Positions 1 through 64,000 of a stretch of 64,000 bases of DNA are shown here, piece after piece. The first letter of the stretch is position 1. Each line of letters opens with the position of its first letter. The notes beneath the pieces are model-generated. The model worked only from the letters and a program-made list of their open reading frames with translations, did no database searches and was not told the origin of the DNA. A program made the position numbers and the translations under genes. Source of the DNA: Treponema primitia ZAS-2 (GTDB lineage: Bacteria > Spirochaetota > Spirochaetia > Treponematales > Breznakiellaceae); contig NC_015578.1 of NCBI RefSeq assembly GCF_000214375.1, forward strand, positions 2,294,001 to 2,358,000, in the 5' to 3' direction.

Positions 1-785
1 AAGCGGGGCTCGGGATCAAAGACATCCACCGCAGCCCCGGCAAGGCGGCCCTCATCCAGGGCCCTGGCCAGATCGGCTTCCACGTAGGTGTCACCTCGGG
101 CGCAGTTAATGTAATAGGCACTGGGTTTCATAGCGGAAAAGGCTGCGTAGTTAAACATTCCCCGGGTTTCAGAGGTAGAGGGCACAAAAACCCCCAGGTA
201 GTCCGAAGAAGAGAGGATCCGGGAAAAATCCGTGGTATGCTCCACCATCAGCGGGGTTTCGGGGTGTTTACGGGGGTGGTAGGTGAGTATCTTCATACCC
301 AGGCCTGAGACTTTTTCAGCTACCATGCGGCCTATGCGGCCAAAGCCTACGATGCCCAGGGTTAAACCCGCCAGATCCCGGCGCTTCAGGTGTTCCCGGT
401 AGGTCCAGTCCCCTTCCCGGGTTTTTCGATCCAGCCTGATGAGATCGCATTCCAGGGCCATGATCATGGCCACCGCGCATTCTGCCACGGTGTTTCCATT
501 GGACAGGGGGGCGTTGACCACCCATATACCCTGGGACTCGGCGTAGTCCACCGCTACCGTATCCACCCCTACCCCATGGCGGGCTATCACCTTGAGCTTC
601 TTCCCCGCAGCCAGAACCTCCTCGGGGAACCGGGCGATACGGGCCAGCAGGGCGTCGGCGTCAGCGATTTCCCGTTTAAGGGTTTCAATATCCGTGGGAA
701 CACCCACCTTGATCTCATATCCCCGTTCAAGGAGATAGTCCTTTCCCGATGAATCCACGTCCTCGGGTATCAATACCTTATACAC
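1..785 (-). CDS. D-isomer-specific 2-hydroxyacid dehydrogenase (SerA-like), 3' end outside window
   Basis: NAD-dependent oxidation or reduction of a 2-hydroxy acid; the family includes phosphoglycerate dehydrogenase of serine synthesis. Reading the minus strand from a GTG at 785 gives an open frame of about 261 codons that leaves the window. It shows the family features in order: an N-terminal domain with ARHGVGVDTV, the helix NGNTVAECAVAMIMAL, a Rossmann motif GIVGFGRIGRMV, and NCARGDTYVEADLARAL, whose Arg is the usual catalytic Arg. It ends at AGAAVDVFDPEPR, which carries the catalytic Glu region; the catalytic His lies outside the window. A GGGAGGGG ribosome site precedes the GTG. It starts 15 bases after the pth stop, so the two are probably one operon. 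The exact substrate cannot be read from the sequence. Confidence 0.9.
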   Translation of the reverse strand, partial: MYKVLIPEDVDSSGKDYLLERGYEIKVGVPTDIETLKREIADADALLARIARFPEEVLAAGKKLKVIARHGVGVDTVAVDYAESQGIWVVNAPLSNGNTVAECAVAMIMALECDLIRLDRKTREGDWTYREHLKRRDLAGLTLGIVGFGRIGRMVAEKVSGLGMKILTYHPRKHPETPLMVEHTTDFSRILSSSDYLGVFVPSTSETRGMFNYAAFSAMKPSAYYINCARGDTYVEADLARALDEGRLAGAAVDVFDPEPR

Positions 786-800
786 CGGTTTACCCCTCCC

Positions 801-1424
801 CTAGCCTATCTTCTTTTTATTCCATTCCGGCAAAAGTGCCTCGGGCCCCTCCAGGAGCGAGCGGGTCAGGGCGGAAGCACAGGCTTCCAGGACCTGATCC
901 AATACCGGCTTCTCCGGGTTTCCAAAATCCGACAGAACCCAGCCGGAAATATTATCGTGGTTCGGCCTGCCTATGCCTATACGCAGGCGCCAAAAATCGG
1001 CAGTGCCGAAGCAGCTTTTCATGGACCGCAGGCCGTTGTGCCCCCCCAGGCCGCCTGAAAACTTGAATGCCGCGACGCCCAGGGGAAGCTCCAGCTCATC
1101 ATGGATCACCAGTATTTTTTCCGGGGGAATTTTAAAAAAAGAAGCAGCGGCCTTGACCGACTCCCCGGAAAGGTTCATATAGGTTTCGGGCATGAGGAAG
1201 TGGAGTCTCGGGGGAAGGGCCGGCAGTTTTAGGCCGTCCGGACCGTCAACAGGCGAGCTTGGCGGTTTTAAAGCCCTGCTGTCCAGGCCGGCGTAAAGGC
1301 CCTTGTACTTCTTCTGCCAGCTCAGGGCAAAGGGAAGAACCGCTGCTAAAAGCCGGCCCGCGTTATGGCGGTTATTCTGATATTCAGGTCCGGGGTTACC
1401 CAGAAATGCAATAAGTTCAATCAT
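801..1424 (-). CDS. pth: Peptidyl-tRNA hydrolase
   Basis: Releases peptidyl-tRNA that drops off ribosomes, so that tRNA can be reused; cytoplasmic. The 207-residue protein has normal length for bacterial Pth. Visible signatures are the N-terminal FLGNPGPEYQNNRHNAG with Asn10 and catalytic His20, the LMPETYMNLSGESV segment, and VIHDELELPLG followed by GGLGGHNGLRSM. It is divergent from the glycosidase gene at 1496 and is followed closely by the 2-hydroxyacid dehydrogenase gene. Assignment by motif is secure. Confidence 0.95.
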   Translation of the reverse strand: MIELIAFLGNPGPEYQNNRHNAGRLLAAVLPFALSWQKKYKGLYAGLDSRALKPPSSPVDGPDGLKLPALPPRLHFLMPETYMNLSGESVKAAASFFKIPPEKILVIHDELELPLGVAAFKFSGGLGGHNGLRSMKSCFGTADFWRLRIGIGRPNHDNISGWVLSDFGNPEKPVLDQVLEACASALTRSLLEGPEALLPEWNKKKIG

Positions 1425-1495
1425 TGGTTTGCTAATCTTTCTATCCTATAGTAAACTATTATCAGCAAAATTTATAGTGATTTTTCGGGGATAAT

Positions 1496-3352
1496 ATGGA
1501 ACTTATACAAACAAAGGGCCCATTGCCAACCGGGTTAGCCGGGACATTGCTGCGCTATACTGCCGGAGCTGCGGGGCAAATTGCAAGGGAAAGGGGCGGG
1601 GCTTTTGAAATCGCCCTCTGGCCCTTTGAGGAATTAATGAATTTTGCCGGCCTGGAAGGGGCGGACCAGGAGGCTTTCGGAGATCCTACGCAACTGACGG
1701 TCCAATGCGGGGGCTGGCAATCCTGGTCTGCGGGCTGGGAACTGGCTGCGGGGGAAACCTTGCCGAATCGGGTCCTGATTATCCCGGAGTTGTTAAAGCT
1801 TACCAACCGTCCAGGGGACACCGAGACACTGGCTGACCGGAGCGGCAAAGACTGGCTTATTGGACACTTCATCATGTATATCAGAGCAGGAGACCGCTAC
1901 CTCTGTATAGCTGCTCTGGATGAGGGGCCTCCGGTAACGTACCGGATCAATATGAAGCGGGGATTGGTCAGCGCGGAGATCTACTGCCCGGGGAAAACCT
2001 GGGCGGAGGGGGAAGCGGCGGCAACGCTGGCGGTTTTTTCCGTTCAGGGATTCTTTTCCCTGAAGGATGCACTGAGAAAACTCTACGGGCAGGAAGAGAG
2101 CTTCAAAACCACTGCCTTCCTGGGTAAGATCCCCGGGGGATACGAATCCTGGTACAACCACTACACGAATATCAATGAAAAACTCATCCTGGGAGATCTG
2201 GAAAATCTGGGAAAAACCGAAAACATCATCAAGCTCCATTACCTGGATTCAAAAAAGCCCGTGGTATTCCAGATAGACGACGGTTGGGAAAAGGCTGTGG
2301 GGGAATGGGAAATCAATTACAAGCGCTTCCCTCAGGGACTCGCCCCGGTGGCTTCACAAATCGAACAGGCCGGGTACATACCCGGCCTCTGGTTCGCGCC
2401 TTTTCTGGTGATAAAAAAAGCCCGCATATTCAGGGAAAAACCCGAATGGGTCCTGAGGGAAAAGCCGGGTGGTAAGCCCGTGGTGGCAGGGTTCAACCAC
2501 CTCTGGGACAAACAGTATTACTGTCTGGACATATCCCGGGAGGATGTACTGGATTACCTTGGGGGGCTTATAAACCGAGCGGTCGATGAATGGGGCTTCC
2601 GCTATCTCAAACTGGACTTCCTCTACACAGGCCTCTTTAACGGGGCCTTTGCCAATCCCGGCAGCCCTCACGAACACTACCGCCGGGCCTGCGCTGTCCT
2701 AACCGGCCGTAGCGCTACCAGGACCGGGCTTCCGGTGGCCTACCTGGGCTGCGGCCTCCCCCTGGGGCCTTCCTACCGCCGCTTCCCCCTCTCCCGTATC
2801 GGGGCGGACACAAAGGCCGAGTGGGACTGGAAACTGGTAAAATGCCTGGGCCACACAGGCCGGCCCTCGGCCTATATAAATCTCATGGACACCATAGGCC
2901 GTTCCTTTATGAACGGCTCGGTGTACATCAACGATCCGGATGTGATCTTCCTCAGAAGCCAAAACTGCCGGCTCACGGCCAATGAAAAGGAACTTATCGC
3001 CCTGGTCAATTTCCTCCTGGCAGGACAAATCATGTTTTCCGACAATCCCCTTCAGCTAAGCCCTGATGACCTGGCCCTGTCCGGGCATATTGCGGAACTG
3101 TACCGCAGCCTGGAGGGGGATGAGTATGGGGTAAGGCGGCTGGACCGGGATCTGTTCCGCCTGGAAAGCCGGTCCAGGAAAACCACGGGCATCATCAACC
3201 TTTCCGAAAAGCCCTGGCAGGTCTCCGGGGATGAGACAGAAGGCGGTTTTTATGCTATACTAAAGGAAGGAGAGTATATTATTGATCACCGTATCGGAGG
3301 GACCATGAATTTTGCACCCCATACAATTACGATCCTACGGATAAAGAAATAA
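1496..3352 (+). CDS. Alpha-galactosidase-like glycoside hydrolase (GH36/clan GH-D type)
   Basis: Probably hydrolyses alpha-galactosidic or related sugars in the cytoplasm; no signal peptide is seen. Length is 618 residues. The N-terminal third is a beta-rich domain with GGWQSWSAGWEL. A barrel domain follows, with VFQIDDGWE near residue 260, GLWFAPFLV near 300, and YLKLDFLY with Asp374 as expected nucleophile. RIGADTKAEWD follows, where Asp438 is the expected acid/base. A small C-terminal beta domain closes the protein. The two catalytic Asp positions are inferred from family pattern. Start ATG follows a GGGGAT ribosome site. The next gene begins at the base after its stop, so both are co-transcribed although unrelated in function. 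Substrate is not determined: raffinose-type and other alpha-linked sugars are equally possible. Confidence 0.85.
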   Translation: MELIQTKGPLPTGLAGTLLRYTAGAAGQIARERGGAFEIALWPFEELMNFAGLEGADQEAFGDPTQLTVQCGGWQSWSAGWELAAGETLPNRVLIIPELLKLTNRPGDTETLADRSGKDWLIGHFIMYIRAGDRYLCIAALDEGPPVTYRINMKRGLVSAEIYCPGKTWAEGEAAATLAVFSVQGFFSLKDALRKLYGQEESFKTTAFLGKIPGGYESWYNHYTNINEKLILGDLENLGKTENIIKLHYLDSKKPVVFQIDDGWEKAVGEWEINYKRFPQGLAPVASQIEQAGYIPGLWFAPFLVIKKARIFREKPEWVLREKPGGKPVVAGFNHLWDKQYYCLDISREDVLDYLGGLINRAVDEWGFRYLKLDFLYTGLFNGAFANPGSPHEHYRRACAVLTGRSATRTGLPVAYLGCGLPLGPSYRRFPLSRIGADTKAEWDWKLVKCLGHTGRPSAYINLMDTIGRSFMNGSVYINDPDVIFLRSQNCRLTANEKELIALVNFLLAGQIMFSDNPLQLSPDDLALSGHIAELYRSLEGDEYGVRRLDRDLFRLESRSRKTTGIINLSEKPWQVSGDETEGGFYAILKEGEYIIDHRIGGTMNFAPHTITILRIKK

Positions 3353-5005
3353 ATGAAAAAGAAAACCTATATAATCGGACACCGAAACCCCGACACTGAT
3401 TCGGTGGTTTCCGCCGCAGCTTATGCCCGGCTAAAACAGGCCCAGGGGCAAGAAAACGTTTTCCCCGCAAGGGCGGGGAACATCGGCTATCAAACCGAGT
3501 ACATCTTCAACCGCTTTAAGGTACCCGTACCGGAGTACCTGCCGGACCTTATCCCCAAGGCCTCCTACTACATCTCGGAGCCCCCAGTGACCATAGCCGA
3601 AGATGTGACGGTCTGGGAGGCCCTGGAACGTATGCAGAAGGACGGCCTTAGGGTCATCCCCATCGTTGATTCCCAGGGTATATACAAAAGTATGCTCCAC
3701 TACCGGGGTTTTGCCAATTATATTATCACCCACATCAACCCACACAAGAAATCCTATTTTCCCGTGTCCATCGATCACCTGACCGCCACCCTCCGTGCCC
3801 AGCCTATCACGGTGTTCAATTCCAGTGAAGTGAAGAAGTCCCCCATTGTGGTGGCCGGCTCTTACAATGACTACTTCAAGAAACATCTGGAAGAGGAAAG
3901 CCCGGACGACTCCCTGGTGATCCTGGGGGACCGCTGGGATTTACAGAAATTCTGTCTGGAGAGGAAGGTCCGGGCGCTGATACTCTCCAACGGCCATACC
4001 CTGGATAAGGAACTGGTAGCCTTGGCGACAAAGAACCATGTATCGGTGATAACCAGTCCTTTCGATACCTCATCAACAGCGATGCTGATCATCTACTCAG
4101 CACCGGTGAGTGCCATGGGGGACGATTCTGTACCCCTGGTTCACCTGAATGATCCGGTGCGAAAAATACGGGAACCCCTATCAACGGCCCCTTCCCGCTG
4201 TCTCCCAGTGGGGGATGACGAGGGCCGGGTGGCGGGGATTATCTTCGAGGGAGACCTGATCAAGGAACCAAATATCGAAGTAATAATGGTGGATCATAAT
4301 GAACCCAACCAGGCCATTGAGGGGATTGAAAATTACCGTATCCTTGAAGTGATAGACCACCACAGGCTTGGAAACCTTTCCACCAAGTACCCTATCACTT
4401 TTATTAACAAGGTAGTAGGGGCTACCTGCACTATTATTGCCAACCTTTACCGGGAATCCCATGTACCCATGGACAAGGAAATAGCATCAATACTACTCTG
4501 CGGTATCCTGTCAGATACCTTATCTCTCCACTCCGCCACAACCACCGATACGGATAGGAATACTGCGGAGTACCTTTCTTCGGTTACCGGCCTGGACATA
4601 ATTCAACTGGGACAGGAACTCCAGACAGAAGCGAACCGCATCAACGCCCGTCCCGCAGAAGAACTGGTCGCCATGGACATGAAGGAATACGCCGAACAGG
4701 GGGTGGAATTTTCCGTGAGCCAGGTTGAAACCGACCGCCCGGACGATCTGGTAACCCGCAAGGATGAAATCCTGGGTCAGCTTGAAAAAATCTGCTCCCG
4801 CAAAAAATGGCTGTTCTCCGCCCTTCTGGTCACCGACGTGACCACCCTGGATTCCCTGCTCTTTGTAGCGGGAAAAAAATCCTTCCTGGCCCAAATCAAC
4901 TTTCCCCGCAAGGAAGATGGTATCTATGTGATGAAGGACGTAGTTTCACGGAAAAAACAGCTCATCCCCCTGCTTTCTGAACTGGTGGAAAAGGCAAAGG
5001 ACTGA
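3353..5005 (+). CDS. ppaC: Manganese-dependent (family II) inorganic pyrophosphatase with CBS and DRTGG domains
   Basis: Hydrolyses pyrophosphate to phosphate, pulling biosynthetic reactions forward. At 550 residues it is the long form of the family. The N-terminal DHH domain has IIGHRNPDTDS, with metal-ligand His10, Asp14 and Asp16. Next come a CBS half (VTVWEALERMQKDGLRVIP), a DRTGG-like segment (about 190-250), a second CBS half, and then VDHNE and VIDHHRLGN, the DHH signature. A DHHA2-type C-terminal domain ends the protein. CBS-PPases of this type are controlled by adenine nucleotides, and the DRTGG insert usually goes with diadenosine polyphosphate binding. The start codon abuts the upstream TAA. 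A 33-bp tandem repeat lies just downstream. Confidence 0.93.
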   Translation: MKKKTYIIGHRNPDTDSVVSAAAYARLKQAQGQENVFPARAGNIGYQTEYIFNRFKVPVPEYLPDLIPKASYYISEPPVTIAEDVTVWEALERMQKDGLRVIPIVDSQGIYKSMLHYRGFANYIITHINPHKKSYFPVSIDHLTATLRAQPITVFNSSEVKKSPIVVAGSYNDYFKKHLEEESPDDSLVILGDRWDLQKFCLERKVRALILSNGHTLDKELVALATKNHVSVITSPFDTSSTAMLIIYSAPVSAMGDDSVPLVHLNDPVRKIREPLSTAPSRCLPVGDDEGRVAGIIFEGDLIKEPNIEVIMVDHNEPNQAIEGIENYRILEVIDHHRLGNLSTKYPITFINKVVGATCTIIANLYRESHVPMDKEIASILLCGILSDTLSLHSATTTDTDRNTAEYLSSVTGLDIIQLGQELQTEANRINARPAEELVAMDMKEYAEQGVEFSVSQVETDRPDDLVTRKDEILGQLEKICSRKKWLFSALLVTDVTTLDSLLFVAGKKSFLAQINFPRKEDGIYVMKDVVSRKKQLIPLLSELVEKAKD

Positions 5006-5031
5006 CTGAATCTATTCGCATACTATACAAT

Positions 5032-5118
5032 CAGGAAAAATCAACCCGAAAAATGGGTATTTTTCAGGAAAAGTCAGCCCGAATAATGTGGAATTTTGAG
5101 GAAAAATCAGCCCATAAA
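5032..5118. repeat. 33-bp tandem repeat, about 2.6 copies, non-coding
   Basis: Units start at 5032, 5065 and 5098, exactly 33 bases apart. Each begins with a version of CAGGAAAAATCAGCCCGAA and then diverges. The array lies between the PPase stop and the MerR gene. A multiple of three suggests it could descend from coding sequence, but no convincing start or full frame is present. Confidence 0.8.
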
Positions 5119-5233
5119 AGAATCCGGATCCTTAAGTGGATCTTTCCTGGACAGCTCCCGCAGAGCAAGGGCTAGAAAAAAAAGACGAAAATCCGCATTA
5201 TAAAGATTGATCAAGGATAGTAAACCGAAACAG

Positions 5234-5250
5234 GCTAAAGCTACTTTAGC
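5234..5250. promoter_or_regulatory. Inverted repeat just upstream of the MerR gene, possible autoregulatory operator
   Basis: A perfect 7-bp inverted repeat, GCTAAAG-cta-CTTTAGC, ends 13 bases before the ATG of the MerR gene and directly precedes its ribosome site. MerR regulators bind dyads near their own promoters, so an operator is plausible. A small mRNA hairpin is the alternative. Confidence 0.4.
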
Positions 5251-5263
5251 TTTGGGAGGTACA

Positions 5264-6076
5264 ATGAAACACAGTATCACCGATGTCGCAAAGGTTTTAG
5301 GGCTAACATCCAGCGCCATACGCTTTTTTGAGAAAAAAGGCCTGACCTATGTTGAACGTGAGATGAATGGGCGCCGTTTTTATACCGAAACGAATGTGCT
5401 TGAGTTGCTTGATTATACTAATTATAGATCCATGGGCTTCACTTTGAAAGAAATAGCGGAATATTTCGAAAGAAACCGCAAGAAAGGAAAGACTCGTGAA
5501 ATGATGATAAAATATAGGGAAAAATATAAGCTCAAGGCGCTTGAACAAGCGGAAAAATATAAAAATTTGGCTAATGCTATTGAATCACATTTACAAAATG
5601 ACCGGCTCATTGATGACTTGCTTGATAAATATGAGTTTAGTAAGCCGCCGTCTATGCTCATGTTGTACGATGAAAAATATGGTATCGCCTCGAAGGACCA
5701 AAAAATGCAGCTAATTCAACAAAAATGGATAAAAGCCATGCCCGAAACAAGATTATCGGTTTTACTTTATTCTATTGAAACCATGGAAGCGCGTTTTGGG
5801 CTTTCTATACTATCGGAAAGAGCGGAAAATCTTTCGCTGCCAAGAGATACGCACGTACAGGAATTATCCAGCGTATCCTGTTTACACACAATTATCGCTA
5901 TGAATGTAAAATATATCGAGGAACCACAGTATGCATTTATAAAGCCATTAGAATTTGTTAGAGCACATGGCTTCATGCTTGCGGGTAAACCTTGGGGACA
6001 TATCCTGTTTGTAGATGCAGAAAAAACGATGGGTTTATGTCTTTATATGGAACTTTGGATACCAATAAAACTCTAA
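5264..6076 (+). CDS. MerR-family transcriptional regulator with C-terminal effector domain
   Basis: Probable DNA-binding activator, 270 residues. The N-terminal winged helix, SITDVAKVLGLTSSAIRFFEKKGL to MGFTLKEI, is typical MerR. A charged coiled-coil dimerisation helix follows (about residues 65-125). The C-terminal part, ending HGFMLAGKPWGHILFVDAEKTMG, resembles a GyrI-like ligand-binding domain. The start at 5264 is chosen because GGGAGGT precedes it by 3 bases and the MerR domain begins at once; the frame is open further upstream but without a ribosome site. Base composition is clearly more AT-rich than the flanking PPase gene, which suggests acquisition. It points toward the UroD-like methyltransferase gene, from which it is now separated by an insertion sequence. 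Regulation of that gene is inferred from position only. Confidence 0.85.
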   Translation: MKHSITDVAKVLGLTSSAIRFFEKKGLTYVEREMNGRRFYTETNVLELLDYTNYRSMGFTLKEIAEYFERNRKKGKTREMMIKYREKYKLKALEQAEKYKNLANAIESHLQNDRLIDDLLDKYEFSKPPSMLMLYDEKYGIASKDQKMQLIQQKWIKAMPETRLSVLLYSIETMEARFGLSILSERAENLSLPRDTHVQELSSVSCLHTIIAMNVKYIEEPQYAFIKPLEFVRAHGFMLAGKPWGHILFVDAEKTMGLCLYMELWIPIKL

Positions 6077-6144
6077 AATTTATTAAAAAAAGCTTGCTTA
6101 TAAAGCCACTTTAACTTGTACCATAAAATCACAGCTGTTTATTG

Positions 6145-6156
6145 ACCACTAGTGGT
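6145..6156. promoter_or_regulatory. 12-bp perfect palindrome upstream of the interrupted methyltransferase promoter
   Basis: ACCACTAGTGGT is perfectly self-complementary and lies between the MerR gene and the insertion sequence. With the insertion removed it would sit about 60 bases upstream of the methyltransferase start, so it could be a regulator site. No second copy is seen nearby. Confidence 0.35.
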
Positions 6157-6190
6157 TGTCTGTCATGATGTGTACTAGTCAAGATAATAT

Positions 6191-6219
6191 CTGACACTTG
6201 TTGAAAAATATGATATACT
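6191..6219 (+). promoter_or_regulatory. Transposase promoter of IS copy 1
   Basis: CTGACA, 17 bases, then TATACT. The -35 element lies inside the left terminal inverted repeat. The ATG follows 20 bases after the -10, preceded by AAGGAG. Confidence 0.6.
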
Positions 6220-6238
6220 AATCAGCAAGGAGCGGAAG

Positions 6239-7294
6239 ATGACGAACCAACAAAAAATCATCAAAACGAAGGTCGGGATACTTGAGCTGGCAAAGCAGCT
6301 TGGGAATGTGTCGCAAGCATGCAAGGTCATGGGGTATTCCCGGGACAGTTTCTACCGGTTTAAGACCCTGTATGAGACCGGGGGCGAACTGGCGTTGCAG
6401 GAAATCAGCAAGCAAAAACCCAACGAAAAGAACCGGGTGGATCCTGAGGTGGAGAAGGCGGTGGTGGACTTTGCGTATGAGCAACCGGCCTATGGGCAAT
6501 TGCGGGTCAGCAATGAGCTGAAGAAACGGGGCATGTTGGTCTCCCCCGGTGGGATTCGCAGCATCTGGCTTCGCCATGACCTGGCTACATTTAAGGCACG
6601 GCTGAAGGCGCTGGAAGCGAAGATGGCCCAGGAGCATCTCATCCTCACGGAGAGCCAATTGGCGGCCATGGAGCGAGCCCAGGAAGACAAAGAGGCTCAC
6701 GGGGAAATAGAGACCGAGCATCCGGGATATTTGGGGGCTCAGGACACCTACTATGTGGGAAACATCAAGGGTGTCGGGCATATTTACCAGCAAACTTTTA
6801 TCGACACGTATTCCAAGGTCGCTTTCTGCAAGGTGTACGACCGCAAGAATGCCTTGGTAGCCGCCGATATGCTGAACGATGTGGTGATTCCCTTTTTCGA
6901 TTCCCAAGACATTCCCCTGCTACGGATCCTCACGGACCGGGGGAGTGAATACTGCGGGAACCGGGAGCATCACGAATATGTGTTATACCTGGATCTTGAA
7001 AACATTGAGCATACCCGGACAAAAACCCGCCATCCTCAAACGAACGGCATTTGTGAACGATTCAACAAGACCTGCAAGGAAGAGTTCTACTCGGTTGCCT
7101 TCCGTAAAAAAGTGTACCACACCATCGACGAGATACAACTTGACCTTACCGAGTGGATACGGCAATATAACTACGAGCGAACTCACAGCGGCAAGTATTG
7201 CTACGGGAAGACGCCAATGCAAACGTTCGTTGATTCAATTCCATTAGCCAAAGAAAAACTCATTGGCTATTATGAATCTGACGGTCAGTCCTAA
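6239..7294 (+). CDS. IS481-family transposase, copy 1
   Basis: DDE-type integrase-like transposase of 351 residues. The N-terminal helix-turn-helix (about residues 10-45, QLGNVSQACKVMGYSRDSFYR) binds the ends. The rve catalytic core has its first Asp in AQDTYYVG, the second in ILTDRGSEYCG and the Glu in GICERFNKTCKEEF. All three catalytic residues are present and the frame is intact, so the protein should be active. An AAGGAG ribosome site lies 6 bases before the ATG. It is identical at protein level to the copy at 55263. Confidence 0.95.
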   Translation: MTNQQKIIKTKVGILELAKQLGNVSQACKVMGYSRDSFYRFKTLYETGGELALQEISKQKPNEKNRVDPEVEKAVVDFAYEQPAYGQLRVSNELKKRGMLVSPGGIRSIWLRHDLATFKARLKALEAKMAQEHLILTESQLAAMERAQEDKEAHGEIETEHPGYLGAQDTYYVGNIKGVGHIYQQTFIDTYSKVAFCKVYDRKNALVAADMLNDVVIPFFDSQDIPLLRILTDRGSEYCGNREHHEYVLYLDLENIEHTRTKTRHPQTNGICERFNKTCKEEFYSVAFRKKVYHTIDEIQLDLTEWIRQYNYERTHSGKYCYGKTPMQTFVDSIPLAKEKLIGYYESDGQS

Positions 7295-7376
7295 TGGATT
7301 TCTTTAAGTGTCAGACCATGTCTTGGCTAGTACACATGATGTCATGGCAGTATTCAAATGTTAAAGAGGTAAAGGC

Positions 7377-8345
7377 ATGAACTTATCCCCAAAAGAAAAT
7401 TATCTGAGGGCATTGAATCACCAGGAACCGGAGTATATACCCTTCGGAGTCGCGGAATCTGTGTTGGTTGCATCGAATCTGGAACTGGAGTACGGACATC
7501 CCGGCGGTGGCATCGATGGCTTTGGAGTGCGTTGGGTTTCTTCCGCTGAAGGGGCCGGCCAATCGCTCCCGGATTCAAGGGCATTTTTGCTTGATGATGT
7601 TACCGAATGGAAAAAGAAAGTCACTATTCCCAATCCTGATAAGATTGACTGGCAATCAATGGCCGAAACACAACTCGCTGGGGTAAATCGTGACACTACA
7701 CCAACCTTGGTTATTTCTCCAAATGGTCCCTTTGAACGACTCGCTGCATGTATGGGATTTGAAAATGCCCTTATCGCAATGGTGGAGGAACCGGATGCGG
7801 TGAATGAATTATTGTCAGCGATTACTGACTTTAAAATTAAGTTCATTAAAAATATCGCAAAATATTTTAAACCTGATATTTTTTATTATGCTGATGACAT
7901 TGCAACAGAACGCAACCTTTTTATGTCCCCGGCAACCTACCGGGAACTCATAAAACCCCAGCATAAGCGTATTGCTGAGGCGAGCAAAGAGTGTGGCATG
8001 ATTCCGATACAACATACCTGTGGCAGAGCCGAAGACATCATTGAAGATATTATCGACACAGGAGCAGATGCTTGGAGTTCTGTTCAACCAAGAAATGATA
8101 TTGCCGGTTTATTAAAAAAATACGGCAATAAAATAGTCATTGAAGGCGGATATGACGCAAATGGGGCTCCAGGTTTTGAAACTGCTTCCAATGAAAAAAT
8201 TGAGGCGGAAGTTCGAAGATGTTTTTCCGAATATGGCAAATATAAAGGTTATACGTTCTGGGGGTTCTTAATGAAAACCGGAACCAATCTAAATATATTT
8301 GAGGACGTATTTAACGCCTATCTGAAAGTCCGGGACGGGAAATAA
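7377..8345 (+). CDS. Uroporphyrinogen decarboxylase-like (MtaA/CmuA-type) methyltransferase
   Basis: 322-residue member of the UroD/cobalamin methyltransferase family, which moves methyl groups between corrinoid proteins and acceptors such as coenzyme M or tetrahydrofolate. Visible parts are the N-terminal LSPKENYLRALNHQEPEYIPFG, the central ISPNGPFERLAACMGFENAL, and the zinc-type motif IQHTCGRAEDI, whose His and Cys are the first two ligands in MtaA. The third Cys that MtaA-type enzymes carry in a GCG segment near the C terminus is not evident; the equivalent stretch reads GYTFWGFLMKTGTN. Zinc binding may therefore differ. Neighbours are a MerR regulator upstream (beyond the insertion sequence), then a COG0523 GTPase and a His-rich protein downstream. 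No corrinoid protein gene is in the window. Not a true heme-pathway HemE by length and motifs. Confidence 0.8.
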   Translation: MNLSPKENYLRALNHQEPEYIPFGVAESVLVASNLELEYGHPGGGIDGFGVRWVSSAEGAGQSLPDSRAFLLDDVTEWKKKVTIPNPDKIDWQSMAETQLAGVNRDTTPTLVISPNGPFERLAACMGFENALIAMVEEPDAVNELLSAITDFKIKFIKNIAKYFKPDIFYYADDIATERNLFMSPATYRELIKPQHKRIAEASKECGMIPIQHTCGRAEDIIEDIIDTGADAWSSVQPRNDIAGLLKKYGNKIVIEGGYDANGAPGFETASNEKIEAEVRRCFSEYGKYKGYTFWGFLMKTGTNLNIFEDVFNAYLKVRDGK

Positions 8346-8353
8346 CCCAGAAA

Positions 8354-8389
8354 GGGTGGCGCAGACTTATTGTTTACGCCGCTCTTTTT
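8354..8389 (+). terminator. Probable intrinsic terminator or attenuator after the methyltransferase gene
   Basis: A 6-bp stem GTGGCG/CGCCGC (8356-8361 with 8377-8382, one G-U pair) is followed by TCTTTTTG. It lies between the methyltransferase stop and the GTPase start, so it may reduce rather than block expression of the downstream pair. Confidence 0.5.
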
Positions 8390-8409
8390 GTTTGTACGGA
8401 GTATAAAGC

Positions 8410-9021
8410 ATGAATGTCCAAATAATCGTCCTTGGCGGCTTCCTCGGTTCCGGTAAAACAACTGTTCTGCTGGAACTGGCAAAATATCTCACCGGCAAAC
8501 AGGGGCAGGTACAAAACACTAGGGTGGTCATCATCGAAAACGAGATCAGCGAGGCGGGTATGGACAGCCGCCTTTTCGAGAAGGATTACCGGGTAAAAAA
8601 CCTGTTTTCAGGCTGCGCCTGCTGTACCTATTCGGGGGAATTTGAGGCCGCCCTGCAAGCGGTGATCCGGGACTATGAGCCTGAGTGGATCATCGTGGAA
8701 GCTACGGGGCTTGCCTATCCGGATGCGATTAAGGCATCGGTACAAAAGTCAACGGGAATTATTCCCTGTATGCTTACAGTGGCGGATGCAAAACGCTGGT
8801 TCCGTGCCCTTGCAGGAATGGAACAGTTTGTGGAGGGCCAACTCCGGGAGGCGGACATTATTTTGGTGAATAAGGTCGATCTTGCGGGAGAAGCAGAGAC
8901 GGCTAAAGTCATTGACAGTATCAGCGCGAAACAAAGCGCCGCTCAAATAGTTAAGACCACGGCCAGCGCGGGATTAGACGAATCATTTTGGAACGATATC
9001 TTAAAACCAAGGAGGCCCTGA
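8410..9021 (+). CDS. COG0523 (CobW/P47K-like) G3E GTPase, GTPase half only
   Basis: 203-residue metallochaperone-type GTPase. It has the Walker A GGFLGSGKTT at residues 9-18, the ENE element at 43-45, the metal-binding CxCC (GCACC) at 68-72, EATG near 97, and the guanine-specificity motif NKVD near 154. Family members usually exceed 300 residues because a His-rich linker and a C-terminal domain follow. Here the frame ends in TGA, and the next gene, in the same frame, starts with a His-rich stretch. It therefore looks like a split COG0523 protein. Family roles are delivery of zinc, cobalt or nickel, or metallocofactor insertion; next to a UroD-like methyltransferase a role in loading that enzyme is a reasonable inference. 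Confidence 0.88.
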   Translation: MNVQIIVLGGFLGSGKTTVLLELAKYLTGKQGQVQNTRVVIIENEISEAGMDSRLFEKDYRVKNLFSGCACCTYSGEFEAALQAVIRDYEPEWIIVEATGLAYPDAIKASVQKSTGIIPCMLTVADAKRWFRALAGMEQFVEGQLREADIILVNKVDLAGEAETAKVIDSISAKQSAAQIVKTTASAGLDESFWNDILKPRRP

Positions 9022-9438
9022 ATGGACCGGAATGATTCCCATGAACATCATCACTCCCATAATCATCACGAACACGAACAGGTCGGCCATGTTCATCTCC
9101 CGGAGGACAGAATAAGTATTTCTACCCATGAAGAATCCATTATCGCCGTATTCAAATCCCATATAGCGGCGCCCTACCAGGAAGCGGTCGGGATAGTGGG
9201 CAGGGGCATGAAAAATGTGGCGGAAGAAGTTGTTGAAAACGGCGGGATAATAGGGCATATTAAATCCTTTGTGATTGCCGAGGGCGAGCGGTGTATGATT
9301 TCGATAAGCGATGCCGGGACAGAAGCGCAGGAAAAACATATTCCCGGTGAATCCGCCAATTTTGAACTGGTTGTTATCGTTTTTCATGTCGATGAAGATA
9401 CATTGCGGGGAATTATTCATTCCATATTTCCCGAATAA
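9022..9438 (+). CDS. His-rich protein, probable C-terminal half of a split COG0523 metallochaperone
   Basis: 138 residues. The first 30 contain about a dozen His (SHEHHHSHNHHEHEQ), a likely metal-binding segment. A compact alpha/beta domain follows, ending in FELVVIVFHVDEDTLRGIIH. Its ATG directly follows the TGA of the GTPase gene and lies in the same frame. An AAGGAGG ribosome site at 9009-9015 with 6-base spacing supports separate translation. The arrangement (GTPase, then His-rich linker, then small domain) matches a one-piece COG0523 protein cut in two. The domain after the His segment was not matched to a named family. Confidence 0.7.
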   Translation: MDRNDSHEHHHSHNHHEHEQVGHVHLPEDRISISTHEESIIAVFKSHIAAPYQEAVGIVGRGMKNVAEEVVENGGIIGHIKSFVIAEGERCMISISDAGTEAQEKHIPGESANFELVVIVFHVDEDTLRGIIHSIFPE

Positions 9439-9530
9439 GTTTACGGTTCTTATATTTTCCTATTTATAATTATGCCTTTTTGTGCTATTATAATCCCAAT
9501 CATCGGTTACCGGGAGAATTTTTAAAACCC

Positions 9531-10589
9531 TTAGAAACCGGAGGGTTCTTTTTCCTCCGGGCTTTTCCCATCCCCGTCAATAACCCACCTCACATAGGGA
9601 TCTTCCAGATTGTACAGATGACAGGCCACACTATGTTCACTGTTGCCGGGCATGGGCTTAATTACCGGGTGCAGCCGAGAACATACGGGCATGGCCTGGG
9701 GGCAGCGGGTATGGAACACACAGCCTGAGGGGGGATTAATGGGAGACGGCAAATCTCCGGTCAGGGTCATCTTTTGTTTGCGGATATGGGGATCCGGTTC
9801 TGGTACCGCAGAAAGCAGAGCCTGGGTATAGGGATGGAGGGTATTGGAAAACAGCTCATCTGTGAGGGCAGTTTCCATCAAATGCCCCAGGTACATTACC
9901 CCAATACGGTCGGAAATAAATTTTACTACACTGATATCATGGGCAATAAAGAGATAGGTAAGCTGATCCTGCTTTTGCAGGTCCAGGAGCAAATTTATTA
10001 TCTGGGACTGGATCGAAACATCCAGGGCTGAAACCGGTTCATCACAGATGATAAGTTTAGGATTAAGGATTAAAGCCCGGGCAAGCCCGATACGCTGGCG
10101 CTGGCCGCCTGAAAATTCGTGGGGGTAGCGGTAAAAGTGTTCGGTACGCAGCCCGACCTTATCCATTATTTCCATTGCCAGGGCGATCCGCTCCTGAGTA
10201 TCCCGGCCGATACGGTGGATGAGCAAAACTTCCAGAAGCATATCCCCTACCCGGACCCGGGGATTGAGAGATGTGTAGGGATCCTGAAATACCATCTGCA
10301 TGTCCCGCCTGAAGGGCCGCAGGTCCTTTTCGTTTAGGGAAGTAATATCAGTTTTATTGAACTTAACACTGCCGGAGCTGGGATCCTGCAGCCGGATAAC
10401 TGTTCGGCCAAAGGTACTCTTGCCACAGCCGGTCTCCCCTACCAGGCCATAGGTCTCCCCCTGGTAAAGGGTCAGAGAAACACCGTCCACAGCTTTAACC
10501 TGGTTAATTATCTTACCGAAGGCGTTCCGGATAGGAAAATGTTTTACCAAATCTACAACATCAAGTATAACTTTATTTTCCCCAGCCAT
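9531..10589 (-). CDS. dppF: Peptide/nickel-type ABC transporter ATP-binding protein (DppF/OppF)
   Basis: 352-residue ATPase energising uptake of peptides or similar ligands. Walker A is GETGCGKSTFG, the signature is EFSGGQRQRIGLARAL, and Walker B is LIICDEPVSALD. The oligopeptide-type C-terminal extension carries the Cys motif CVFHTRCPQAMPVC typical of DppF/OppF. It is the last gene of a five-gene minus-strand operon. The final codons contain a CCGGAGG/CCTCCGG hairpin (9538-9560) that could serve as a weak terminator. Confidence 0.93.
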   Translation of the reverse strand: MAGENKVILDVVDLVKHFPIRNAFGKIINQVKAVDGVSLTLYQGETYGLVGETGCGKSTFGRTVIRLQDPSSGSVKFNKTDITSLNEKDLRPFRRDMQMVFQDPYTSLNPRVRVGDMLLEVLLIHRIGRDTQERIALAMEIMDKVGLRTEHFYRYPHEFSGGQRQRIGLARALILNPKLIICDEPVSALDVSIQSQIINLLLDLQKQDQLTYLFIAHDISVVKFISDRIGVMYLGHLMETALTDELFSNTLHPYTQALLSAVPEPDPHIRKQKMTLTGDLPSPINPPSGCVFHTRCPQAMPVCSRLHPVIKPMPGNSEHSVACHLYNLEDPYVRWVIDGDGKSPEEKEPSGF

Positions 10590-10598
10590 ATCCGCCCC

Positions 10599-11600
10599 TT
10601 AGCCTTTTAATCCCGCAGACAGTTGGCCCGCAGTTTTCCAGCACCGCGCCTTATGGGAACTACTAATCTCCTGTAAGGCTTGAGACTCTTCTCTGCAGCG
10701 GTTCTCGGCATACAAACACCGGTCCGCAAAACGGCAGCCTGAAGGAATCTGATCCAAAAGCGGTACCGTGCCGGGGATCATATACAGCTTTTCATCCCTG
10801 GAACCGGAGAGGCGGGGAATGGATTTCAGAAGACCCTGGGTATAAGGATGCCGAGGATTATCAAAAAGTTCATCCACCAGGGCTTCCTCCACTATCTGCC
10901 CCAAATACATCACCACCACCCGCCGGCAGGTTTCCGCTACCACCGCCAGATCGTGGGTGATAAGTACCACCCCCATGTTAAGTTTTTTGTTCAAGCCCAC
11001 GATCAGGTCCATTATCTGGGCCTGGATGGTTACATCCAGCGCAGTTGTGGGCTCGTCGGCAATAAGAAGCCGGGGGCCGCAGGCCAGGGCAATGGCTATC
11101 ATGATCCGCTGCCTCATGCCCCCGGAAAGTTCATGGGGAAACTGGCTTATCCGTTTGACAGGATCAGGGATGCCCACCATGCCCAGCAATTCAAGGACCT
11201 GTTCACGGGCTTCCGCTTTTTTCATATGCCGGTGAATAATAAGAGATTCGGCAATCTGATCCCCCACGGAAAATACAGGGTTAAGGGAACTCATGGCATC
11301 CTGAAACACCATGGCAATCTCCTGCCCCCGGTACTCCCTCATCTGCCGGCGGGGGATATTAAGGATATCCCTACCCTGGAAAAGAATTTTTCCCGAATAC
11401 TGTACTTGCCGTTTTTCATCATATAAACGGAGAATAGACTGGGAGGTAACGCTTTTACCGCAGCCCGACTCCCCCACAAGTCCCAAAATCTCCCCCTGCT
11501 CCACGGTGAATGAAACTCCGTCCACTGCCTTCAGAATACCCCGTTCAGTGTGAAAGCTGGTACTCAGTTCATCAATGGATAGTAATGCTGTTTCACCCAT
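10599..11600 (-). CDS. dppD: Peptide/nickel-type ABC transporter ATP-binding protein (DppD/OppD)
   Basis: Second ATPase of the importer, about 333 residues. It has Walker A GESGCGKSVTSQ, signature ELSGGMRQRIMIAIAL, Walker B LLIADEPTTALD, and a C-terminal CRFADRCLYAENRC cluster that is common in DppD and may bind iron-sulfur or metal. The ATG at 11600 is chosen because GAGGA precedes it at good distance; a TTG at 11615 overlapping the upstream stop is possible. DppD and DppF normally form a heterodimer. Confidence 0.93.
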   Translation of the reverse strand: MGETALLSIDELSTSFHTERGILKAVDGVSFTVEQGEILGLVGESGCGKSVTSQSILRLYDEKRQVQYSGKILFQGRDILNIPRRQMREYRGQEIAMVFQDAMSSLNPVFSVGDQIAESLIIHRHMKKAEAREQVLELLGMVGIPDPVKRISQFPHELSGGMRQRIMIAIALACGPRLLIADEPTTALDVTIQAQIMDLIVGLNKKLNMGVVLITHDLAVVAETCRRVVVMYLGQIVEEALVDELFDNPRHPYTQGLLKSIPRLSGSRDEKLYMIPGTVPLLDQIPSGCRFADRCLYAENRCREESQALQEISSSHKARCWKTAGQLSAGLKG

Positions 11601-11611
11601 GTTCAGTTTCC

Positions 11612-12499
11612 TCAATTGCTCAAGGGATCAAGCAGGTCCCTCATGCCGTCCCCAAAGAGGTTAAGCCCCAGTACCGTAAGGGCAGTGATGATACCGGGAA
11701 ACACAATCAGCCACTGGGCCTGATAGATAACCCCCCGGCCGTCGCTCAGGATACTGCCCCAGCTTGGCTGGGGCGCGGGAATACCGGCTCCAAGGAAACT
11801 GAGGGCCGCCTCGGTAATAATCGCAGAAGCGAACACAAAGGTCATCTGCACAATCATGGGGGAAATAATATTAGGCGCAATGTGGCGGAAGAGTATCCGT
11901 CTGCTTCTGGCCCCAACACCCTTCATAGCCTCAATATAAGTCTGCTCCTTTACCACCAGGGCAGCGGAGCGGGCAATTTGAGCCATACTGGGGGTGCTTA
12001 CCACCGCAAGGCTGATGATAACATTTTTAATATCCGCCCCCAGGGCGGTCATCAGGGCAATGGCAAGCAAAATCGAAGGGATGGACTTCAGGCCGTCGCA
12101 GATCCGCATCAGTATATTGTCCAATACTTTGCTGTGGCTGGCGTAAAGCCCGATGATCATCCCCAAGGCGCCGGAGAGGATCCCCGTGGAAAGGCCCACG
12201 ATCATGGATATCCGCGCCCCATAGACGACCCGAGTAAATACATCCCGGCCCAAAATATCCGTGCCAAACCAATGCTCCGCCGATGGGGGCTTGAGCTGGT
12301 TTGAAACATCCACCGTGTAGGGAGAAGTTCTGATGATAATGGGGCCGAAGATCGCCGCAAGCAACACTATCAGCACTATCACAAGCCCCGCCACAGACTG
12401 CTTGTTGCGGAGGAATTTCCGTATCAACAAGGCCCGCTGTTCAGCTTCCAGCCGCTTCCGCAGTTGGTGCATTTTTTCAAAATTTACCGCTTGTTTCAT
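11612..12499 (-). CDS. dppC: Peptide/nickel-type ABC transporter permease (DppC)
   Basis: Inner-membrane permease, 295 residues, with an N-terminal OppC-type cytoplasmic and first membrane helix (about residues 30-55). The EAA-loop region EAMKGVGARSRRILFRHIAPN contacts the ATPases. LGTDILGRDVFTRVVYGAR-type sequence after the first helix is typical for DppC. It sits 6 bases after the dppB stop. Confidence 0.93.
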   Translation of the reverse strand: MKQAVNFEKMHQLRKRLEAEQRALLIRKFLRNKQSVAGLVIVLIVLLAAIFGPIIIRTSPYTVDVSNQLKPPSAEHWFGTDILGRDVFTRVVYGARISMIVGLSTGILSGALGMIIGLYASHSKVLDNILMRICDGLKSIPSILLAIALMTALGADIKNVIISLAVVSTPSMAQIARSAALVVKEQTYIEAMKGVGARSRRILFRHIAPNIISPMIVQMTFVFASAIITEAALSFLGAGIPAPQPSWGSILSDGRGVIYQAQWLIVFPGIITALTVLGLNLFGDGMRDLLDPLSN

Positions 12500-12505
12500 T
12501 GTCTT

Positions 12506-13453
12506 TTAGTTTGCCAGCCGGATACGGGGATCCGCCAGTCCGTAGAGCAGGTCAACTGCCAGATTAATTACCACATTGATAAGGGCAATCAACAGCACCA
12601 CTGCCTGAATAACCTGATAATCCCGGCGGCCAATGGAATTGACCACCAGGGAACCGATACCGGGAATCCCGAACAGGGATTCTACCACTGTGGCCCCCGA
12701 AAGAGCACCGATAAAACTCTGCCCCACCACCGCAATGATCGGTACCAGGGCATTACGGAATGCGTGTTTTGTTACCAAGAAAAAATCCGATACCCCTTTC
12801 GCCTTTGCCATACGCACATAATCACTGGCAAGGGTCTCCAGCAGGCTGGCCCGGGTCATCCGCATCAGCAGTGCGGAGTACATGAAACCCAGAGCAATGG
12901 CGGGCAAGGTGAGGGAACGGATATGGGGCCCCAGGCCTACGGAGATTGGGGAAAAACCTGCCACCGGAAACCACCGGAACCGGACTGCGAAGATCACAAT
13001 CAAAAAAAGTCCCAGAAGAAAACTGGGAAGGGAAATCCCCAGCAAGGCGGTAACTGATACTATATGATCCGGAACAGTACCTTTCTTCCGGGCCCCCAGC
13101 ATACCCAGGGGCAGCGCAATAATCGTGGCGATGATCATGGAATACAGTGACAAGGAAATGGTGGGCCGCAGACGATCCGCAATCATGGTGGATACAGGAA
13201 TACTCTGGGCTACTGAAACCCCAAAATCACCCTGACAAACCCGGCTTATCCAATTAAGGTAGCGAGGGACAAAAGGCTGGTCCAGTCCCATCCGCAGCCT
13301 AAGGATGGCAATATCCTCAGGGGTGGCATTCTCCCCCAAGATCATCGCCGCCGGATCCCCGGGGATTAGATACACGATGCTGAAAATAACCACCGAAACG
13401 ATAAACAGTACCGGAATAGCGGAGAGGAGCCGCTTAACAATATACTTTCTCAT
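12506..13453 (-). CDS. dppB: Peptide/nickel-type ABC transporter permease (DppB)
   Basis: 315-residue inner-membrane permease. It starts MRKYIVKRLLSAIPVLFIVSVV, the usual DppB first helix. It contains the DPAA motif in the first periplasmic loop (GDPAAMILG) and an EAA loop near DYVRMAKAKGVSDFFLVTKH. The ATG has a GGAGG site. It forms the channel with DppC. Confidence 0.93.
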   Translation of the reverse strand: MRKYIVKRLLSAIPVLFIVSVVIFSIVYLIPGDPAAMILGENATPEDIAILRLRMGLDQPFVPRYLNWISRVCQGDFGVSVAQSIPVSTMIADRLRPTISLSLYSMIIATIIALPLGMLGARKKGTVPDHIVSVTALLGISLPSFLLGLFLIVIFAVRFRWFPVAGFSPISVGLGPHIRSLTLPAIALGFMYSALLMRMTRASLLETLASDYVRMAKAKGVSDFFLVTKHAFRNALVPIIAVVGQSFIGALSGATVVESLFGIPGIGSLVVNSIGRRDYQVIQAVVLLIALINVVINLAVDLLYGLADPRIRLAN

Positions 13454-13510
13454 CCCAAACCTCCGGCACTAAAACTATTGCCCCGACCTTGACAGCCGGG
13501 ATATTGATTC

Positions 13511-15067
13511 CTACTTTCTTATCTTGGTATTCCAGAAGTAAAGCCCATTATAAACAGTAACGTTCTCCACCTTCTTGTTCCATGCGGAGGCGGCAATATA
13601 ATGTCCCAGGTTGAGGATAGGCAGGTATTCCCAGGAATACTCCTGGAGGGTATCCCAGATCTGCCGGGCTTCTTCCCTGCTCGTGGCGGCGTTGAAAGCG
13701 GACACATACTTCTGCAAGGTTGGGTCATCGGACCAGCCCGCATAGGTCGCCGCAAAATAGAGTTTCAGGGAAGGCACCGGAACGCTGGAAAAACTGGTGG
13801 TGTAGATATCGAAGCGGACCGGATCGGATATATAGGCCATTACCGTGGCCCAGTCAACGGTGGTTACCTTTACATTGATGCCGATGGCCTCAAGCTGCTG
13901 CTGCATAACCAGGACGCCGCTGTCCAAATTACCCATAGTGGTGGTGAGTATCACAAAAGGCTCTCCCTTATAATTGGACTTTGCCAGATACTCCTTTGCC
14001 AAAGCAGGGTTTTTCAGATTGTACTGATCCTTCCCGGCAAGGGATTTCCAGTAAGGCTGGGTGTCGTCCATATAGGAAGATCCGAGTTCATAGAGTTCGC
14101 CATAGACAGGCTTAAGAATATCATCCACATTGATCACCGCATTGACAGCCTTGCGGAAGTACAGATCCGAAGCGGGACCTTCTCGTTTGTCAAACACAAA
14201 TGCTGAGGTACCCGCCTGGAAACGCACCATTTCTACATCCTGCATTGCCGCTACCCTGGGCAGATCATAGGTACTGAGGTTGTAGTTAATGTCATACTGA
14301 CCGGTTTCCAGCCCCGCGATACGGGTGGTGGCTTCCGGGACCACCCAGAAGTAAATCTGTTCCACCCCGGGCGCCTTATAGCCAGCCCAGCCATCAATCG
14401 GCTTCGAGGGATCCCCGTAAGGGACATAGTCGGCGAATTTCTCCAAGAGTATATACTGGTTGAGTTTCCATTCCACAAATTTGAAAGGACCGGTGCCGAT
14501 ATTCTGTTTCAGGAAACCCTTGTCGTCCTCGTCGGCGCAGGCCTTTGCCGTGGTTATCGACGCAGGCTGATTGGCCCCGGCTATCACATCCGGAAAGGTT
14601 ACCGCAGGATGATTAAAGGTAATGCGGACCGTGCTATCGTCAAGCTTTTCAAACCGGGAGGCCCCGGCAAGTTCCCGCATCACCGAAAAGCCGCCGATCC
14701 AGCGGTTCATGGAGACCACCACATCATCTGCGTTCATCACCGAGCCATCGTGAAATTTCACCCCTTTCCGCAGATAAAAGGTAAACGTAGCCGCATCGCT
14801 GCTCATTTCAAAGCGCTCACAGAGTTCCGGCACTACTTCGGATTCGGCGTTCAGGGTAACGAGTTTTTCCCATATAGTGCCGGCGCCGATCTGGCGGGCA
14901 ACAAGGGAGCTGTTTTTATGCAAATCCAGGGAAGGCGATTCCTGCATGACCGCCACATTCAAAACTGTTTTGTACTCCACCGCCGATGCTGGTGCGGCTT
15001 TTTTCCCGCACCCGGCCAAAACCGCCAGCATAAGACAACAACATACCAATCCTAAGCCTTTTTTCAT
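13511..15067 (-). CDS. dppA: Extracellular solute-binding lipoprotein, family 5 (DppA-like)
   Basis: Ligand-binding component of the importer, 518 residues. The start at 15067 is preceded by GGAGG. Residues 1-19 are a lipoprotein signal ending in the lipobox LAGC with Cys20 as lipidation site. Mature sequence features follow family 5 binding proteins: PELCERFEMSSDAATFTF, KGVKFHDGSVMNADDVV, and TGPFKFVEWK. Ligand specificity (di/oligopeptide, nickel, sugar or other) cannot be decided. It is the first gene of the dppABCDF unit, 57 bases ahead of dppB. A candidate promoter TTGATC-15-TATAAA lies just upstream. Confidence 0.92.
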   Translation of the reverse strand: MKKGLGLVCCCLMLAVLAGCGKKAAPASAVEYKTVLNVAVMQESPSLDLHKNSSLVARQIGAGTIWEKLVTLNAESEVVPELCERFEMSSDAATFTFYLRKGVKFHDGSVMNADDVVVSMNRWIGGFSVMRELAGASRFEKLDDSTVRITFNHPAVTFPDVIAGANQPASITTAKACADEDDKGFLKQNIGTGPFKFVEWKLNQYILLEKFADYVPYGDPSKPIDGWAGYKAPGVEQIYFWVVPEATTRIAGLETGQYDINYNLSTYDLPRVAAMQDVEMVRFQAGTSAFVFDKREGPASDLYFRKAVNAVINVDDILKPVYGELYELGSSYMDDTQPYWKSLAGKDQYNLKNPALAKEYLAKSNYKGEPFVILTTTMGNLDSGVLVMQQQLEAIGINVKVTTVDWATVMAYISDPVRFDIYTTSFSSVPVPSLKLYFAATYAGWSDDPTLQKYVSAFNAATSREEARQIWDTLQEYSWEYLPILNLGHYIAASAWNKKVENVTVYNGLYFWNTKIRK

Positions 15068-15097
15068 TTGTATTCCTCCATAAATGATTTTTCCAAT

Positions 15098-15124
15098 TTT
15101 ATAGAAAAAAATACAATAGATCAA
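15098..15124 (-). promoter_or_regulatory. Candidate promoter of the dppABCDF operon
   Basis: TTGATC, 15 bases, TATAAA on the minus strand, about 30 bases before the dppA ATG. The spacer is shorter than usual, so the call is tentative. Confidence 0.35.
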
Positions 15125-15296
15125 GTATATTTATTATTTATTCATTCTCTTGGAGTGTATGCGTAAATATGCAAATTTAAAGACGAGCCGGCCTGCACTG
15201 TACAGCACAGAATGGGATAGGCATTTCAACCTATTACTTGCAATTATGCCGTTCCGTGTTATTATATTCCCAATACCCATATATAGGAGAGTTAAC

Positions 15297-15866
15297 ATGA
15301 AGAAAATTCTGGTAATCAATGGCAGCGGCAGAAAGGAGGGCAATGCGGCGGGCTTGGCCTCCCAGGCAATTGAATCAATGAAAAAGGCGGGAACCGAGGC
15401 GAAGCTGTTCAATTTAGGCGAAATGAACATCCATCCCTGTGTCGCCTGTAACGGCTGTAAAACAGGTACCGGTGGATGTGTCCAAAAGGATGAGCTCAGC
15501 AGCTTGATTGATGACATGCTGGACTGCGACGGCATCCTATTGACCTCCCCGATCTATTTCGGCCGGGCTACTGCCCAGGTGTATATCTGGGTCAACCGCC
15601 TCTATAGTTTAATGTCCTCTGCGGGGAGCCGCTGTGAAAAAAAGGAAAGCCGGAAACTCGGCGTAATTCTCACCTTTAACAGCGGCCCTGCGGATGTCTA
15701 TGCCAAGGAAGCGGATTACCTGGCCATGGGGGGGGTAAAAATGGTTGCCGGCATTACGGCGCACAACATTTTGCTAGCCGGTGGCTTAAGTGATAAGGAC
15801 GCGTATAAAAGCCACACCGAGTACCTTGATAAGGCGAAAGTCCTGGGAGAGTGGCTGGTTCAGTAA
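15297..15866 (+). CDS. NADPH-dependent FMN reductase / iron-sulfur flavoprotein-like
   Basis: Flavodoxin-fold redox protein of 189 residues. The FMN phosphate loop is ILVINGSGRKEGNAAGLA at the N terminus. A Cys cluster CVACNGCKTGTGGCVQKDEL (about 43-62) follows, the pattern of ISF-type flavoproteins that may hold a 4Fe-4S cluster. LTSPIYFGRATAQVYIWVNR is the second FMN-contact loop. The start at 15297 has an AGGAGA site; the frame extends upstream without a site. Physiological partner unknown. A second member of the family is at 45271-45912. Confidence 0.85.
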   Translation: MKKILVINGSGRKEGNAAGLASQAIESMKKAGTEAKLFNLGEMNIHPCVACNGCKTGTGGCVQKDELSSLIDDMLDCDGILLTSPIYFGRATAQVYIWVNRLYSLMSSAGSRCEKKESRKLGVILTFNSGPADVYAKEADYLAMGGVKMVAGITAHNILLAGGLSDKDAYKSHTEYLDKAKVLGEWLVQ

Positions 15867-15881
15867 GTTCTGATTCCCCGG

Positions 15882-15912
15882 AGCCGCCGCTGATCCGAGG
15901 CGGCTTCCTTAT
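15882..15912 (+). terminator. Possible weak terminator after the flavoprotein gene
   Basis: AGCCGCC at 15882-15888 pairs with GGCGGCT at 15899-15905 and is followed by TCCTTATT. The T-run is poor. Confidence 0.35.
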
Positions 15913-15997
15913 TGCAAGAAACACTTGAATCCTTTACCATTGCCTCGGAACATCCAACGAAGTTCCCCGCGGACTATAAATCTCTGGAGGTATTATC

Positions 15998-16390
15998 ATG
16001 CAGGAAGTATATGATTTCTTGAAGAAATGCGGGACCTATTATCTGGCTACGGTGGAGGGAAATCAACCTCGGGTCCGCCCTTTTGGTACGGTCGATATTT
16101 TTGAAGGAAAGCTCTATATCCAGACGGGAAAGTCAAAACCCTGTTCACAACAGATTAAGGCTAATCCCAGAATCGAGATCTGCGCCTTTGGAGACGGAAA
16201 ATGGGTCCGTGTGCAGGCCCAGGCTATTGAAGATGACCGGCGGGAGGCAAAGCAGCATATGTTGGACGCCTACCCGACTTTGAAGGATCGGTACTCGGCG
16301 GATGATAATAATACCCAGGTACTGTACCTCAAGGATGCGGTGGCCACCATTTCCTCCTTTGCCGGAGAACCCCAGGTCATTAAATTCTAA
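15998..16390 (+). CDS. Pyridoxamine 5'-phosphate oxidase-like FMN-binding protein
   Basis: 130-residue split-barrel protein: EVYDFLKKCGTYYLATVEGNQPRVRPFGTVDIFEGKLYIQTGKSKPCSQQI. This is the typical N-terminal half of the PNPOx-like/NimC family, which bind FMN or F420 and reduce small molecules. GGAGG precedes the ATG. Its last 11 bases overlap the end of the convergent gene at 16380. Too short for true PdxH; substrate unknown. Confidence 0.82.
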   Translation: MQEVYDFLKKCGTYYLATVEGNQPRVRPFGTVDIFEGKLYIQTGKSKPCSQQIKANPRIEICAFGDGKWVRVQAQAIEDDRREAKQHMLDAYPTLKDRYSADDNNTQVLYLKDAVATISSFAGEPQVIKF

Positions 16391-17498
16391 TCCCCCGGAG
16401 CCTCCGCTGCTGATCCAGCACTGCCTCCAAAGGCAGCGGCCGGGTCCGGGTGGGGGCACAGGGTTTTCCCGCTTCATCCTGGATTGAAAGGCCGCCGTTG
16501 CCAATGGTTTGGGCCGCCTCCATGATGGGGAAGGCGCCGGTTTCCAGGTACTTGGCAATAGGACCCGAAAGATCCTCCCCAGCGGCTTCCACCGCCTCTG
16601 CATAAAGCTCAGGAAAGGACAGGGTATACTCAGGCCCATTCAGAAGGGGATAATACCAAACTGAATGTTCCCGGTTAAGGTAATCGGCATCGGAGGGCAA
16701 ATCTTCGGGGTACAGGTAAACCAGGGGCATCTCTTCCAGGATAGCCTGGTATTGGGGATCCTTTGAATGAAGGGTGGTGCGCTTGGGTGCAGTGATCCGG
16801 AAAAAATCCGCGCAGTCCCGGAAGGTGTTGTCCATGCGCTGGGCAAGCTTTATATCTTTGCCGGCCCGTTCGGGAAAGGTACGGCAAAGCGCCTGGGCAA
16901 GCAATTCCCTTAGCCCCGGGGGCGGCGCCTCACAGATCGCCACCAGGGTTTCCTGGTCCCAGGCTGCAACAGGTATACCCCGCCGTTCCTCCAGCATAAG
17001 TGCATCGATAATCCGCTCAAAAAAGGCATGGATATTCCGGCTGTTTACCCCTTTGACGGGGCCGGGTTTTCTCTCAGCCCCGGTTATGGCAGTTTTATAT
17101 ACAATATAAGGATGACAAGCCCGGTCCAGGATTGCGTGGGTCATGAAACCCAGGGCATAGGCGCCCAGGGCGGTGATGCTCCCCTCTTTACGGTGGGCCC
17201 GCACATCTTCGGCGCTGGCCGGGGGGTCAGGCAGTGCCATTTTCAGGAGCACACCGGTAAAGACACCGCAACCCCGGCGGTGCAGCAGGGTCCCGTATTC
17301 CAAGCCTACCGGCCTGGTCATCTGGTTGTGGTAGAAAATATCCGGCCCCTGGCAGCCCAGGGTAAAGGCGGCCCTGAATTCTTCCGCTACTTTTTCCCGG
17401 GCCCTTTGAGCGACTATCCCGAAACGGGGGAAGAGCAGCCGGTACAGGCAGTCAATCAGATCTTCCCCAAAAAGGGTATGCAGTATCTGGGAAGGCAC
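16380..17498 (-). CDS. Zinc-dependent phospholipase C-like domain protein
   Basis: 372 residues, starting at a GTG after GAGGGG. The N-terminal half has spaced His and Asp residues (MPSQILHTLFGE, GCQGPDIFYHN, LLHRRGCGVF, LGFMTHAILDRACHPYI), the layout of zinc-dependent phospholipase C-like proteins with three zinc sites. The C-terminal half has no recognised domain. No signal peptide is seen, so it is probably cytoplasmic, unlike secreted phospholipases. It is last in a minus-strand operon, 18 bases after the clpP-like stop. Confidence 0.7.
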   Translation of the reverse strand: MPSQILHTLFGEDLIDCLYRLLFPRFGIVAQRAREKVAEEFRAAFTLGCQGPDIFYHNQMTRPVGLEYGTLLHRRGCGVFTGVLLKMALPDPPASAEDVRAHRKEGSITALGAYALGFMTHAILDRACHPYIVYKTAITGAERKPGPVKGVNSRNIHAFFERIIDALMLEERRGIPVAAWDQETLVAICEAPPPGLRELLAQALCRTFPERAGKDIKLAQRMDNTFRDCADFFRITAPKRTTLHSKDPQYQAILEEMPLVYLYPEDLPSDADYLNREHSVWYYPLLNGPEYTLSFPELYAEAVEAAGEDLSGPIAKYLETGAFPIMEAAQTIGNGGLSIQDEAGKPCAPTRTRPLPLEAVLDQQRRLRGIRI

Positions 17499-17516
17499 GG
17501 GCCCCTCAGCCCCGGC

Positions 17517-18152
17517 TTATAATTCGTCCCGGCGGGTGATAACCCGGGAAATCAGGCCGTACTTGACCGCTTCCTCGGCATTCATCCAGTAGTCCCGGTC
17601 GGTATCCTTTTCCACCTGGGCAAAGGCCACCCCGGTTTCATCCGCAATAAGGCGGTTGATCTTTTCCCTGAGTTTTTCCAGTTCCCGGGCGTGGATTTCA
17701 ATATCCGTTGCCACCCCCCGGATCCCCGAAAGGGGCTGGTGGATCAGATAATGGCTGTTAGGGAGCCCTACCCGCCTTTCCTTGGGCGCAGCAAGCTGGA
17801 TGATCGCCGCGGCGCTTGCCACCAGGCCCATACCGATGGTCCATACCGGAGGCTTTATAAAGCGTATCATATCAAAAATGGCGTACCCCGCATCGGCATC
17901 CCCCCCGGGGGAATCGATGAAAATACGGATGGGGTCCTCCCCCATGTCCTCCAGGAGCAGAAGCTGCCTGATGGTCCGTTCCGCCAGATCCTTCTTTATT
18001 TCCCCGGAAAGCAGTATGGTCCGGGTCTTCAGCATCTTATGTAACAGGGGGTCCCCCCCTTTCGCCTCTTCCTTGCTATCCTCGTCTTCCTCATCCTCTT
18101 CTTCATCCTGGACGCGAATTCTCTCTTTCTGATTCTCAAACCGGTACTTCAT
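17517..18152 (-). CDS. clpP: ClpP-like serine protease subunit
   Basis: 211-residue ATP-dependent protease subunit. The catalytic Ser is in GLVASAAAII, His in HYLIHQPLSG, and Asp in DTDRDYWM. An unusual acidic N-terminal stretch (DEEEDEEDEDSKEE, about residues 15-28) precedes the ClpP fold and is not present in standard ClpP. The Ser motif lacks the Met of the common ASMAA. Start at 18152 chosen for the GGAG site 6 bases upstream; an ATG five codons earlier is possible. Treponemes often have two ClpP paralogues; this looks like the divergent one. The partner ATPase gene is not in the window. Confidence 0.88.
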   Translation of the reverse strand: MKYRFENQKERIRVQDEEEDEEDEDSKEEAKGGDPLLHKMLKTRTILLSGEIKKDLAERTIRQLLLLEDMGEDPIRIFIDSPGGDADAGYAIFDMIRFIKPPVWTIGMGLVASAAAIIQLAAPKERRVGLPNSHYLIHQPLSGIRGVATDIEIHARELEKLREKINRLIADETGVAFAQVEKDTDRDYWMNAEEAVKYGLISRVITRRDEL

Positions 18153-18187
18153 TAGGAGCTCCTTCATATATAGAAAATATAAGTAAT

Positions 18188-18718
18188 TTATTCGGCCAAG
18201 GTCAATCGATTAAGCAAGATACTTATTGCGTCCCCTGCTGCTGCGTTCCGTATGGCGCTCCGGTCCCCATCATAATGGCGGCACAGGGCCTCCGCAGAAA
18301 ACCCCTGCCGGGCAAAGCCTATCCAGACCGTACCTACCGGCTGCCCCGAGCCGTCTCCGTCGGGGCCGGCAAGACCGGTGACCGACACCGCCACATGGGC
18401 GCCGCTTTTTTCCAGAGCTCCATCAGCCATGGCGCAGGCAGTTTCCCTGCTTACCGCACCGCAGCGGTCAATCAGTTCCCTTTCTATCCCCAGCAGTTTT
18501 ACCTTGGCGTCAATAGAATAGGTAACAAAGGAACCCCAGAACACCCGGGACGCCCCGGGTACCCGGGCGATACGGTCCGCCACAAGCCCTGCGGTGCAGG
18601 ATTCGGCGGCGGCCAGGGTAAGGGATTCAGCGGCCAAAGCCGTGATCAGGGCGGCTGCTGGGGTATCCCCAGCAGCCGGAACTCCCGTGTTGCCGCCGGA
18701 CCTGGGGGCTTCAGTCAT
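18188..18718 (-). CDS. pncC: CinA C-terminal domain protein, nicotinamide-nucleotide amidase
   Basis: Deamidates NMN to nicotinate mononucleotide in NAD recycling. 176 residues: LTLAAAESCTAGLVADRIARVPGAS, SFVTYSIDAKVKLLGI, VSRETACAMADGAL, VSVTGLAGPDGDG, and GTVWIGFA are the conserved CinA-C blocks. The stand-alone form lacks the N-terminal CinA domain, as in E. coli YgaD. It overlaps the end of the bactofilin gene by 8 bases. Confidence 0.9.
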   Translation of the reverse strand: MTEAPRSGGNTGVPAAGDTPAAALITALAAESLTLAAAESCTAGLVADRIARVPGASRVFWGSFVTYSIDAKVKLLGIERELIDRCGAVSRETACAMADGALEKSGAHVAVSVTGLAGPDGDGSGQPVGTVWIGFARQGFSAEALCRHYDGDRSAIRNAAAGDAISILLNRLTLAE

Positions 18719-19127
18719 TCATTCTCTGCAATTCTGCTTTGATCTCCTCGGTGGGCCGGGAGAATATCTCCACTTCCTTATCCACCCCGGTCATGCTGCA
18801 TTGCCCCTCAAAGAGAACCCCATCGGCAATGCGCAGCCTGGCGGCGCTGCAATCACCCCGGACCTCGGCGCCGGTATACATATCGATCCTGTCCATGGCG
18901 TGCACCTCCCCAACCACGGTCCCGTAGACCATCAGGGAACTGACGGTGATATGATCCGCCTCCACCACAGCGCCCTTATCTACAATAAGCGCCCCAGTGG
19001 CTTCTATAGTCCCCTTGAATTTACCCTGGATACAGAGGGTCTCCTTAAACCGGAGTATGCCGCTGAAACTGGTACGGTCCCCGAGGATCACAGTGGTGTT
19101 TTTTTTCTTGTTATCTGTCTTTGCCAT
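18711..19127 (-). CDS. Bactofilin family cytoskeletal protein
   Basis: 138-residue protein with the beta-helix repeats of bactofilins: ILGDRTSFSGILRFKETLCIQGKFKGTI, then LIVDKGAVVEADHITVSSLMVYGTVVGEV and MYTGAEVRGDCSAARLRIADG. Bactofilins polymerise without nucleotide and shape cells; in spirochaetes they affect helical form and motility. GGAGG precedes the ATG. It overlaps the response-regulator gene by 17 bases, so translation is coupled. Confidence 0.9.
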   Translation of the reverse strand: MAKTDNKKKNTTVILGDRTSFSGILRFKETLCIQGKFKGTIEATGALIVDKGAVVEADHITVSSLMVYGTVVGEVHAMDRIDMYTGAEVRGDCSAARLRIADGVLFEGQCSMTGVDKEVEIFSRPTEEIKAELQRMND

Positions 19128-19848
19128 GATCCTCCATATCCTGCCGTAAGGAATGTTGGATCCGGGTTTCCAGGGTTTTTATACCAATTTCATTCTTCTT
19201 CAGATCCTCCCATTCAGAGAGGGTCCGCTCTACCCGGGCATCCAGTTCAGCGATATGTTTCCGCATCGAAACGGTTTTATCCTTTATAAGATCCAGAAGC
19301 CGGGGTAGGGTTTTTTCGTCAATAGTTTCTGTGCTCCTGGAGACCTGGGTTATAGCCGCATCCAGATCGTCCATGCCCTTTATAAAATCCCCCATTGAGG
19401 CCTTTATGTCGGCGCTCAGTTCCTCCGCCTGGCTCAGCCGGGATTCCCGGACCAGGATCTGCCCAAAGAGTTCTCGGTTCCGCAGTACCGCCCTGATCCG
19501 GGCCAGGACTTCGGAAAAATTAAAGGGCTTGGTAATATAGTCGTCGATCCCCAGCTCAAAGCCTTCGACCTTATCTTTCACATCGTCCAGGGCGGAGAGC
19601 ATGATGATCGGTATTTCCTGGTATTTGGGGTCTCCCTTGAGGAGCCGGGTAAGCTCCCAACCGGACATCTTAGGCATAATATTGTCAAGGATAATAAGAT
19701 CCGGGTGAAACTTCTTCACCTGTTCCAGAGCTGCCTGACCGTCCTCAGCTTTTTCAACCGCAAAGCCCAGTTTGGAGAGTATTACTTCAAAGAATTCAAC
19801 ATTCAGAGGGTCATCATCGGCAATAAGTATTCGCTTTTTTGTATTCAT
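19111..19848 (-). CDS. Response regulator with C-terminal coiled coil
   Basis: 245 residues. A receiver domain (1-120) has the acidic pocket ADDDP, phosphoacceptor Asp in IILDNIMPKMSG, LSA and TKPFN. The rest is predicted helical and charged (about 125-245), without a DNA-binding or enzymatic domain. This suggests signalling by protein contact. Its ATG overlaps the lnt stop (TGATG). The bactofilin gene overlaps its 3' end, so a link with cell shape is possible but inferred. No cognate kinase is nearby. Confidence 0.88.
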   Translation of the reverse strand: MNTKKRILIADDDPLNVEFFEVILSKLGFAVEKAEDGQAALEQVKKFHPDLIILDNIMPKMSGWELTRLLKGDPKYQEIPIIMLSALDDVKDKVEGFELGIDDYITKPFNFSEVLARIRAVLRNRELFGQILVRESRLSQAEELSADIKASMGDFIKGMDDLDAAITQVSRSTETIDEKTLPRLLDLIKDKTVSMRKHIAELDARVERTLSEWEDLKKNEIGIKTLETRIQHSLRQDMEDHGKDR

Positions 19849-21476
19849 CAGTTCCTTCCTTTTCGCATTATACCCCGCAGAGCCCCCAGGATCAACATGA
19901 ATGCCGCCGCAAGGACAAAGAGTTTCCCCCAGATATCTCCCCAGAAGGTATAGGGGGTATTCGGGCTTATCACCGGAACTTCCACATTGATCCAGGCCTC
20001 GGTAAAGGGTTCCGCCATGGCCAGAACCTTGCCATAGGGATCAATGGCGCAGGTCTGGCCTGAAGCAGTGGACCGCACCATGGAGCGGCGGTTTTCCACC
20101 GCCCGGAACACCGCCATGGACAGGTGCTGCATCTGGGCGGGAACACTCTTGGACCATGCATCATTGCTGAGATTTACGATAAGCTCCGCCCCATTTCGAA
20201 CAAAATCCCGGGAAAGGTAGCCGAAAATATCCTCAAAACAGATGGGTGTCGAAAATTTAAGGCCCCGGCTTTCAAAGACTGTGGCCTCCTCACCCTCTTT
20301 CCAGAAGTGGGTATCCGCTTTTTCCAGCATATCGTATATCCAGGGAAGCTGCTTCTGATAGGGAAAGTGCTCAGTAAAGGGTACCAGGTGGAGTTTCCGG
20401 TATATCTGGTTTATGGTGTTCCCCTCAAAGAGCATTACCCCGTTGTAATCCACCCGTTCCAAAATTCCCTGGGCATTAAGCTCCCGACGGGCATCGTCAT
20501 TCCCGATCACATAGGGGACTTCCTGGGTCGCCAGAAAGTCCATCAGATCCCGTACCAGGAGAAAAGACTCAGGATCATCCCGGTACATGGTATGCCAAAA
20601 GATGCGGGGAACAAAGGCCGTCTCAGACCAGACCACCAGATCCGTTTCAGGGGCCGCATCCAGGGCTTCCAGAGAAAGCCGCCTCAGGGTGTCAAAGTTT
20701 TTCCGGTACTCCGTGATACCCCCCCGCCAGGGGTCGGTGTTATGCTGGATCAGGGCGACATGAGCCTTAGGTGCAGCGGAATAATCCACCGGGGACACAA
20801 AGCCGTAAACCAGGGTTGCTGTCAAGGCTATTACCCAGACCAAAGCGGCGGCCCATTCCTGGCTTAAAAAAGCCCGCAGAGGCCGGATAAAACCACCCCG
20901 GGGGGTCCCCAGGGGCTGCCGGTCCCTGAGAGCCCCAGCTATATAGACCGAGGGAAAGACAACCAGGGCGGAAACCCCCCAGACCCCGAAGATGGCGGCG
21001 ATCCGGATTACCGGCAACACTTGCCATTGGGAATAACCGGTTATTCCGTATGGATAACCCAGGAAACCCTGGGTACGGAGAAATTCATAGGCGATCCAAA
21101 GTATCCATTGGACTATATACCCCTTCCGGGGAAAGAGTATGGTTGCCAATTTTAACAGGGGAAAGAGTATGGCAAAATAAACCAGGTAGATGGAACCCAC
21201 GATGAGCCCCGCTAGGGGGTGGAACACACTGAGCCAGTAGTTGAACAGCCCATAGGCGGCATACCCGTAGAGGGCGCCAAAAAAGATCGAGGCCGGTAGG
21301 GATACCTGATAGATCACCCAAAACACCGGGACAAAGGCTATCCACCCTAAAAAGGAAAGACCGTTTATAGCTATAGGGTTAGGAAAGGATCCGGCAAAGA
21401 GCAGAGCCCCTAGGAGTATCAAAGCGATCTGAACCGGAAAACCCTTCCAGTTCCGGGCGCCCTTTAAGGAGCTCAT
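19848..21476 (-). CDS. lnt: Apolipoprotein N-acyltransferase
   Basis: Adds the third acyl chain to lipoproteins in the inner membrane. 542 residues: several membrane helices in the first 210 residues, then a nitrilase-like catalytic domain. The catalytic Glu is in LVVWSETAFVPR, the Lys is in YRKLHLVPFTE, and the Cys is in TPICFEDIFGY. A final membrane helix, FVLAAAFMLILGALRG, ends the protein. Its ATG overlaps the HU stop by four bases. Confidence 0.94.
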   Translation of the reverse strand: MSSLKGARNWKGFPVQIALILLGALLFAGSFPNPIAINGLSFLGWIAFVPVFWVIYQVSLPASIFFGALYGYAAYGLFNYWLSVFHPLAGLIVGSIYLVYFAILFPLLKLATILFPRKGYIVQWILWIAYEFLRTQGFLGYPYGITGYSQWQVLPVIRIAAIFGVWGVSALVVFPSVYIAGALRDRQPLGTPRGGFIRPLRAFLSQEWAAALVWVIALTATLVYGFVSPVDYSAAPKAHVALIQHNTDPWRGGITEYRKNFDTLRRLSLEALDAAPETDLVVWSETAFVPRIFWHTMYRDDPESFLLVRDLMDFLATQEVPYVIGNDDARRELNAQGILERVDYNGVMLFEGNTINQIYRKLHLVPFTEHFPYQKQLPWIYDMLEKADTHFWKEGEEATVFESRGLKFSTPICFEDIFGYLSRDFVRNGAELIVNLSNDAWSKSVPAQMQHLSMAVFRAVENRRSMVRSTASGQTCAIDPYGKVLAMAEPFTEAWINVEVPVISPNTPYTFWGDIWGKLFVLAAAFMLILGALRGIMRKGRN

Positions 21477-21883
21477 GTCGTATCGCCATCTCCGCGGGAA
21501 GCTTCGCTGGATGTTCCGCGGGAAGCTTCGCTGGACCTTCTGCGGGGGGCTTCGCTGGCAGGGGACTTTTCAGTGGCGCCTATATTCCAGACATCCTGTT
21601 TCAGTTCGCGACCAGGCCTGAAGGCGGCAATCCCGTGGGAATTAACCGAAACCTGTTCACCGGTCTTCGGATTCCTGGCTTTCTGCCGGCCCTTACGGAT
21701 ACGTACTTCAAAGGTTCCAAAACCACGCAACTCAATAACCATCTGTTGGATCAGAGAATCTTTAACTTCTTCTATAAAAAGATCCACCACGGTCCGTATT
21801 TCTTTACGGCTCATCCCGATCTTTTCATATACAGAATCAATAATATCAGCCTTAGTTACCTTCTGACCCGCTTTTCCCGCCAT
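21473..21883 (-). CDS. HU/IHF-type nucleoid protein with repetitive C-terminal tail
   Basis: DNA-bending protein of 136 residues. Residues 1-95 are a normal HU fold: TKADIIDSVYEKIGMSRKEI, FGTFEVRIRKGRQKARNPKTGE. The tail (about 105-136) is built on an 8-residue repeat, TSSEASRG-like, encoded by three 24-bp units at 21491-21562. HU proteins normally end near residue 90-100, so the tail is extra. The unit is related to a 24-bp repeat in the gene at 35829. GAGGGCGG precedes the ATG. Confidence 0.9.
   Translation of the reverse strand: MAGKAGQKVTKADIIDSVYEKIGMSRKEIRTVVDLFIEEVKDSLIQQMVIELRGFGTFEVRIRKGRQKARNPKTGEQVSVNSHGIAAFRPGRELKQDVWNIGATEKSPASEAPRRRSSEASRGTSSEASRGDGDTT
21491..21562. repeat. 24-bp tandem repeat, 3 units, inside the HU gene tail
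   Basis: Units at 21491, 21515 and 21539, core GCGGGAAGCTTCGCTGGA on the plus strand; the first two differ only in the last three bases. Same period and similar core as the array at 36498-36617. Confidence 0.9.
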
Positions 21884-21943
21884 TCCGCCCTCATAATTCG
21901 ATTTACCTACCCCGTGGGGCAGGAAACCTTGAGTATCCCCATG

Positions 21944-22219
21944 TTACTGGGCTGCTTTCAGAGAATTAAAGAGCCGCTGCATCCTGGATTTCTTCCGAGA
22001 GGCAGCGTTTTTCTTAACAATCCCCTTACGGGCAGCGGTATCTAGCTTTTTAATCATCTCCTTAAGAGCTAATTCAGCATTATCAAGCTCTTTCTTCCGG
22101 GATAAAACCTCAAATTTCTTTACGCTGGTCCTTACAGAACTCTTAACCGCCTTATTTCTCAAACGGCGCTCTTCACTCTGCCGATGCCGTTTCTCTGCGG
22201 AACTGCTTTTACCTGCCAA
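21944..22219 (-). CDS. rpsT: Ribosomal protein bS20
   Basis: Small-subunit protein that binds 16S rRNA. 91 residues, Lys/Arg rich: SAEKRHRQSEERRLRNKAVKS, KKLDTAARKGIVKKNAASRKKSRM. The start codon is TTG, as in E. coli rpsT, where it takes part in autoregulation. It lies 60 bases upstream of the HU gene in the same direction. Confidence 0.95.
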   Translation of the reverse strand: MAGKSSSAEKRHRQSEERRLRNKAVKSSVRTSVKKFEVLSRKKELDNAELALKEMIKKLDTAARKGIVKKNAASRKKSRMQRLFNSLKAAQ

Positions 22220-22289
22220 CGGGAACCCCCACTATACAAAAAATTTAAACCGGCCATTACTAAAAAGTACCGGCATTTAGACTCGTGAT

Positions 22290-22460
22290 CTATTTAAAGT
22301 CCGAAGGTCGCCGCTCAGTACGTTTGCACTTTTCACACTCAGCGATATTCTTGAACTTTCCACCCTCAAACAGGGTCTTCATCTTGATTTCACCACCGCA
22401 GGAACAAAAGAATTTCTGGGTCGTGCTGGATGTACGGGCGTTTTTACTGGCCTGGGCCAT
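22290..22460 (-). CDS. Small zinc-ribbon protein, conserved hypothetical
   Basis: 56 residues from an ATG preceded by AAGGAG. Two Cys pairs, FFCSCGGEI and ECEKCKRT, form a probable zinc ribbon; the tail is basic. It precedes rpsT, so a role at the ribosome or in RNA binding is plausible but not shown. The frame extends 24 codons further upstream without a ribosome site. Confidence 0.75.
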   Translation of the reverse strand: MAQASKNARTSSTTQKFFCSCGGEIKMKTLFEGGKFKNIAECEKCKRTERRPSDFK

Positions 22461-22583
22461 AGCTTCACTCCTTGCCAAAAATGGCGTTTTTAAGGGGATT
22501 TTCGGCAAACCCCCAAAATAGTATCTTAACAAGATACCATAAGCCTGGGGAGACTGTCAACGGGGAAATCCGGGCCTCGCAAT

Positions 22584-23039
22584 TCAGTTTATGAAATCGA
22601 TTTTCCCTTCCTCGATTTTCGTGATCATATCAAGACGGCCCTGATGACGCCCGCCCTCAAATTCCGCCTGGAGCCAGGTTTTTATGATCAATTTAGCCGC
22701 ATCCGGAGCTATAACCCGGGCGCCCAGGGCAAGTATGTTGGCATTGTTATGCTGACGGGAGAGCAAGGCGGTATAGCAGTCTGTACAGACCACGGCTCGT
22801 ATACCCTTCACCTTATTCGCTGCCAGGGAAATCCCGAAACCGGTGCCGCAGATAATAATACCCTTATCACATTCACCGGAAGCAACTGCCTTTGCCGCTA
22901 AATACCCATATTTGGGATAATCGGCCCGCTCGCCGGAGGGGACGCCGAGATCCTTAAAGGGCAGCTTTAGTTCTTCCAGATAACGGCCTATTTCTTGCTT
23001 CATCTCAAATCCCGCGTGATCACTTGCTAAGGCTATCAT
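22584..23039 (-). CDS. rpiB: Ribose-5-phosphate isomerase B
   Basis: Interconverts ribose 5-phosphate and ribulose 5-phosphate. 151 residues: MIALASDHAGFEMKQEI, GIIICGTGFGISLAANK (active-site loop), DCYTALLSRQHNNANILALGARVI. Start at 23039 is preceded by GAGGAG; the frame is open upstream without a site. Divergent from the DtxR-like regulator gene. Confidence 0.94.
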   Translation of the reverse strand: MIALASDHAGFEMKQEIGRYLEELKLPFKDLGVPSGERADYPKYGYLAAKAVASGECDKGIIICGTGFGISLAANKVKGIRAVVCTDCYTALLSRQHNNANILALGARVIAPDAAKLIIKTWLQAEFEGGRHQGRLDMITKIEEGKIDFIN

Positions 23040-23059
23040 GGCATACTCCTCTATTAGGT

Positions 23060-23087
23060 AAACTATAATAAAGGTTGACAATAGTTT
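23060..23087. promoter_or_regulatory. Inverted repeat in the rpiB/DtxR intergenic region, possible operator
   Basis: AAACTAT at 23060-23066 and ATAGTTT at 23081-23087 are inverted, 21 bases centre to centre (two helical turns). The left arm overlaps a TATAAT element at 23064-23069. Position suits autoregulation of the DtxR-like gene. Confidence 0.35.
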
Positions 23088-23108
23088 CTATATCATCCAA
23101 AATAGAGT

Positions 23109-23489
23109 ATGACCCAATCTTTGGAAGATTATCTTGAAATGGTAAGTTTCCTGTCCGATGAAGGGGAAGTCCGGGTTACGGACATTGCCACCCGGCTGGG
23201 GGTGTCCAAACCCTCGGTACTTACCGCTTTGAAGTCCCTGGAAGAGCAGGGGTTGCTTGAACATGAGCGGTACCGTACGGTCAGCCTGACGGCAAAGGGA
23301 ACCCTGCAAGCTTCGGATATACGGGACCGGCATAACTTTCTCACCGCCTTCCTCCAGGATGTCCTGGGTGTGGGTGCGGAAACTGCCGAAGAAGATGCCT
23401 GCAAAATGGAACATATCCTCTCGGAAGAGACCCTAAAAAAAATGAAAATCCTTGCCAGGGCAAAGAAAAAAACTGATACCCACGCATAA
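23109..23489 (+). CDS. DtxR/MntR-family metal-dependent repressor
   Basis: 126-residue winged-helix regulator: QSLEDYLEMVSFLSDEGEVRVTDIATRLGVSKPSVLTALKSLEEQGLL, then a dimerisation/metal domain with DRHNFLTAFLQDVLGV and EEDACKMEHILSEETL, which supplies the Glu, Cys and His ligands typical of the family. It lacks a C-terminal SH3-like domain, as in MntR. A direct metal-transport target is not in the window. No good ribosome site precedes the ATG. Confidence 0.85.
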   Translation: MTQSLEDYLEMVSFLSDEGEVRVTDIATRLGVSKPSVLTALKSLEEQGLLEHERYRTVSLTAKGTLQASDIRDRHNFLTAFLQDVLGVGAETAEEDACKMEHILSEETLKKMKILARAKKKTDTHA

Positions 23490-24273
23490 CAGCGACTTCG
23501 AAGCTTATTATACCAAAATCTATGGAAAACGCTGGCAAGCCCTGCGGGAAAGCCTTCTGGAGGAAAATGCTGCCCTGCCCTACAGCGGGGGTAATCACCC
23601 GGACCGCAGACTCCTCAAGCCCTATATGCTGGACCGGGCTTCAATACTGGCAGCCCAATCCCTGCGGCTCCCTGAAGAAGGAATCATCCTGGACGCCTGC
23701 GCTGCCCCGGGGGGCAAAACCCTGGTCATCGCCTCTGTTTTAAAACCGGGCTTGACCCTCCTTTCAAACGAGCTTTCCGCTGAACGCAGACGCCGGCTGT
23801 CAAAGGTCCTGGACGAACATCTGCCCCCGGAAGTCCGGGAGCGGGTCACCGTCTCAGGCTTTGACGCAGCGGCAATCGGGGGCAAAAAAAGTGAACATAG
23901 CCGTTTTGCAGGGATACTGCTGGATGCCCCCTGTTCCAGCGAACGCCATGTTATCAACAGCGAAACCGCCCTTTCTCAATGGAAGCCGGCCCGCCCCCGC
24001 TTCCTCGCCCGCAGGCAATGGTCCCTGCTTTCATCGGCAGTTTTACTGCTGCGTCCCGGTGGATCCCTGGTCTACGCCACCTGCGCCCTGTCCCCGGAAG
24101 AAAACGACGCCGTGGTTTCCCGGCTCCGGGAAAAATATGAAGAGGCAATGGTTCCGGACCCGCCGGATTTTGTGGAAGGGGAAGCAACTGAATGCGGCAG
24201 GATCATCCTTCCCGATGTATGCGGCGGCATGGGGCCCATGTATGTGGCGCGGTTCAGGAAGCGGGAACTGTAG
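23452..24273 (+). CDS. RsmB/NOP-family RNA (cytosine-5) methyltransferase
   Basis: 273 residues. SAM-binding motif ILDACAAPGGKTLVIAS, motif IV LLDAPCSSERH and motif VI YATCALSPEEND carry the two Cys of the RNA m5C methyltransferase mechanism. The N-terminal RNA-binding domain of RsmB is missing, so the protein is closer to the short NOP2/YebU-like core; the exact target (rRNA or tRNA) is open. It starts at a TTG that overlaps the regulator gene by 38 bases; no strong ribosome site is seen, so translation may be coupled. Confidence 0.85.
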   Translation: MPGQRKKLIPTHNSDFEAYYTKIYGKRWQALRESLLEENAALPYSGGNHPDRRLLKPYMLDRASILAAQSLRLPEEGIILDACAAPGGKTLVIASVLKPGLTLLSNELSAERRRRLSKVLDEHLPPEVRERVTVSGFDAAAIGGKKSEHSRFAGILLDAPCSSERHVINSETALSQWKPARPRFLARRQWSLLSSAVLLLRPGGSLVYATCALSPEENDAVVSRLREKYEEAMVPDPPDFVEGEATECGRIILPDVCGGMGPMYVARFRKREL

Positions 24274-24278
24274 TTTTC

Positions 24279-25121
24279 CTACCGGTAATACTCCACCTTC
24301 CACAGAAACAGCCCGTTTGGGGGAACCGTGGGGCCCGCAAGGCTTCTATCCCCTGATACGATGATCTTCTGCAACTCCTCCGGGGGCAATCTCTTTTCTT
24401 CATAGTACAGTAATGTTCCCACAATAGAACGGACCATCTTCCATAAAAAGGCGTTGGCCTGAACCTCGAAGATTAGGGTATCCCCTTGCATAAAAAACCC
24501 GGCGTGAAAAAAATAGCGGTTCCGGGATTCACTGGGGTCCTTTGGCCAGGCAAAGACCGAACAGTTTATCTCGCCCTGCAAAAGCCGGGCATAGGCGTTC
24601 AGAAGGCTTATATCCGGACGCCGCCAGAGCTGGAGGTTGTAGCGCAGTTCATGGGGCAGGGCGGGACGACCGCAGATAAAGTGATACCGGTACATACGGG
24701 AACGGGCGTCAAAGCGGGCGTGAAAATCCGGCAGGGTTTCCAGGGCTTCCAGGATGCGTACATCCCTGGGGAGGAAGCCATTCAGGGCGGGGATAAAACG
24801 CGCAGCATCTATGCGCTCTATATCGGTAGAAAAATTCGCAACCTGGCCTGCGGCGTGTACCCCTGCATCGGTCCTGCCGGAACCGGTCAGGGCAACCGGA
24901 TGCTTGTGGATTTTTTCCAAGGCTGCCTCTATAACTCCCTGGACAGTGCGAACCCGAAGGCGCCCCGCGTCCACTTCATCTGTGCAGTTTTGCCCAGGGC
25001 AAAACTGCTTAAGGCAAGGAGAAAAAGGCTGGGGGCCTTTTTCTCCTTGCCTCTGCCACCCTGAAAAATCCGTACCATCATAGGCTACAAGCAGCCGTAT
25101 GTTGCGGGTAGCATCATTCAT
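24279..25121 (-). CDS. truA: tRNA pseudouridine synthase A with an in-frame palindromic insertion
   Basis: Makes pseudouridine at tRNA positions 38-40. The 280-residue protein has YDGTDFSGWQRQ, the catalytic Asp in GSGRTDAGVHAAGQ, and FLWKMVRSIVGTLL near the end. Between WQRQ (residue 25) and RTVQG (residue 58) there are about 30 extra residues where other TruA proteins have four. This stretch is encoded by two perfect or nearly perfect hairpins (24984-25008 and 25012-25052). The frame is intact, so the enzyme is probably still made; whether the loop disturbs tRNA binding is unknown. It overlaps the DUF2225 gene by 8 bases. Confidence 0.93.
   Translation of the reverse strand: MNDATRNIRLLVAYDGTDFSGWQRQGEKGPQPFSPCLKQFCPGQNCTDEVDAGRLRVRTVQGVIEAALEKIHKHPVALTGSGRTDAGVHAAGQVANFSTDIERIDAARFIPALNGFLPRDVRILEALETLPDFHARFDARSRMYRYHFICGRPALPHELRYNLQLWRRPDISLLNAYARLLQGEINCSVFAWPKDPSESRNRYFFHAGFFMQGDTLIFEVQANAFLWKMVRSIVGTLLYYEEKRLPPEELQKIIVSGDRSLAGPTVPPNGLFLWKVEYYR
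24984..25052. repeat. Double palindrome inserted in truA
   Basis: First hairpin: 12-bp perfect arms (24984-24995 and 24997-25008) around one base. Second hairpin: 18-bp perfect arms (25012-25029 and 25035-25052) around TGGGG. The two are separated by three bases. They code in frame for the extra segment of TruA. Confidence 0.93.
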
Positions 25122-25980
25122 CTGGCTGATTTAATTCTTTGTTGAGCGAATCGTAGAGGGCGCGGGCATTTTCCAGGAGGACCCCGGGTTTTGATTTGGA
25201 GGATTTCCCCATGCCAAAGACTCGGGCCACGGTCCTCTTGGCCTCATCCAAGGAAGCAATTCTTTGAGCAGGGTTGGACATGGGGCCATACTTCGATTTT
25301 AGCAGGGCGCAAAGATACAAGGCCCCCTCATAGGCATAGTTTTTATCCGTATCAGGGCCGAAGACCTTGAGGCCTGACAGATTTTCTACCCCCGACTGTT
25401 CCCGGCGTATAGCATCGTTGTAGAGGAACTGGGCTTTTTTCTTGAACAGCGTTGCTACCCAGTCGTAATGCTGCCCGGGGTATTTAACATTCATCTCATC
25501 CAAAAGCCACCCGGCCCGGAGGGCGGTCATACCCTGTTTAATGGTGGGCGAAAAATCCTTGGGGAAAAAGTCGTAGCACCGGAGGGTCAGATAGAGGGAA
25601 GCGGCGCCGGAAACAAGGGTACGGTTTTCATGGAAGTCCACATCGGGAAAAATCGCCAGGGTATCTTCTATCCGTTTATTCTGATCCGCAATGACCTTCT
25701 CACGGTTAATCTTGGGAAGGGCGGAAAAATCCTTATCCATTGAGGCAAACCAGCAGTCCGGGCAGACCGTGGCCTGATAGGCCAGGGGATAGATATCACC
25801 GTATCTAATGGAAGGTTCGTAGAGCCTGTGGAGTTCATCCGTAAGGGACCCGGCGATAAGTCTGCCGCTGCCGGTGAGCAGTTCCTCCCGGTGGAACACC
25901 GAGCCGCAGACAGGACAGGCATAGGACTCCTTGGATAAAAAGGATATTTTTACTTCCCGTTCTTCAGTATTTGTGGGCAT
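25114..25980 (-). CDS. DUF2225 domain protein
   Basis: 288 residues. The N terminus has a zinc-ribbon-like Cys pair (YACPVCGSVFHREEL) and a second pair (TVCPDCWFASMD), then a helical repeat-like region. This layout matches DUF2225, a family of unknown function common in spirochaetes and firmicutes. It lies between acpS and truA in a conserved-looking operon. No function is proposed. Confidence 0.8.
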   Translation of the reverse strand: MPTNTEEREVKISFLSKESYACPVCGSVFHREELLTGSGRLIAGSLTDELHRLYEPSIRYGDIYPLAYQATVCPDCWFASMDKDFSALPKINREKVIADQNKRIEDTLAIFPDVDFHENRTLVSGAASLYLTLRCYDFFPKDFSPTIKQGMTALRAGWLLDEMNVKYPGQHYDWVATLFKKKAQFLYNDAIRREQSGVENLSGLKVFGPDTDKNYAYEGALYLCALLKSKYGPMSNPAQRIASLDEAKRTVARVFGMGKSSKSKPGVLLENARALYDSLNKELNQPDE

Positions 25981-25987
25981 GGTTCAA

Positions 25988-26362
25988 TCACTCCGCCTCT
26001 AAAACCACCATGGCGATGGCATTTTCCCGTTCATGGGTTAGGGACACATGTATTCTGGTGGCGCCGCTCCGCTCCAGGGCGGATGAGGCAGTTCCCAGAA
26101 CCTCGATTTCCGGCCGACCATTATACAGGTTTACCACATTGATATCCCGGAGCACGATCCCCGCAAGACCCGTACCCAGGGCTTTACCAAAGGCTTCCTT
26201 CGCCGCAAACCGGGCCGCCAGGGAAAGGGCCGCGGCGTTTCCCCGGGAAAGGGACGTGGAAAGCTCCTGGGGATGAAAATACCGTTCCAGCAACCCGGGG
26301 ATGCACTGCCAGCGTTCAAGGCGGCGTACATGGACCACATCAACCCCGATACCAACAATCAA
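25988..26362 (-). CDS. acpS: Holo-[acyl-carrier-protein] synthase
   Basis: Transfers phosphopantetheine to acyl carrier protein. 124 residues: IVGIGVDVVHVRRLERW with the metal-binding Asp, RYFHPQEL, LAARFAAKEAFGKALGTG with the catalytic Glu/Lys helix, and HVSLTHERENAIAMVV. Start codon is TTG. Located after cdaR in the dxs-cdaA-cdaR-acpS order. Confidence 0.94.
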   Translation of the reverse strand: MIVGIGVDVVHVRRLERWQCIPGLLERYFHPQELSTSLSRGNAAALSLAARFAAKEAFGKALGTGLAGIVLRDINVVNLYNGRPEIEVLGTASSALERSGATRIHVSLTHERENAIAMVVLEAE

Positions 26363-26415
26363 GAGGGGAACCTCCGCCTTTCAGGCTCGGTTGAGGAGCA
26401 CGAGGGGAACCTCCG
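26363..26415. repeat. Direct repeat GAGGGGAACCTCCG in the cdaR-acpS gap
   Basis: Two identical 14-base copies at 26363-26376 and 26402-26415, 39 bases apart, fill the short gap between cdaR and acpS. Each is nearly palindromic. Confidence 0.7.
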
Positions 26416-26423
26416 GGTGAGTA

Positions 26424-27401
26424 TCAAGTTCCGTCCTCACTATCCTGCAACTGTTTGCGTTTTATGCTAAGCATCACATTTTCCGGGTCCTGCCGGATAA
26501 GGGTAAACGTGGCTGGAATATCCACCAATACAGGCAAGGTGTAATCCCCCGTTTCATGCACCGATGAACAGTCAACATACAGGGAAATTTCCTCCCTGTT
26601 GATCCTGCCGAAGCGGTTCTCCACACCCTCAATGCGTATGGAGCCGAGGCTGATTTCCAATTCGCCTGAAAACCCTTCATCAAGGCTGTTTATAAGAATG
26701 GGAAGATCCTCAAAATTTTGTACCCGCAGCTGCTCCCGGACATCACCGTGAAAATCAATGAACCCGTTTCCCCGGATCATCAGGAGGGGATTCTGGTTCA
26801 GAAGTCGCAGAGTAGCGGAAAATTCATTAATCCTGCCGGTCAGTTCAATAAAGTCTGTGGGAATTTCGGAAATAGCCCCCAGCAATCCCTTGGGCCCTTC
26901 AATAACCACCTGCCCGGGATCCAAACTATAGGTACCCATCTCATACCCCTGGTCCAGGTTACCCCGGAAATTTGGTCTTACAGGAACAGTTTTACTGAGT
27001 CGTTCATCCAAGGTAAGCATAACTTCCAGGGGGTCCACGGATATTTCCAGGGTTACCGCCCTCAGAGCGGTGCCCTCTTTGTGAATTTGAACCGGGGCCC
27101 GGTAGGTTCCCGGATCCGTATATTTTGTAAGATCGATATATGCCTGGATATCTTCTTCCAGGATAGGGTAGATGGTGTTGGCATCCCCCCGGAGGGTTAC
27201 CCGGATCATCCGGGGATAGGGGCTGGCAGGAATCAGACGGCTAACAGTTTCCACGTTCAGGGGAACAGAAAAAAACCGTTCCTCCATAAGGCTCATGCGG
27301 TGAAAAATAAAAACCACAATGGCCAAGGCTATGGAAAGAACCTTGGCGGGCCAGTTTTCAGCTATACTGGCAAGAAGTTTTCTACCGTTCAACAAAAACA
27401 T
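26424..27401 (-). CDS. cdaR: YbbR-domain regulator of diadenylate cyclase
   Basis: About 325 residues: one N-terminal membrane helix (VLSIALAIVVFIFH) followed by YbbR-type beta repeats facing the periplasm (RFFSVPLNVE, TVPVRPNFRGNLDQGYEMG). CdaR proteins bind and modulate the membrane cyclase CdaA, encoded immediately upstream with a 20-base overlap. The start is uncertain: ATGs at 27413 and 27401 and a TTG at 27395 are all possible; the frame is open further upstream inside cdaA but that part is arginine-rich and unlikely to be translated. Confidence 0.87.
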   Translation of the reverse strand: MFLLNGRKLLASIAENWPAKVLSIALAIVVFIFHRMSLMEERFFSVPLNVETVSRLIPASPYPRMIRVTLRGDANTIYPILEEDIQAYIDLTKYTDPGTYRAPVQIHKEGTALRAVTLEISVDPLEVMLTLDERLSKTVPVRPNFRGNLDQGYEMGTYSLDPGQVVIEGPKGLLGAISEIPTDFIELTGRINEFSATLRLLNQNPLLMIRGNGFIDFHGDVREQLRVQNFEDLPILINSLDEGFSGELEISLGSIRIEGVENRFGRINREEISLYVDCSSVHETGDYTLPVLVDIPATFTLIRQDPENVMLSIKRKQLQDSEDGT

Positions 27402-28239
27402 CCTTCCCGTCATCAATGGTTGAACCCACAGCGTTATCCGGCGCCGCCGTAGTCTGTTCCGACTCCCCTCCCCGCACACCGCGGTCAAGAAGCTCCTTGA
27501 GTTTACGCTGAACCTCCAGGGGAGATAAATCGTAGTAAAGCTTACCGTCCACCGCCAGAGAAATGGCGCCGGTTTCCTCGGACACCACCAAAATTACCGC
27601 ATCGGACTGCTCGGACATACCCAGAGACGCCCGGTGCCGGGTACCAAAACTTTTTCGTATATCCTGCTGCTCCGAAAGAGGCAGGAAGCAGCCCGCAGCG
27701 GCGATACGTCCATTCTGGATAACCATGGCCCCGTCATGGAGGGGGCCGTCAAATTCAAAGATCGCCACAATAAGGCTGGAAGAAATCTCCCCGTTGATCC
27801 GGGTGCCGGTTTCCATGATGCTCTTGAGGTTGATCCGCCGGGGAAACACCACCAGGGCGCCCCGGCGCTGCTGGGACAAAATCTCTGCCGCGGTGATCAC
27901 CGCTTCAAGCTGACCGATACGGGGTTTGCTGTCCGGATGGAACAGTTCCCCCTGGCCCAGGCGTATGAAGATCTTCCGCAGTTCCGGCTGGAACACAATC
28001 GCTATGGCGATAAAAAGCCCAGGGCCCAAAATGGTAAGCAGCCATTGCAGGGTGCTTAATTTTAACAGATAGGCAATGCCGTAAAACAGCGCCAGGAGTC
28101 CCGCCCCTTTCACCAACTGTACAGCCTGGGTCTTTATCAGGAGATCATAGGCCTTGTAAAGGAGGAAAGCCAATAGGGCAATGTCCACTACAGGGCGGAT
28201 GATATCATAAATTGTCTTTAGCCGCTGAAGCCATTCCAA
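27382..28239 (-). CDS. cdaA: Membrane diadenylate cyclase
   Basis: Makes c-di-AMP from two ATP. 285 residues with three N-terminal membrane helices (about 10-90) and a DAC domain: PLHDGAMVIQNGRIAAAGCFLPL carries the DGA motif, and FGTRHRASLGMSEQSDA carries RHR. A TTG start with AGGAAGG upstream is used. Forms a pair with cdaR. A short disordered tail (GGESEQTTAAPDN) follows the domain. Confidence 0.94.
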   Translation of the reverse strand: MEWLQRLKTIYDIIRPVVDIALLAFLLYKAYDLLIKTQAVQLVKGAGLLALFYGIAYLLKLSTLQWLLTILGPGLFIAIAIVFQPELRKIFIRLGQGELFHPDSKPRIGQLEAVITAAEILSQQRRGALVVFPRRINLKSIMETGTRINGEISSSLIVAIFEFDGPLHDGAMVIQNGRIAAAGCFLPLSEQQDIRKSFGTRHRASLGMSEQSDAVILVVSEETGAISLAVDGKLYYDLSPLEVQRKLKELLDRGVRGGESEQTTAAPDNAVGSTIDDGKDVFVER

Positions 28240-28313
28240 AATTTTGCCTTCCTAACTATATATTATGGCATCCCGGTAGGGTATGACAACACCCCGCCGG
28301 CATTAACTTCTAT

Positions 28314-30239
28314 TTAAGTGCGGCTGCCCAGGGCCCATTCAACGCCAAGCGCCGCTTTATAAGCCCGGGAAACCGCAGTGGCAATCCCCAGCCCGTGCAG
28401 CCCTGCCCGGCGAAGCAGCTCATCCCGTTTTCCCTGGGAAACAAAGCCCTCCAGGGCGGCCAGGATCAGTATTTTCCCTGAACAGAACCGGGAATTTCCC
28501 AGTTCCGCAGCATATTCTCCGAAACCGCCATTTTTTATCCCTTCCTCAATAAAAACCATCAGGTCATACCGGTTCATCAGGGCGGCTAAGTAATCCTCAT
28601 CCACGGGCTTGAGGAAACGCAGGTTGTAGAGATCCGCCTGAATACCCTCCTGGGAAAGGAACTCCGCCGCTTCCAGAGCCTGGGTATACAGACTGCCCGT
28701 AAAGCAAAGGCAGATGCGGGAACCCTCTCCCCGGGGCAGCAATACCCCCCTGCCCCGCTCCAGGGGCTGGGCAAAGGCCACAGGTTCCTCGGGACAGGCG
28801 CTTTTAGGGTACCGGATCATACAGGGTCCCGGCTCTTCCAGGGACCAGTCCAGCATGGCCTTTAGTTCCCCCTCCCCCCCAGGTGCCAGGATGCTCAGGT
28901 TCGGTATAGACCGGAACAGGGCAATGTCAAACAATCCCTGGTGGGTTTCCCCATCATCGCTCACAAAACCGGACCTATCCAGGGCAAAACAGACCGGCAG
29001 CTTTTGCAGGCACACATCGTGGATAAGCTGATCCACCCCACGCTGCATAAAGGTGGAATAGATGGCCGCCACCGGACGCAGCCCCTGGGCAGCCAGCCCC
29101 GCCGCAAAGGTCACGGCGTGCCCCTCCGCAATGCCGGTGTCAAAATACCGGTCCGGAAATTCCTTCTTAAAAGGAAGGAGCCCAGTCCCCTTGCCCATGG
29201 CGGCGCTTATCCCCAGTACCCGGCTGTCCCTCCGGCCCGCTTCCAGGATGGCCCGGGAAAAGGCGTCCGTAAAGGACAGGCGCCGTTCCCCTACAGGGCT
29301 TTCCAGGATCCCGTCGCTCACAGAAAAACTTCCCACCCCGTGGTAACTCCCCGGATCATGTTCCGCAAAGTCATAGCCCTTGCCCTTCCGGGTGATCACA
29401 TGGACCACCACCGGCCGGTTCAGGGTCCGTACATCCTGGAGCACCTCGGTCAGCCGCTGAATCTGGTGCCCGTCGATGGGTCCCACATACTCAAACCCCA
29501 GGTCTACAAAAAAATTATCGGTATAAAAGATCGCCTTCACCGCCCGTTTCATACGAACCACAGCAGCAAAAAAAATGTCCCCAATAAAAGGAAGCCGCTT
29601 CGCCATGGCGTCAAAATTGCGGCGGAAACTCTGGTAATAACCTTTCATACTGAGGCGGCTGAGGTATTTGGAAAGCCCGCCGACATTGGAGCCGATGGAC
29701 ATTTTATTGTCATTGAGGATCACCACCAGGGGGAGGGCCAATTGCCCCGCATGGGAAAGGGCCTCGTAGGCCATGCCCCCGGTCAGCGCCCCATCCCCGA
29801 TAAGGGCAATCACCCGGTTTTTCCCACCCTTAAGGCGCTCCCCGGCCAGAAGCCCCAGGGCGGCGGAAATCGATGTGGATGCGTGGCCCGTATTAAAGGC
29901 GTCATGGGGGCTTTCGGAAGTCTTGGGGAACCCCGCCAACCCTCCGGACTTACGGAGGGTAGAAAAATCTTCGCGGCGGCCGGTGAGGAGTTTATGGGTA
30001 TAGCACTGATGCCCAACATCCCAAATAATTTTGTCCCCAGGGGAGTCAAAAACCCGGTGCAAGGCGATGGTAAGCTCCACCACCCCCAGGTTTGACGAGA
30101 GATGCCCCCCATTTCGGCTCACAGTGGACACGATTAGAGAGCGTATTTCCGAAGCAAGCCGGTTCAATTCCGAAAAGGATAGTTTTTTAAGGTCCCCCGG
30201 ATCCTGTATCCGGGCTAAAACAGACTCATACTCCTGCAT
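28314..30239 (-). CDS. dxs: 1-deoxy-D-xylulose-5-phosphate synthase
   Basis: First enzyme of the MEP isoprenoid pathway, thiamine-diphosphate dependent. 641 residues: the TPP motif GDGALTGGMAYEALSHAG and later NDNKMSIGSN, transketolase pyrimidine domain (GISAAMGKGTGL, RYFDTGIAEGHAVTFAAGLA), and a C-terminal domain. No Shine-Dalgarno is visible, and an extended -10 (TGTATAAT, 30250-30257) lies so close to the ATG that the message may be leaderless. Confidence 0.95.
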   Translation of the reverse strand: MQEYESVLARIQDPGDLKKLSFSELNRLASEIRSLIVSTVSRNGGHLSSNLGVVELTIALHRVFDSPGDKIIWDVGHQCYTHKLLTGRREDFSTLRKSGGLAGFPKTSESPHDAFNTGHASTSISAALGLLAGERLKGGKNRVIALIGDGALTGGMAYEALSHAGQLALPLVVILNDNKMSIGSNVGGLSKYLSRLSMKGYYQSFRRNFDAMAKRLPFIGDIFFAAVVRMKRAVKAIFYTDNFFVDLGFEYVGPIDGHQIQRLTEVLQDVRTLNRPVVVHVITRKGKGYDFAEHDPGSYHGVGSFSVSDGILESPVGERRLSFTDAFSRAILEAGRRDSRVLGISAAMGKGTGLLPFKKEFPDRYFDTGIAEGHAVTFAAGLAAQGLRPVAAIYSTFMQRGVDQLIHDVCLQKLPVCFALDRSGFVSDDGETHQGLFDIALFRSIPNLSILAPGGEGELKAMLDWSLEEPGPCMIRYPKSACPEEPVAFAQPLERGRGVLLPRGEGSRICLCFTGSLYTQALEAAEFLSQEGIQADLYNLRFLKPVDEDYLAALMNRYDLMVFIEEGIKNGGFGEYAAELGNSRFCSGKILILAALEGFVSQGKRDELLRRAGLHGLGIATAVSRAYKAALGVEWALGSRT

Positions 30240-30249
30240 ATAACAAAAA

Positions 30250-30257
30250 ATTATACA
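30250..30257 (-). promoter_or_regulatory. Extended -10 element of dxs
   Basis: TGTATAAT on the minus strand, 11 bases upstream of the dxs ATG; no good -35 at standard distance. Confidence 0.4.
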
Positions 30258-30308
30258 CCAAAAAACCCTTTTTCTCAGAATTATTAGTGAAAAAACTATT
30301 ATTTTGCT

Positions 30309-30351
30309 CTTTTAAAACAAACAAAGCCGCGGCAATACCACCCCGCGGCTT
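30309..30351 (-). terminator. Intrinsic terminator of the mS38-like small gene
   Basis: Arms AAGCCGCGG (30324-30332) and CCGCGGCTT (30343-30351) form a perfect 9-bp stem. In the minus direction it is followed by TGTTTGTTTT. It starts 10 bases after the stop of the small gene. Confidence 0.75.
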
Positions 30352-30360
30352 AAAAAAGGC

Positions 30361-30450
30361 TCATTTGTTCTTGTGTCGATTCTTTCTAAGCTTCTTCTTA
30401 CGCTTGTGGGTTGCGATTTTTCTCAGTTTGCGCTTTCTTCCGCAGGGCAC
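30361..30450 (-). CDS. Very small basic protein, AURKAIP1/COX24 (mS38)-like
   Basis: A 29-residue frame from GTG at 30450 to TGA: begins MPCGRKRKLRKIATHKRKKK and ends with KNRHKNK. It matches the Lys/Arg-rich pattern of the COX24/mS38-like small proteins found in some bacteria and thought to be ribosome-associated. AAGGAG lies 8 bases before the GTG and a strong terminator follows the stop, so it is a complete one-gene unit. The function is inferred from the mitochondrial ribosomal homologue. Confidence 0.8.
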   Translation of the reverse strand: MPCGRKRKLRKIATHKRKKKLRKNRHKNK

Positions 30451-30573
30451 TTCAGCGACTCCTTTCCTCAAGATGGGTGAATATAGTATGAATCAGAGAA
30501 TAAAAAAGGTCAATAGGGGTTTTCTGTATTTCAGACAATTCTCTTTTTATATAATTGTGCTGGGGTAATGATC

Positions 30574-30703
30574 GGGGAGGGTGGGCAAGGCCCCTCGGCC
30601 CTAACCTGTAGAGTCTGCTTACGGAGCCCGCACCATTCTTTTGTGCGGTCTCCTCCAGCAGAGAATTCCAGAGACGGGCCGAGGGGCCTTGCCCACCCTC
30701 CCC
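30574..30703. repeat. 130-bp inverted-repeat element with 28-bp perfect arms
   Basis: Arms at 30574-30601 and 30676-30703 are perfect complements, starting GGGGAGGGTGGGCAAGG. Inside, GGAG-CCGCAC and GTGCGG-CTCC form a second stem, so the whole unit folds into one long hairpin. No transposase. It resembles a miniature mobile or REP-like element. Confidence 0.9.
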
Positions 30704-30727
30704 TGCCTCTATCCCGTATAGGTACCG

Positions 30728-30831
30728 TAAAGCGATTGCCATACATAATGGAGGAGGTATGCCTTTGGCCTATTTTACACAACGGTATGGGGGCCTTAAA
30801 GCGATTGTTATACACAATGGAGAAGGTATGC
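30728..30831. repeat. 35-bp direct repeat, two copies 69 bp apart
   Basis: 30728-30762 and 30797-30831 match at 31 of 35 bases; the core is TAAAGCGATTG followed by AATGGAG and GGTATGC. Located between the hairpin element and the flaB promoter. Confidence 0.85.
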
Positions 30832-30944
30832 GAAGCGAGGCTGACTCAACATGTTGGTGCTTGCATCCCCGCCCCTCCCAGAGAATGAGCCACTATTGTC
30901 TAAACTGAGATTTGCTGTTTTTTTTGCCATATATCAAAAAAAGG

Positions 30945-30972
30945 TAAAGTTTACCCGGTTTTTTACCGAAAC
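30945..30972 (+). promoter_or_regulatory. Sigma-28 (FliA)-type promoter of the first flagellin gene
   Basis: TAAAGTTT, 12 bases, ACCGAAAC. The -35 matches the FliA consensus completely and the -10 shares the CCGA core. The predicted leader is about 160 bases. Confidence 0.7.
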
Positions 30973-31072
30973 AAGTATTGGTAAGAAGTATTTTTCAGGC
31001 AGACTGGCGGAGCGCGGCCAGGCTGTCCGGAAAAAGCGATTTACCACCCCAAGGCAGGGAGGTTTCATCCTA

Positions 31073-31135
31073 AAGGATGGCCATCCTTGCCTTATCCTGA
31101 GGCAAGGATGCCTTGGGCAGACATTATCAAGGAGG
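31073..31135 (+). promoter_or_regulatory. flaB leader with alternative hairpins and CsrA-type sites
   Basis: AAGGATGG/CCATCCTT (31073-31088) is a perfect palindrome. CATCCTTGCCT (31082-31092) also pairs with AGGCAAGGATG (31100-31110), so the two hairpins exclude each other. CAAGGATG (31103) and CAAGGAGG (31128, covering the Shine-Dalgarno) both fit the CsrA pattern CANGGANG. Confidence 0.55.
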
Positions 31136-31140
31136 ATGAC

Positions 31141-32001
31141 ATGATCATCAACCACAACCTGTCCGCTATGTTTGCAGACAGGTCCCTCAAGGTTACCCAA
31201 AATAACCTTACCAAGTCCATGGAGAAGCTTTCTTCGGGACTTCGTATCAACCGGGCGGGAGACGACGCTTCCGGGCTTGCGGTTTCCGAAAAGTTACGGA
31301 GCCAGATCCGAGGGCTGAACCAGGCCTCGTCCAATGCAGCTAACGGCATTTCTTTTATCCAGGCCAGCGAAGGATACCTCCAGGAAACCCAGGATATTAT
31401 CCAGCGTATGCGGGAACTGGCTGTCCAGTCCTCGAACGGGGTGTACACCGATGAAGACCGTATGTACATCCAGGTGGAAGTATCCCAGCTGATCGACGAA
31501 ATCGACCGGATCTCCAGCCACGCCCAGTTCAACGGCATGAACATGCTCACCGGCCGTTTTGCCCATCAGAGCAGCGACGGTGTGGTCACCGCCTCCATGT
31601 GGTTCCATATCGGCGCCAATATGGACCAGCGGGAACAGGTGTTTATCGGCACCATGACTTCCCTGGGACTGGGTATCCGTAATGTGGGGGACGGCTCTTT
31701 CATGGACATGCAGTCCCCGGAAGAGGCGAACCGGGCTATCGGGACCCTGGATGCGGCTATCAAGCTTATCAATAAGCAACGGGCCGACCTGGGGGCCTAC
31801 CAGAACAGACTGGAGATGGCTATTAACGGCCTCAATGTGGGGGCCGAGAATATGCAGGCATCGGAATCCAGGATACGGGACGCAGATATGGCCAGCCAGA
31901 TGGTGACCTATATGCGGGATCAGATCCTGTCCCAGGCGGGAACCGCCATGTTGGCCCAGGCGAACCAGCGGACCACTTCGGTCTTGCAACTTCTTCAATA
32001 G
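31141..32001 (+). CDS. flaB: Flagellin FlaB, first copy
   Basis: Core protein of the periplasmic flagellar filament, 286 residues. Conserved N-terminal D0/D1 region [53 protein letters not shown]-terminal [24 protein letters not shown]. No signal peptide, as expected for FlaB, which is exported by the flagellar secretion system. Start at 31141 has an AAGGAGG site. Transcribed from a sigma-28-type promoter. About two thirds identical by eye to the second copy at 32331. Confidence 0.96.
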
Positions 32002-32017
32002 CGCATTACATTAAAGA

Positions 32018-32072
32018 GTAGGAGTATTCTGTCTTAGGAAGGAATACCCCTACCCTGCCGGGATAATCCCGG
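32018..32072 (+). other. Two stem-loops after the first flaB gene
   Basis: GTAGGAGTATTC (32018-32029) pairs with GAATACCCCTAC (32042-32053) with one mismatch; CCGGGA-taa-TCCCGG lies at 32058-32072. No T-run follows, so these may stabilise the flaB mRNA 3' end rather than terminate. Confidence 0.5.
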
Positions 32073-32117
32073 TATCAGGCTGGAAAATTCTTTCGGGAAT
32101 GCTCCGTGCCATGTTAT

Positions 32118-32145
32118 TTGACAAAGACCCTTGCTAGTATACTTT
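32118..32145 (+). promoter_or_regulatory. Candidate sigma-70 promoter of the second flagellin gene
   Basis: TTGACA at 32118, 16 bases, TACTTT (or TATACT at 32138 with a short spacer). The leader would be about 180 bases. Confidence 0.5.
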
Positions 32146-32171
32146 ACAGATGTGAAGTATAAGCGCACGGC

Positions 32172-32221
32172 GGAACGAATCGTTTATAACCGGGTTAAAC
32201 CGGGGATAAACGGTTCGTTCC
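32172..32221 (+). promoter_or_regulatory. Long stem-loop in the second flaB leader
   Basis: Arms 32172-32187 and 32206-32221 pair over 16 positions with one G-U (outer part GGAACGAA/TTCGTTCC). It is the largest structure in the 5' leader and lies between the promoter and the CsrA-type hairpin. Confidence 0.75.
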
Positions 32222-32285
32222 GTACAGAGAATTTCCGGGAGGAATGGCGCGACCCTCCTTCCGGGAAGGCTTACCGTGCGGTTCG

Positions 32286-32325
32286 ACTGTGGCTAAGGAT
32301 AGCCGCAGTTACTAGCTCAAGGAGG
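32286..32325 (+). promoter_or_regulatory. CsrA-type hairpin plus Shine-Dalgarno site in the second flaB leader
   Basis: A 10-bp stem (32286-32295 with 32300-32309, one G-U) presents the tetraloop AGGA. CAAGGAGG at 32318-32325 covers the ribosome site and also fits CANGGANG. GGA in a hairpin loop with a second site over the SD is the arrangement of CsrA-repressed leaders such as Bacillus hag. Confidence 0.6.
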
Positions 32326-32330
32326 GTTAT

Positions 32331-33185
32331 ATGATTATTAATCACAACCAGAGCGCCATGTTTGCCAATCGCCAGCTTGGTGTTACGCAAGCCGATGTAG
32401 CGCGGAGCATTGAAAAGCTCAGCTCAGGTCAGCGTATCAACAAAGCCGGTGATGATGCTTCCGGACTCGCGGTCTCCGAAAAAATGCGGGGCCAGATCCG
32501 GGGTTTAAATCAAGCGGAGCGCAATATTCAAAACGGTGTGTCCTTTATCCAGGCTACTGAAGGGTACCTTCAGGAATCCCAGGATATCCTGCACCGTCTC
32601 CGGGAACTGTCCGTACAGTCCGCCAACGGTATCTATACCGATGAGGATCGTATGCAGATTCAGGTTGAGGTTTCCCAATTGATCGATGAAATCAACCGCG
32701 TAGCGAGCCATGCTCAATACAACGGTATGAACATCCTCACCGGGTCCTTTGCCCAGAATTCCAGTGTTAACCGGATAATGCAGCTCCAGGTCGGGGCCAA
32801 TATGGATCAGAACGAACAGATCTTTATCGGTACCATGACCGCTCAGGCTCTTGGTTTACAGACCACCCAGGGTGAATCGGGGAGTATCTCCATCGTGTCC
32901 CCTGAGGAAGCGAATGCAGCTATCGGCTCCATAGATTCTGCTTTGAAGTTAATCTCCAAGCAGAGGGCCGATCTTGGCGCGTATCAGAACCGTTTTGAAA
33001 TGGCTGCGGAAGGGATCAGCATTGCTGCTGAAAACCTCCAGGCCGCCGAATCCCGGATACGGGATGCGGATATGGCGACCGAAATGGTTGCCTTTACCAA
33101 GGATTCAATCCTGTCCCAGGCGGGGAACGCTATGTTGGCTCAGGCCAATGTGCAGACCCAGTCGGTGTTACAGCTCCTTGGTTAA
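32331..33185 (+). CDS. flaB: Flagellin FlaB, second copy
   Basis: Second filament core protein, 284 residues, with the same terminal domains ([44 protein letters not shown]). Treponemes usually have two or three FlaB proteins that mix in the filament. AAGGAGG precedes the ATG. The gene has its own promoter and structured leader, and a strong intrinsic terminator follows. Confidence 0.96.
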
Positions 33186-33243
33186 TGTTTCATAACCATT
33201 TGGTGTAACAAGAGGCTTCTGGACGTCGTCTTTTGGAACCCGG

Positions 33244-33279
33244 GGACGGAGGAGATCGCGCCCTTCTCCGCCCTTTTTT
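33244..33279 (+). terminator. Intrinsic terminator after the second flaB gene
   Basis: GGACGGAGGAG (33244-33254) pairs with CTTCTCCGCCC (33263-33273) with one mismatch and one G-U, followed by six T. Confidence 0.75.
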
Positions 33280-33289
33280 GAAAGCAGCG

Positions 33290-33310
33290 ATTCTCCTTAT
33301 GAAGGAGAAT
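33290..33310 (+). other. Hairpin upstream of flaG
   Basis: ATTCTCCTT-atg-AAGGAGAAT, a perfect 9-bp stem, 11 bases after the terminator T-run and about 30 bases before the flaG ATG. Confidence 0.5.
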
Positions 33311-33341
33311 TATTTCAATAAGTATGTAATGGGAGGTACCT

Positions 33342-33725
33342 ATGGGTACTGTAATAGCCGCTGTGGGTGTAAAACCCCAGCAGGAACTCCCCCAGGACAG
33401 AGGATTCGCTAAACAAACGCGGATACTGGCGGCAGCAAAGACCGCCGCATTAGAAAAATTTGAAGCATCCCTGCCGGGAAATCGGAATCCATCGGAAAAA
33501 GTTCCCCTGGATATAGGACCTACCGTCGCTGACCTTGAACGGGTCACCCTGGCGTTAAACCGAAGACTTAAATTCGAAGTGGATCACCAGTCCCATGAAG
33601 TAATCGTCAAGGTCATTGATGGCGAAACCGATAAGGTGATTAAGGTACTTCCACCGGAAGAATTGCAGCGACTGCATGACAACATCAAGGAAACTATTGG
33701 TTTCTTATTCGACGAGAAGGTATAA
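33342..33725 (+). CDS. flaG: FlaG family flagellar protein
   Basis: 127 residues. The conserved part is LKFEVDHQSHEVIVKVIDGETDKVIKVLPPEELQRLHDNI, the FlaG signature; the N terminus is variable. FlaG influences filament length in other bacteria. GGGAGGT precedes the ATG. It lies between flagellin and fliD, the usual position. Confidence 0.9.
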   Translation: MGTVIAAVGVKPQQELPQDRGFAKQTRILAAAKTAALEKFEASLPGNRNPSEKVPLDIGPTVADLERVTLALNRRLKFEVDHQSHEVIVKVIDGETDKVIKVLPPEELQRLHDNIKETIGFLFDEKV

Positions 33726-33732
33726 GCTGCTA

Positions 33733-33764
33733 GCCTGAACCGGTTAAGCAAACCCGGTTCAGGC
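33733..33764 (+). other. Hairpin between flaG and fliD
   Basis: GCCTGAACCGG (33733-33743) and CCGGTTCAGGC (33754-33764) form a perfect 11-bp stem with a 10-base loop. No T-run follows. It lies 22 bases before the fliD ATG. Confidence 0.65.
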
Positions 33765-33786
33765 CGACAGGAGAAGCAAGCGGGGT

Positions 33787-35817
33787 ATGTCCGACATTTA
33801 CGTGCCCGGAGTAAAAAGCCGGTTTAATACCGATAAACTCATTGAAGACCTTATGCAGGTCGAGCGGGTTCCCAGAGACCGCGTAGAAAAGCACGTCGAT
33901 ACCCTTCAAACACAAAAAACATACTGGCAGGAAATGGGCCGGCGCATGAGTTCCCTCCGGGAGAGCGCCAGGCAGCTTTTTTCATTTCAAAACCCCTTTA
34001 ATGAACGGATAGTGGTTTCCCAGGACGATTCGGTTATTACCGCCACCGCCACCAGGGAAGCGGCGGAGCAGAAGCACAACTTTACGGTAAAACAGGTTGC
34101 ATCTGCGGATCGTTTTATATCCGCCCCTTTGCCGGAAAACTACAAAATAAACGGGGGAACCTACGATTTTTCCATAGGGGAGGATCGGATTTCCTTTAAC
34201 TTCCGGGGGGGCACCCTCCGGGAATTTTCGGAAGCCCTGAACCGCCGGGGCAAGGATAAGATCCAGTCCAGCCTTATCGCCGTGGAAACCGGGACCAGAT
34301 CCCTGCTCATCGAATCCCTGGTAACCGGGGAAAAAAACCGCCTGGGCTTTTCCGGGGATTCTGAAGCCCTGGCCCTGAACATAGGCATGGGTGAGCGGAC
34401 AAATGATTCCACCGTAGACTTTGTCCTCCGGGATGCCACGGTACAGTCCAGGCGGGCTGCGGAGGCTTCCCTGATCAAGGTGGCGGAAAATACCCTCAGT
34501 GTTGCCGCCGGTGGAAGGGCCATTATCACCCCTCCCACCACCATCCCCTCAAGCCCCAACCTGATTATAAGCTTTGAAACCCTTACTACCCTGCGGAGGG
34601 AGGGGGCCGTTGTGATACCTCAGCCACCTCCGGGGCCGGAGATACCTACTTCGGGGTCCGCCAGCTACGGCGGCATCACCGTGGAAAACGATCTTTCCGA
34701 AGTCAATATGCCCCCCTGGATTCCCCCGGAAGCTCCGGCCCGAATGGATGACCTGGGGGTACTGACCTTTACCTATACCGATGGGACATCCACCATACTT
34801 CCCCCTATTACTGATTCTACTGATTTCAAACCCTACCAGTTCCAACTACAGGATATCGCGGGGGATAAAACTATTGTCTCCCTGGAATTGGTGAACAACA
34901 ATACCCATCGGGATGTGTCAATCAAAAACATCCGCATCTACGATCCCAATGCATTGGGGGGATTCACCCCCCGCAGCCCGGTTTCTGCGGCGGCGGATGC
35001 CCTTATCACCATGGACGGGATCGAGATCAGGCGGCCCACCAATAATATTGACGATCTTATCCCGGGGGTTACCATAACTCCCCGGGCTGTTTCTGACCGG
35101 CCACTTACCCTGGGGGTACAGCCTGACCGGGAGGGGATCAAAGACAGCATTATCTCCATGGTGGGGAACTATAACCGCCTGTTAGCGGATATAAATGTAT
35201 TAACCAGAAATGACGAACGGATAATCCAGGAACTGAGCTACCTTACCCCTGAGGAACAGGAAGAGTACCGGAAGAAGCTGGGGGTATTCTCAGGGGATTC
35301 AACCCTGAGCCAGTTTAAAAATACCCTCCAGAGGGCAGCTTCTTCCCCCTACCCCACTTCGGACAGCCCAATCCTGCTTTCCCAGATTGGCATAGGCACG
35401 GACGTCCGCCGTTCCGGGGCTTCAGGGTATGACGCTTCCCGGCTGCGGGGCTACCTGGAAATAGACGAAAAAGCCCTGGACGCCGCCCTGGAAACCCGTA
35501 TACCCCAGATACGCCAGCTATTCGGATTTGACAGCGACGGGGATCTTCTGGTTGATTCCGGGCTTGCCCACACTATTGATACCCTTGCCAGGCCCTATGT
35601 GGAAACCGGGGGGATCATCAGCCTAAAAACCGGTACCATTGATTCCCGGGTGGACCAGGATCAGCGGCGGATGGAAACCCTGGACCGGCAGCTTGCCAGC
35701 AAAGAGTCGGCACTCAAGATGCAATACGGCCAGATGGAAGGGGCCTATAACCGTATGGAACGGATGTCCACTTCCCTGGATCAGTTCAGCCAGAGGGCGA
35801 ATAATAATAATAATTAG
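33787..35817 (+). CDS. fliD: Flagellar hook-associated protein 2 (filament cap)
   Basis: Caps the growing filament and helps flagellin assembly. 676 residues: N-terminal FliD domain (VPGVKSRFNTDKLIEDLMQVERVPRDRVEKHVDTL), central variable part, and C-terminal coiled-coil domain ending LKMQYGQMEGAYNRMERMSTSLDQFSQ. A Pro-rich linker (VIPQPPPGPEIPTSG, about 278-292) is longer than usual. Followed after 11 bases by the next flagellar-cluster gene. Confidence 0.94.
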   Translation: MSDIYVPGVKSRFNTDKLIEDLMQVERVPRDRVEKHVDTLQTQKTYWQEMGRRMSSLRESARQLFSFQNPFNERIVVSQDDSVITATATREAAEQKHNFTVKQVASADRFISAPLPENYKINGGTYDFSIGEDRISFNFRGGTLREFSEALNRRGKDKIQSSLIAVETGTRSLLIESLVTGEKNRLGFSGDSEALALNIGMGERTNDSTVDFVLRDATVQSRRAAEASLIKVAENTLSVAAGGRAIITPPTTIPSSPNLIISFETLTTLRREGAVVIPQPPPGPEIPTSGSASYGGITVENDLSEVNMPPWIPPEAPARMDDLGVLTFTYTDGTSTILPPITDSTDFKPYQFQLQDIAGDKTIVSLELVNNNTHRDVSIKNIRIYDPNALGGFTPRSPVSAAADALITMDGIEIRRPTNNIDDLIPGVTITPRAVSDRPLTLGVQPDREGIKDSIISMVGNYNRLLADINVLTRNDERIIQELSYLTPEEQEEYRKKLGVFSGDSTLSQFKNTLQRAASSPYPTSDSPILLSQIGIGTDVRRSGASGYDASRLRGYLEIDEKALDAALETRIPQIRQLFGFDSDGDLLVDSGLAHTIDTLARPYVETGGIISLKTGTIDSRVDQDQRRMETLDRQLASKESALKMQYGQMEGAYNRMERMSTSLDQFSQRANNNNN

Positions 35818-35828
35818 CAGGTAAGGGT

Positions 35829-36788
35829 ATGAAAATTACAATCGACGGAAAACCAGCGGATATTATCCTGGAAAAAGAAAAAACCTTAGGCGACCTTTTA
35901 GGCGGCATTGGGGAATGGCTTTCCGGGTCCAGGTATTCCCTGAGTGGCCTGCGGATAAACGGTGAAACCACCGGCGCGGCTTCTCTGGAAGCGGCCTTTG
36001 ACCGGGATCTGGGGGAGTTAGAAACCCTGGATATTGAAACCAGCAGCCTGCCCCAGCTCTTAGCCGAAGCTCTGCTGGACATTCAGAATAAAATTGCCGC
36101 CTATGAAAACGCTTCCTTTGAAGAACGGCGGAACATACAGCAAAATTGGGAAACCGGCCCCTCGGCGAGTTTTCTAGCGGAACAGATCCCGGATATCTAC
36201 GGGTATGCTGCCCAAACCTTCCGGGGTGAAGGCTTTGCCCCTGAATCTCTCTCTTCCCTGATTGAAGAACGGCTCCGGGAACTCCGGGACCCCGGGGCGG
36301 AGTTAGGCCGTATAGAGCAAGCGGTGGAGAGCATTGCCACGCGCCTTGAGGACCTGCCCCTGGATATTCAGACTGGAAAGGATGGGCGTGCCGCAGAAAC
36401 GGTGCAGCTTTTTTCGGGAATTACAGAAAAAATCTTTCGACTCCTCTCTTTCCTAAAACTGGAAGGCTTTGTTACCGATACTTTAGTCATAGATACTGCG
36501 CGGGAAACTCCGTTGCAAGTAGCGCGGGGAACTTCGTTGCAAGTAGCGCGGGGAACTTCGTTGCAAGTAGCGCGGGAAACTCCGTTGCAAGTAGCGCGGG
36601 AAACTCCGTTGCAAGTAGCGCCTTTCAGCGCTTTTATCGAAGATTTCAGCGCCGCCTTAAAGGAACTTTTGGCGGCCTATGAGGTAAAAGACGCGGTTTT
36701 AGTGGGAGATTTAGCGGAATATGAGGTGGCGCCCCGTTTGCGGGCCCTGTATTCGGCAATCAAAACTCCGGCTGCCGCCGCATCTTAA
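35829..36788 (+). CDS. Flagellar-cluster protein of unknown function with 8-residue repeats
   Basis: 319 residues, no recognised domain. The first 80 residues look like a small beta-grasp-like module (ITIDGKPADIILEKEKTLGDLL, LRINGETTG), the middle is helical and acidic, and residues about 224-263 are five copies of an 8-residue repeat (RETPLQVA / RGTSLQVA) encoded by a 24-bp tandem array. A gene in this place, between fliD and a PilZ gene, also occurs in other treponemes, so it is probably flagellar. The repeat is likely a late insertion. Confidence 0.8.
   Translation: MKITIDGKPADIILEKEKTLGDLLGGIGEWLSGSRYSLSGLRINGETTGAASLEAAFDRDLGELETLDIETSSLPQLLAEALLDIQNKIAAYENASFEERRNIQQNWETGPSASFLAEQIPDIYGYAAQTFRGEGFAPESLSSLIEERLRELRDPGAELGRIEQAVESIATRLEDLPLDIQTGKDGRAAETVQLFSGITEKIFRLLSFLKLEGFVTDTLVIDTARETPLQVARGTSLQVARGTSLQVARETPLQVARETPLQVAPFSAFIEDFSAALKELLAAYEVKDAVLVGDLAEYEVAPRLRALYSAIKTPAAAAS
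36498..36617. repeat. 24-bp tandem repeat, 5 exact-length units, inside a flagellar-cluster gene
   Basis: Units at 36498, 36522, 36546, 36570 and 36594. Units 1, 4, 5 are identical and units 2, 3 are identical; the two types differ at two positions. Core GCGCGGGAAACTCCGTTGCA. Same period and related core as 21491-21562. Confidence 0.95.
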
Positions 36789-36804
36789 TCAAAAGGAAGG
36801 GTCC

Positions 36805-37899
36805 ATGTTCCCGGGGATGACATTTTATCTACTTCAGGATGTATATTTTGTCTCCTTCGGTGACAGGTATCCCTGGGCAGGCCCTGTCTTAGGGGTAAGC
36901 TTTGGGGGGTTCTTTCTTTTTTTACTAATCCACGGCCTTATCAAGAATCGAAGCGGCGCAGGGGCTCCCCGGCGCTTCAGCTTTTTTGCCCTTTCAAAAA
37001 TCGCCAATTCCTACGGGCTGAGCAAACCCCAGAAAAAGGTGTTGGAGGATATTTTCAGAAGCGATGCGGTGAGCGATCCCATCTCGGTTATACAGAGTAC
37101 CCCCCTGCTGGATAAACACTTTAAGCGGGCGTACCGGCGCATTGAAAATACTGCGACCAGCGATGCTGTTGCCCAGCAGCAGATAGCCCTGCTCTTTTCC
37201 ACCAGAAATACCATCGAGGCTGTGCAGAATACTACCGCCACCGCCACTTCTACCCGGCAGATCCCCTCGAACATGGCGGGGGTTCTTGCGGTGGGAAAGG
37301 AAACCTATCCGGTCAGGGTGGTCAATTCTAAAGGGGATTCGGTGCTGGTAGAAAGTCCCAAAAATTCCTTGGGCAACCCCATACGTATCCCCACTGGAAC
37401 CAGGGTTGCCCTGTCATTCTTTACCAAGTCCAGTAAGGGCTACTCCTTTGATTCCAAAATACTGGGAACCATGGATACCCCCAAGGGGCAAAATTTACAG
37501 CTAGCCCATGCTGCACGGGTTAAACCCCTGGTTCAGCGGCGTTTCCGGCGGATTCAAACCGCTACCCCCTGCATTTTCCACGTTGTTTTAGTAAGCGAAA
37601 CAAGGGTGGGCCGTAAAATGGTTAAGAAAATGACCGTAGACAAATACCGGTATACCGGTACTATCATGGATCTATCCATAGGCGGGTGTTCCATGCAGAG
37701 TTCCGCGAATATACGGGCCGGTACCAGGATTAAGCTTGAATTTGAATCCGGAGATACTGCGTCATTGGCGGCTCTGGGACAGGTTCTCAGGATCAACCGG
37801 GGCGGAAAATACACAACCATACATGTAAAGTTTATCAAAGTACCCCGCAGGGCGCAGAATTCTATTAATGCCCTTGTTTTTGAATATAATGATGAATGA
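36805..37899 (+). CDS. PilZ-domain c-di-GMP-binding protein
   Basis: 364 residues. An N-terminal membrane helix (GVSFGGFFLFLLIHGLI, about 27-43) is followed by a helical region, a YcgR-N-like domain (about 170-240), and a C-terminal PilZ domain with RRFRR and DLSIGGCSMQS, the RxxxR and (D/N)xSxxG c-di-GMP motifs. Likely couples c-di-GMP to flagellar motility. Start at 36805 has AAGGAAGG. Confidence 0.87.
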   Translation: MFPGMTFYLLQDVYFVSFGDRYPWAGPVLGVSFGGFFLFLLIHGLIKNRSGAGAPRRFSFFALSKIANSYGLSKPQKKVLEDIFRSDAVSDPISVIQSTPLLDKHFKRAYRRIENTATSDAVAQQQIALLFSTRNTIEAVQNTTATATSTRQIPSNMAGVLAVGKETYPVRVVNSKGDSVLVESPKNSLGNPIRIPTGTRVALSFFTKSSKGYSFDSKILGTMDTPKGQNLQLAHAARVKPLVQRRFRRIQTATPCIFHVVLVSETRVGRKMVKKMTVDKYRYTGTIMDLSIGGCSMQSSANIRAGTRIKLEFESGDTASLAALGQVLRINRGGKYTTIHVKFIKVPRRAQNSINALVFEYNDE

Positions 37900-37955
37900 T
37901 CGGTAGGCAGGGCTGTAGCGCTTCCCGAAAAATTAAAAGGTAAGGTGAGGGCGGG

Positions 37956-38219
37956 ATGAAGATAAAACAGATTAGAGATATTGTTCGAAAAGATGTCCCA
38001 ATATACTACCGGCGTCTGTTTAACGGCGTCCTTGAGATTGAGGTTATGGGCAAAAATCTAGAACGACAGATAGATTTTACCATTGAAACCCTGCCTACCG
38101 GTATGAACCAGGTTTCGGTGACCATTGCTGAACCGGTTGACTATCCCCTGGTTCCCCTGATGAAGGAACTAAAACAGTTTATTTCCGACTTGGACGAAAA
38201 CGGAGGCCTTCCTGGCTAG
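37956..38219 (+). CDS. Small conserved hypothetical protein
   Basis: 87 residues, alpha/beta: IRDIVRKDVPIYYRRLFNGVLEIEVMGKNLERQIDFTIETLP. No recognised family. Placed between the PilZ gene and tsaE. GGTGAGGGCGGG precedes the ATG. Its stop is overlapped by the likely true start of tsaE. Confidence 0.75.
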   Translation: MKIKQIRDIVRKDVPIYYRRLFNGVLEIEVMGKNLERQIDFTIETLPTGMNQVSVTIAEPVDYPLVPLMKELKQFISDLDENGGLPG

Positions 38220-38652
38220 TTTTGTTTCTTCTTCCCCGGAAGAAACCATGGCTATTGGAGAAAGGATCGCCGCTAATCTGAAAAAAGGAAGCATAGTCGC
38301 CCTCTATGGAACCTTAGGCGCCGGGAAAACCTGCATTACCAAGGGTATTGGCCGCTTTCTTGGCATTGATGAAGCGATAACCAGCCCCAGCTATACGATT
38401 ATTTCCGAATATACAACCCGCCATCCCGATATTTTGCCCTTTTACCATATTGACGCCTACCGCCTGGAAGGGGATGATGACTTTATCGCCCTGGGGGGTG
38501 AGGAACTTCTCTTTGGAGAGGGTATTTCGGTGATTGAATGGAGTGAGCGGCTAAAGTCTACCATACCCGCCGGGGCAATTACCGTTACGATTACACTGCT
38601 TGAAGATGGACACCGCCATATCACCATTGAAGGACTGGAAACGCTGAAATGA
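38212..38652 (+). CDS. tsaE: tRNA threonylcarbamoyladenosine synthesis ATPase TsaE
   Basis: Needed for t6A at tRNA position 37. Walker A is LYGTLGAGKTCITKG, followed by SPSYTIISEY, HIDAYRL and SVIEWSE, all TsaE motifs. Starting at the ATG at 38248 gives 134 residues but cuts the conserved N-terminal block. In the same frame 12 codons earlier, a CTG at 38212 with GGAGG five bases upstream would give MASFVSSSPEETMAIGERIA, the usual TsaE N terminus. I therefore place the start at the CTG, with the ATG as alternative. Confidence 0.85.
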   Translation: MASFVSSSPEETMAIGERIAANLKKGSIVALYGTLGAGKTCITKGIGRFLGIDEAITSPSYTIISEYTTRHPDILPFYHIDAYRLEGDDDFIALGGEELLFGEGISVIEWSERLKSTIPAGAITVTITLLEDGHRHITIEGLETLK

Positions 38653-39344
38653 ATATACTTGCCCTGGATACTTCCTCGCAAGTTCTGTCCGCCGCCCTTT
38701 CAAAGGGAGAGGATGTCTGGTATTTTGAGGTGGACGGAGGCCTTCGCCATGCGGAACTGCTCATGGATGTCCTGGACCGGCTCCTGGGCAGCGCCGGCCT
38801 GGAGAGCGGAGATATTGATCTGGCGGCCTGTATGAAGGGCCCCGGGTCCTTTACGGGGCTGCGTATCGCCTTTGCGGCAGTAAAGGGCCTGGCCCTGGCC
38901 CTGGGTATCCCCATGGTTTCGGTCCCGACCCTGGACTGTTTGGCCGCCCCCTATGCCTCATGGCCCGGTCTGGTCATCCCCGCCTTGGATGCAAAAAAGG
39001 ACCGCTTCTTTAGCGCCCTATACCGGGAAGGGGAACGGCTCGGCGATTTTATGGACGCATCCCCGGAAGAAATCGCCGCCCGGATCAGGGCCCTCTCAGG
39101 CGGGGACGCACAGGCCGGGGAAAATGTGATGATTACCGGGCCTGACGGGCCTCTATTGTATGAAAAGCTCAAAACGGCCTTTGGGCCGGGACTTTTTTGC
39201 GACCCGGGTGGAAAACGGGGAAGGGCCCGGGAACTATTGGACATCATTTTGAAAAGGGGTATAATTGGATCAGAAGAGGAGTATTTTTCCGGGCCCCTTT
39301 ATTTACGAAAGAGCGATGCGGAATTATCCTTTGGCGCCAAATGA
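38649..39344 (+). CDS. tsaB: tRNA threonylcarbamoyladenosine synthesis protein TsaB
   Basis: Scaffold partner of TsaD in t6A synthesis. 231 residues: MNILALDTSSQVLSAAL, RHAELLMDVLDRLL, CMKGPGSFTGLRIAFAAVKGLALALGIP. Overlaps tsaE by four bases (ATGA). TsaD is not in the window. Confidence 0.93.
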   Translation: MNILALDTSSQVLSAALSKGEDVWYFEVDGGLRHAELLMDVLDRLLGSAGLESGDIDLAACMKGPGSFTGLRIAFAAVKGLALALGIPMVSVPTLDCLAAPYASWPGLVIPALDAKKDRFFSALYREGERLGDFMDASPEEIAARIRALSGGDAQAGENVMITGPDGPLLYEKLKTAFGPGLFCDPGGKRGRARELLDIILKRGIIGSEEEYFSGPLYLRKSDAELSFGAK

Positions 39345-39455
39345 TGCCTCTAGGGAGCAAGCTCCAGGGTATCTCTAAGCTTGTATTATTTGAGCGGAGG
39401 CTCGTTCGACAAGAAGTTCATTAAACCAGATTCACGAATAAAAAAGTTGGGATTT

Positions 39456-40538
39456 ATGCAGGATATACAAAAAACGGAAGAAATTCCCGATAATGAAAAA
39501 TTGGAAACCCTGGATGTCCTTGATGCGGCGGAAGTGGAGGACATTGAGACTGCGGACGCTGCTATCAGGGTTTCTCATACTCCCTCAATGGAACTATTTG
39601 AAAACAGTATATTCCCGGTTTTATTTATAGATCAACATCTGAAAATAATCTACGCCAATCCGGGATGCAAAAATATGTTTCCTTTTTCAAAACTCGTAGG
39701 CAGCTATTTTGTTGATACCTTCGGAAAATTCTTTGAATTAGAAGATATACGAAAAATCAGAGATACTGTTATAAAGGGGGATAACGGATTTTCCTGGAAA
39801 GGAAAAGCCCGGATAAAGTCCCGTGAAATTGTTACGGTTCAGACAAAAGTATATCTTTTCGCCGCAGAAATGAACATCAAAGCCCCTGAGAATTTTGTGA
39901 TCATGTTTGATGATGTGACCGAAGAGAACCGCCTTCTCCTGCGCTCAGTTTTTATGAGCCTCCTGGAGGCGTCGAAGCTAAAAGATAATGATACGGGTCA
40001 GCATATCTCCAGGGTAAACCTGTATTCTCGCTGCCTGGCAGAAGAACTGCACCACAAACCGGGGTATGAACGGGTGGATGCGGATTTTATTGACAATATA
40101 GGATTCCTGGCGTCCATGCACGATGTGGGAAAGATAGGCACTCCGGATGATATTCTAAATAAGGAAGGCCCCCTCTCGGACTGGGAGTGGTCGGTAATGC
40201 AGGAGCATACCAAGAACGGCGCCTTTATACTTTCTACTTATCCTAATCCTATGGCAAAGGATATCGCCCTGTGCCACCATGAAAAATGGAACGGCACAGG
40301 GTACCCCTTCCAGCTGGAAATGGATCTGATACCCCTGTCTGCCCGGATTGTAGCCATCGCGGATGTGTACGATGCCCTGAGAATGCGGCGGAGTTATAAG
40401 CCCCCCTTTGACCATCAAACGGCGGTTCGCCAAATGATGGAAGGAAAGGGAACCCATTTTGACCCTACCCTGCTTGATGTGTTTTATACATCGGCGCCCA
40501 GGTTTAATGCACTCTTTGAGAAAAACAAGGATACGTGA
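39456..40538 (+). CDS. PAS-HD-GYP cyclic-di-GMP phosphodiesterase
   Basis: 360 residues. An acidic leader, a PAS-like domain (about 50-175, FPVLFIDQHLKIIYANPGCKNMFPFS), and an HD-GYP domain with DTGQHISRV, HDVGKIGTPDDILNK, HEKWNGTGYP and DVYDALRMRRSYK. The HD pair and GYP are intact, so c-di-GMP hydrolysis is expected. Start at 39456 is chosen as the first ATG; a TTG 25 codons upstream is possible. Convergent with csrA, 5 bases apart. Confidence 0.88.
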   Translation: MQDIQKTEEIPDNEKLETLDVLDAAEVEDIETADAAIRVSHTPSMELFENSIFPVLFIDQHLKIIYANPGCKNMFPFSKLVGSYFVDTFGKFFELEDIRKIRDTVIKGDNGFSWKGKARIKSREIVTVQTKVYLFAAEMNIKAPENFVIMFDDVTEENRLLLRSVFMSLLEASKLKDNDTGQHISRVNLYSRCLAEELHHKPGYERVDADFIDNIGFLASMHDVGKIGTPDDILNKEGPLSDWEWSVMQEHTKNGAFILSTYPNPMAKDIALCHHEKWNGTGYPFQLEMDLIPLSARIVAIADVYDALRMRRSYKPPFDHQTAVRQMMEGKGTHFDPTLLDVFYTSAPRFNALFEKNKDT

Positions 40539-40543
40539 CCTTA

Positions 40544-40777
40544 TTACAGAGGATCCCTTTTGGCACCAAAATCCAATTCCGGGAAAACCGGCTTTGATTC
40601 TGCGGCAGCTTTGTTTTCCGCCTTTATGGCGTCGAATACTTCCTGGCGGAATACCTTTACTGTTTTTGGGGCATCCACACCGATACGCACCTGATCTCCC
40701 CGAATTTCAATGATGGATATAGAGATATCCTCACCTATCATGATCTTTTCATTGATTTTTCTGGATAGTATCAGCAT
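40544..40777 (-). CDS. csrA: Carbon storage regulator, RNA-binding translational repressor
   Basis: 77 residues: [47 protein letters not shown] is a full CsrA with the RNA-contact residues Leu4, Arg6 and Arg44-region. A charged tail follows. Overlaps the fliW end by 7 bases. Predicted targets are the two flagellin leaders in this window. Confidence 0.96.
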
Positions 40778-41220
40778 GTGCCCTGCCTCACCGCCGCAAG
40801 TTCTTCTATGATGTCATGCTTTGTTTTCCACCGGGGATCGGTTAACACAGCCTGCTTACCCGAGCGGATGTCTCTGTTGATTATCAGGGGCCCCTGAAGA
40901 TTAGCAGTCATGGGGCTGCCGCCGGAAGGGATGGTAACAATGGAAAATATCAGGGCTTTCTCCGGGCCGGATAGGCCTATATCCTTAAGCTCCTCATCGT
41001 TAATGTCCAGTTCATAATCGGGTCTGAACAGAAATGGGTTGATCAGGATGAAGGCTATCTGTTCAACCTCCAGGGACTGGAGCCAGTAAAAGGGCTGCCG
41101 TTCCGCATCAAGGAGTATATACTCCTTAAAAGATTCAAAGCCCAGAAGGCCCAGGGGAAAACTGATCCTTTGCCGTTCATCAACTTCAATCAAGCCATAC
41201 GCTTTTGTTGCGACCTTCAC
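40771..41220 (-). CDS. fliW: Flagellar assembly factor FliW
   Basis: 149 residues: [66 protein letters not shown]. FliW binds flagellin and CsrA alternately; free FliW inactivates CsrA when flagellin has been exported. GTG start after AGGAG. Directly before csrA, as in many bacteria. Confidence 0.95.
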
Positions 41221-41248
41221 GGTATACTCCTAATACTGCGCAGTTTAA

Positions 41249-42496
41249 CTAGCGCAGGAAATCTAGCAAGGTTGGGGGAAGAACCTTGGCGGCGGTCTGT
41301 AAAGCCGCCTTATGGGCAAAGTCCATCATGGCTAAATCGGTGGCCGCAGAGGCCATGTCAAGCCCTGCTTCCCGGGAAAAGGCGGCGGCCACATTGGGTA
41401 TTTCTTTGTTTAAGCGCTGCCAGGTCGCTTCCGCCCGCTCTTCCCGGCTGCCCAGCTCGGCCAGACGGCTTTCCATATTGGACAGGGCAAGGTCCATGCC
41501 GCCTATGCCCTGGCTGCCCGCAAATTCCGTGTCCCCCCGGAACAGGGCGTCCCGAAGCCGGATAACCATATCAAAGGCGGAACCACCTGAAACCCGGGCA
41601 GAAGGGTGCCAGTTGGGCGCCCCGGGATCAACAGAATTACTAATGACCCCTAAGTCTTGCAGTATCCGGGAATCCTGCCGGTCTTCCAGGCGGATCAAAT
41701 GAGGGTTGGTCCCCTCCAGGGCAATACCCTTGGTCATAGGATCGATGTATGCTTTTACCGGCGCGGAGGATTCGTTGATCTTCGCCACGATTGCAGGAAG
41801 ACTGTCCCCGGCGCCGACATTGATTTCTTCCCCGTCCACATAAAAGGCACCGCTTTCGGTAACCCGGTAATCGGAAGCATCAAAGGTGGAGAAGATCTGC
41901 ATATTCTCAGCCCAGAAAACTTCCCCGCCCCCCATATCAAGGTCGGCGTAGGCGCCTTCGCTCACCTCGGTCCTCCGGGTAGCCCCGGCGCCCCGGTATT
42001 CCACCCGGACCACCACGTTTTCACCGCCCCCGGGAACGGTTCCTTCCACCATGCGGAAGGGCTCGGTAAAGGCCTTGTCCCCCGCAAAGATCTGTTTGCC
42101 GTCGGGTCCCATAGCGTTAGAAACCGTAACGATCTCCTTGAGCAGTTCATTCACTTCCTGTGCCATGTATTTCATATCCTCAGGCGCATAGGTACCCTGG
42201 GCTCCTTGCACTGAAATTTCTCTAATCCGCTGCATCACATCAATGGCCTGCTTCATATAGTCGTCGGTGATCCGGTAGTGATCCTGTGCGTACTGGGTAT
42301 TATTCTCAAAGCGTTCAAGCCTGGTAAGGTAGGAATCGTAACGTACCGCATGGGAAGCTGCCAGAGGATCATCCCTGAGCTCGTTTATCCGGGACTGGTT
42401 GGCTATCTTTGACTGGACCTTGCTCAGCCCTTCTTCCTGGCGCCGCAGATAGTACTGCATATCCGTATTAGGCATATCCGTCGAAACTCGTCTCAT
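41249..42496 (-). CDS. flgL: Flagellar hook-associated protein 3
   Basis: Hook-filament junction protein, 415 residues. N-terminal MRRVSTDMPNTDMQYYLRRQEEGLSKVQSKIANQSRINELRDDPLAA and C-terminal helices (ASAATDLAMMDFAHKAALQTAAKVLPPTLLDFL) are flagellin-like. AAGGAG site before ATG. Follows flgK with a strong palindrome in the gap. Confidence 0.94.
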   Translation of the reverse strand: MRRVSTDMPNTDMQYYLRRQEEGLSKVQSKIANQSRINELRDDPLAASHAVRYDSYLTRLERFENNTQYAQDHYRITDDYMKQAIDVMQRIREISVQGAQGTYAPEDMKYMAQEVNELLKEIVTVSNAMGPDGKQIFAGDKAFTEPFRMVEGTVPGGGENVVVRVEYRGAGATRRTEVSEGAYADLDMGGGEVFWAENMQIFSTFDASDYRVTESGAFYVDGEEINVGAGDSLPAIVAKINESSAPVKAYIDPMTKGIALEGTNPHLIRLEDRQDSRILQDLGVISNSVDPGAPNWHPSARVSGGSAFDMVIRLRDALFRGDTEFAGSQGIGGMDLALSNMESRLAELGSREERAEATWQRLNKEIPNVAAAFSREAGLDMASAATDLAMMDFAHKAALQTAAKVLPPTLLDFLR

Positions 42497-42524
42497 ACAA
42501 ACTCCTTCTTAACACTGTTCATAA

Positions 42525-42565
42525 GGGTTAGTTGATATTCAGTAATACTGAATATCAACTAACCC
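42525..42565. repeat. Perfect 20-bp palindrome across the flgK stop codon
   Basis: Arms 42525-42544 and 42546-42565 are perfect complements around a single A. The flgK stop codon (42555-42557) lies within the structure. Not followed by T in the direction of transcription, so a processing or stability element is likelier than a terminator. Confidence 0.9.
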
Positions 42566-44435
42566 CCATTCTGTTAATAATAGTGTCCAGCAATGTGTTC
42601 ACCGTGGTGATAAACCGCGCTGCCGCCGCATAGCCGTGCTGGTACCGGATCATTGCCGACAACTCTTCGTCCACATTTACCCCGGAGACAGACGCCCGCA
42701 TATCCTTAAGGGTTTTCATGGCCAGGTTCTGGGTTTCCAGCTGCCGGCCGCTCTGCTCGCCCAAAAGGCCGATACGCCCCACTGCATCGGCGAAGTAATC
42801 GTCAAAGGTGCCCTGGCTGCCCACCATGACCCGGGTGTTCCGGATGGCGGCTATTGCCATGGCAGCCTCCCCGTTACCGGGATTGGCGGAGCGGCCGTTT
42901 TCGCCGAACCCGGCGGCCACAGAATTGACATCCCGGAGCAGGGCCGGGTTAATATCGATCCACCCGGAAGGATGGGCCACCGGCGCCACCGAATAGTCCT
43001 GCACACCCCCACTGAGAGCGGCACTGGCATCCGCCTGGGCCCAGTTATAGGCCCCCGCAGGCCCCTGCCCGTTTAACACCCCGGCATACCCGGTGAGAAA
43101 GTACCCCGAATCCTCAATGTGACGGATCACAAAATCGGGGTTGCTCGGATCTTCTGCGGGAGTCCCTTTCAGGGAAAGAAAGCCATCCCGGTTGAGCCGG
43201 GCCACCACTTCTCCACCCGCATTGTTGATACGGGTAACTACTTCGGTCACTGTATCCGTAGGATAGTAGGGAACCTGCACATTTCCTGTGGCCCCTGAAA
43301 GGGAGATAGTTCCCTCAATGCCCAACTGAGCCTGGGGTTCCAGGGCATTGGTACCGTTGATACGGAAAATATAGGAGGAATCAAATTCCCCGTCCCCATC
43401 CCGGTCATAGTTTCCGTTAAGGTTAGTAACAAAGGGATATTCCTGGAAGAATTCCTGCCCCGTAGTACCGTTAAGGCCGTAGCTTTCACGGTGTATCTCA
43501 TTGACCAGATCCACAAAGTTCATGGTCATATTGTCCAGGTTTTGTATTTCCGACTGTATGGTATTGTCCCGGAGATCAAGCAGCGCAGCCAGACTTCCGC
43601 CGCGAAAGTGGGCCTCATCCCTGGTCTCACCCCAGACGATCCGGGAATAGCCTTCGGTTTCGATACCCTGTTCCAGGTCGAACTGGCGGCCGATTTTTCC
43701 CTGGACCAGCACAAACCCGGAGGTGTGGACCATAAATTCATCCGGGTCCCGGCTGTCCACGGTAACATCAATTATTGAGGAAAGCTTGTCCACCAGAAGG
43801 TCCCGGCGGTCCAGGAGGTCATTGGGATTGTCCCCCTGGGCACGCACCTTTTGAATTTCCTTGTTCAGCCCGGCGATCTGTTTGGAAAGATCGTTCACCC
43901 GGCCTACGGTGAGCTGTATATCCTGGTTCACCATATCCTGTAGGCCCTTCAGCCCTCGGTACCGGTCATGGATGGCGTCTACCATGGTTTTGCCCCGTTC
44001 AAGCACCGCTTCCCGGGGGGCGGTATCTGCAGGGTGCCTGGAAAGTTCCTGCCAGGAATCCCAGAAGGCGTCCATACGGCTCCGCATGGAATTATCCCCC
44101 ACTTCCATGTACAGCTGTTCCATCATGCGTACATAGGGGTCCCGGGCGGTCCAGTACCCTTCCCCGGAAGCCCGGGCAACGATCTGCTGATCCAGAAGCT
44201 GGTCCCGGAGCCGTTCAATCCGCTCAACCACCGTGCCCTGCCCTATCTGGCCGGGGGTCTCCTCCCGGTTCAGCCCCGGGAGATAAATGGGCTCAAAGGG
44301 GGAAAATTCCACTCGCTGCCGGGAATAGCCCTCAGTTTCCATGTTGGAAAGGTTATGCCCCGTGGTATTCAGGGCCTGCTGATGGGCGATAACCGCCCGC
44401 TTGCCTATTTCAATTCCCGAAAAGGTAGATGTCAT
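42555..44435 (-). CDS. flgK: Flagellar hook-associated protein 1
   Basis: 626 residues. N-terminal rod-type motif SGIEIGKRAVIAHQQALNTTGHNLSNMETEGYSRQRVEF, large variable middle, C-terminal SGVNVDEELSAMIRYQHGYAAAARFITTVNTLLDTIINRMG. Joins hook to filament together with FlgL. AAGGAG precedes ATG. Confidence 0.95.
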   Translation of the reverse strand: MTSTFSGIEIGKRAVIAHQQALNTTGHNLSNMETEGYSRQRVEFSPFEPIYLPGLNREETPGQIGQGTVVERIERLRDQLLDQQIVARASGEGYWTARDPYVRMMEQLYMEVGDNSMRSRMDAFWDSWQELSRHPADTAPREAVLERGKTMVDAIHDRYRGLKGLQDMVNQDIQLTVGRVNDLSKQIAGLNKEIQKVRAQGDNPNDLLDRRDLLVDKLSSIIDVTVDSRDPDEFMVHTSGFVLVQGKIGRQFDLEQGIETEGYSRIVWGETRDEAHFRGGSLAALLDLRDNTIQSEIQNLDNMTMNFVDLVNEIHRESYGLNGTTGQEFFQEYPFVTNLNGNYDRDGDGEFDSSYIFRINGTNALEPQAQLGIEGTISLSGATGNVQVPYYPTDTVTEVVTRINNAGGEVVARLNRDGFLSLKGTPAEDPSNPDFVIRHIEDSGYFLTGYAGVLNGQGPAGAYNWAQADASAALSGGVQDYSVAPVAHPSGWIDINPALLRDVNSVAAGFGENGRSANPGNGEAAMAIAAIRNTRVMVGSQGTFDDYFADAVGRIGLLGEQSGRQLETQNLAMKTLKDMRASVSGVNVDEELSAMIRYQHGYAAAARFITTVNTLLDTIINRMGVS

Positions 44436-44446
44436 GGTTTTTCTCC

Positions 44447-44938
44447 TTACAGACTCTGGTTCAGCACCAGGCTCCGGGGCGCAGGGTCAGCCTGGACCCC
44501 CTGCCTGGTATAAAGCCGGCCCTTACGTTCAGGGAAAACCTCTTCCAGGAACCCACTCACAATAGTCTGGGCTTCGCTGAGGTAATCCGTAAGGGAATCA
44601 TTAGTGAACCGTACTTCCAGGGTTTTCATCTTGATACGCCGGTATAATTCGGAAAGTTCCCGCCGTTCAGGCTCGGGCAACCTGGCGGCAAAGCTGTAAA
44701 ACCCCACCCCTTCATGGTTAAACCCCATTTCCTTTGCCAGATCGGTGAAAATCTGCACCCTTTCCTGGTCCAGGGCTTCAAATTCATCCCCGATAGCCGC
44801 CAAAGAACCGAGGTATCCCTCAAAATCGGCCCATTCCCGGCCAGTGACTGCACCTTTCACCTGTATCTGCAAGCCCCGGATCTTCTCCAGAAGCTCAATT
44901 TCCTGCTTTAATATGACCGAACATTCACCATATTCCAT
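44447..44938 (-). CDS. flgN: FlgN-type export chaperone
   Basis: 163 residues, almost all helical: QEIELLEKIRGLQIQVKGAV, EALDQERVQIFTDLAKEMGF, ELYRRIKMKTLEVRFTNDSLTDYLSEAQTIVSGFL. Pattern and position directly before flgK fit FlgN, the secretion chaperone for FlgK and FlgL. First gene of the flgN-flgK-flgL-fliW-csrA operon. Confidence 0.8.
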   Translation of the reverse strand: MEYGECSVILKQEIELLEKIRGLQIQVKGAVTGREWADFEGYLGSLAAIGDEFEALDQERVQIFTDLAKEMGFNHEGVGFYSFAARLPEPERRELSELYRRIKMKTLEVRFTNDSLTDYLSEAQTIVSGFLEEVFPERKGRLYTRQGVQADPAPRSLVLNQSL

Positions 44939-44955
44939 ATTATACCTCTAATAGT

Positions 44956-44983
44956 GTATCGGCATTCCAAAGAGAGCGGTTAA
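44956..44983 (-). promoter_or_regulatory. Sigma-28 (FliA)-type promoter of the flgN-flgK-flgL-fliW-csrA operon
   Basis: TTAACCGC, 12 bases, GCCGATAC on the minus strand; seven of eight -10 bases match the FliA consensus. It ends 17 bases before the flgN ATG. Same 12-base spacer as the flaB promoter at 30945. Confidence 0.7.
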
Positions 44984-45103
44984 GGGGATTTTTCCCGGGC
45001 CTGACGCTGGTTGCCTTCCAAAAGAAGGAATAATCACAGATATCACGGGTTAATTAATGAATGATTCTTACTATCTTGTCGTTGTCCCAGTAATGATTTA
45101 TAG

Positions 45104-45176
45104 GGTGGATGACGGGGTTTGAACCCGCGACGACGAGATCCACAATCTCGGACTCTACCGCTGAGCTACATCCACC
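45104..45176 (-). tRNA. tRNA-His (anticodon GTG)
   Basis: Full cloverleaf on the minus strand, 73 bases including the extra 5' G (position -1) paired with C73. Anticodon loop TTGTGGA on a CGAGA/TCTCG stem, T-loop TTTGAAC. No encoded CCA. Confidence 0.95.
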
Positions 45177-45193
45177 ATGAAACATGTTCTCTA

Positions 45194-45222
45194 ATAATTG
45201 CTTAAATTGCCTGCCTTGTCAA
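45194..45222 (-). promoter_or_regulatory. Promoter of tRNA-His
   Basis: TTGACA, 17 bases, AATTAT on the minus strand, ending 18 bases before the tRNA. Confidence 0.6.
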
Positions 45223-45270
45223 GGCGTGTAATAGTATGCCACATTCCGGGGTTCTAGGTTGTTAGGGCTG

Positions 45271-45912
45271 CTAAGGTATCAGTTCCGCCCCAAGCTCAAA
45301 GGCCTTCTGTTTGTGCTGGGGGAAGACCTCCTCCCGGCGCTTCTTCCGGGCCGGCTCGTCAAACATGGTCATCTCGTATTTGGAATAGTCTGTGGTCTGC
45401 CAGGTTTCGGTGGAGATCAGGGTTTTTGCCGGGCCCAGGACACGGTCAAAAAGGTCCTCGTAAGCTTTGAATTTGGCTGTATACCCTGCAGATTCCAAAG
45501 CGGGCTCGGGAATGTTCATGGTGTAAAGCAATAACGAGGGGATACGCCGGGTTAGAAAGGTCTTTTTTTCTTTGCTATAGGTAATGTACTGGAAGGTAAG
45601 CCGCTCAACTAAGGCCCGGACAGAGGCGGTGACTTCGCTGATATAGATGGGGGAGCCGATGATAAGGGCGTCACAGCCATGGATACGGTCCAATACAGGT
45701 TTAAGATCATCCCCAGCAGCGCAACGGCCCAGGCTCTTGCCGCCCAGCTTTTTACAGGCAAAACAGCTGATACAACCCTTGAAATTCAAATCGTACAGGT
45801 TGATAAGCTCCGTTTCTGACCCCCTGGATGCGGCGCCTTTCAGGGCTTCCTCCACCAGGATATGAGTATTCCAGCCCTTGCGGGGGCTACCGTTAATGGC
45901 GATAGTTTTCAT
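45271..45912 (-). CDS. NADPH-dependent FMN reductase / flavodoxin-family protein
   Basis: 213 residues. FMN loop TIAINGSPRKGWNTHILVEEAL, Cys segment GCISCFACKKLGGKSLGRC, and IIGSPIYISEVTASVRALVERL. Same family as the gene at 15297. The ATG at 45912 follows GAGAGG; a GTG three codons earlier overlaps that site. It stands alone between two tRNA genes. Role unknown. Confidence 0.87.
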   Translation of the reverse strand: MKTIAINGSPRKGWNTHILVEEALKGAASRGSETELINLYDLNFKGCISCFACKKLGGKSLGRCAAGDDLKPVLDRIHGCDALIIGSPIYISEVTASVRALVERLTFQYITYSKEKKTFLTRRIPSLLLYTMNIPEPALESAGYTAKFKAYEDLFDRVLGPAKTLISTETWQTTDYSKYEMTMFDEPARKKRREEVFPQHKQKAFELGAELIP

Positions 45913-45978
45913 TTCAAACACCTCTCTTTGCCTATACTACTGCGGCGCCGGTTTGAAGCATAGAGGGATCTTGCCGGA

Positions 45979-46006
45979 TTGACGAAAGAGCGTCTTTTAT
46001 GATAAT
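45979..46006 (+). promoter_or_regulatory. Promoter of tRNA-Val
   Basis: TTGACG, 16 bases, GATAAT; the tRNA begins 41 bases after the -10. Confidence 0.55.
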
Positions 46007-46046
46007 TTCCATAAACCGGGTTTTCAAGCCTGTCCAGGCTAAGTCC

Positions 46047-46120
46047 GGGCGCATAGCTCAGCTGGTTAGAGCACCACGTTTACACCGTGGGGGTCAGAGG
46101 TTCGAATCCTCTTGCGCCCA
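46047..46120 (+). tRNA. tRNA-Val (anticodon TAC)
   Basis: 74 bases. Acceptor GGGCGCA/TGCGCCC, anticodon loop TTTACAC on CCACG/CGTGG, T-loop TTCGAAT, discriminator A. No encoded CCA. Confidence 0.96.
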
Positions 46121-46157
46121 AAACATTACATTTTATAGAAAAAATCACTTTTTTTAC

Positions 46158-46186
46158 TTGACATTTATTTATACAATATATATCCT
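46158..46186 (+). promoter_or_regulatory. Promoter of a candidate small RNA
   Basis: TTGACA, 17 bases, TATCCT, in an AT-rich stretch after tRNA-Val. The next signal downstream is an intrinsic terminator, with no start codon-ribosome site pair between. Confidence 0.55.
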
Positions 46187-46192
46187 AGTATT

Positions 46193-46266
46193 TATATAGT
46201 ATTTATATGTTGAAGGGATTGCCCCCACTCTCCTCCATAAACAAGGGCAGTCTCTTCAACTTTTTT
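46193..46266 (+). ncRNA. Candidate small RNA of about 74 nt
   Basis: Between a good promoter (46158-46186) and a strong terminator (arms 46209-46224 and 46245-46260, then six T). The stem has 16 pairs including two G-U; the 20-base loop CCCACTCTCCTCC... is C-rich and could pair with Shine-Dalgarno sequences. It overlaps the end of plsC on the other strand. Confidence 0.45.
46209..46266 (+). terminator. Intrinsic terminator with 16-bp stem
   Basis: GTTGAAGGGATTGCCC pairs with GGGCAGTCTCTTCAAC through two G-U pairs; TTTTTT follows. It ends whatever is transcribed from 46193, and shields the convergent plsC gene. Confidence 0.8.
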
Positions 46267-46993
46267 AAGGAGCGTCTTTCAGCATACCCGCTATTACCCC
46301 GTAAACCTGATCCGTAAGGCCCCGCTTTTCATCGGCGGAAATCTCAGCAGTTGCGATGGCAGGGGCATAGCTGACCGAAACCGGCCCTGTCTGGAGACGG
46401 CCGGTTTTTTCAAACACCTCATAGCTGCCGGCTATAGCCAAGGGGACCATGGGACACCCGGCCTTGGTGGCTAATTTGAGGGAACCTGATTTGAAAGGAA
46501 GGAGACCCTGGCCTTTGCTCCGGGTGCCCTCGGGGAAGATGATCATGGAGCCACCGGCCTTGATTCGCCCTATCCCCTCGTTAATGGTACCCACCGCTTT
46601 CCGTATATTCTTCCGATCAATGAAGAGCCCCCCTATAAGCAGAATCCAGATATTAAGGAAGGGGATAAGGGCCAATTCTTTTTTTGCGATAAACCCGATT
46701 GGGCGGCCCACAGTAGCCAGGATCAACACAATGTCTAAGATACTGTTGTGGTTGCCCACCAGACAGAACCCGCCTTTTCGGGGCACATTTTCTGTTCCAC
46801 GAATAGTAAGTTTGCAGCCCGTTGATGCCAGGGTCACAATAGCCCAGCCCTGGGCAATCTTATAGGTCAGAAAACTCATCTGCTTCTTTAAACCCAGGGA
46901 GCTTAAAAGAAAAGCTATAATCCCGAAGGGAAAAACGAAGAGCATGGACAGGCTGGTAACAAAAAAAACAAAGATCGTTCGCAATAAAACCAT
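46265..46993 (-). CDS. plsC: 1-acyl-sn-glycerol-3-phosphate acyltransferase
   Basis: Makes phosphatidic acid in the membrane. 242 residues, N-terminal membrane segment (about 1-40), acyltransferase motifs LVGNHNSILDIVL (HX4D, His and Asp present) and IIFPEGTRSKGQGLLPFKSG. Last gene after mfd and the HAD gene. GGAG precedes ATG. Confidence 0.92.
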   Translation of the reverse strand: MVLLRTIFVFFVTSLSMLFVFPFGIIAFLLSSLGLKKQMSFLTYKIAQGWAIVTLASTGCKLTIRGTENVPRKGGFCLVGNHNSILDIVLILATVGRPIGFIAKKELALIPFLNIWILLIGGLFIDRKNIRKAVGTINEGIGRIKAGGSMIIFPEGTRSKGQGLLPFKSGSLKLATKAGCPMVPLAIAGSYEVFEKTGRLQTGPVSVSYAPAIATAEISADEKRGLTDQVYGVIAGMLKDAP

Positions 46994-47025
46994 AGGGGAC
47001 TCCTTATAGAGAATCTCTAAAAACT

Positions 47026-47655
47026 TCAGTTTTTAGAGGCGCCCAGGGTTACGGACAGTGTTTCCAGATCTGCCCGGGCAGTTTTGCTGTCCTTCCAGAT
47101 AAAGGCCTGTATCCCCAGGGAACGGGCCTTATCAACATTAACGGCTATATCGTCAAAAAAAGCCATCTCTTCCGGCTCTAAGCCCAGGGCGGAAAGGGTT
47201 TCCCGGTAGATCTTCTCTTCCGGTTTGATCGAATCAACTTCGCAGGAGAATATCCCCCGATGGGGCAGCTGGAACACGGGTATATTTTTCCGGGCCATGG
47301 CAAGAAATTCATGAGGCATGTTGGAGAGTATCCCTAACTTCAACCCTGCATTTTTAACATCCTCCATGAGCTTCACTGTTTCGGGATTTATCCTGGACCA
47401 GCTTTTCAGATCAATTGCCACCATCTGTTCCAGGGCTGTCTCCGCCGGAAAAACCCCGGCCTTTGCCAAAAAGCCCCGGTAATATTCAATCCCCGTCAGG
47501 GTCCCCCGGTCATATTCGCCCCGGGCCGCCCAGAGCAGGGGCTCAAAACGCGGCCTTTCCATCCCCGCAATAGCCACTAGCTCATCTATCACCCCCGTAT
47601 CCTGGGGTAAAGAAATTACATTCCCAAAATCAAAAGCCACACCTTTAATCGACAC
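47026..47655 (-). CDS. HAD-superfamily hydrolase
   Basis: 209 residues. Motif I VAFDFGNVISL with the nucleophile Asp, motif II LGILSNMPHEFL, motif III Lys in SIKPEEKIYRETLSALGLEPEEMAFFDDIAVN. Subfamily IA phosphatase; substrate unknown. The GTG at 47655 has GGAG six bases before it and is preferred to a TTG at 47670. Confidence 0.85.
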   Translation of the reverse strand: MSIKGVAFDFGNVISLPQDTGVIDELVAIAGMERPRFEPLLWAARGEYDRGTLTGIEYYRGFLAKAGVFPAETALEQMVAIDLKSWSRINPETVKLMEDVKNAGLKLGILSNMPHEFLAMARKNIPVFQLPHRGIFSCEVDSIKPEEKIYRETLSALGLEPEEMAFFDDIAVNVDKARSLGIQAFIWKDSKTARADLETLSVTLGASKN

Positions 47656-47677
47656 TAGCTTCTCCTTCAAGTTTTTA

Positions 47678-50600
47678 TCAGCCCGCTAAAGCCGCCAGCT
47701 TTTCACGGATGAATTCGCTCTTTTCTTTTAAGCCTATGCTCCCGGTCTGTAATATCAGCACATTGGGGGCCTTAGGATCAAGCTTAACCCGGCCTGAAGA
47801 TTCCTTCATGAGCCGCAGGAGCCGGTCTATTTTTACCCTGGAAACCTTGCCAAATTCAACCTTCACCGAACCGCCCCGCTCCCTGAGGGAGAACACCGAG
47901 ATGTCCCGGCAGATGATGCGTATTTCAGCCAGGGCCAACAGGGATGCGGCCTCGTCCGGGGGGGGGCCGAAGCGGTCCATAAGTTCCCCGTGGAGGCTTT
48001 CCAGTTCATCCCGGGTTTTTACTGCGGCGATCTTCTTGTAGACTTCCATCTTTTCCTGAGCCCCGTCTATGTAAAAATCCGGAATGAACCCCGTGTATTC
48101 CAGCTCCAGCAGGGTTTCTGTTTCCGCCTCGTACTGGGAATTTTCCAGCCGCCGTACCGCATCGTCCAGGAGACGGAGGTAGAGGTCAAAGCCCACAGAA
48201 TAAATATCCCCGGACTGTTCCCGGCCCAGGAGGTTTCCGGCGCCCCGGATCTCCATGTCCTTCATGGCGATCTTGAACCCCGAACCCAGCTCGGTAAAGT
48301 CCGAAATAACCTGGAGCCGCTTCATGGCCAGCTCCGACAGGGCCCGGTCCCGGGGGTAGAAAAGGTACGCGTAGGCCACCCGGTCGGACCGCCCTACCCG
48401 CCCCCGAAGTTGGTACAGCTGGGACACCCCGTACATGTCCGCCCGGTCGATAATAATGGTGTTCACATTGGGAATATCGATGCCGTTCTCAATAATGGTG
48501 GTGGACACCAGGACATGGAAGCCCCCGTGAATAAACCGGTGCATCACGTCTTCCAGGTCCTGGGCGTCCATTTGCCCGTGGGCGGTTTCCACCAGCATCT
48601 CCGGCGCCAGATGTTCTATCCGTATCCGGGTTTCATTGAGGCTTTCCACCCTATTGTGCAGAAAGAATACCTGCCCGCCCCGCTCGACCTCCGCCCGTAT
48701 GGCCGCCGCAAGCCGGTCCTCGTTGTATTCGCCGATTACCGTTTCAATGGGGTGGCGGTTATTGGGAGGGGTTGCCAGGAGGCTCATGTCCCGGATCTTG
48801 AGAAGGCTCATGTGGAGGGTCCGGGGTATGGGGGTGGCGGAAAGGGTCAGGCAGTCAACATTGTGCTTGAGTTCCTTGAGACGCTCCTTGTCCTTCACCC
48901 CGAAACGCTGTTCTTCGTCAATAACAATGAGCCCCAGGTCCCGGAAACTCACATCCTTCTGGATGATCCGATGGGTCCCCACCAGTATATCTATTTCGCC
49001 CTTCTGTACCGCTTCCAGGGTCTTCCGTGCTGCGGCCCGGTCAACGAAGCGGGAGAGCATACCCAGGCGTATGGGAAACTGGGAGAACCGTTCCTGGAAA
49101 TTTTCAAAGTGCTGTTCCGCCAGTATCGTTGTGGGGGCCAGAAACGCTACCTGCTTGCCCCCCATGACAGCCTTGAAGCAGGCCCGCACCGCCACTTCTG
49201 TTTTGCCGTACCCCACGTCCCCGCAGATCAGCCGGTCCATGGGGTGGGTGCTTTCCATGTCGTCCTTAATCTCCTCCACACAGCGGAGCTGATCCTCGGT
49301 TTCGTCAAAGGGAAAGGCCGCCTCAAACATGGTCTGCCATTCGCTGTCCTGGGGAAAGGCAAAACCCCGGGAAGCCTTGCGCTTGGAGTAAAGCTCGATT
49401 AGTTTTTCTGCGATATCCTCAACGGATTTCTTGACCCGCCCCTTGCGGTTTTCCCAGCTTTTGGAACCCAGCTTGTCCATCCGTGGCGGGCTGCCTTCGT
49501 TGCCGATATAGCGCTGAACCAGGTTGACCTGCTCAATGGGGACAAAGACGATTTCTTCGCCCAGGTATTCCAGCTTGATATAGTCCCGCTCGTGCCCCAG
49601 GGCCTTTATCCGCTCAATCCCCTTAAAAAGCCCGATGCCGTAGTTTATGTGCACCACAAAGTCCCCAGGGTTAAGCTCAACAAAAGTGTCAATAGCAACG
49701 CTGCGCACCTGCTTGAGAGACCGGGGAGGCCGTTTCCGCCGGCCGAAAATCTCGTTTTCCTGGACCAGCATAAATTTACTGTCCGGCAGGGCAAAGCCCA
49801 TGGAAAGGGGCGCCGCGGCGACAGTAACCTTCTCGTCCTTGAAAAGCTCGGTCAGCCGCCCCGCCTGGGTTTCCGATTCTGCGGCCACCACCAGTTCCCA
49901 GCCCTGGGCAGCCAAAACCGAAAACTCTTCCTTGAGATAATTGATGTTGCCAAAAAAACTACGCGGGGGATCGCAGGATACCATGATCCGCTTGGCCTCA
50001 GTTTCGGCATTCCCCTTAATAGTCATGAACGACACCTGCCGGGGCAAACGTCCCGCCAGGTCCGCAAATTTCAGCAGTATCCGTTCCGGCGCCGGGACTT
50101 CCCGCTCCCGCAAAGCTTTGGTATAAAAACTGTGGTATTCCCGTTCCAGGGATTCCTGGGCGTTCTCCAGCCGTTCCCGTTCCAGATAGCAAACCCCGGC
50201 ACCAGGCGCAAAGTAGTCCGTCAGCGCCGCTGCCCCCCCTTCAAAGGCCAGGGGGAAAAACAGTTCCTCTCCGCCGGCGCCCCGCCGGGTCATCAGCTCT
50301 TCAAGCATGGCCCGGCCCTGATTGGCAAATTCCGGAAAGGATGCCAGGTTCCGGCTCAGGGTCTCTATACGCTCATCGGACCAGACCACTTCCTTCAGGG
50401 GCCGGATCACCAACTCGCCGACCTTTTCCCGGTCCCCCGGCCCCAAGCTGCTCTGGTCCACCGGGTCAAAACGCTTGATGGACTCCACCTGGTCAAAGTC
50501 AAAGAGGACCCGGTAAGCCGAATCATCCCCGCCCATGAGTATGTCCAGCACCTCCCCGCGCAGGGCGAATTCCCCGTGGACCTGGACTCGTGGAACCCGG

Positions 50601-51115
50601 ATATACCCGTAACCCGACAGGGTCTCAGCCAGGGCGATAGTATCGATTTTACCACCCGGTTTAAGAGTAATGAGTAGGCTGCGGATATACTCCGGGGGCG
50701 GCAAGGGGGTGAGGAAGGCCCGTTCCGGGACCACCACAATGCCCCGGTTCCCCGGACCCGCTTCTATAGACCTGGCCAGGGAGCCCAAAACCCGGGTGCG
50801 CTCCCCGAATACCGTGGAAAGGGGGGCCATTTCCCGGTAGGAAACGGTTCCCCACCAGGGAAACAAGGCCACCGGGACACCCAGGGTTTCCAGGTCCGTG
50901 GCCAGCTCCGCCGCCTCCCGCTCCGAGGGGGTCACCGCCAACAGATTATCGTGATTGGTCTGGAACAGGGCGGACAGGAGTATTGCCCCAAAGGAGCCCT
51001 CGGCGCCCTCTATCTCCAGGGGGAATTTGCCCCCCTTGAATTCGTCCAGAACCCTGGAAACTGCGTCGGAAGCGACTATTTTTTTTAAGAACGAAGGAAA
51101 GGATAAGGCATTCAT
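47678..51115 (-). CDS. mfd: Transcription-repair coupling factor
   Basis: Removes RNA polymerase stalled at DNA lesions and recruits UvrA. 1145 residues: UvrB-like N-terminal domains, the CarD-like RNA-polymerase interaction domain (LNPGDFVVHINYGIGLFKGIERI), translocase with CGDVGYGKTEVAVRA, LIVIDEEQRFGV, LSATPIPRTLHMSLL and the TRG-containing second half (HGQMDAQDLEDVMHRFI, ENGIDIPNVNTIIIDRAD, QLRGRVGRSDR), and a C-terminal TRCF domain. No ribosome site is visible and TATAAA lies only a few bases before the ATG, so the mRNA may be leaderless. Confidence 0.96.
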   Translation of the reverse strand: MNALSFPSFLKKIVASDAVSRVLDEFKGGKFPLEIEGAEGSFGAILLSALFQTNHDNLLAVTPSEREAAELATDLETLGVPVALFPWWGTVSYREMAPLSTVFGERTRVLGSLARSIEAGPGNRGIVVVPERAFLTPLPPPEYIRSLLITLKPGGKIDTIALAETLSGYGYIRVPRVQVHGEFALRGEVLDILMGGDDSAYRVLFDFDQVESIKRFDPVDQSSLGPGDREKVGELVIRPLKEVVWSDERIETLSRNLASFPEFANQGRAMLEELMTRRGAGGEELFFPLAFEGGAAALTDYFAPGAGVCYLERERLENAQESLEREYHSFYTKALREREVPAPERILLKFADLAGRLPRQVSFMTIKGNAETEAKRIMVSCDPPRSFFGNINYLKEEFSVLAAQGWELVVAAESETQAGRLTELFKDEKVTVAAAPLSMGFALPDSKFMLVQENEIFGRRKRPPRSLKQVRSVAIDTFVELNPGDFVVHINYGIGLFKGIERIKALGHERDYIKLEYLGEEIVFVPIEQVNLVQRYIGNEGSPPRMDKLGSKSWENRKGRVKKSVEDIAEKLIELYSKRKASRGFAFPQDSEWQTMFEAAFPFDETEDQLRCVEEIKDDMESTHPMDRLICGDVGYGKTEVAVRACFKAVMGGKQVAFLAPTTILAEQHFENFQERFSQFPIRLGMLSRFVDRAAARKTLEAVQKGEIDILVGTHRIIQKDVSFRDLGLIVIDEEQRFGVKDKERLKELKHNVDCLTLSATPIPRTLHMSLLKIRDMSLLATPPNNRHPIETVIGEYNEDRLAAAIRAEVERGGQVFFLHNRVESLNETRIRIEHLAPEMLVETAHGQMDAQDLEDVMHRFIHGGFHVLVSTTIIENGIDIPNVNTIIIDRADMYGVSQLYQLRGRVGRSDRVAYAYLFYPRDRALSELAMKRLQVISDFTELGSGFKIAMKDMEIRGAGNLLGREQSGDIYSVGFDLYLRLLDDAVRRLENSQYEAETETLLELEYTGFIPDFYIDGAQEKMEVYKKIAAVKTRDELESLHGELMDRFGPPPDEAASLLALAEIRIICRDISVFSLRERGGSVKVEFGKVSRVKIDRLLRLMKESSGRVKLDPKAPNVLILQTGSIGLKEKSEFIREKLAALAG

Positions 51116-51234
51116 ACCAGTTTATAGTAGTTTGACATAAAATTTCAGTTTTGTTAGCCCCCCGGGGGCGGGGGTAACTTGTCCGGGCAAGAATTTGGGA
51201 GTATGCTTAACTGAAAAGCGGATGGAGAAAATAC

Positions 51235-51315
51235 ATGGAATTACAATACACCTACTGGCAGGAAGATGATGGGTGGTATAAAGAAAACCAGAGGGCATTT
51301 TATGAAAAAGTCTGA
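51235..51315 (+). pseudogene. Possible HicB-like antitoxin N-terminal remnant
   Basis: A 26-codon frame begins MELQYTYWQEDDGWY, the usual first strand of short HicB-type antitoxins, and then runs into unrelated sequence and a TGA. It overlaps the start of the HEPN gene in another frame. It could also act as a short leader peptide. Confidence 0.4.
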
Positions 51316-52066
51316 AATTGCCATGTATACCAAGCTATATCAATATCTTCTCATGCTCAAAGACCCATTGTATGTTTTCATCAGCCAAATACTCCAGCAC
51401 CTTTCCCCTGATTTATGGTGGGAAAAATATGTCGTTCCCTACATAGAGGAAAAATATAACAAGGATTACAAACACCTTGATTTCCTTGATTTGATAAATG
51501 TCCTCTATCATAATTGGCAGCCAATAAAAAGTTATATCAAGAAAAATTATTCAATACCTGATTGTGACAGGTACATCTATGTGATAAGCGATATGCACTA
51601 CATCCGCAATTTTGTTTCCCACACAAGGGAAACAAATATGTCCCCTTATAAGTATAACAAGCATCTGGCCACCATCGTGGATTTTGCAAAATTTATACAT
51701 ACAGGCGAAGGGCTGGTCTCCACATTGGAAAAAGAGGTCCAAAAATCCAATCAGGACTATACTTTTACTGTGTATAATACAGAATCAAATGTGAACAGGG
51801 AAGAATTGATTTATTTTATTGAAAAGAACGTGCTGTCTAAAGCCGTGGACAAAGGAGATGTCCTTGACCCAAGTATACGGGAAAGCCTCATCCGGACAAG
51901 CATTCGGATCAAAAATATGAAAACAACCGATGAAATCCTGAGTTTCTTTAAAGGTGCCTTAAAATCTCCCAGAGGCCAGAAAGTCCGGGATGAATTACAT
52001 GCCCATGGCTTAAAATCCTTCGAGGATATATATGATGAAATTGCTCAAAAATATACCCCTAAATAA
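51302..52066 (+). CDS. HEPN-domain protein (Swt1-like)
   Basis: 254 residues, helical. The N-terminal half (DLWWEKYVVPYIEEKYNKDYKHLDFLDLINVLYHNW) and the motif YIRNFVSHTRE, an R-x4-H HEPN signature, fit the Swt1-like HEPN family, whose active members are RNases found in toxin-antitoxin and defence systems. The C-terminal half has no recognised domain. ATG at 51302 is taken as start; the frame is open 12 codons upstream. No clear antitoxin (MNT-type) gene lies beside it, only the HicB-like fragment. First gene of the AT-rich island. Confidence 0.75.
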   Translation: MKKSEIAMYTKLYQYLLMLKDPLYVFISQILQHLSPDLWWEKYVVPYIEEKYNKDYKHLDFLDLINVLYHNWQPIKSYIKKNYSIPDCDRYIYVISDMHYIRNFVSHTRETNMSPYKYNKHLATIVDFAKFIHTGEGLVSTLEKEVQKSNQDYTFTVYNTESNVNREELIYFIEKNVLSKAVDKGDVLDPSIRESLIRTSIRIKNMKTTDEILSFFKGALKSPRGQKVRDELHAHGLKSFEDIYDEIAQKYTPK

Positions 52067-52170
52067 GGTATAAATCGGCTATAGTACTAATATCTTCAAA
52101 AAATTCAAAATTTTTAAGCAAATTTCTTGCTAAAAAAATAAAAAAACGGGGTAAAATAGGCAATATTGTT

Positions 52171-52198
52171 TTGAGAAAATAATCTGGCATGATAGAAT
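52171..52198 (+). promoter_or_regulatory. Island promoter, copy A
   Basis: TTGAGA, 16 bases, TAGAAT, in front of the small gene at 52228. The flanking GGCAAT-ttg context is shared with the promoter at 59837. Confidence 0.6.
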
Positions 52199-52227
52199 TG
52201 TATTAAGAAGCTATATAGGGGTACTCC

Positions 52228-52422
52228 ATGGATCATAACGAAAATTTAGAAGATTTGAACCGTTCTGCTGAATCCGGCTCAACTGAAGAGGCATCAATAA
52301 AGCGAGCCAAACTGAGGAGGCTACAGATGGAAAAAGCAAAGAAGGGCGACAAGCCTGGGGTTTATGGGTGGGGTTCGGTTTGGGGTTTTCAGAATGGGAT
52401 TAGCTGGACACTGCATTTGTGA
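52228..52422 (+). CDS. Small hypothetical protein
   Basis: 64 residues: acidic N terminus (NENLEDLNRSAESGSTEE), basic helix KRAKLRRLQMEKAKKG, then a Gly/Trp-rich tail. AGGGG precedes the ATG and a promoter lies 30 bases upstream. Not recognised; the abrupt low-complexity tail suggests a truncated gene. Confidence 0.5.
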   Translation: MDHNENLEDLNRSAESGSTEEASIKRAKLRRLQMEKAKKGDKPGVYGWGSVWGFQNGISWTLHL

Positions 52423-52450
52423 GATTAGTTGGGAATTGACGAGGCTGGAT

Positions 52451-52475
52451 TAAGTTTTTCATAGATAAAAACTTA
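52451..52475 (+). other. Hairpin in the leader of the metallopeptidase gene
   Basis: TAAGTTTTT-catagat-AAAAACTTA, a perfect 9-bp stem, 10 bases before the AGGAGG ribosome site of the gene at 52499. Confidence 0.55.
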
Positions 52476-52498
52476 GGTACAAATAGGAGGAAGTCAAG

Positions 52499-53791
52499 AT
52501 GGCAAAGAAAATGATAAAATCATTGGACAAGGATAGGGCTTATTTTGAGAATGAGATACAAAACATTAATGATAAAGATAAACAAGAAGTATTTAAGTTC
52601 AAGATTACGATTATCAAAACAAAATTACCTGCCGAAGAAGTAATGGGCATATTGCTAACAAAAGGCAACAAAGATTTCCTTTTGAATTTATTAAGAAAGC
52701 TCATTGGTGAAACTGCAAGTGCGTTTTTACGAGCTGGTTCCCCCGATATCGCCGATCAAAATAGTTATTATCGTTTGGAATATTATGACTGGGATAAAAA
52801 GAATGGCGATCATGCAGACATACTATATCATGAAATTGTAAAACTTATAAATATTTATGCTCCATTTTCCAAACAGTTAAATATGGGCAATAGTATTTAT
52901 TCAATTCGGCAACAAGACGAATATCATGGTGATAGTGGTAGATGCATGGAGCAAGATATTTATACAGAATGGAATTTGGAAAACCGACAGTCACTCTTTA
53001 CAACACAATATAAAAATTGTTTTTTCAATTACTTTGAACATCCCCTGCTTAACAGTTTTTTTGATTTAGGAATTAAATTTTGCTATGATAATATCAATAA
53101 TATGTATTTTGATTGCTATTTTGTCAATATACTCAAGATGACCAATATTTCTTTTACTAAATCCCACTGTGGTTTTTACGGATCTCATGAAATATCCCTA
53201 TTTGAAGATTCAGAAGATGAAGATGAAGAGGCATTTAAAATTATTCTTGATTATTCAAAGAAAACCAATTTACAATATATTGGCATTTCTGATAAAAAGA
53301 AAAACACACTTGGCGAAGTCACAACAAGAGGTGATGAGGATGGAAATACAAGTATTATAATTTCTGAAACACTTGGAGAATTTAACCATGAGGTAAAAAA
53401 AGGACGCGTTTTAAAAGCAAATATCACTTTATATATGTATCCTATTTACCGATTTTCAGAAAACTATCATATTGATCCCGAAGATCTGATGAAAGTAGTT
53501 TATATTCATGAGCTAACACACATGGCTGTTATAATGGGAAAAATCACGATAAGTAATACTATTTCCGGTTTCCAAAAATCATCAACTTTGAGTACTGAAT
53601 ACCCTACTTCCAAATATCATGAAACATATGCTCAGTTTTTTACCCATCAATTAATAAAAAACGATAAAAGGCTTTTAAATGTATTTCTTGTACTAAATGA
53701 ACAACAACCATCTGAATATAAAGAATGGATAAAGTATGAAAAACACACAATAAATTCATTTGTTTTAGAAAAGGTTTTATGCCAACAATGA
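52499..53791 (+). CDS. Putative zinc metallopeptidase (HELTH), orphan family
   Basis: 430 residues. VVYIHELTHMAVIMG near residue 340 is an HExxH zinc motif, and YHETYAQFFTHQL about 30 residues later could supply the third ligand Glu, as in gluzincins. The N-terminal 330 residues match nothing recognised and have no signal peptide. Strong AGGAGG site. AT-rich like the rest of the island. Followed after 26 bases by a small gene, then two more, apparently an operon. Function unknown; a toxin or self-processing protease are possibilities, not evidence. Confidence 0.65.
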   Translation: MAKKMIKSLDKDRAYFENEIQNINDKDKQEVFKFKITIIKTKLPAEEVMGILLTKGNKDFLLNLLRKLIGETASAFLRAGSPDIADQNSYYRLEYYDWDKKNGDHADILYHEIVKLINIYAPFSKQLNMGNSIYSIRQQDEYHGDSGRCMEQDIYTEWNLENRQSLFTTQYKNCFFNYFEHPLLNSFFDLGIKFCYDNINNMYFDCYFVNILKMTNISFTKSHCGFYGSHEISLFEDSEDEDEEAFKIILDYSKKTNLQYIGISDKKKNTLGEVTTRGDEDGNTSIIISETLGEFNHEVKKGRVLKANITLYMYPIYRFSENYHIDPEDLMKVVYIHELTHMAVIMGKITISNTISGFQKSSTLSTEYPTSKYHETYAQFFTHQLIKNDKRLLNVFLVLNEQQPSEYKEWIKYEKHTINSFVLEKVLCQQ

Positions 53792-53817
53792 CAAATCCTA
53801 CATAAAAGAAGGAAACG

Positions 53818-54216
53818 ATGAAAAACAAAGTTAAAATGCACAACTTGAAAAAAGATGATTACTTCTCCTTAATTGATGATAGCGTAAAATATGATACCAA
53901 TAAGGACATTATAGAAAAATATTTAGATGGGGATAAAGAAGATAGTGAACCTTCTATTCACATTAAAACTCTCAAAGAATATTCAATACCTGAAACCGAG
54001 TATCAGCAACTTTTAAAAAAATCACATAGTTTGGCTAAATATGAATTTGGATTTGACCTTCTACAAACATCCTTTAAAAGTTATCAAGAACTTTTTGAAA
54101 ACGAACAACAAAAAGTCTTAAAATTAACAGATATTGTAACTGAACTTATTGAGAAGGGAGATACGTATGAAACTAAAGAAAGGGTATGGGCTTTAATTAC
54201 AAAGTTATTAGAGTAA
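53818..54216 (+). CDS. Hypothetical protein
   Basis: 132 residues, acidic and helical (IETEYQQLLKKSHSLAKYEFGFDLLQTSFKSYQELFENEQQ-like middle). AGGAAACG precedes the ATG. Its stop is directly followed by the next ATG. Position suggests a partner of the metallopeptidase. Not recognised. Confidence 0.6.
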   Translation: MKNKVKMHNLKKDDYFSLIDDSVKYDTNKDIIEKYLDGDKEDSEPSIHIKTLKEYSIPETEYQQLLKKSHSLAKYEFGFDLLQTSFKSYQELFENEQQKVLKLTDIVTELIEKGDTYETKERVWALITKLLE

Positions 54217-54582
54217 ATGATATTAAACGAAGTAGCGACGATTTATTCAGATGATATGATTATTGAAGTTTATCCGGATAGCGGTAAAATAGGGGATCCT
54301 ATTAACCCGGCATATGCGTATTTAAAAAATTCTAATGGTGATTTTCTGGGAAAATTTTCTATAACAAAACAAGTTCCATTAGACAAATCAATGATTTTTG
54401 ATTGCCATAAAGAACCAGAAACCGGAAAACTTGTATCTATTCCATCAGAATATAAAGAAAAAATTGTTAAATGGGCCATTGACAAATATCCGTATAATGA
54501 TGATGAAGATGGCATAATAACAAACTGGGGTGCATTGAAAATTATATTTAGCGGGTTAAACCCAAATATTATGCTTATATAA
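54217..54582 (+). CDS. Hypothetical protein, same fold type as the interrupted gene downstream
   Basis: 121 residues. The pattern VEVYPDSG...AYLKNSNGDFLGKF, then IPSEYKEKIVKWAIDKYP and ALKIIFSG parallels each half of the protein at 54598 (strand, NGxLxG, then a KI-W/F helix and a final hydrophobic helix). This suggests a small family of repeated domains in the island. No known family can be named with confidence. Confidence 0.6.
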   Translation: MILNEVATIYSDDMIIEVYPDSGKIGDPINPAYAYLKNSNGDFLGKFSITKQVPLDKSMIFDCHKEPETGKLVSIPSEYKEKIVKWAIDKYPYNDDEDGIITNWGALKIIFSGLNPNIMLI

Positions 54583-55214
54583 AATAATAGGAAATATATG
54601 TTTAATAAAGATTCCGGCTCAAAACATCTTGACGAGATGGTTACAATTCATAAAAAAGAATCTGGTTTATCTGTAAATATATATCTTGATGATTCTTTGT
54701 CTTATAAAAGAAGAAAACATGCCAAACAAATCATATTTCAAACCGACTATGCTGATAAACCAATCACAAACACCTTTGCTTCAATGAATTTTAATGGAGA
54801 GCTTATCGGTACTAATTCTTTGCCAAATGAAGATATTACTAAAATCAGAAATTTTGTCAAAAATAATTTGGCTGCCATTGGGTCTTTGGCAGATATGGAT
54901 ATTGGAATTGTTGAATTTCTTAAAATCATGATACCTGGTGGTAATCTGGCAACCGAAGAATCAAAAGAAAACCAACTAATATCCCTTCCAATGCTAATGA
55001 CTGAACAGGAGAATATTGCTGAAAATATAAAAATCATTGAGACAGGAACTTGTTTGCGTAAAAAGAGAACTAAGCTGCCCGCAAATATTTTTCTTGATGA
55101 TACGGGAAACTGGTCCCAATCAGGCCAGTGGAGCCATTTCAAAATAATTAAATTTCAGGCGGACAATGATGACATGACACATACAAATATCAGATGTACT
55201 AGTCAAGATAATAT

Positions 55215-55243
55215 CTGACACTTGTTGAAAAATATGATATACT
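55215..55243 (+). promoter_or_regulatory. Transposase promoter of IS copy 2
   Basis: CTGACA-17-TATACT, same as in copy 1. Confidence 0.6.
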
Positions 55244-55262
55244 AATCAGCAAGGAGCGGAAG

Positions 55263-56318
55263 ATGACGAACCAACAAAAAATCATCAAAACGAAGGTCGG
55301 GATACTTGAGCTGGCAAAGCAGCTTGGGAATGTGTCGCAAGCATGCAAGGTCATGGGGTATTCCCGGGACAGTTTCTACCGGTTTAAGACCCTGTATGAG
55401 ACCGGGGGCGAACTGGCGTTGCAGGAAATCAGCAAGCAAAAACCCAACGAAAAGAACCGGGTGGATCCTGAGGTGGAGAAGGCGGTGGTGGACTTTGCGT
55501 ATGAGCAACCGGCCTATGGGCAATTGCGGGTCAGCAATGAGCTGAAGAAACGGGGCATGTTGGTCTCCCCCGGTGGGATTCGCAGCATCTGGCTTCGCCA
55601 TGACCTGGCTACATTTAAGGCACGGCTGAAGGCGCTGGAAGCGAAGATGGCCCAGGAGCATCTCATCCTCACGGAGAGCCAATTGGCGGCCATGGAGCGA
55701 GCCCAGGAAGACAAAGAGGCTCACGGGGAAATAGAGACCGAGCATCCGGGATATTTGGGGGCTCAGGACACCTACTATGTGGGAAACATCAAGGGTGTCG
55801 GGCATATTTACCAGCAAACTTTTATCGACACGTATTCCAAGGTCGCTTTCTGCAAGGTGTACGACCGCAAGAATGCCTTGGTAGCCGCCGATATGCTGAA
55901 CGATGTGGTGATTCCCTTTTTCGATTCCCAAGACATTCCCCTGCTACGGATCCTCACGGACCGGGGGAGTGAATACTGCGGGAACCGGGAGCATCACGAA
56001 TATGTGTTATACCTGGATCTTGAAAACATTGAGCATACCCGGACAAAAACCCGCCATCCTCAAACGAACGGCATTTGTGAACGATTCAACAAGACCTGCA
56101 AGGAAGAGTTCTACTCGGTTGCCTTCCGTAAAAAAGTGTACCACACCATCGACGAGATACAACTTGACCTTACCGAGTGGATACGGCAATATAACTACGA
56201 GCGAACTCACAGCGGCAAGTATTGCTACGGGAAGACGCCAATGCAAACGTTCGTTGATTCAATTCCATTAGCCAAAGAAAAACTCATTGGCTATTATGAA
56301 TCTGACGGTCAGTCCTAA
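55263..56318 (+). CDS. IS481-family transposase, copy 2
   Basis: 351 residues, identical to the protein at 6239, with the same DDE triad (AQDTYYVG, ILTDRGSEYCG, GICERFNK) and N-terminal helix-turn-helix. Intact, so presumably active. Confidence 0.95.
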   Translation: MTNQQKIIKTKVGILELAKQLGNVSQACKVMGYSRDSFYRFKTLYETGGELALQEISKQKPNEKNRVDPEVEKAVVDFAYEQPAYGQLRVSNELKKRGMLVSPGGIRSIWLRHDLATFKARLKALEAKMAQEHLILTESQLAAMERAQEDKEAHGEIETEHPGYLGAQDTYYVGNIKGVGHIYQQTFIDTYSKVAFCKVYDRKNALVAADMLNDVVIPFFDSQDIPLLRILTDRGSEYCGNREHHEYVLYLDLENIEHTRTKTRHPQTNGICERFNKTCKEEFYSVAFRKKVYHTIDEIQLDLTEWIRQYNYERTHSGKYCYGKTPMQTFVDSIPLAKEKLIGYYESDGQS

Positions 56319-56563
56319 TGGATTTCTTTAAGTGTCAGACCATGTCTTGGCTAGTACATATCAGAATACCCATGAGCATTGACGAGAACCCTCAAATCCT
56401 CACAGATAATCCGGAGATTTCACTCATCCCCAGCGAGATTGAACAAATCAAGACATTTGTAAGAAATAATAGGGATTTACTTTTGCAGCTTGACGCTCTG
56501 GAAATAGATTTCTTCGGTTTTATGGAAAAAATGCGATTAAGCTGATATATGATTCTTAATCAT

Positions 56564-56620
56564 TCAATATCTCAGTCTGACAAAATCTATATAGGCGGCA
56601 TTAAATTCCATTTGGTTCAT
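56564..56620 (-). pseudogene. Truncated copy of the small downstream partner gene
   Basis: An 18-codon frame starts MNQMEF, overlapping the end of the repeat-protein gene exactly as the intact 160-codon gene at 60582-61064 does after the second repeat-protein gene. After MNQMEF the sequence is unrelated and stops. It looks like the remnant of a deleted partner. Confidence 0.6.
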
Positions 56621-59600
56621 TTTGCGTTTCCTTATTACGTATGAATTTTGCCGCTTCGCTGTTCTGGGTGATGGCAGCGTTAATTATTTCAGAGGTTTGA
56701 TTAACCACAAACTCCAGTGCAAGCCCATTTTGCTCCACCGCAGCAAGAGCGAGTTCCGGTATATTTGCCTGTATCTTCTGCATATTCTGCAGTGCCAGGC
56801 CGTTCTGACGGACCATGGCTATACGCATTTCCGGTGTTCGTACTTTCAGGGGTATATTTTCGGTAGCCATAAGGCCATCCATTTCTATGACTGCCCAGCA
56901 GATTTCCGGTGTCCATACTCTAATATAATGAGCAGCGCCTATATCTTGCTTGATAGCAATAAGGCATAGTTCCAGGTATTCTGCTTCGGTACAATATTTC
57001 TTTTTTACGCCGCTTATGGCATTTCTGCCCTGTCCCACTGCTTTACGGCAAAGAGTTAGGTATTGTTCATGGGTAAGACGGCGAATGTTAACATGGACAA
57101 GGGCTTCCCCGGTCTGTTCTACCGCGGCGGAACATAATTTTATGTACTCCTCATTAGTATAGAGTTCATCCCATACATATTCCAGAGCAGTCCCGTTCAA
57201 TTGGATAAAGTCAAACCATATTTCGGGTGACTGTTCTTCCATATATAATAATGCATTTCCGCTCTTCTTGAGGGCGGCAAGAAAAAGCGCTTGGTTTTGT
57301 TCGGCGCTGAGTATTTCTTCTTTTACAAAAACCAGCGCATCCACATCACTTTGTACTGCCGCAAGACAGATTTCGTAATATTGCTCCTTAGTAAATAGTG
57401 CAATAATACTATCATTCATATACTGCAATACATCTCCATCATGATGAGCAGCAGTGAGGTATATTTCAAAATATTGTGCAGAAGTGCATTTTTGATCAAT
57501 CACATATTTGCTATTTCCCCTATACCTCTCTTGAACAGCGCCCAGGCATATTTCAAAATACTGGTCGGGATTAAGAAACTGGGGGTCAACACCCTCAAGG
57601 TCAAGTGTTCCATTTTCCCGCGATGCAAAAGCATTGCATAACTTAAAGTACTGATCTTGCGTAATAAATTGGTTTTTTACATATTTCAGGGCATAACTAT
57701 GATCATGCTCCATAGCTGCCATACATAAATCAAAGTATTGTTCCCCGCTTAGATTCCATGGAGCGCCGATATTTGTTTGAACATATTTAAGGGCAAAATC
57801 ATCTTTTTTAACTGCAAGAAGGTATAAATCAAAATATTGAGAAGCGCTAAATTGTTTTGCCAGAGGGTGTTCATTTATTATGTCTAAAGTATGAATATTT
57901 TTTGAACAGGCAGCTTTGCATAATTCAAAGTAATCCCCGATAGCACAGTCTTCTTCTTTCATATCCCGTAAAACATCTAATTTTTCCGGGGCAGCAATGT
58001 AACAAAGCTCAAAATACTGCGATGCTGTCAGATATTCTTTTCTTACAAATGACAGAAGCCAATTGTCTTTCTTTACTGCGGTCAAGCATATTTCAAAGTA
58101 TTGATCGGATGTAAGATTGATAAGAAATGTTTCTTCCGCATACCGTATGGCTATTGCATCTTGCTTGACAGCGGCTGCATATAGTTCCTGGTACCTTTTA
58201 CCAATGGCAAGCCTATTCACATGGGTTAAGACATTGATATCCTTTTTTATCGCAGCAAGACAGATCTCATAATAGCGATCCGGGGGACAAATATATTCAT
58301 TTACATGTTCCAATTCTTTCGGATTATCTGCAATGGCAGAGAGGCATATATCCGCATATTGTTCGCCGGTACATACTGCTATATCTACAAGGGACAATAA
58401 TGTTTCAGGGTAAACGCAGCTATACTCCATCTCTGCACGCATTGATTCGAATTGATGTATAGCCAAAATGCATATTCCCACATACTGTTCCCGGGTACAC
58501 TTTTCCCATTTTACATACTCTAAGGCCCTTCCATCCTGTTGAACCGCCACCCGGCATAGGTCAGGGTATTCTGCGGCAACAATTTCTTTGTCCACATATT
58601 CCAGTGCAATTCCATCCTGCTTAAGAGCCGCCTTACAGAGCTTAAGATATTGTTCAAAGCTGAAACGTTCTGCTTTTACCAGATACAGAGCCTTTCCGTA
58701 TTGTTCAACTGCGGACAGGCATAATTGAAAATCATCTTCTGTATTATCAGAAATTCTAAGCACATAATTCCAAAGAGAATCCCCGGGCTCTGCGCCCAAC
58801 CCGGTTAATATTCGCAATATAGTTTCTGCATCATACCGATCAGCCTCTGTCTGATTCTGATAAGAAGCCCGGCTCAGAGGGGCAAGAATGGTACGGCTTA
58901 TTAAATCGTCTTTGGAGGCCATTATTGAATTCAACCGTATCAAAAGACCATAGAGATTTGGCTGAGGCCGCGATATCTTTTTTGTATCGCATTCCCAATT
59001 CCTCAACTTATTTTTATAGTGCGCAATAATTATAACTGCTTCCCTTTGGGCCAGTTTAAATCGCCGTTCCCATTCATCCTGTTCTCTGGCGGCGATATTT
59101 GTTATAATTATTTTTATAGCCTGTAATTCTTCATTATTATAATCAAATTCGCTGAGATCTAACCCTACTTTAAGAACATCATCATCTTCGTCATCCAAAT
59201 TATTAGTTATTTCACGATATAGTTTCCTACTTTGTACGAAGTGACCTTCATTATCCGCTAATTTACAAAGATACTGCATCACAAAGATACAGAACTTGTA
59301 ATATCGCGTATTATGGTCTTTACTGGATCTAGCCGTATTTGGCCGCCTTGTATTAAGCAATGATTCCAAGACCAGCTTTACCGTATCCGTGGAATCTGAC
59401 CGCATGAGGCAAAGAATCGCTTCTTTCTGCATACGTTTTAATAATTTGAGGTCCCCATCTTTTTCCTGCTCTACCAGATTCGTAAGTCCCGCTTCAATGT
59501 CCTGGTCGTAGGCACCGCTACCGGTTAAAAACAAACCGTATTCAAAAATATCAAAACCAAGAACCTTTTCCCGGTCTATCAGGGGCAAGACCTCTATGCG

Positions 59601-59684
59601 GTCCATATGGCGGGTGGTGTAGCTAAACTTGACTGTTTTCTTCATCAGGCGATGATATTCTCTTAAAAAATCCTGGTTGTTCAT
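56601..59684 (-). CDS. Giant 28-residue-repeat protein, copy 1 (DUF4116-like repeats)
   Basis: 1027 residues. The first 310 form a non-repeated region. Its start (about 15-95, TTRHMDRIEVLPLID, FDIFEYGLFLTGSG, NLVEQEKDGDLKLLKRMQKEAI) resembles the cytoplasmic MotA-like segment of treponemal motility proteins. From about 320 to 1015 there are about 24 units near 28 residues, consensus T-x-EQYFELCLAAVKxDxxALxYV, each predicted as two helices. The last three units are closest to DUF4116. No signal peptide or membrane helix. Its end overlaps a MNQMEF remnant. A 12-bp hairpin lies upstream (59713-59744). Function unknown; helical solenoids of this type usually bind proteins. Confidence 0.75.
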   Translation of the reverse strand: MNNQDFLREYHRLMKKTVKFSYTTRHMDRIEVLPLIDREKVLGFDIFEYGLFLTGSGAYDQDIEAGLTNLVEQEKDGDLKLLKRMQKEAILCLMRSDSTDTVKLVLESLLNTRRPNTARSSKDHNTRYYKFCIFVMQYLCKLADNEGHFVQSRKLYREITNNLDDEDDDVLKVGLDLSEFDYNNEELQAIKIIITNIAAREQDEWERRFKLAQREAVIIIAHYKNKLRNWECDTKKISRPQPNLYGLLIRLNSIMASKDDLISRTILAPLSRASYQNQTEADRYDAETILRILTGLGAEPGDSLWNYVLRISDNTEDDFQLCLSAVEQYGKALYLVKAERFSFEQYLKLCKAALKQDGIALEYVDKEIVAAEYPDLCRVAVQQDGRALEYVKWEKCTREQYVGICILAIHQFESMRAEMEYSCVYPETLLSLVDIAVCTGEQYADICLSAIADNPKELEHVNEYICPPDRYYEICLAAIKKDINVLTHVNRLAIGKRYQELYAAAVKQDAIAIRYAEETFLINLTSDQYFEICLTAVKKDNWLLSFVRKEYLTASQYFELCYIAAPEKLDVLRDMKEEDCAIGDYFELCKAACSKNIHTLDIINEHPLAKQFSASQYFDLYLLAVKKDDFALKYVQTNIGAPWNLSGEQYFDLCMAAMEHDHSYALKYVKNQFITQDQYFKLCNAFASRENGTLDLEGVDPQFLNPDQYFEICLGAVQERYRGNSKYVIDQKCTSAQYFEIYLTAAHHDGDVLQYMNDSIIALFTKEQYYEICLAAVQSDVDALVFVKEEILSAEQNQALFLAALKKSGNALLYMEEQSPEIWFDFIQLNGTALEYVWDELYTNEEYIKLCSAAVEQTGEALVHVNIRRLTHEQYLTLCRKAVGQGRNAISGVKKKYCTEAEYLELCLIAIKQDIGAAHYIRVWTPEICWAVIEMDGLMATENIPLKVRTPEMRIAMVRQNGLALQNMQKIQANIPELALAAVEQNGLALEFVVNQTSEIINAAITQNSEAAKFIRNKETQNEPNGI

Positions 59685-59712
59685 AATAACTTATGGTATC
59701 AGACCGATTGTA

Positions 59713-59744
59713 TTTCACAAAACCATTTTACCGGTTTTGTGAAA
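59713..59744. promoter_or_regulatory. Inverted repeat upstream of the repeat-protein gene
   Basis: TTTCACAAAACC (59713-59724) and GGTTTTGTGAAA (59733-59744) form a perfect 12-bp dyad, 29 bases before the ATG at 59684. Operator or mRNA hairpin. Confidence 0.5.
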
Positions 59745-59836
59745 AAAAATGAAGTTTTTTAATTATTTACTTAATATTTGTATAGCATTTTCTGTTAAAA
59801 ATTTATAAAAATTTTTAAAAAACTGGCAATTTTGCA

Positions 59837-59864
59837 TTGAGAAAACAATTTGCTTTGATACAGT
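59837..59864 (+). promoter_or_regulatory. Island promoter, copy B
   Basis: TTGAGA, 16 bases, TACAGT, in the same GGCAAT context as copy A at 52171. It drives the gene starting at 59939. Confidence 0.6.
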
Positions 59865-59938
59865 GAAAGTGGCGTAAATCAGTGAATTTATCAATGTTTT
59901 TTTACTATTTTTCTCAAAGTTGCATTAAGGAGAATATT

Positions 59939-60517
59939 TTGACATTACAAGAAACACTGTATTTATTAGAAAACCATTCGTGGAAAAAAGAAAGTTTAAC
60001 AGAAATATCTTCATATTTAAAAGATGTTATAACTATTCTTGACGGAGTAGGTTTAAGACATGAAAGGCTTGAATGTCTTTTACTTATTTTTTATTTCAGA
60101 GAAACTGAATATTCTAATCATTGGAAAAATAAACTGGATGGATTTATACCTAATGTCCCATTAATCAAAAAAAAGAATGGGAAAGATGTAAGACCAAAGA
60201 AAGAATTGATTTATAATCATTTGTGGAAAAAGTATGATGATATAGATTATTCTACATGCTTATATAAAGGAATTTTTGAAAATGCTTTTTTTGATGAAGA
60301 ATATAAGAGAAAAACAAAAGAATCTTTTGGGATAAAAGGACTTCGTTTACCTTGGGAGCAAGTTAGACAAAATCAAGATATACAAGGAATTCACGATTTT
60401 ACAGATGATTTTCATTTATGGACATCAGAAATACTTTCAAAAAATGGAACTATAGCAAGACAAGAGGTTTATAATAAAATTGATGAATTATTAGAAAAAT
60501 ATCGCTATAAATTATAG
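59939..60517 (+). CDS. Hypothetical protein between the two repeat-protein genes
   Basis: 192 residues from a TTG with AAGGAG six bases upstream (MTLQETLYLLENHSW...). Helical N-terminal half; later RLPWEQVRQNQDIQGIHDFTDDFHLWTSEIL. Not recognised. Divergent from repeat-protein copy 1 and convergent with the small partner gene at 60582. Shares its promoter type with the small gene at 52228, so both may be controlled together. Confidence 0.7.
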   Translation: MTLQETLYLLENHSWKKESLTEISSYLKDVITILDGVGLRHERLECLLLIFYFRETEYSNHWKNKLDGFIPNVPLIKKKNGKDVRPKKELIYNHLWKKYDDIDYSTCLYKGIFENAFFDEEYKRKTKESFGIKGLRLPWEQVRQNQDIQGIHDFTDDFHLWTSEILSKNGTIARQEVYNKIDELLEKYRYKL

Positions 60518-60581
60518 TCAAATTAATAAGATAAATTTGTTAAATAAAAAGTATAACTCAAATATAACCACTCCCGAAAAA

Positions 60582-61064
60582 TCACAGATCAAACACCGTC
60601 CCAACCGGCTGAATTCTTTTTCTTCCCTTGATATTTTTTACTAGTTTTCCATTAACAACCTCAGTTATTGAATAATTTAAAGTTTCAGTATTTGTCTTTA
60701 TCAACACCCCGGTTAAAGGTCCCACCCATGAAATTAAATTAGCAGCCCAATCAAAGATATAGTCTTTGGAATTCTTCGATAGCTTAGCAATTTGTATAGT
60801 ATAGAATGATCCATTATTTCGAATTCTTATCCATCCGGAATTCAAAAGGTCTTTCATAATTTCTTCACGAGCCGCATTTTCAGTTCCCAATAATTCGTGA
60901 TAACTGTCATAGATCGCTTGAATATTTTCTTTAGTATAACCAAAAGCCGCTGGATTTTCTATAACCTTTTTGATATGAGTTTCCCATTCAGACAATCCTA
61001 ATATTTTTCCTTTTGGGCTAATCCAGTAGGCCACCGCTTGATGATCAAATTCCATTTGGTTCAT
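60582..61064 (-). CDS. Small partner gene overlapping repeat-protein copy 2
   Basis: 160 residues: MNQMEFDHQAVAYWISPKGKILGLSEWETHIKKVIENPAAFG, then a helical middle and a beta-rich C terminus (GWIRIRNNGSFYTIQIAKLS). Starts inside the last codons of the repeat-protein gene (20-base overlap), so translation is coupled. The same overlap is kept in a truncated form at copy 1. No known family; interaction with the repeat protein is likely from the genetic arrangement. Confidence 0.7.
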   Translation of the reverse strand: MNQMEFDHQAVAYWISPKGKILGLSEWETHIKKVIENPAAFGYTKENIQAIYDSYHELLGTENAAREEIMKDLLNSGWIRIRNNGSFYTIQIAKLSKNSKDYIFDWAANLISWVGPLTGVLIKTNTETLNYSITEVVNGKLVKNIKGRKRIQPVGTVFDL

Positions 61065-64000
61065 TTTGCGTTTCCTTGTTATGTATGAATTTTGCCGCTT
61101 CGCTGTTCTGGGCGATGGCAGCGTTAATTATTTCAGGGGTTTGATTGACCACGAAATCCAGCGCAAGCCCATTTTGCTCCACCGCAGCAAGGGCGAGTTC
61201 CGGTATTTTTTCCTGTATCTTCAGCATATGCTGCAGTGCCAGACCGTTCTGGCGGACCATGGCGATACGCATTTCCGGTGTTCGTACTTCCAGGGGTATA
61301 TTCCTGGCAGCCACAAGGCCATCCACTTCTATGACCGCCCAGCAGATTTCCGGTATCCACGCTTCAATATAATGAACAGCACCTATATCCTGCTTGATAG
61401 CAATATGAAATAGTTCCAGGTATTCCGCTTCAGTACAATATTTCTTTTTTACGCCGCCTATGGCATTTCCACCCTGTCCCACTGCTTTACGACAAAGAGT
61501 TAGGTACTGTTCATGGGTAAGACGGCGAATGTTAACATAGACAAGGGCTTCCCCGGTCTGTTCTACTGCGGTGCAGCACAATTTCATGTATTCCTCATTA
61601 GTATAGAGCTCGTCCCAAATATATTCCAGAACAGTCCCATTCAATTGGATAAGGTCAAACCATATTTCGGGTGTCTGTTTTTCCATATACAATAATGCAT
61701 TTCCGTCTTTCTTGAGAGCGGCAAGAAAAAGCGCTTGGTTTTGTTCAGTACTGAGTATTTCTTCTTTTACAAAAACCAATTCATCCACGTCATTTTGTAC
61801 TGCCGAAAGACAGATTTCGTAATATTGTTCCTGAGTAAATAGTGCAATAATACTGTCTTTTATATATCGCAAAACAATTTCATTAGAATGAGCCGCAGTG
61901 AGATAAATTTCAAAATATTGCGCAGAAGTACATTTTCGATCAACTATATATTTACTATTTCCTCTACACCCCTCTTGAACAGCGCTCATGCATATTTCAA
62001 AATACTGGTCTGGATTAAGAAATTGGGGGTCAAAATCCTCAAGGTCAAGTGTTACATTTTCCCGCGATATAGTGGCATTGCATAACTCAAAATACTGCTC
62101 TTGTGTAATGAATTGACCTTTTACATATTCCAGGGCATTACCATAATCATCCGCCATAGCTGCCATACATAAATCAAAGTATTGTTCCCCGCTTAGATTC
62201 CATGGAGCGCCGATATTTGTTTGAACATAATTAAGGGCGAAACCATCTCTTTTAACTGCGAGAAGGCATAAATCAAAATATTGAGAAGCGCTGAATTGCT
62301 TCGCGAGAGGGTGTTCATTTATTATGCCTAAAGCAAAACGATCCTTTGGACAGGCAGCTTTGCATAATTCAAAGTAATCCCCGGCAGTACAGTCTTCTTC
62401 TCTCATATCCCGTAAAACATCTGATTTTTCCGGGACAGCCATGTGACAAAGTTCAAAATACTGCGCCGCTGTCAGATATTCTTTTTTTACCCTTGAAATA
62501 ACCCAATTGTCTTTCTTTACTGCGGTCAAGCATATTTCAAAGTATTGATCGGATGTAAGAGTGATAAGAAATCTCTCTTCCGCATACCGTATAGCTGTTG
62601 CATCTTGCTTGACAGCGGCTGCATATAATTCCTGGTACCTTTTACCAATGGCAGGCCTATTCACATGGGTTAAGACCTTAACATCCTTTTTTATCGCAGC
62701 AAGACAGATCTCATAATAGCGATCCTGGGGACAAATATTTTCATATATATATTCCAATTCTTCAGGATTATCTGCGATGGCAGAGAGGCATATATCCGCA
62801 TATTGTTCGCCGGTACATACTGCTGTATCCACAAAGTATAATAATGTTTTGGGGTAAGCGTGGCTATACCTCATGTTCGCCCGCATTGTTTCGAATTGAT
62901 GTATAGCCAAAAAACATATTTCTACATACTGTTCCCGGGTACACTTTTCCCCTTTTATATACCCCAAGGCTATTCCGTCCTGTTGAACCGCCGCCCGGCA
63001 TAGATCAAAGTAGTCTACGGCAATAACTTTTTTATCCACATATTCTAAGGCCATTCCATTCTGCTTAAGCGCCGCCCTGCAGAGTTTAAGATATTGTTCA
63101 AAGCTGAAACGTTCTGCTTTCACCAAATACAGGGCCCTTCCGTATTGTTCAACTGCGGACAGGCATAATTGAAAATCATCTTCTGTATTATCAGAAATTC
63201 CAAACGCATAATTCCAAAGAGAATCCCCGGGCTCTGCGCCCAACTCGATCAATATGCGCAATATAGTTTCTGCATCATACTGGGCATCCCCTGTCTGATT
63301 CTGATAAGAAGCCCGGCTTACAGGGGCAAGAATGGTACGGCTTATCAAATCGTCTTTGGAAGCCATTATTGAATTCAACCGTATCAAAAGACCATAAAGA
63401 TTTGGCTGAGACCATGACATCGTTTTATCGTGGTTCCTATTCTTCAACGCATTCCTATAGCGCACAATAGTTATAACCGCTTCCCCTTGGGCCAGTTTAA
63501 ATCGTCGTTCCCATTCATCCTGTTCTCTGGAGGCAATATTCGTTATAATTATTTTTACAGCCTGGATTTCTTCATCATTATAATAATAATATTCGCTGAG
63601 ATCTAATCCTGCTTTAAGAACCGCATCATCTTCGTCATCCAAATTATTAATTATTTCACGATATAACTCCCTCTTTTGTAAGATGTCACCTTCATCATCA
63701 GATAATTTACAAAGGTAGCGCATCACTAAGATACAGAGCTTATAATATCGCGTATTATGATCCTTACTGAATCTAGTCGTACTTGGCCTCCGTGTATTAA
63801 GCAGGGATTCCAAGACCAGCTTCACCGTATCCGTGGGATCTGACCGCATGAGGCAAAGGATTGCTTCCTTCTGCATACGTTTTAATAATTGAAGATCCCC
63901 ATCTTTTTCCTGTTCTACCAGATTAGTAAGTCCCGCTTCAATGTCCTGGTCGCAGATACCGCTGCCGGTTAAAAATAAACCGTATTCAAAAATATCAAAA
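61045..64000 (-). CDS. Giant 28-residue-repeat protein, copy 2, 5' end outside window
   Basis: At least 984 codons, running past the window end; by comparison with copy 1 about 43 N-terminal residues are missing. It is collinear with copy 1 throughout, including the N-terminal FDIFEYGLFLTGSG region, all repeat units and the ending ETQNEPNGI. Most differences are single substitutions, many of them in the helix faces of the repeats. Tandem duplication of the whole module is the simplest origin. Function unknown. Confidence 0.75.
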   Translation of the reverse strand, partial: FDIFEYGLFLTGSGICDQDIEAGLTNLVEQEKDGDLQLLKRMQKEAILCLMRSDPTDTVKLVLESLLNTRRPSTTRFSKDHNTRYYKLCILVMRYLCKLSDDEGDILQKRELYREIINNLDDEDDAVLKAGLDLSEYYYYNDEEIQAVKIIITNIASREQDEWERRFKLAQGEAVITIVRYRNALKNRNHDKTMSWSQPNLYGLLIRLNSIMASKDDLISRTILAPVSRASYQNQTGDAQYDAETILRILIELGAEPGDSLWNYAFGISDNTEDDFQLCLSAVEQYGRALYLVKAERFSFEQYLKLCRAALKQNGMALEYVDKKVIAVDYFDLCRAAVQQDGIALGYIKGEKCTREQYVEICFLAIHQFETMRANMRYSHAYPKTLLYFVDTAVCTGEQYADICLSAIADNPEELEYIYENICPQDRYYEICLAAIKKDVKVLTHVNRPAIGKRYQELYAAAVKQDATAIRYAEERFLITLTSDQYFEICLTAVKKDNWVISRVKKEYLTAAQYFELCHMAVPEKSDVLRDMREEDCTAGDYFELCKAACPKDRFALGIINEHPLAKQFSASQYFDLCLLAVKRDGFALNYVQTNIGAPWNLSGEQYFDLCMAAMADDYGNALEYVKGQFITQEQYFELCNATISRENVTLDLEDFDPQFLNPDQYFEICMSAVQEGCRGNSKYIVDRKCTSAQYFEIYLTAAHSNEIVLRYIKDSIIALFTQEQYYEICLSAVQNDVDELVFVKEEILSTEQNQALFLAALKKDGNALLYMEKQTPEIWFDLIQLNGTVLEYIWDELYTNEEYMKLCCTAVEQTGEALVYVNIRRLTHEQYLTLCRKAVGQGGNAIGGVKKKYCTEAEYLELFHIAIKQDIGAVHYIEAWIPEICWAVIEVDGLVAARNIPLEVRTPEMRIAMVRQNGLALQHMLKIQEKIPELALAAVEQNGLALDFVVNQTPEIINAAIAQNSEAAKFIHNKETQNEPNGI

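Follow-up and report, generated by a model that had tools for sequence, protein, structure and literature searches.

A 24-bp repeat in an HU gene of Treponema primitia belongs to a dispersed DNA family with the marks of a very short, probably mobile element

The window analysed here is a stretch of 64 kb of the chromosome of the gut spirochete Treponema primitia ZAS-2 (NC_015578.1, positions 2,294,001 to 2,358,000). It contains a gene for an HU-family DNA-binding protein, the stop codon of which shares bases with the start codon (ATG) of the following gene (19848-21476, minus strand), and a conserved gene that adjoins a flagellar gene (33787-35817). Both carry tandem repeats of 24 bp, and a third copy lies between genes:

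15952-15971, plus strand: third copy, single, degenerate and intergenic, ATCCAACGAAGTTCCCCGCG, between genes ending at 15866 and starting at 15998
21473-21883, minus strand: HU-family DNA-binding protein gene, 136 aa (ORF list; Pfam PF00216, 9e-26)
21491-21562, minus strand: CAGC-GNA-GCT subfamily, three 24-bp units inserted in frame within the C-terminal tail of HU (TRF, genome BLAST)
35829-36788, plus strand: conserved gene with the second array (proteins of relatives match the sequence flanking the array and lack the array itself)
36498-36617, element sense minus: five 24-bp units (TRF; DNA alignment with the same-genus genomes G148 and G146)

TRF delimits 24-bp arrays at 21491-21558 (2.8 copies) and at 36498-36621 (5.2 copies, 96% matches), which confirms the three units in the HU tail and the second array of the same period that had been described from the letters of the window. 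As also proposed, the two genes lie on opposite strands and the repeat is read differently in each, as SSEASRG in HU (minus) and as ARETPLQV/ARGTSLQV on the plus strand in the 35829 gene. When their consensus units are aligned in the best register, 16 of the 24 bases are identical, not about 17 as first claimed; the similarity is nonetheless significant, being equalled by 51 of 20,000 shuffles (p = 0.0026). Taken alone, this match gives modest support to a common origin. The HU array has a G-C stem form, the 36498 array an A-T stem form, and the copy at 15952-15971 is a hybrid of the A-T and G-C subfamilies. A different tandem repeat (33 bp, 2.5 copies, 84% matches) is found at 5031-5113.

The genome-wide search is decisive in showing that the HU-tail array and the 36498-36617 array belong to one dispersed family. 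CGCGGGAANCTNCGNTG has 45 exact matches in the genome, TTGCAACN{2,32}GTTYCCCGCG has 115 and TTGCAACGNAGTTYCCCGCG has 88, while the reversed-pattern controls gave 0 in each case. Confident copies collected from the genome stretches around pattern matches number about 145 over 4,059,867 bp (4.06 Mb); they form 110 arrays, of which 87 are single copies and 15 are pairs, the maximum being five in a row. The original prediction had named as its refutation a lack of further copies and a resemblance at chance level; with roughly 145 copies and the p value above, this refutation fails. These counts also bear on the idea that GC-rich DNA slipped locally and independently, giving rise to look-alike minisatellites. 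Some arrays are indeed near-perfect tandem copies, and because of this local expansion probably adds to the copy number within arrays. As the origin of the family, however, slippage is refuted by the 87 of 110 sites that hold a single copy of the same sequence with sharp boundaries, and by the empty controls; we give it practically no weight. No match to the 500 bp around the HU array was found in plasmids, and no exact 20-mer of the element in viral contigs.

The unit can be written (C)-NACTTGCAAC-GNA-GTTYCCCGCGC-(A) and measures 24 bp. Its right boundary is conserved up to CA (A in 97%) and random beyond, while on the left a C (94%) is followed outward by a fading G, C and G (75, 73 and 56%) before the sequence becomes random; these limits follow the DNA sequence and not the codon phase. 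The core is AAC-GNA-GTT. Of 114 copies, 107 have the loop GNA, and the stem pair is A-T in 91, G-C in 20 and another in 3. The G-C copies form a compensatory subfamily, CAGC-GNA-GCT, the form found in HU. A longer form of 39 bp carries an extra inner hairpin of 15 bp, CCGAC-TTTA-GTCGG; there is none among the elements listed for relatives. In head-to-tail arrays the units are spaced by 24 and 39 bp, and mixed 24/39 arrays occur. With standard parameters the short unit folds no better than shuffled DNA (z = 0.07) and we dropped thermodynamic support for its hairpin, whereas the 39-bp form has some extra stability (z = -2.3). Since folding gives the short form no special stability, the putative hairpin AAC-GNA-GTT rests on the paired changes in the stem, and the A-T to G-C change could represent one or a few inherited events. 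At one locus (L045, about 1390-1650), GCGCAGCTTAGCTGCGC-like and CCAACCTTTGGTTGG hairpin sequences are interspersed among the elements, in what seems to be a stretch between genes.

Most arrays (76 of 110) lie inside a clearly dominant open reading frame of at least 200 aa, at positions evenly distributed along the host genes. All six frames are used (f1 24, r1 22, r2 10, f0 9, f2 7 and r0 4), and while these counts are biased by the choice of the open frame, Pfam independently identifies many of the host genes. They include genes for a penicillin-binding protein, DNA polymerase B, a NifH-like protein, UvrD, RelA/SpoT, DnaX, GatB, PrmC, CbiK, HAD, MatE and radical SAM proteins, among others. 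Both unit lengths are divisible by three, adding 8 or 13 aa per unit, and five of the six element frames are free of stops. A test of stop avoidance, based on the absence of CTAC in frame r0, was dropped as partly circular because the open frame had been picked. One host (L174:470-2875, minus strand) is an 802-aa frame that seems to be a fusion: residues 72-332 match NifH and residues 375-781 a nitrogenase component 1 type oxidoreductase, and an element lies in the second half.

The presence of copies in all six frames of conserved genes supports the view that the spreading unit is DNA and not a protein motif. It also bears on the proposal that the HU repeat is a Ser/Glu/Arg tail selected for better DNA binding, the other array being a coincidence. 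The array does sit at the C-terminal tail, and HU proteins tolerate extensions there. Nevertheless, the same DNA is read in six frames of many unrelated genes, giving unrelated peptides, and it is absent from the HU proteins of relatives (none in the 29 HU tails read). These observations refute a selected protein feature as a general explanation and make it very improbable for HU itself, where the tail would instead be a tolerated by-product.

Comparison with relatives further reveals empty sites. In G148, a genome of the same genus, the counterpart of the 35829 gene corresponds to residues 1-223 and 264-318, and the bases flanking the gap are adjacent there; the gene studied here is thus longer by exactly 120 bp (5 x 24). 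RelA/SpoT contains an array of 102 bp (39+24+39) that is missing both from Rel proteins of known structure and from G148, G147 and G145, the empty site in G148 being ...CGC^AAG.... It was in these two cases that the gain of exact unit multiples was examined at the DNA level against same-genus empty sites. From these comparisons we define the target as 5'-(GCG)C^A-3'; insertion there deletes no base and causes no duplication apart from the unit itself. The comparisons of GatB, HAD and MatE agree with in-frame insertion. The radical-SAM gene encodes 8 additional residues here, and in G177 it encodes 16 at a different site; these insertions are therefore separate events in two genera. Altogether, the comparisons show precise insertion of unit length at a fixed target, in either gene orientation and in several lineages. 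Orthologous ABC-transporter genes of two species (L153 and L220) contain insertions at nearly the same spot and in different frames, which are independent events at one tolerant site.

The claim of a DNA-level element spreading through coding regions is thus upheld by the copy number, the six frames, boundaries that do not follow codon phase, the empty sites and the differently placed insertions of two species in one gene, and the sister comparison adds that the 35829 array is a clean gap in same-genus relatives and that the HU repeat is confined, among the tails compared, to this species. The original prediction did not include the 39-bp form, nor did it mention the target site or the patchy occurrence among relatives. 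Among 200 genomes of the family, this one has 88 exact short copies, G177 has 61, G156 16, G155 5 and G159 4; the remaining 195, including the five of the same genus, have 0-2. In a scan of about 85,000 species the pattern occurs almost only in Treponema/spirochete MAGs, and a few further isolated matches are close to the chance number (about 4 by our own estimate). Most relatives with the element are catalogued as Treponema MAGs. In draft genomes, some elements are found no more than about 250 bases from a contig end (G177 C14, C32 and C52; G155 C81; G156 C36), which suggests that arrays break assemblies.

From these patterns we consider it likely that the three units of the HU repeat are copies of a mobile DNA element that is very short and non-coding. 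The right end, with GCGC before A, would recreate its own target, so that later copies could insert beside earlier ones and build arrays; mixed 24/39 arrays would fit growth by repeated insertion helped by local duplication. A length divisible by three and five stop-free frames would allow genes to survive insertion. The element would probably transfer as a single strand folded into the AAC-GNA-GTT hairpin, which a trans-acting nuclease would cleave at C^A. Our best guess for this nuclease is an HUH/Y1-like enzyme, because an HUH-type nuclease would be consistent with insertion that duplicates no target and with CA as the cleavage site, as in the TnpA-REP of Marinomonas, which cleaves at CA or CT (PMC8266576). 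More tentatively, and with somewhat less than even confidence, we propose that the 24-bp sequence may be the complete mobile unit, inserted precisely at (GCG)C^A without duplication and rebuilding its target at the right end, and that its spread through essential genes may be due to a length and base order by which five of six frames stay open.

Three Y1_Tnp transposase genes are present in the genome (L090-L092; G000:C1 3456598, 2112139 and 787889). Each is ringed by its own palindromic motif (GGTGCCAGGCACC, GGTGACTGTCACC and GGGACAGAGCT), and they are separate RAYT-like systems within one genome. The Y1 loci of six relatives have no element within the fetched flanks, and G155, a draft genome that carries the element, has no Y1 match. 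Thus, no mobilising gene was found among the Y1 loci checked here and in relatives, and a resident RAYT as the mobiliser was rejected, the Y1_Tnp flanks containing other palindromes and not this element.

This result is in line with the main rival explanation, template switching during replication without a transposase. In this scheme a nascent strand that ends in GCGC would anneal to the GCGC of an existing array, be extended over one or more 24-bp units, and go back to its own template, again through GCGC. Whole-unit insertion without loss of the target would follow from such a process, and the outward fading of the left-flank GCGC match (94, 75, 73 and 56%) resembles variable microhomology. 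On the other hand, GCGC homology alone does not require the A that is conserved on the right in 97% of copies, and template switching leaves unexplained why one sequence alone spreads, or why the same sequence occurs in separate genera. We therefore regard it as rather unlikely, although it is a more serious competitor than the explanations discussed above, and prefer the mobile element.

Such an element would supply core bacterial proteins, among them those of replication, the stringent response and the nucleoid, with ready-made peptide inserts that are frame-neutral: HU, RelA/SpoT and UvrD carry small extra pieces here that sister species do not have. The empty sites in sister species make the cost and the mechanism of insertion directly testable, and the element poses the question of the minimum size of a mobile DNA unit. 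In practice, the inserts disturb protein alignments, and their position near several contig ends in MAGs suggests that they disturb assembly as well.

We found no description of this element in Treponema in the open-licence literature, and several known systems can be compared with it. CRISPR arrays differ in having spacers, as the units described here abut at 24 or 39 bp. PARCEL repeats are likewise tandem, palindrome-like DNA repeats within genes, but they keep one protein repeat of 25 aa (75 bp) in membrane proteins (PMC2996958), whereas our element is read in six frames with 8 or 13 aa per unit. By analogy, it resembles IS200/IS605 elements in its hairpin, in inserting on the 3' side of a short, fixed target that is not duplicated, here (GCG)C^A with an exact gain of n x 24/39 bp (35829 gene, RelA/SpoT), and in a right end that resembles the target; it differs from them by having a single hairpin, 24 bp in total and no transposase in or beside it.

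The likeness to REP, BIME and REPIN sequences mobilised by RAYTs is closer: these are hairpins of 20-40 bp in many copies, single or clustered and sometimes intragenic, and one TnpA-REP cuts at CA (PMC8266576), as in the C^A of the element. REPs are mainly extragenic, with a stem of 5-13 bp and a predominance of head-to-head pairs, intragenic copies being known in several species (PMC3733652). Most copies of our element, by contrast, lie in genes (76 of the 110 arrays, as above) and form head-to-tail arrays at 24/39 bp. The stem of the short form has 3 bp (AAC/GTT or AGC/GCT), to which the 39-bp form adds CCGAC/GTCGG. In place of the GTAG tag the reverse strand reads GTNG, with a variable third base and 7 nt away from the 3-bp stem, and no RAYT gene flanked by the element was found, either among the three resident Y1_Tnp genes or at the Y1 loci of the six relatives. 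Rickettsia palindromic elements (RPEs), including the CGTC-type RPE-4 and RPE-6, are short hairpin repeats found inserted in frame in conserved genes, e.g. uvrB and dnaE (PMC3733652). Our element does the same in RelA/SpoT, GatB, HAD, MatE, radical SAM and the 35829 gene. It differs from RPEs in sequence and phylum, in its tandem head-to-tail 24-bp units, and in having GCGC...GCGC(A) ends and a 3-bp stem where those have a CGTC end and a stem of 8-9 bp (PMC3733652). Since the defining tags, the stem lengths and an associated RAYT are missing, we consider the element a variant of the REP/RPE kind and not a member of it. Intragenic repeats of the REP/RPE type are its closest known counterparts, among which it stands as an unusually short, head-to-tail and length-modular variant.
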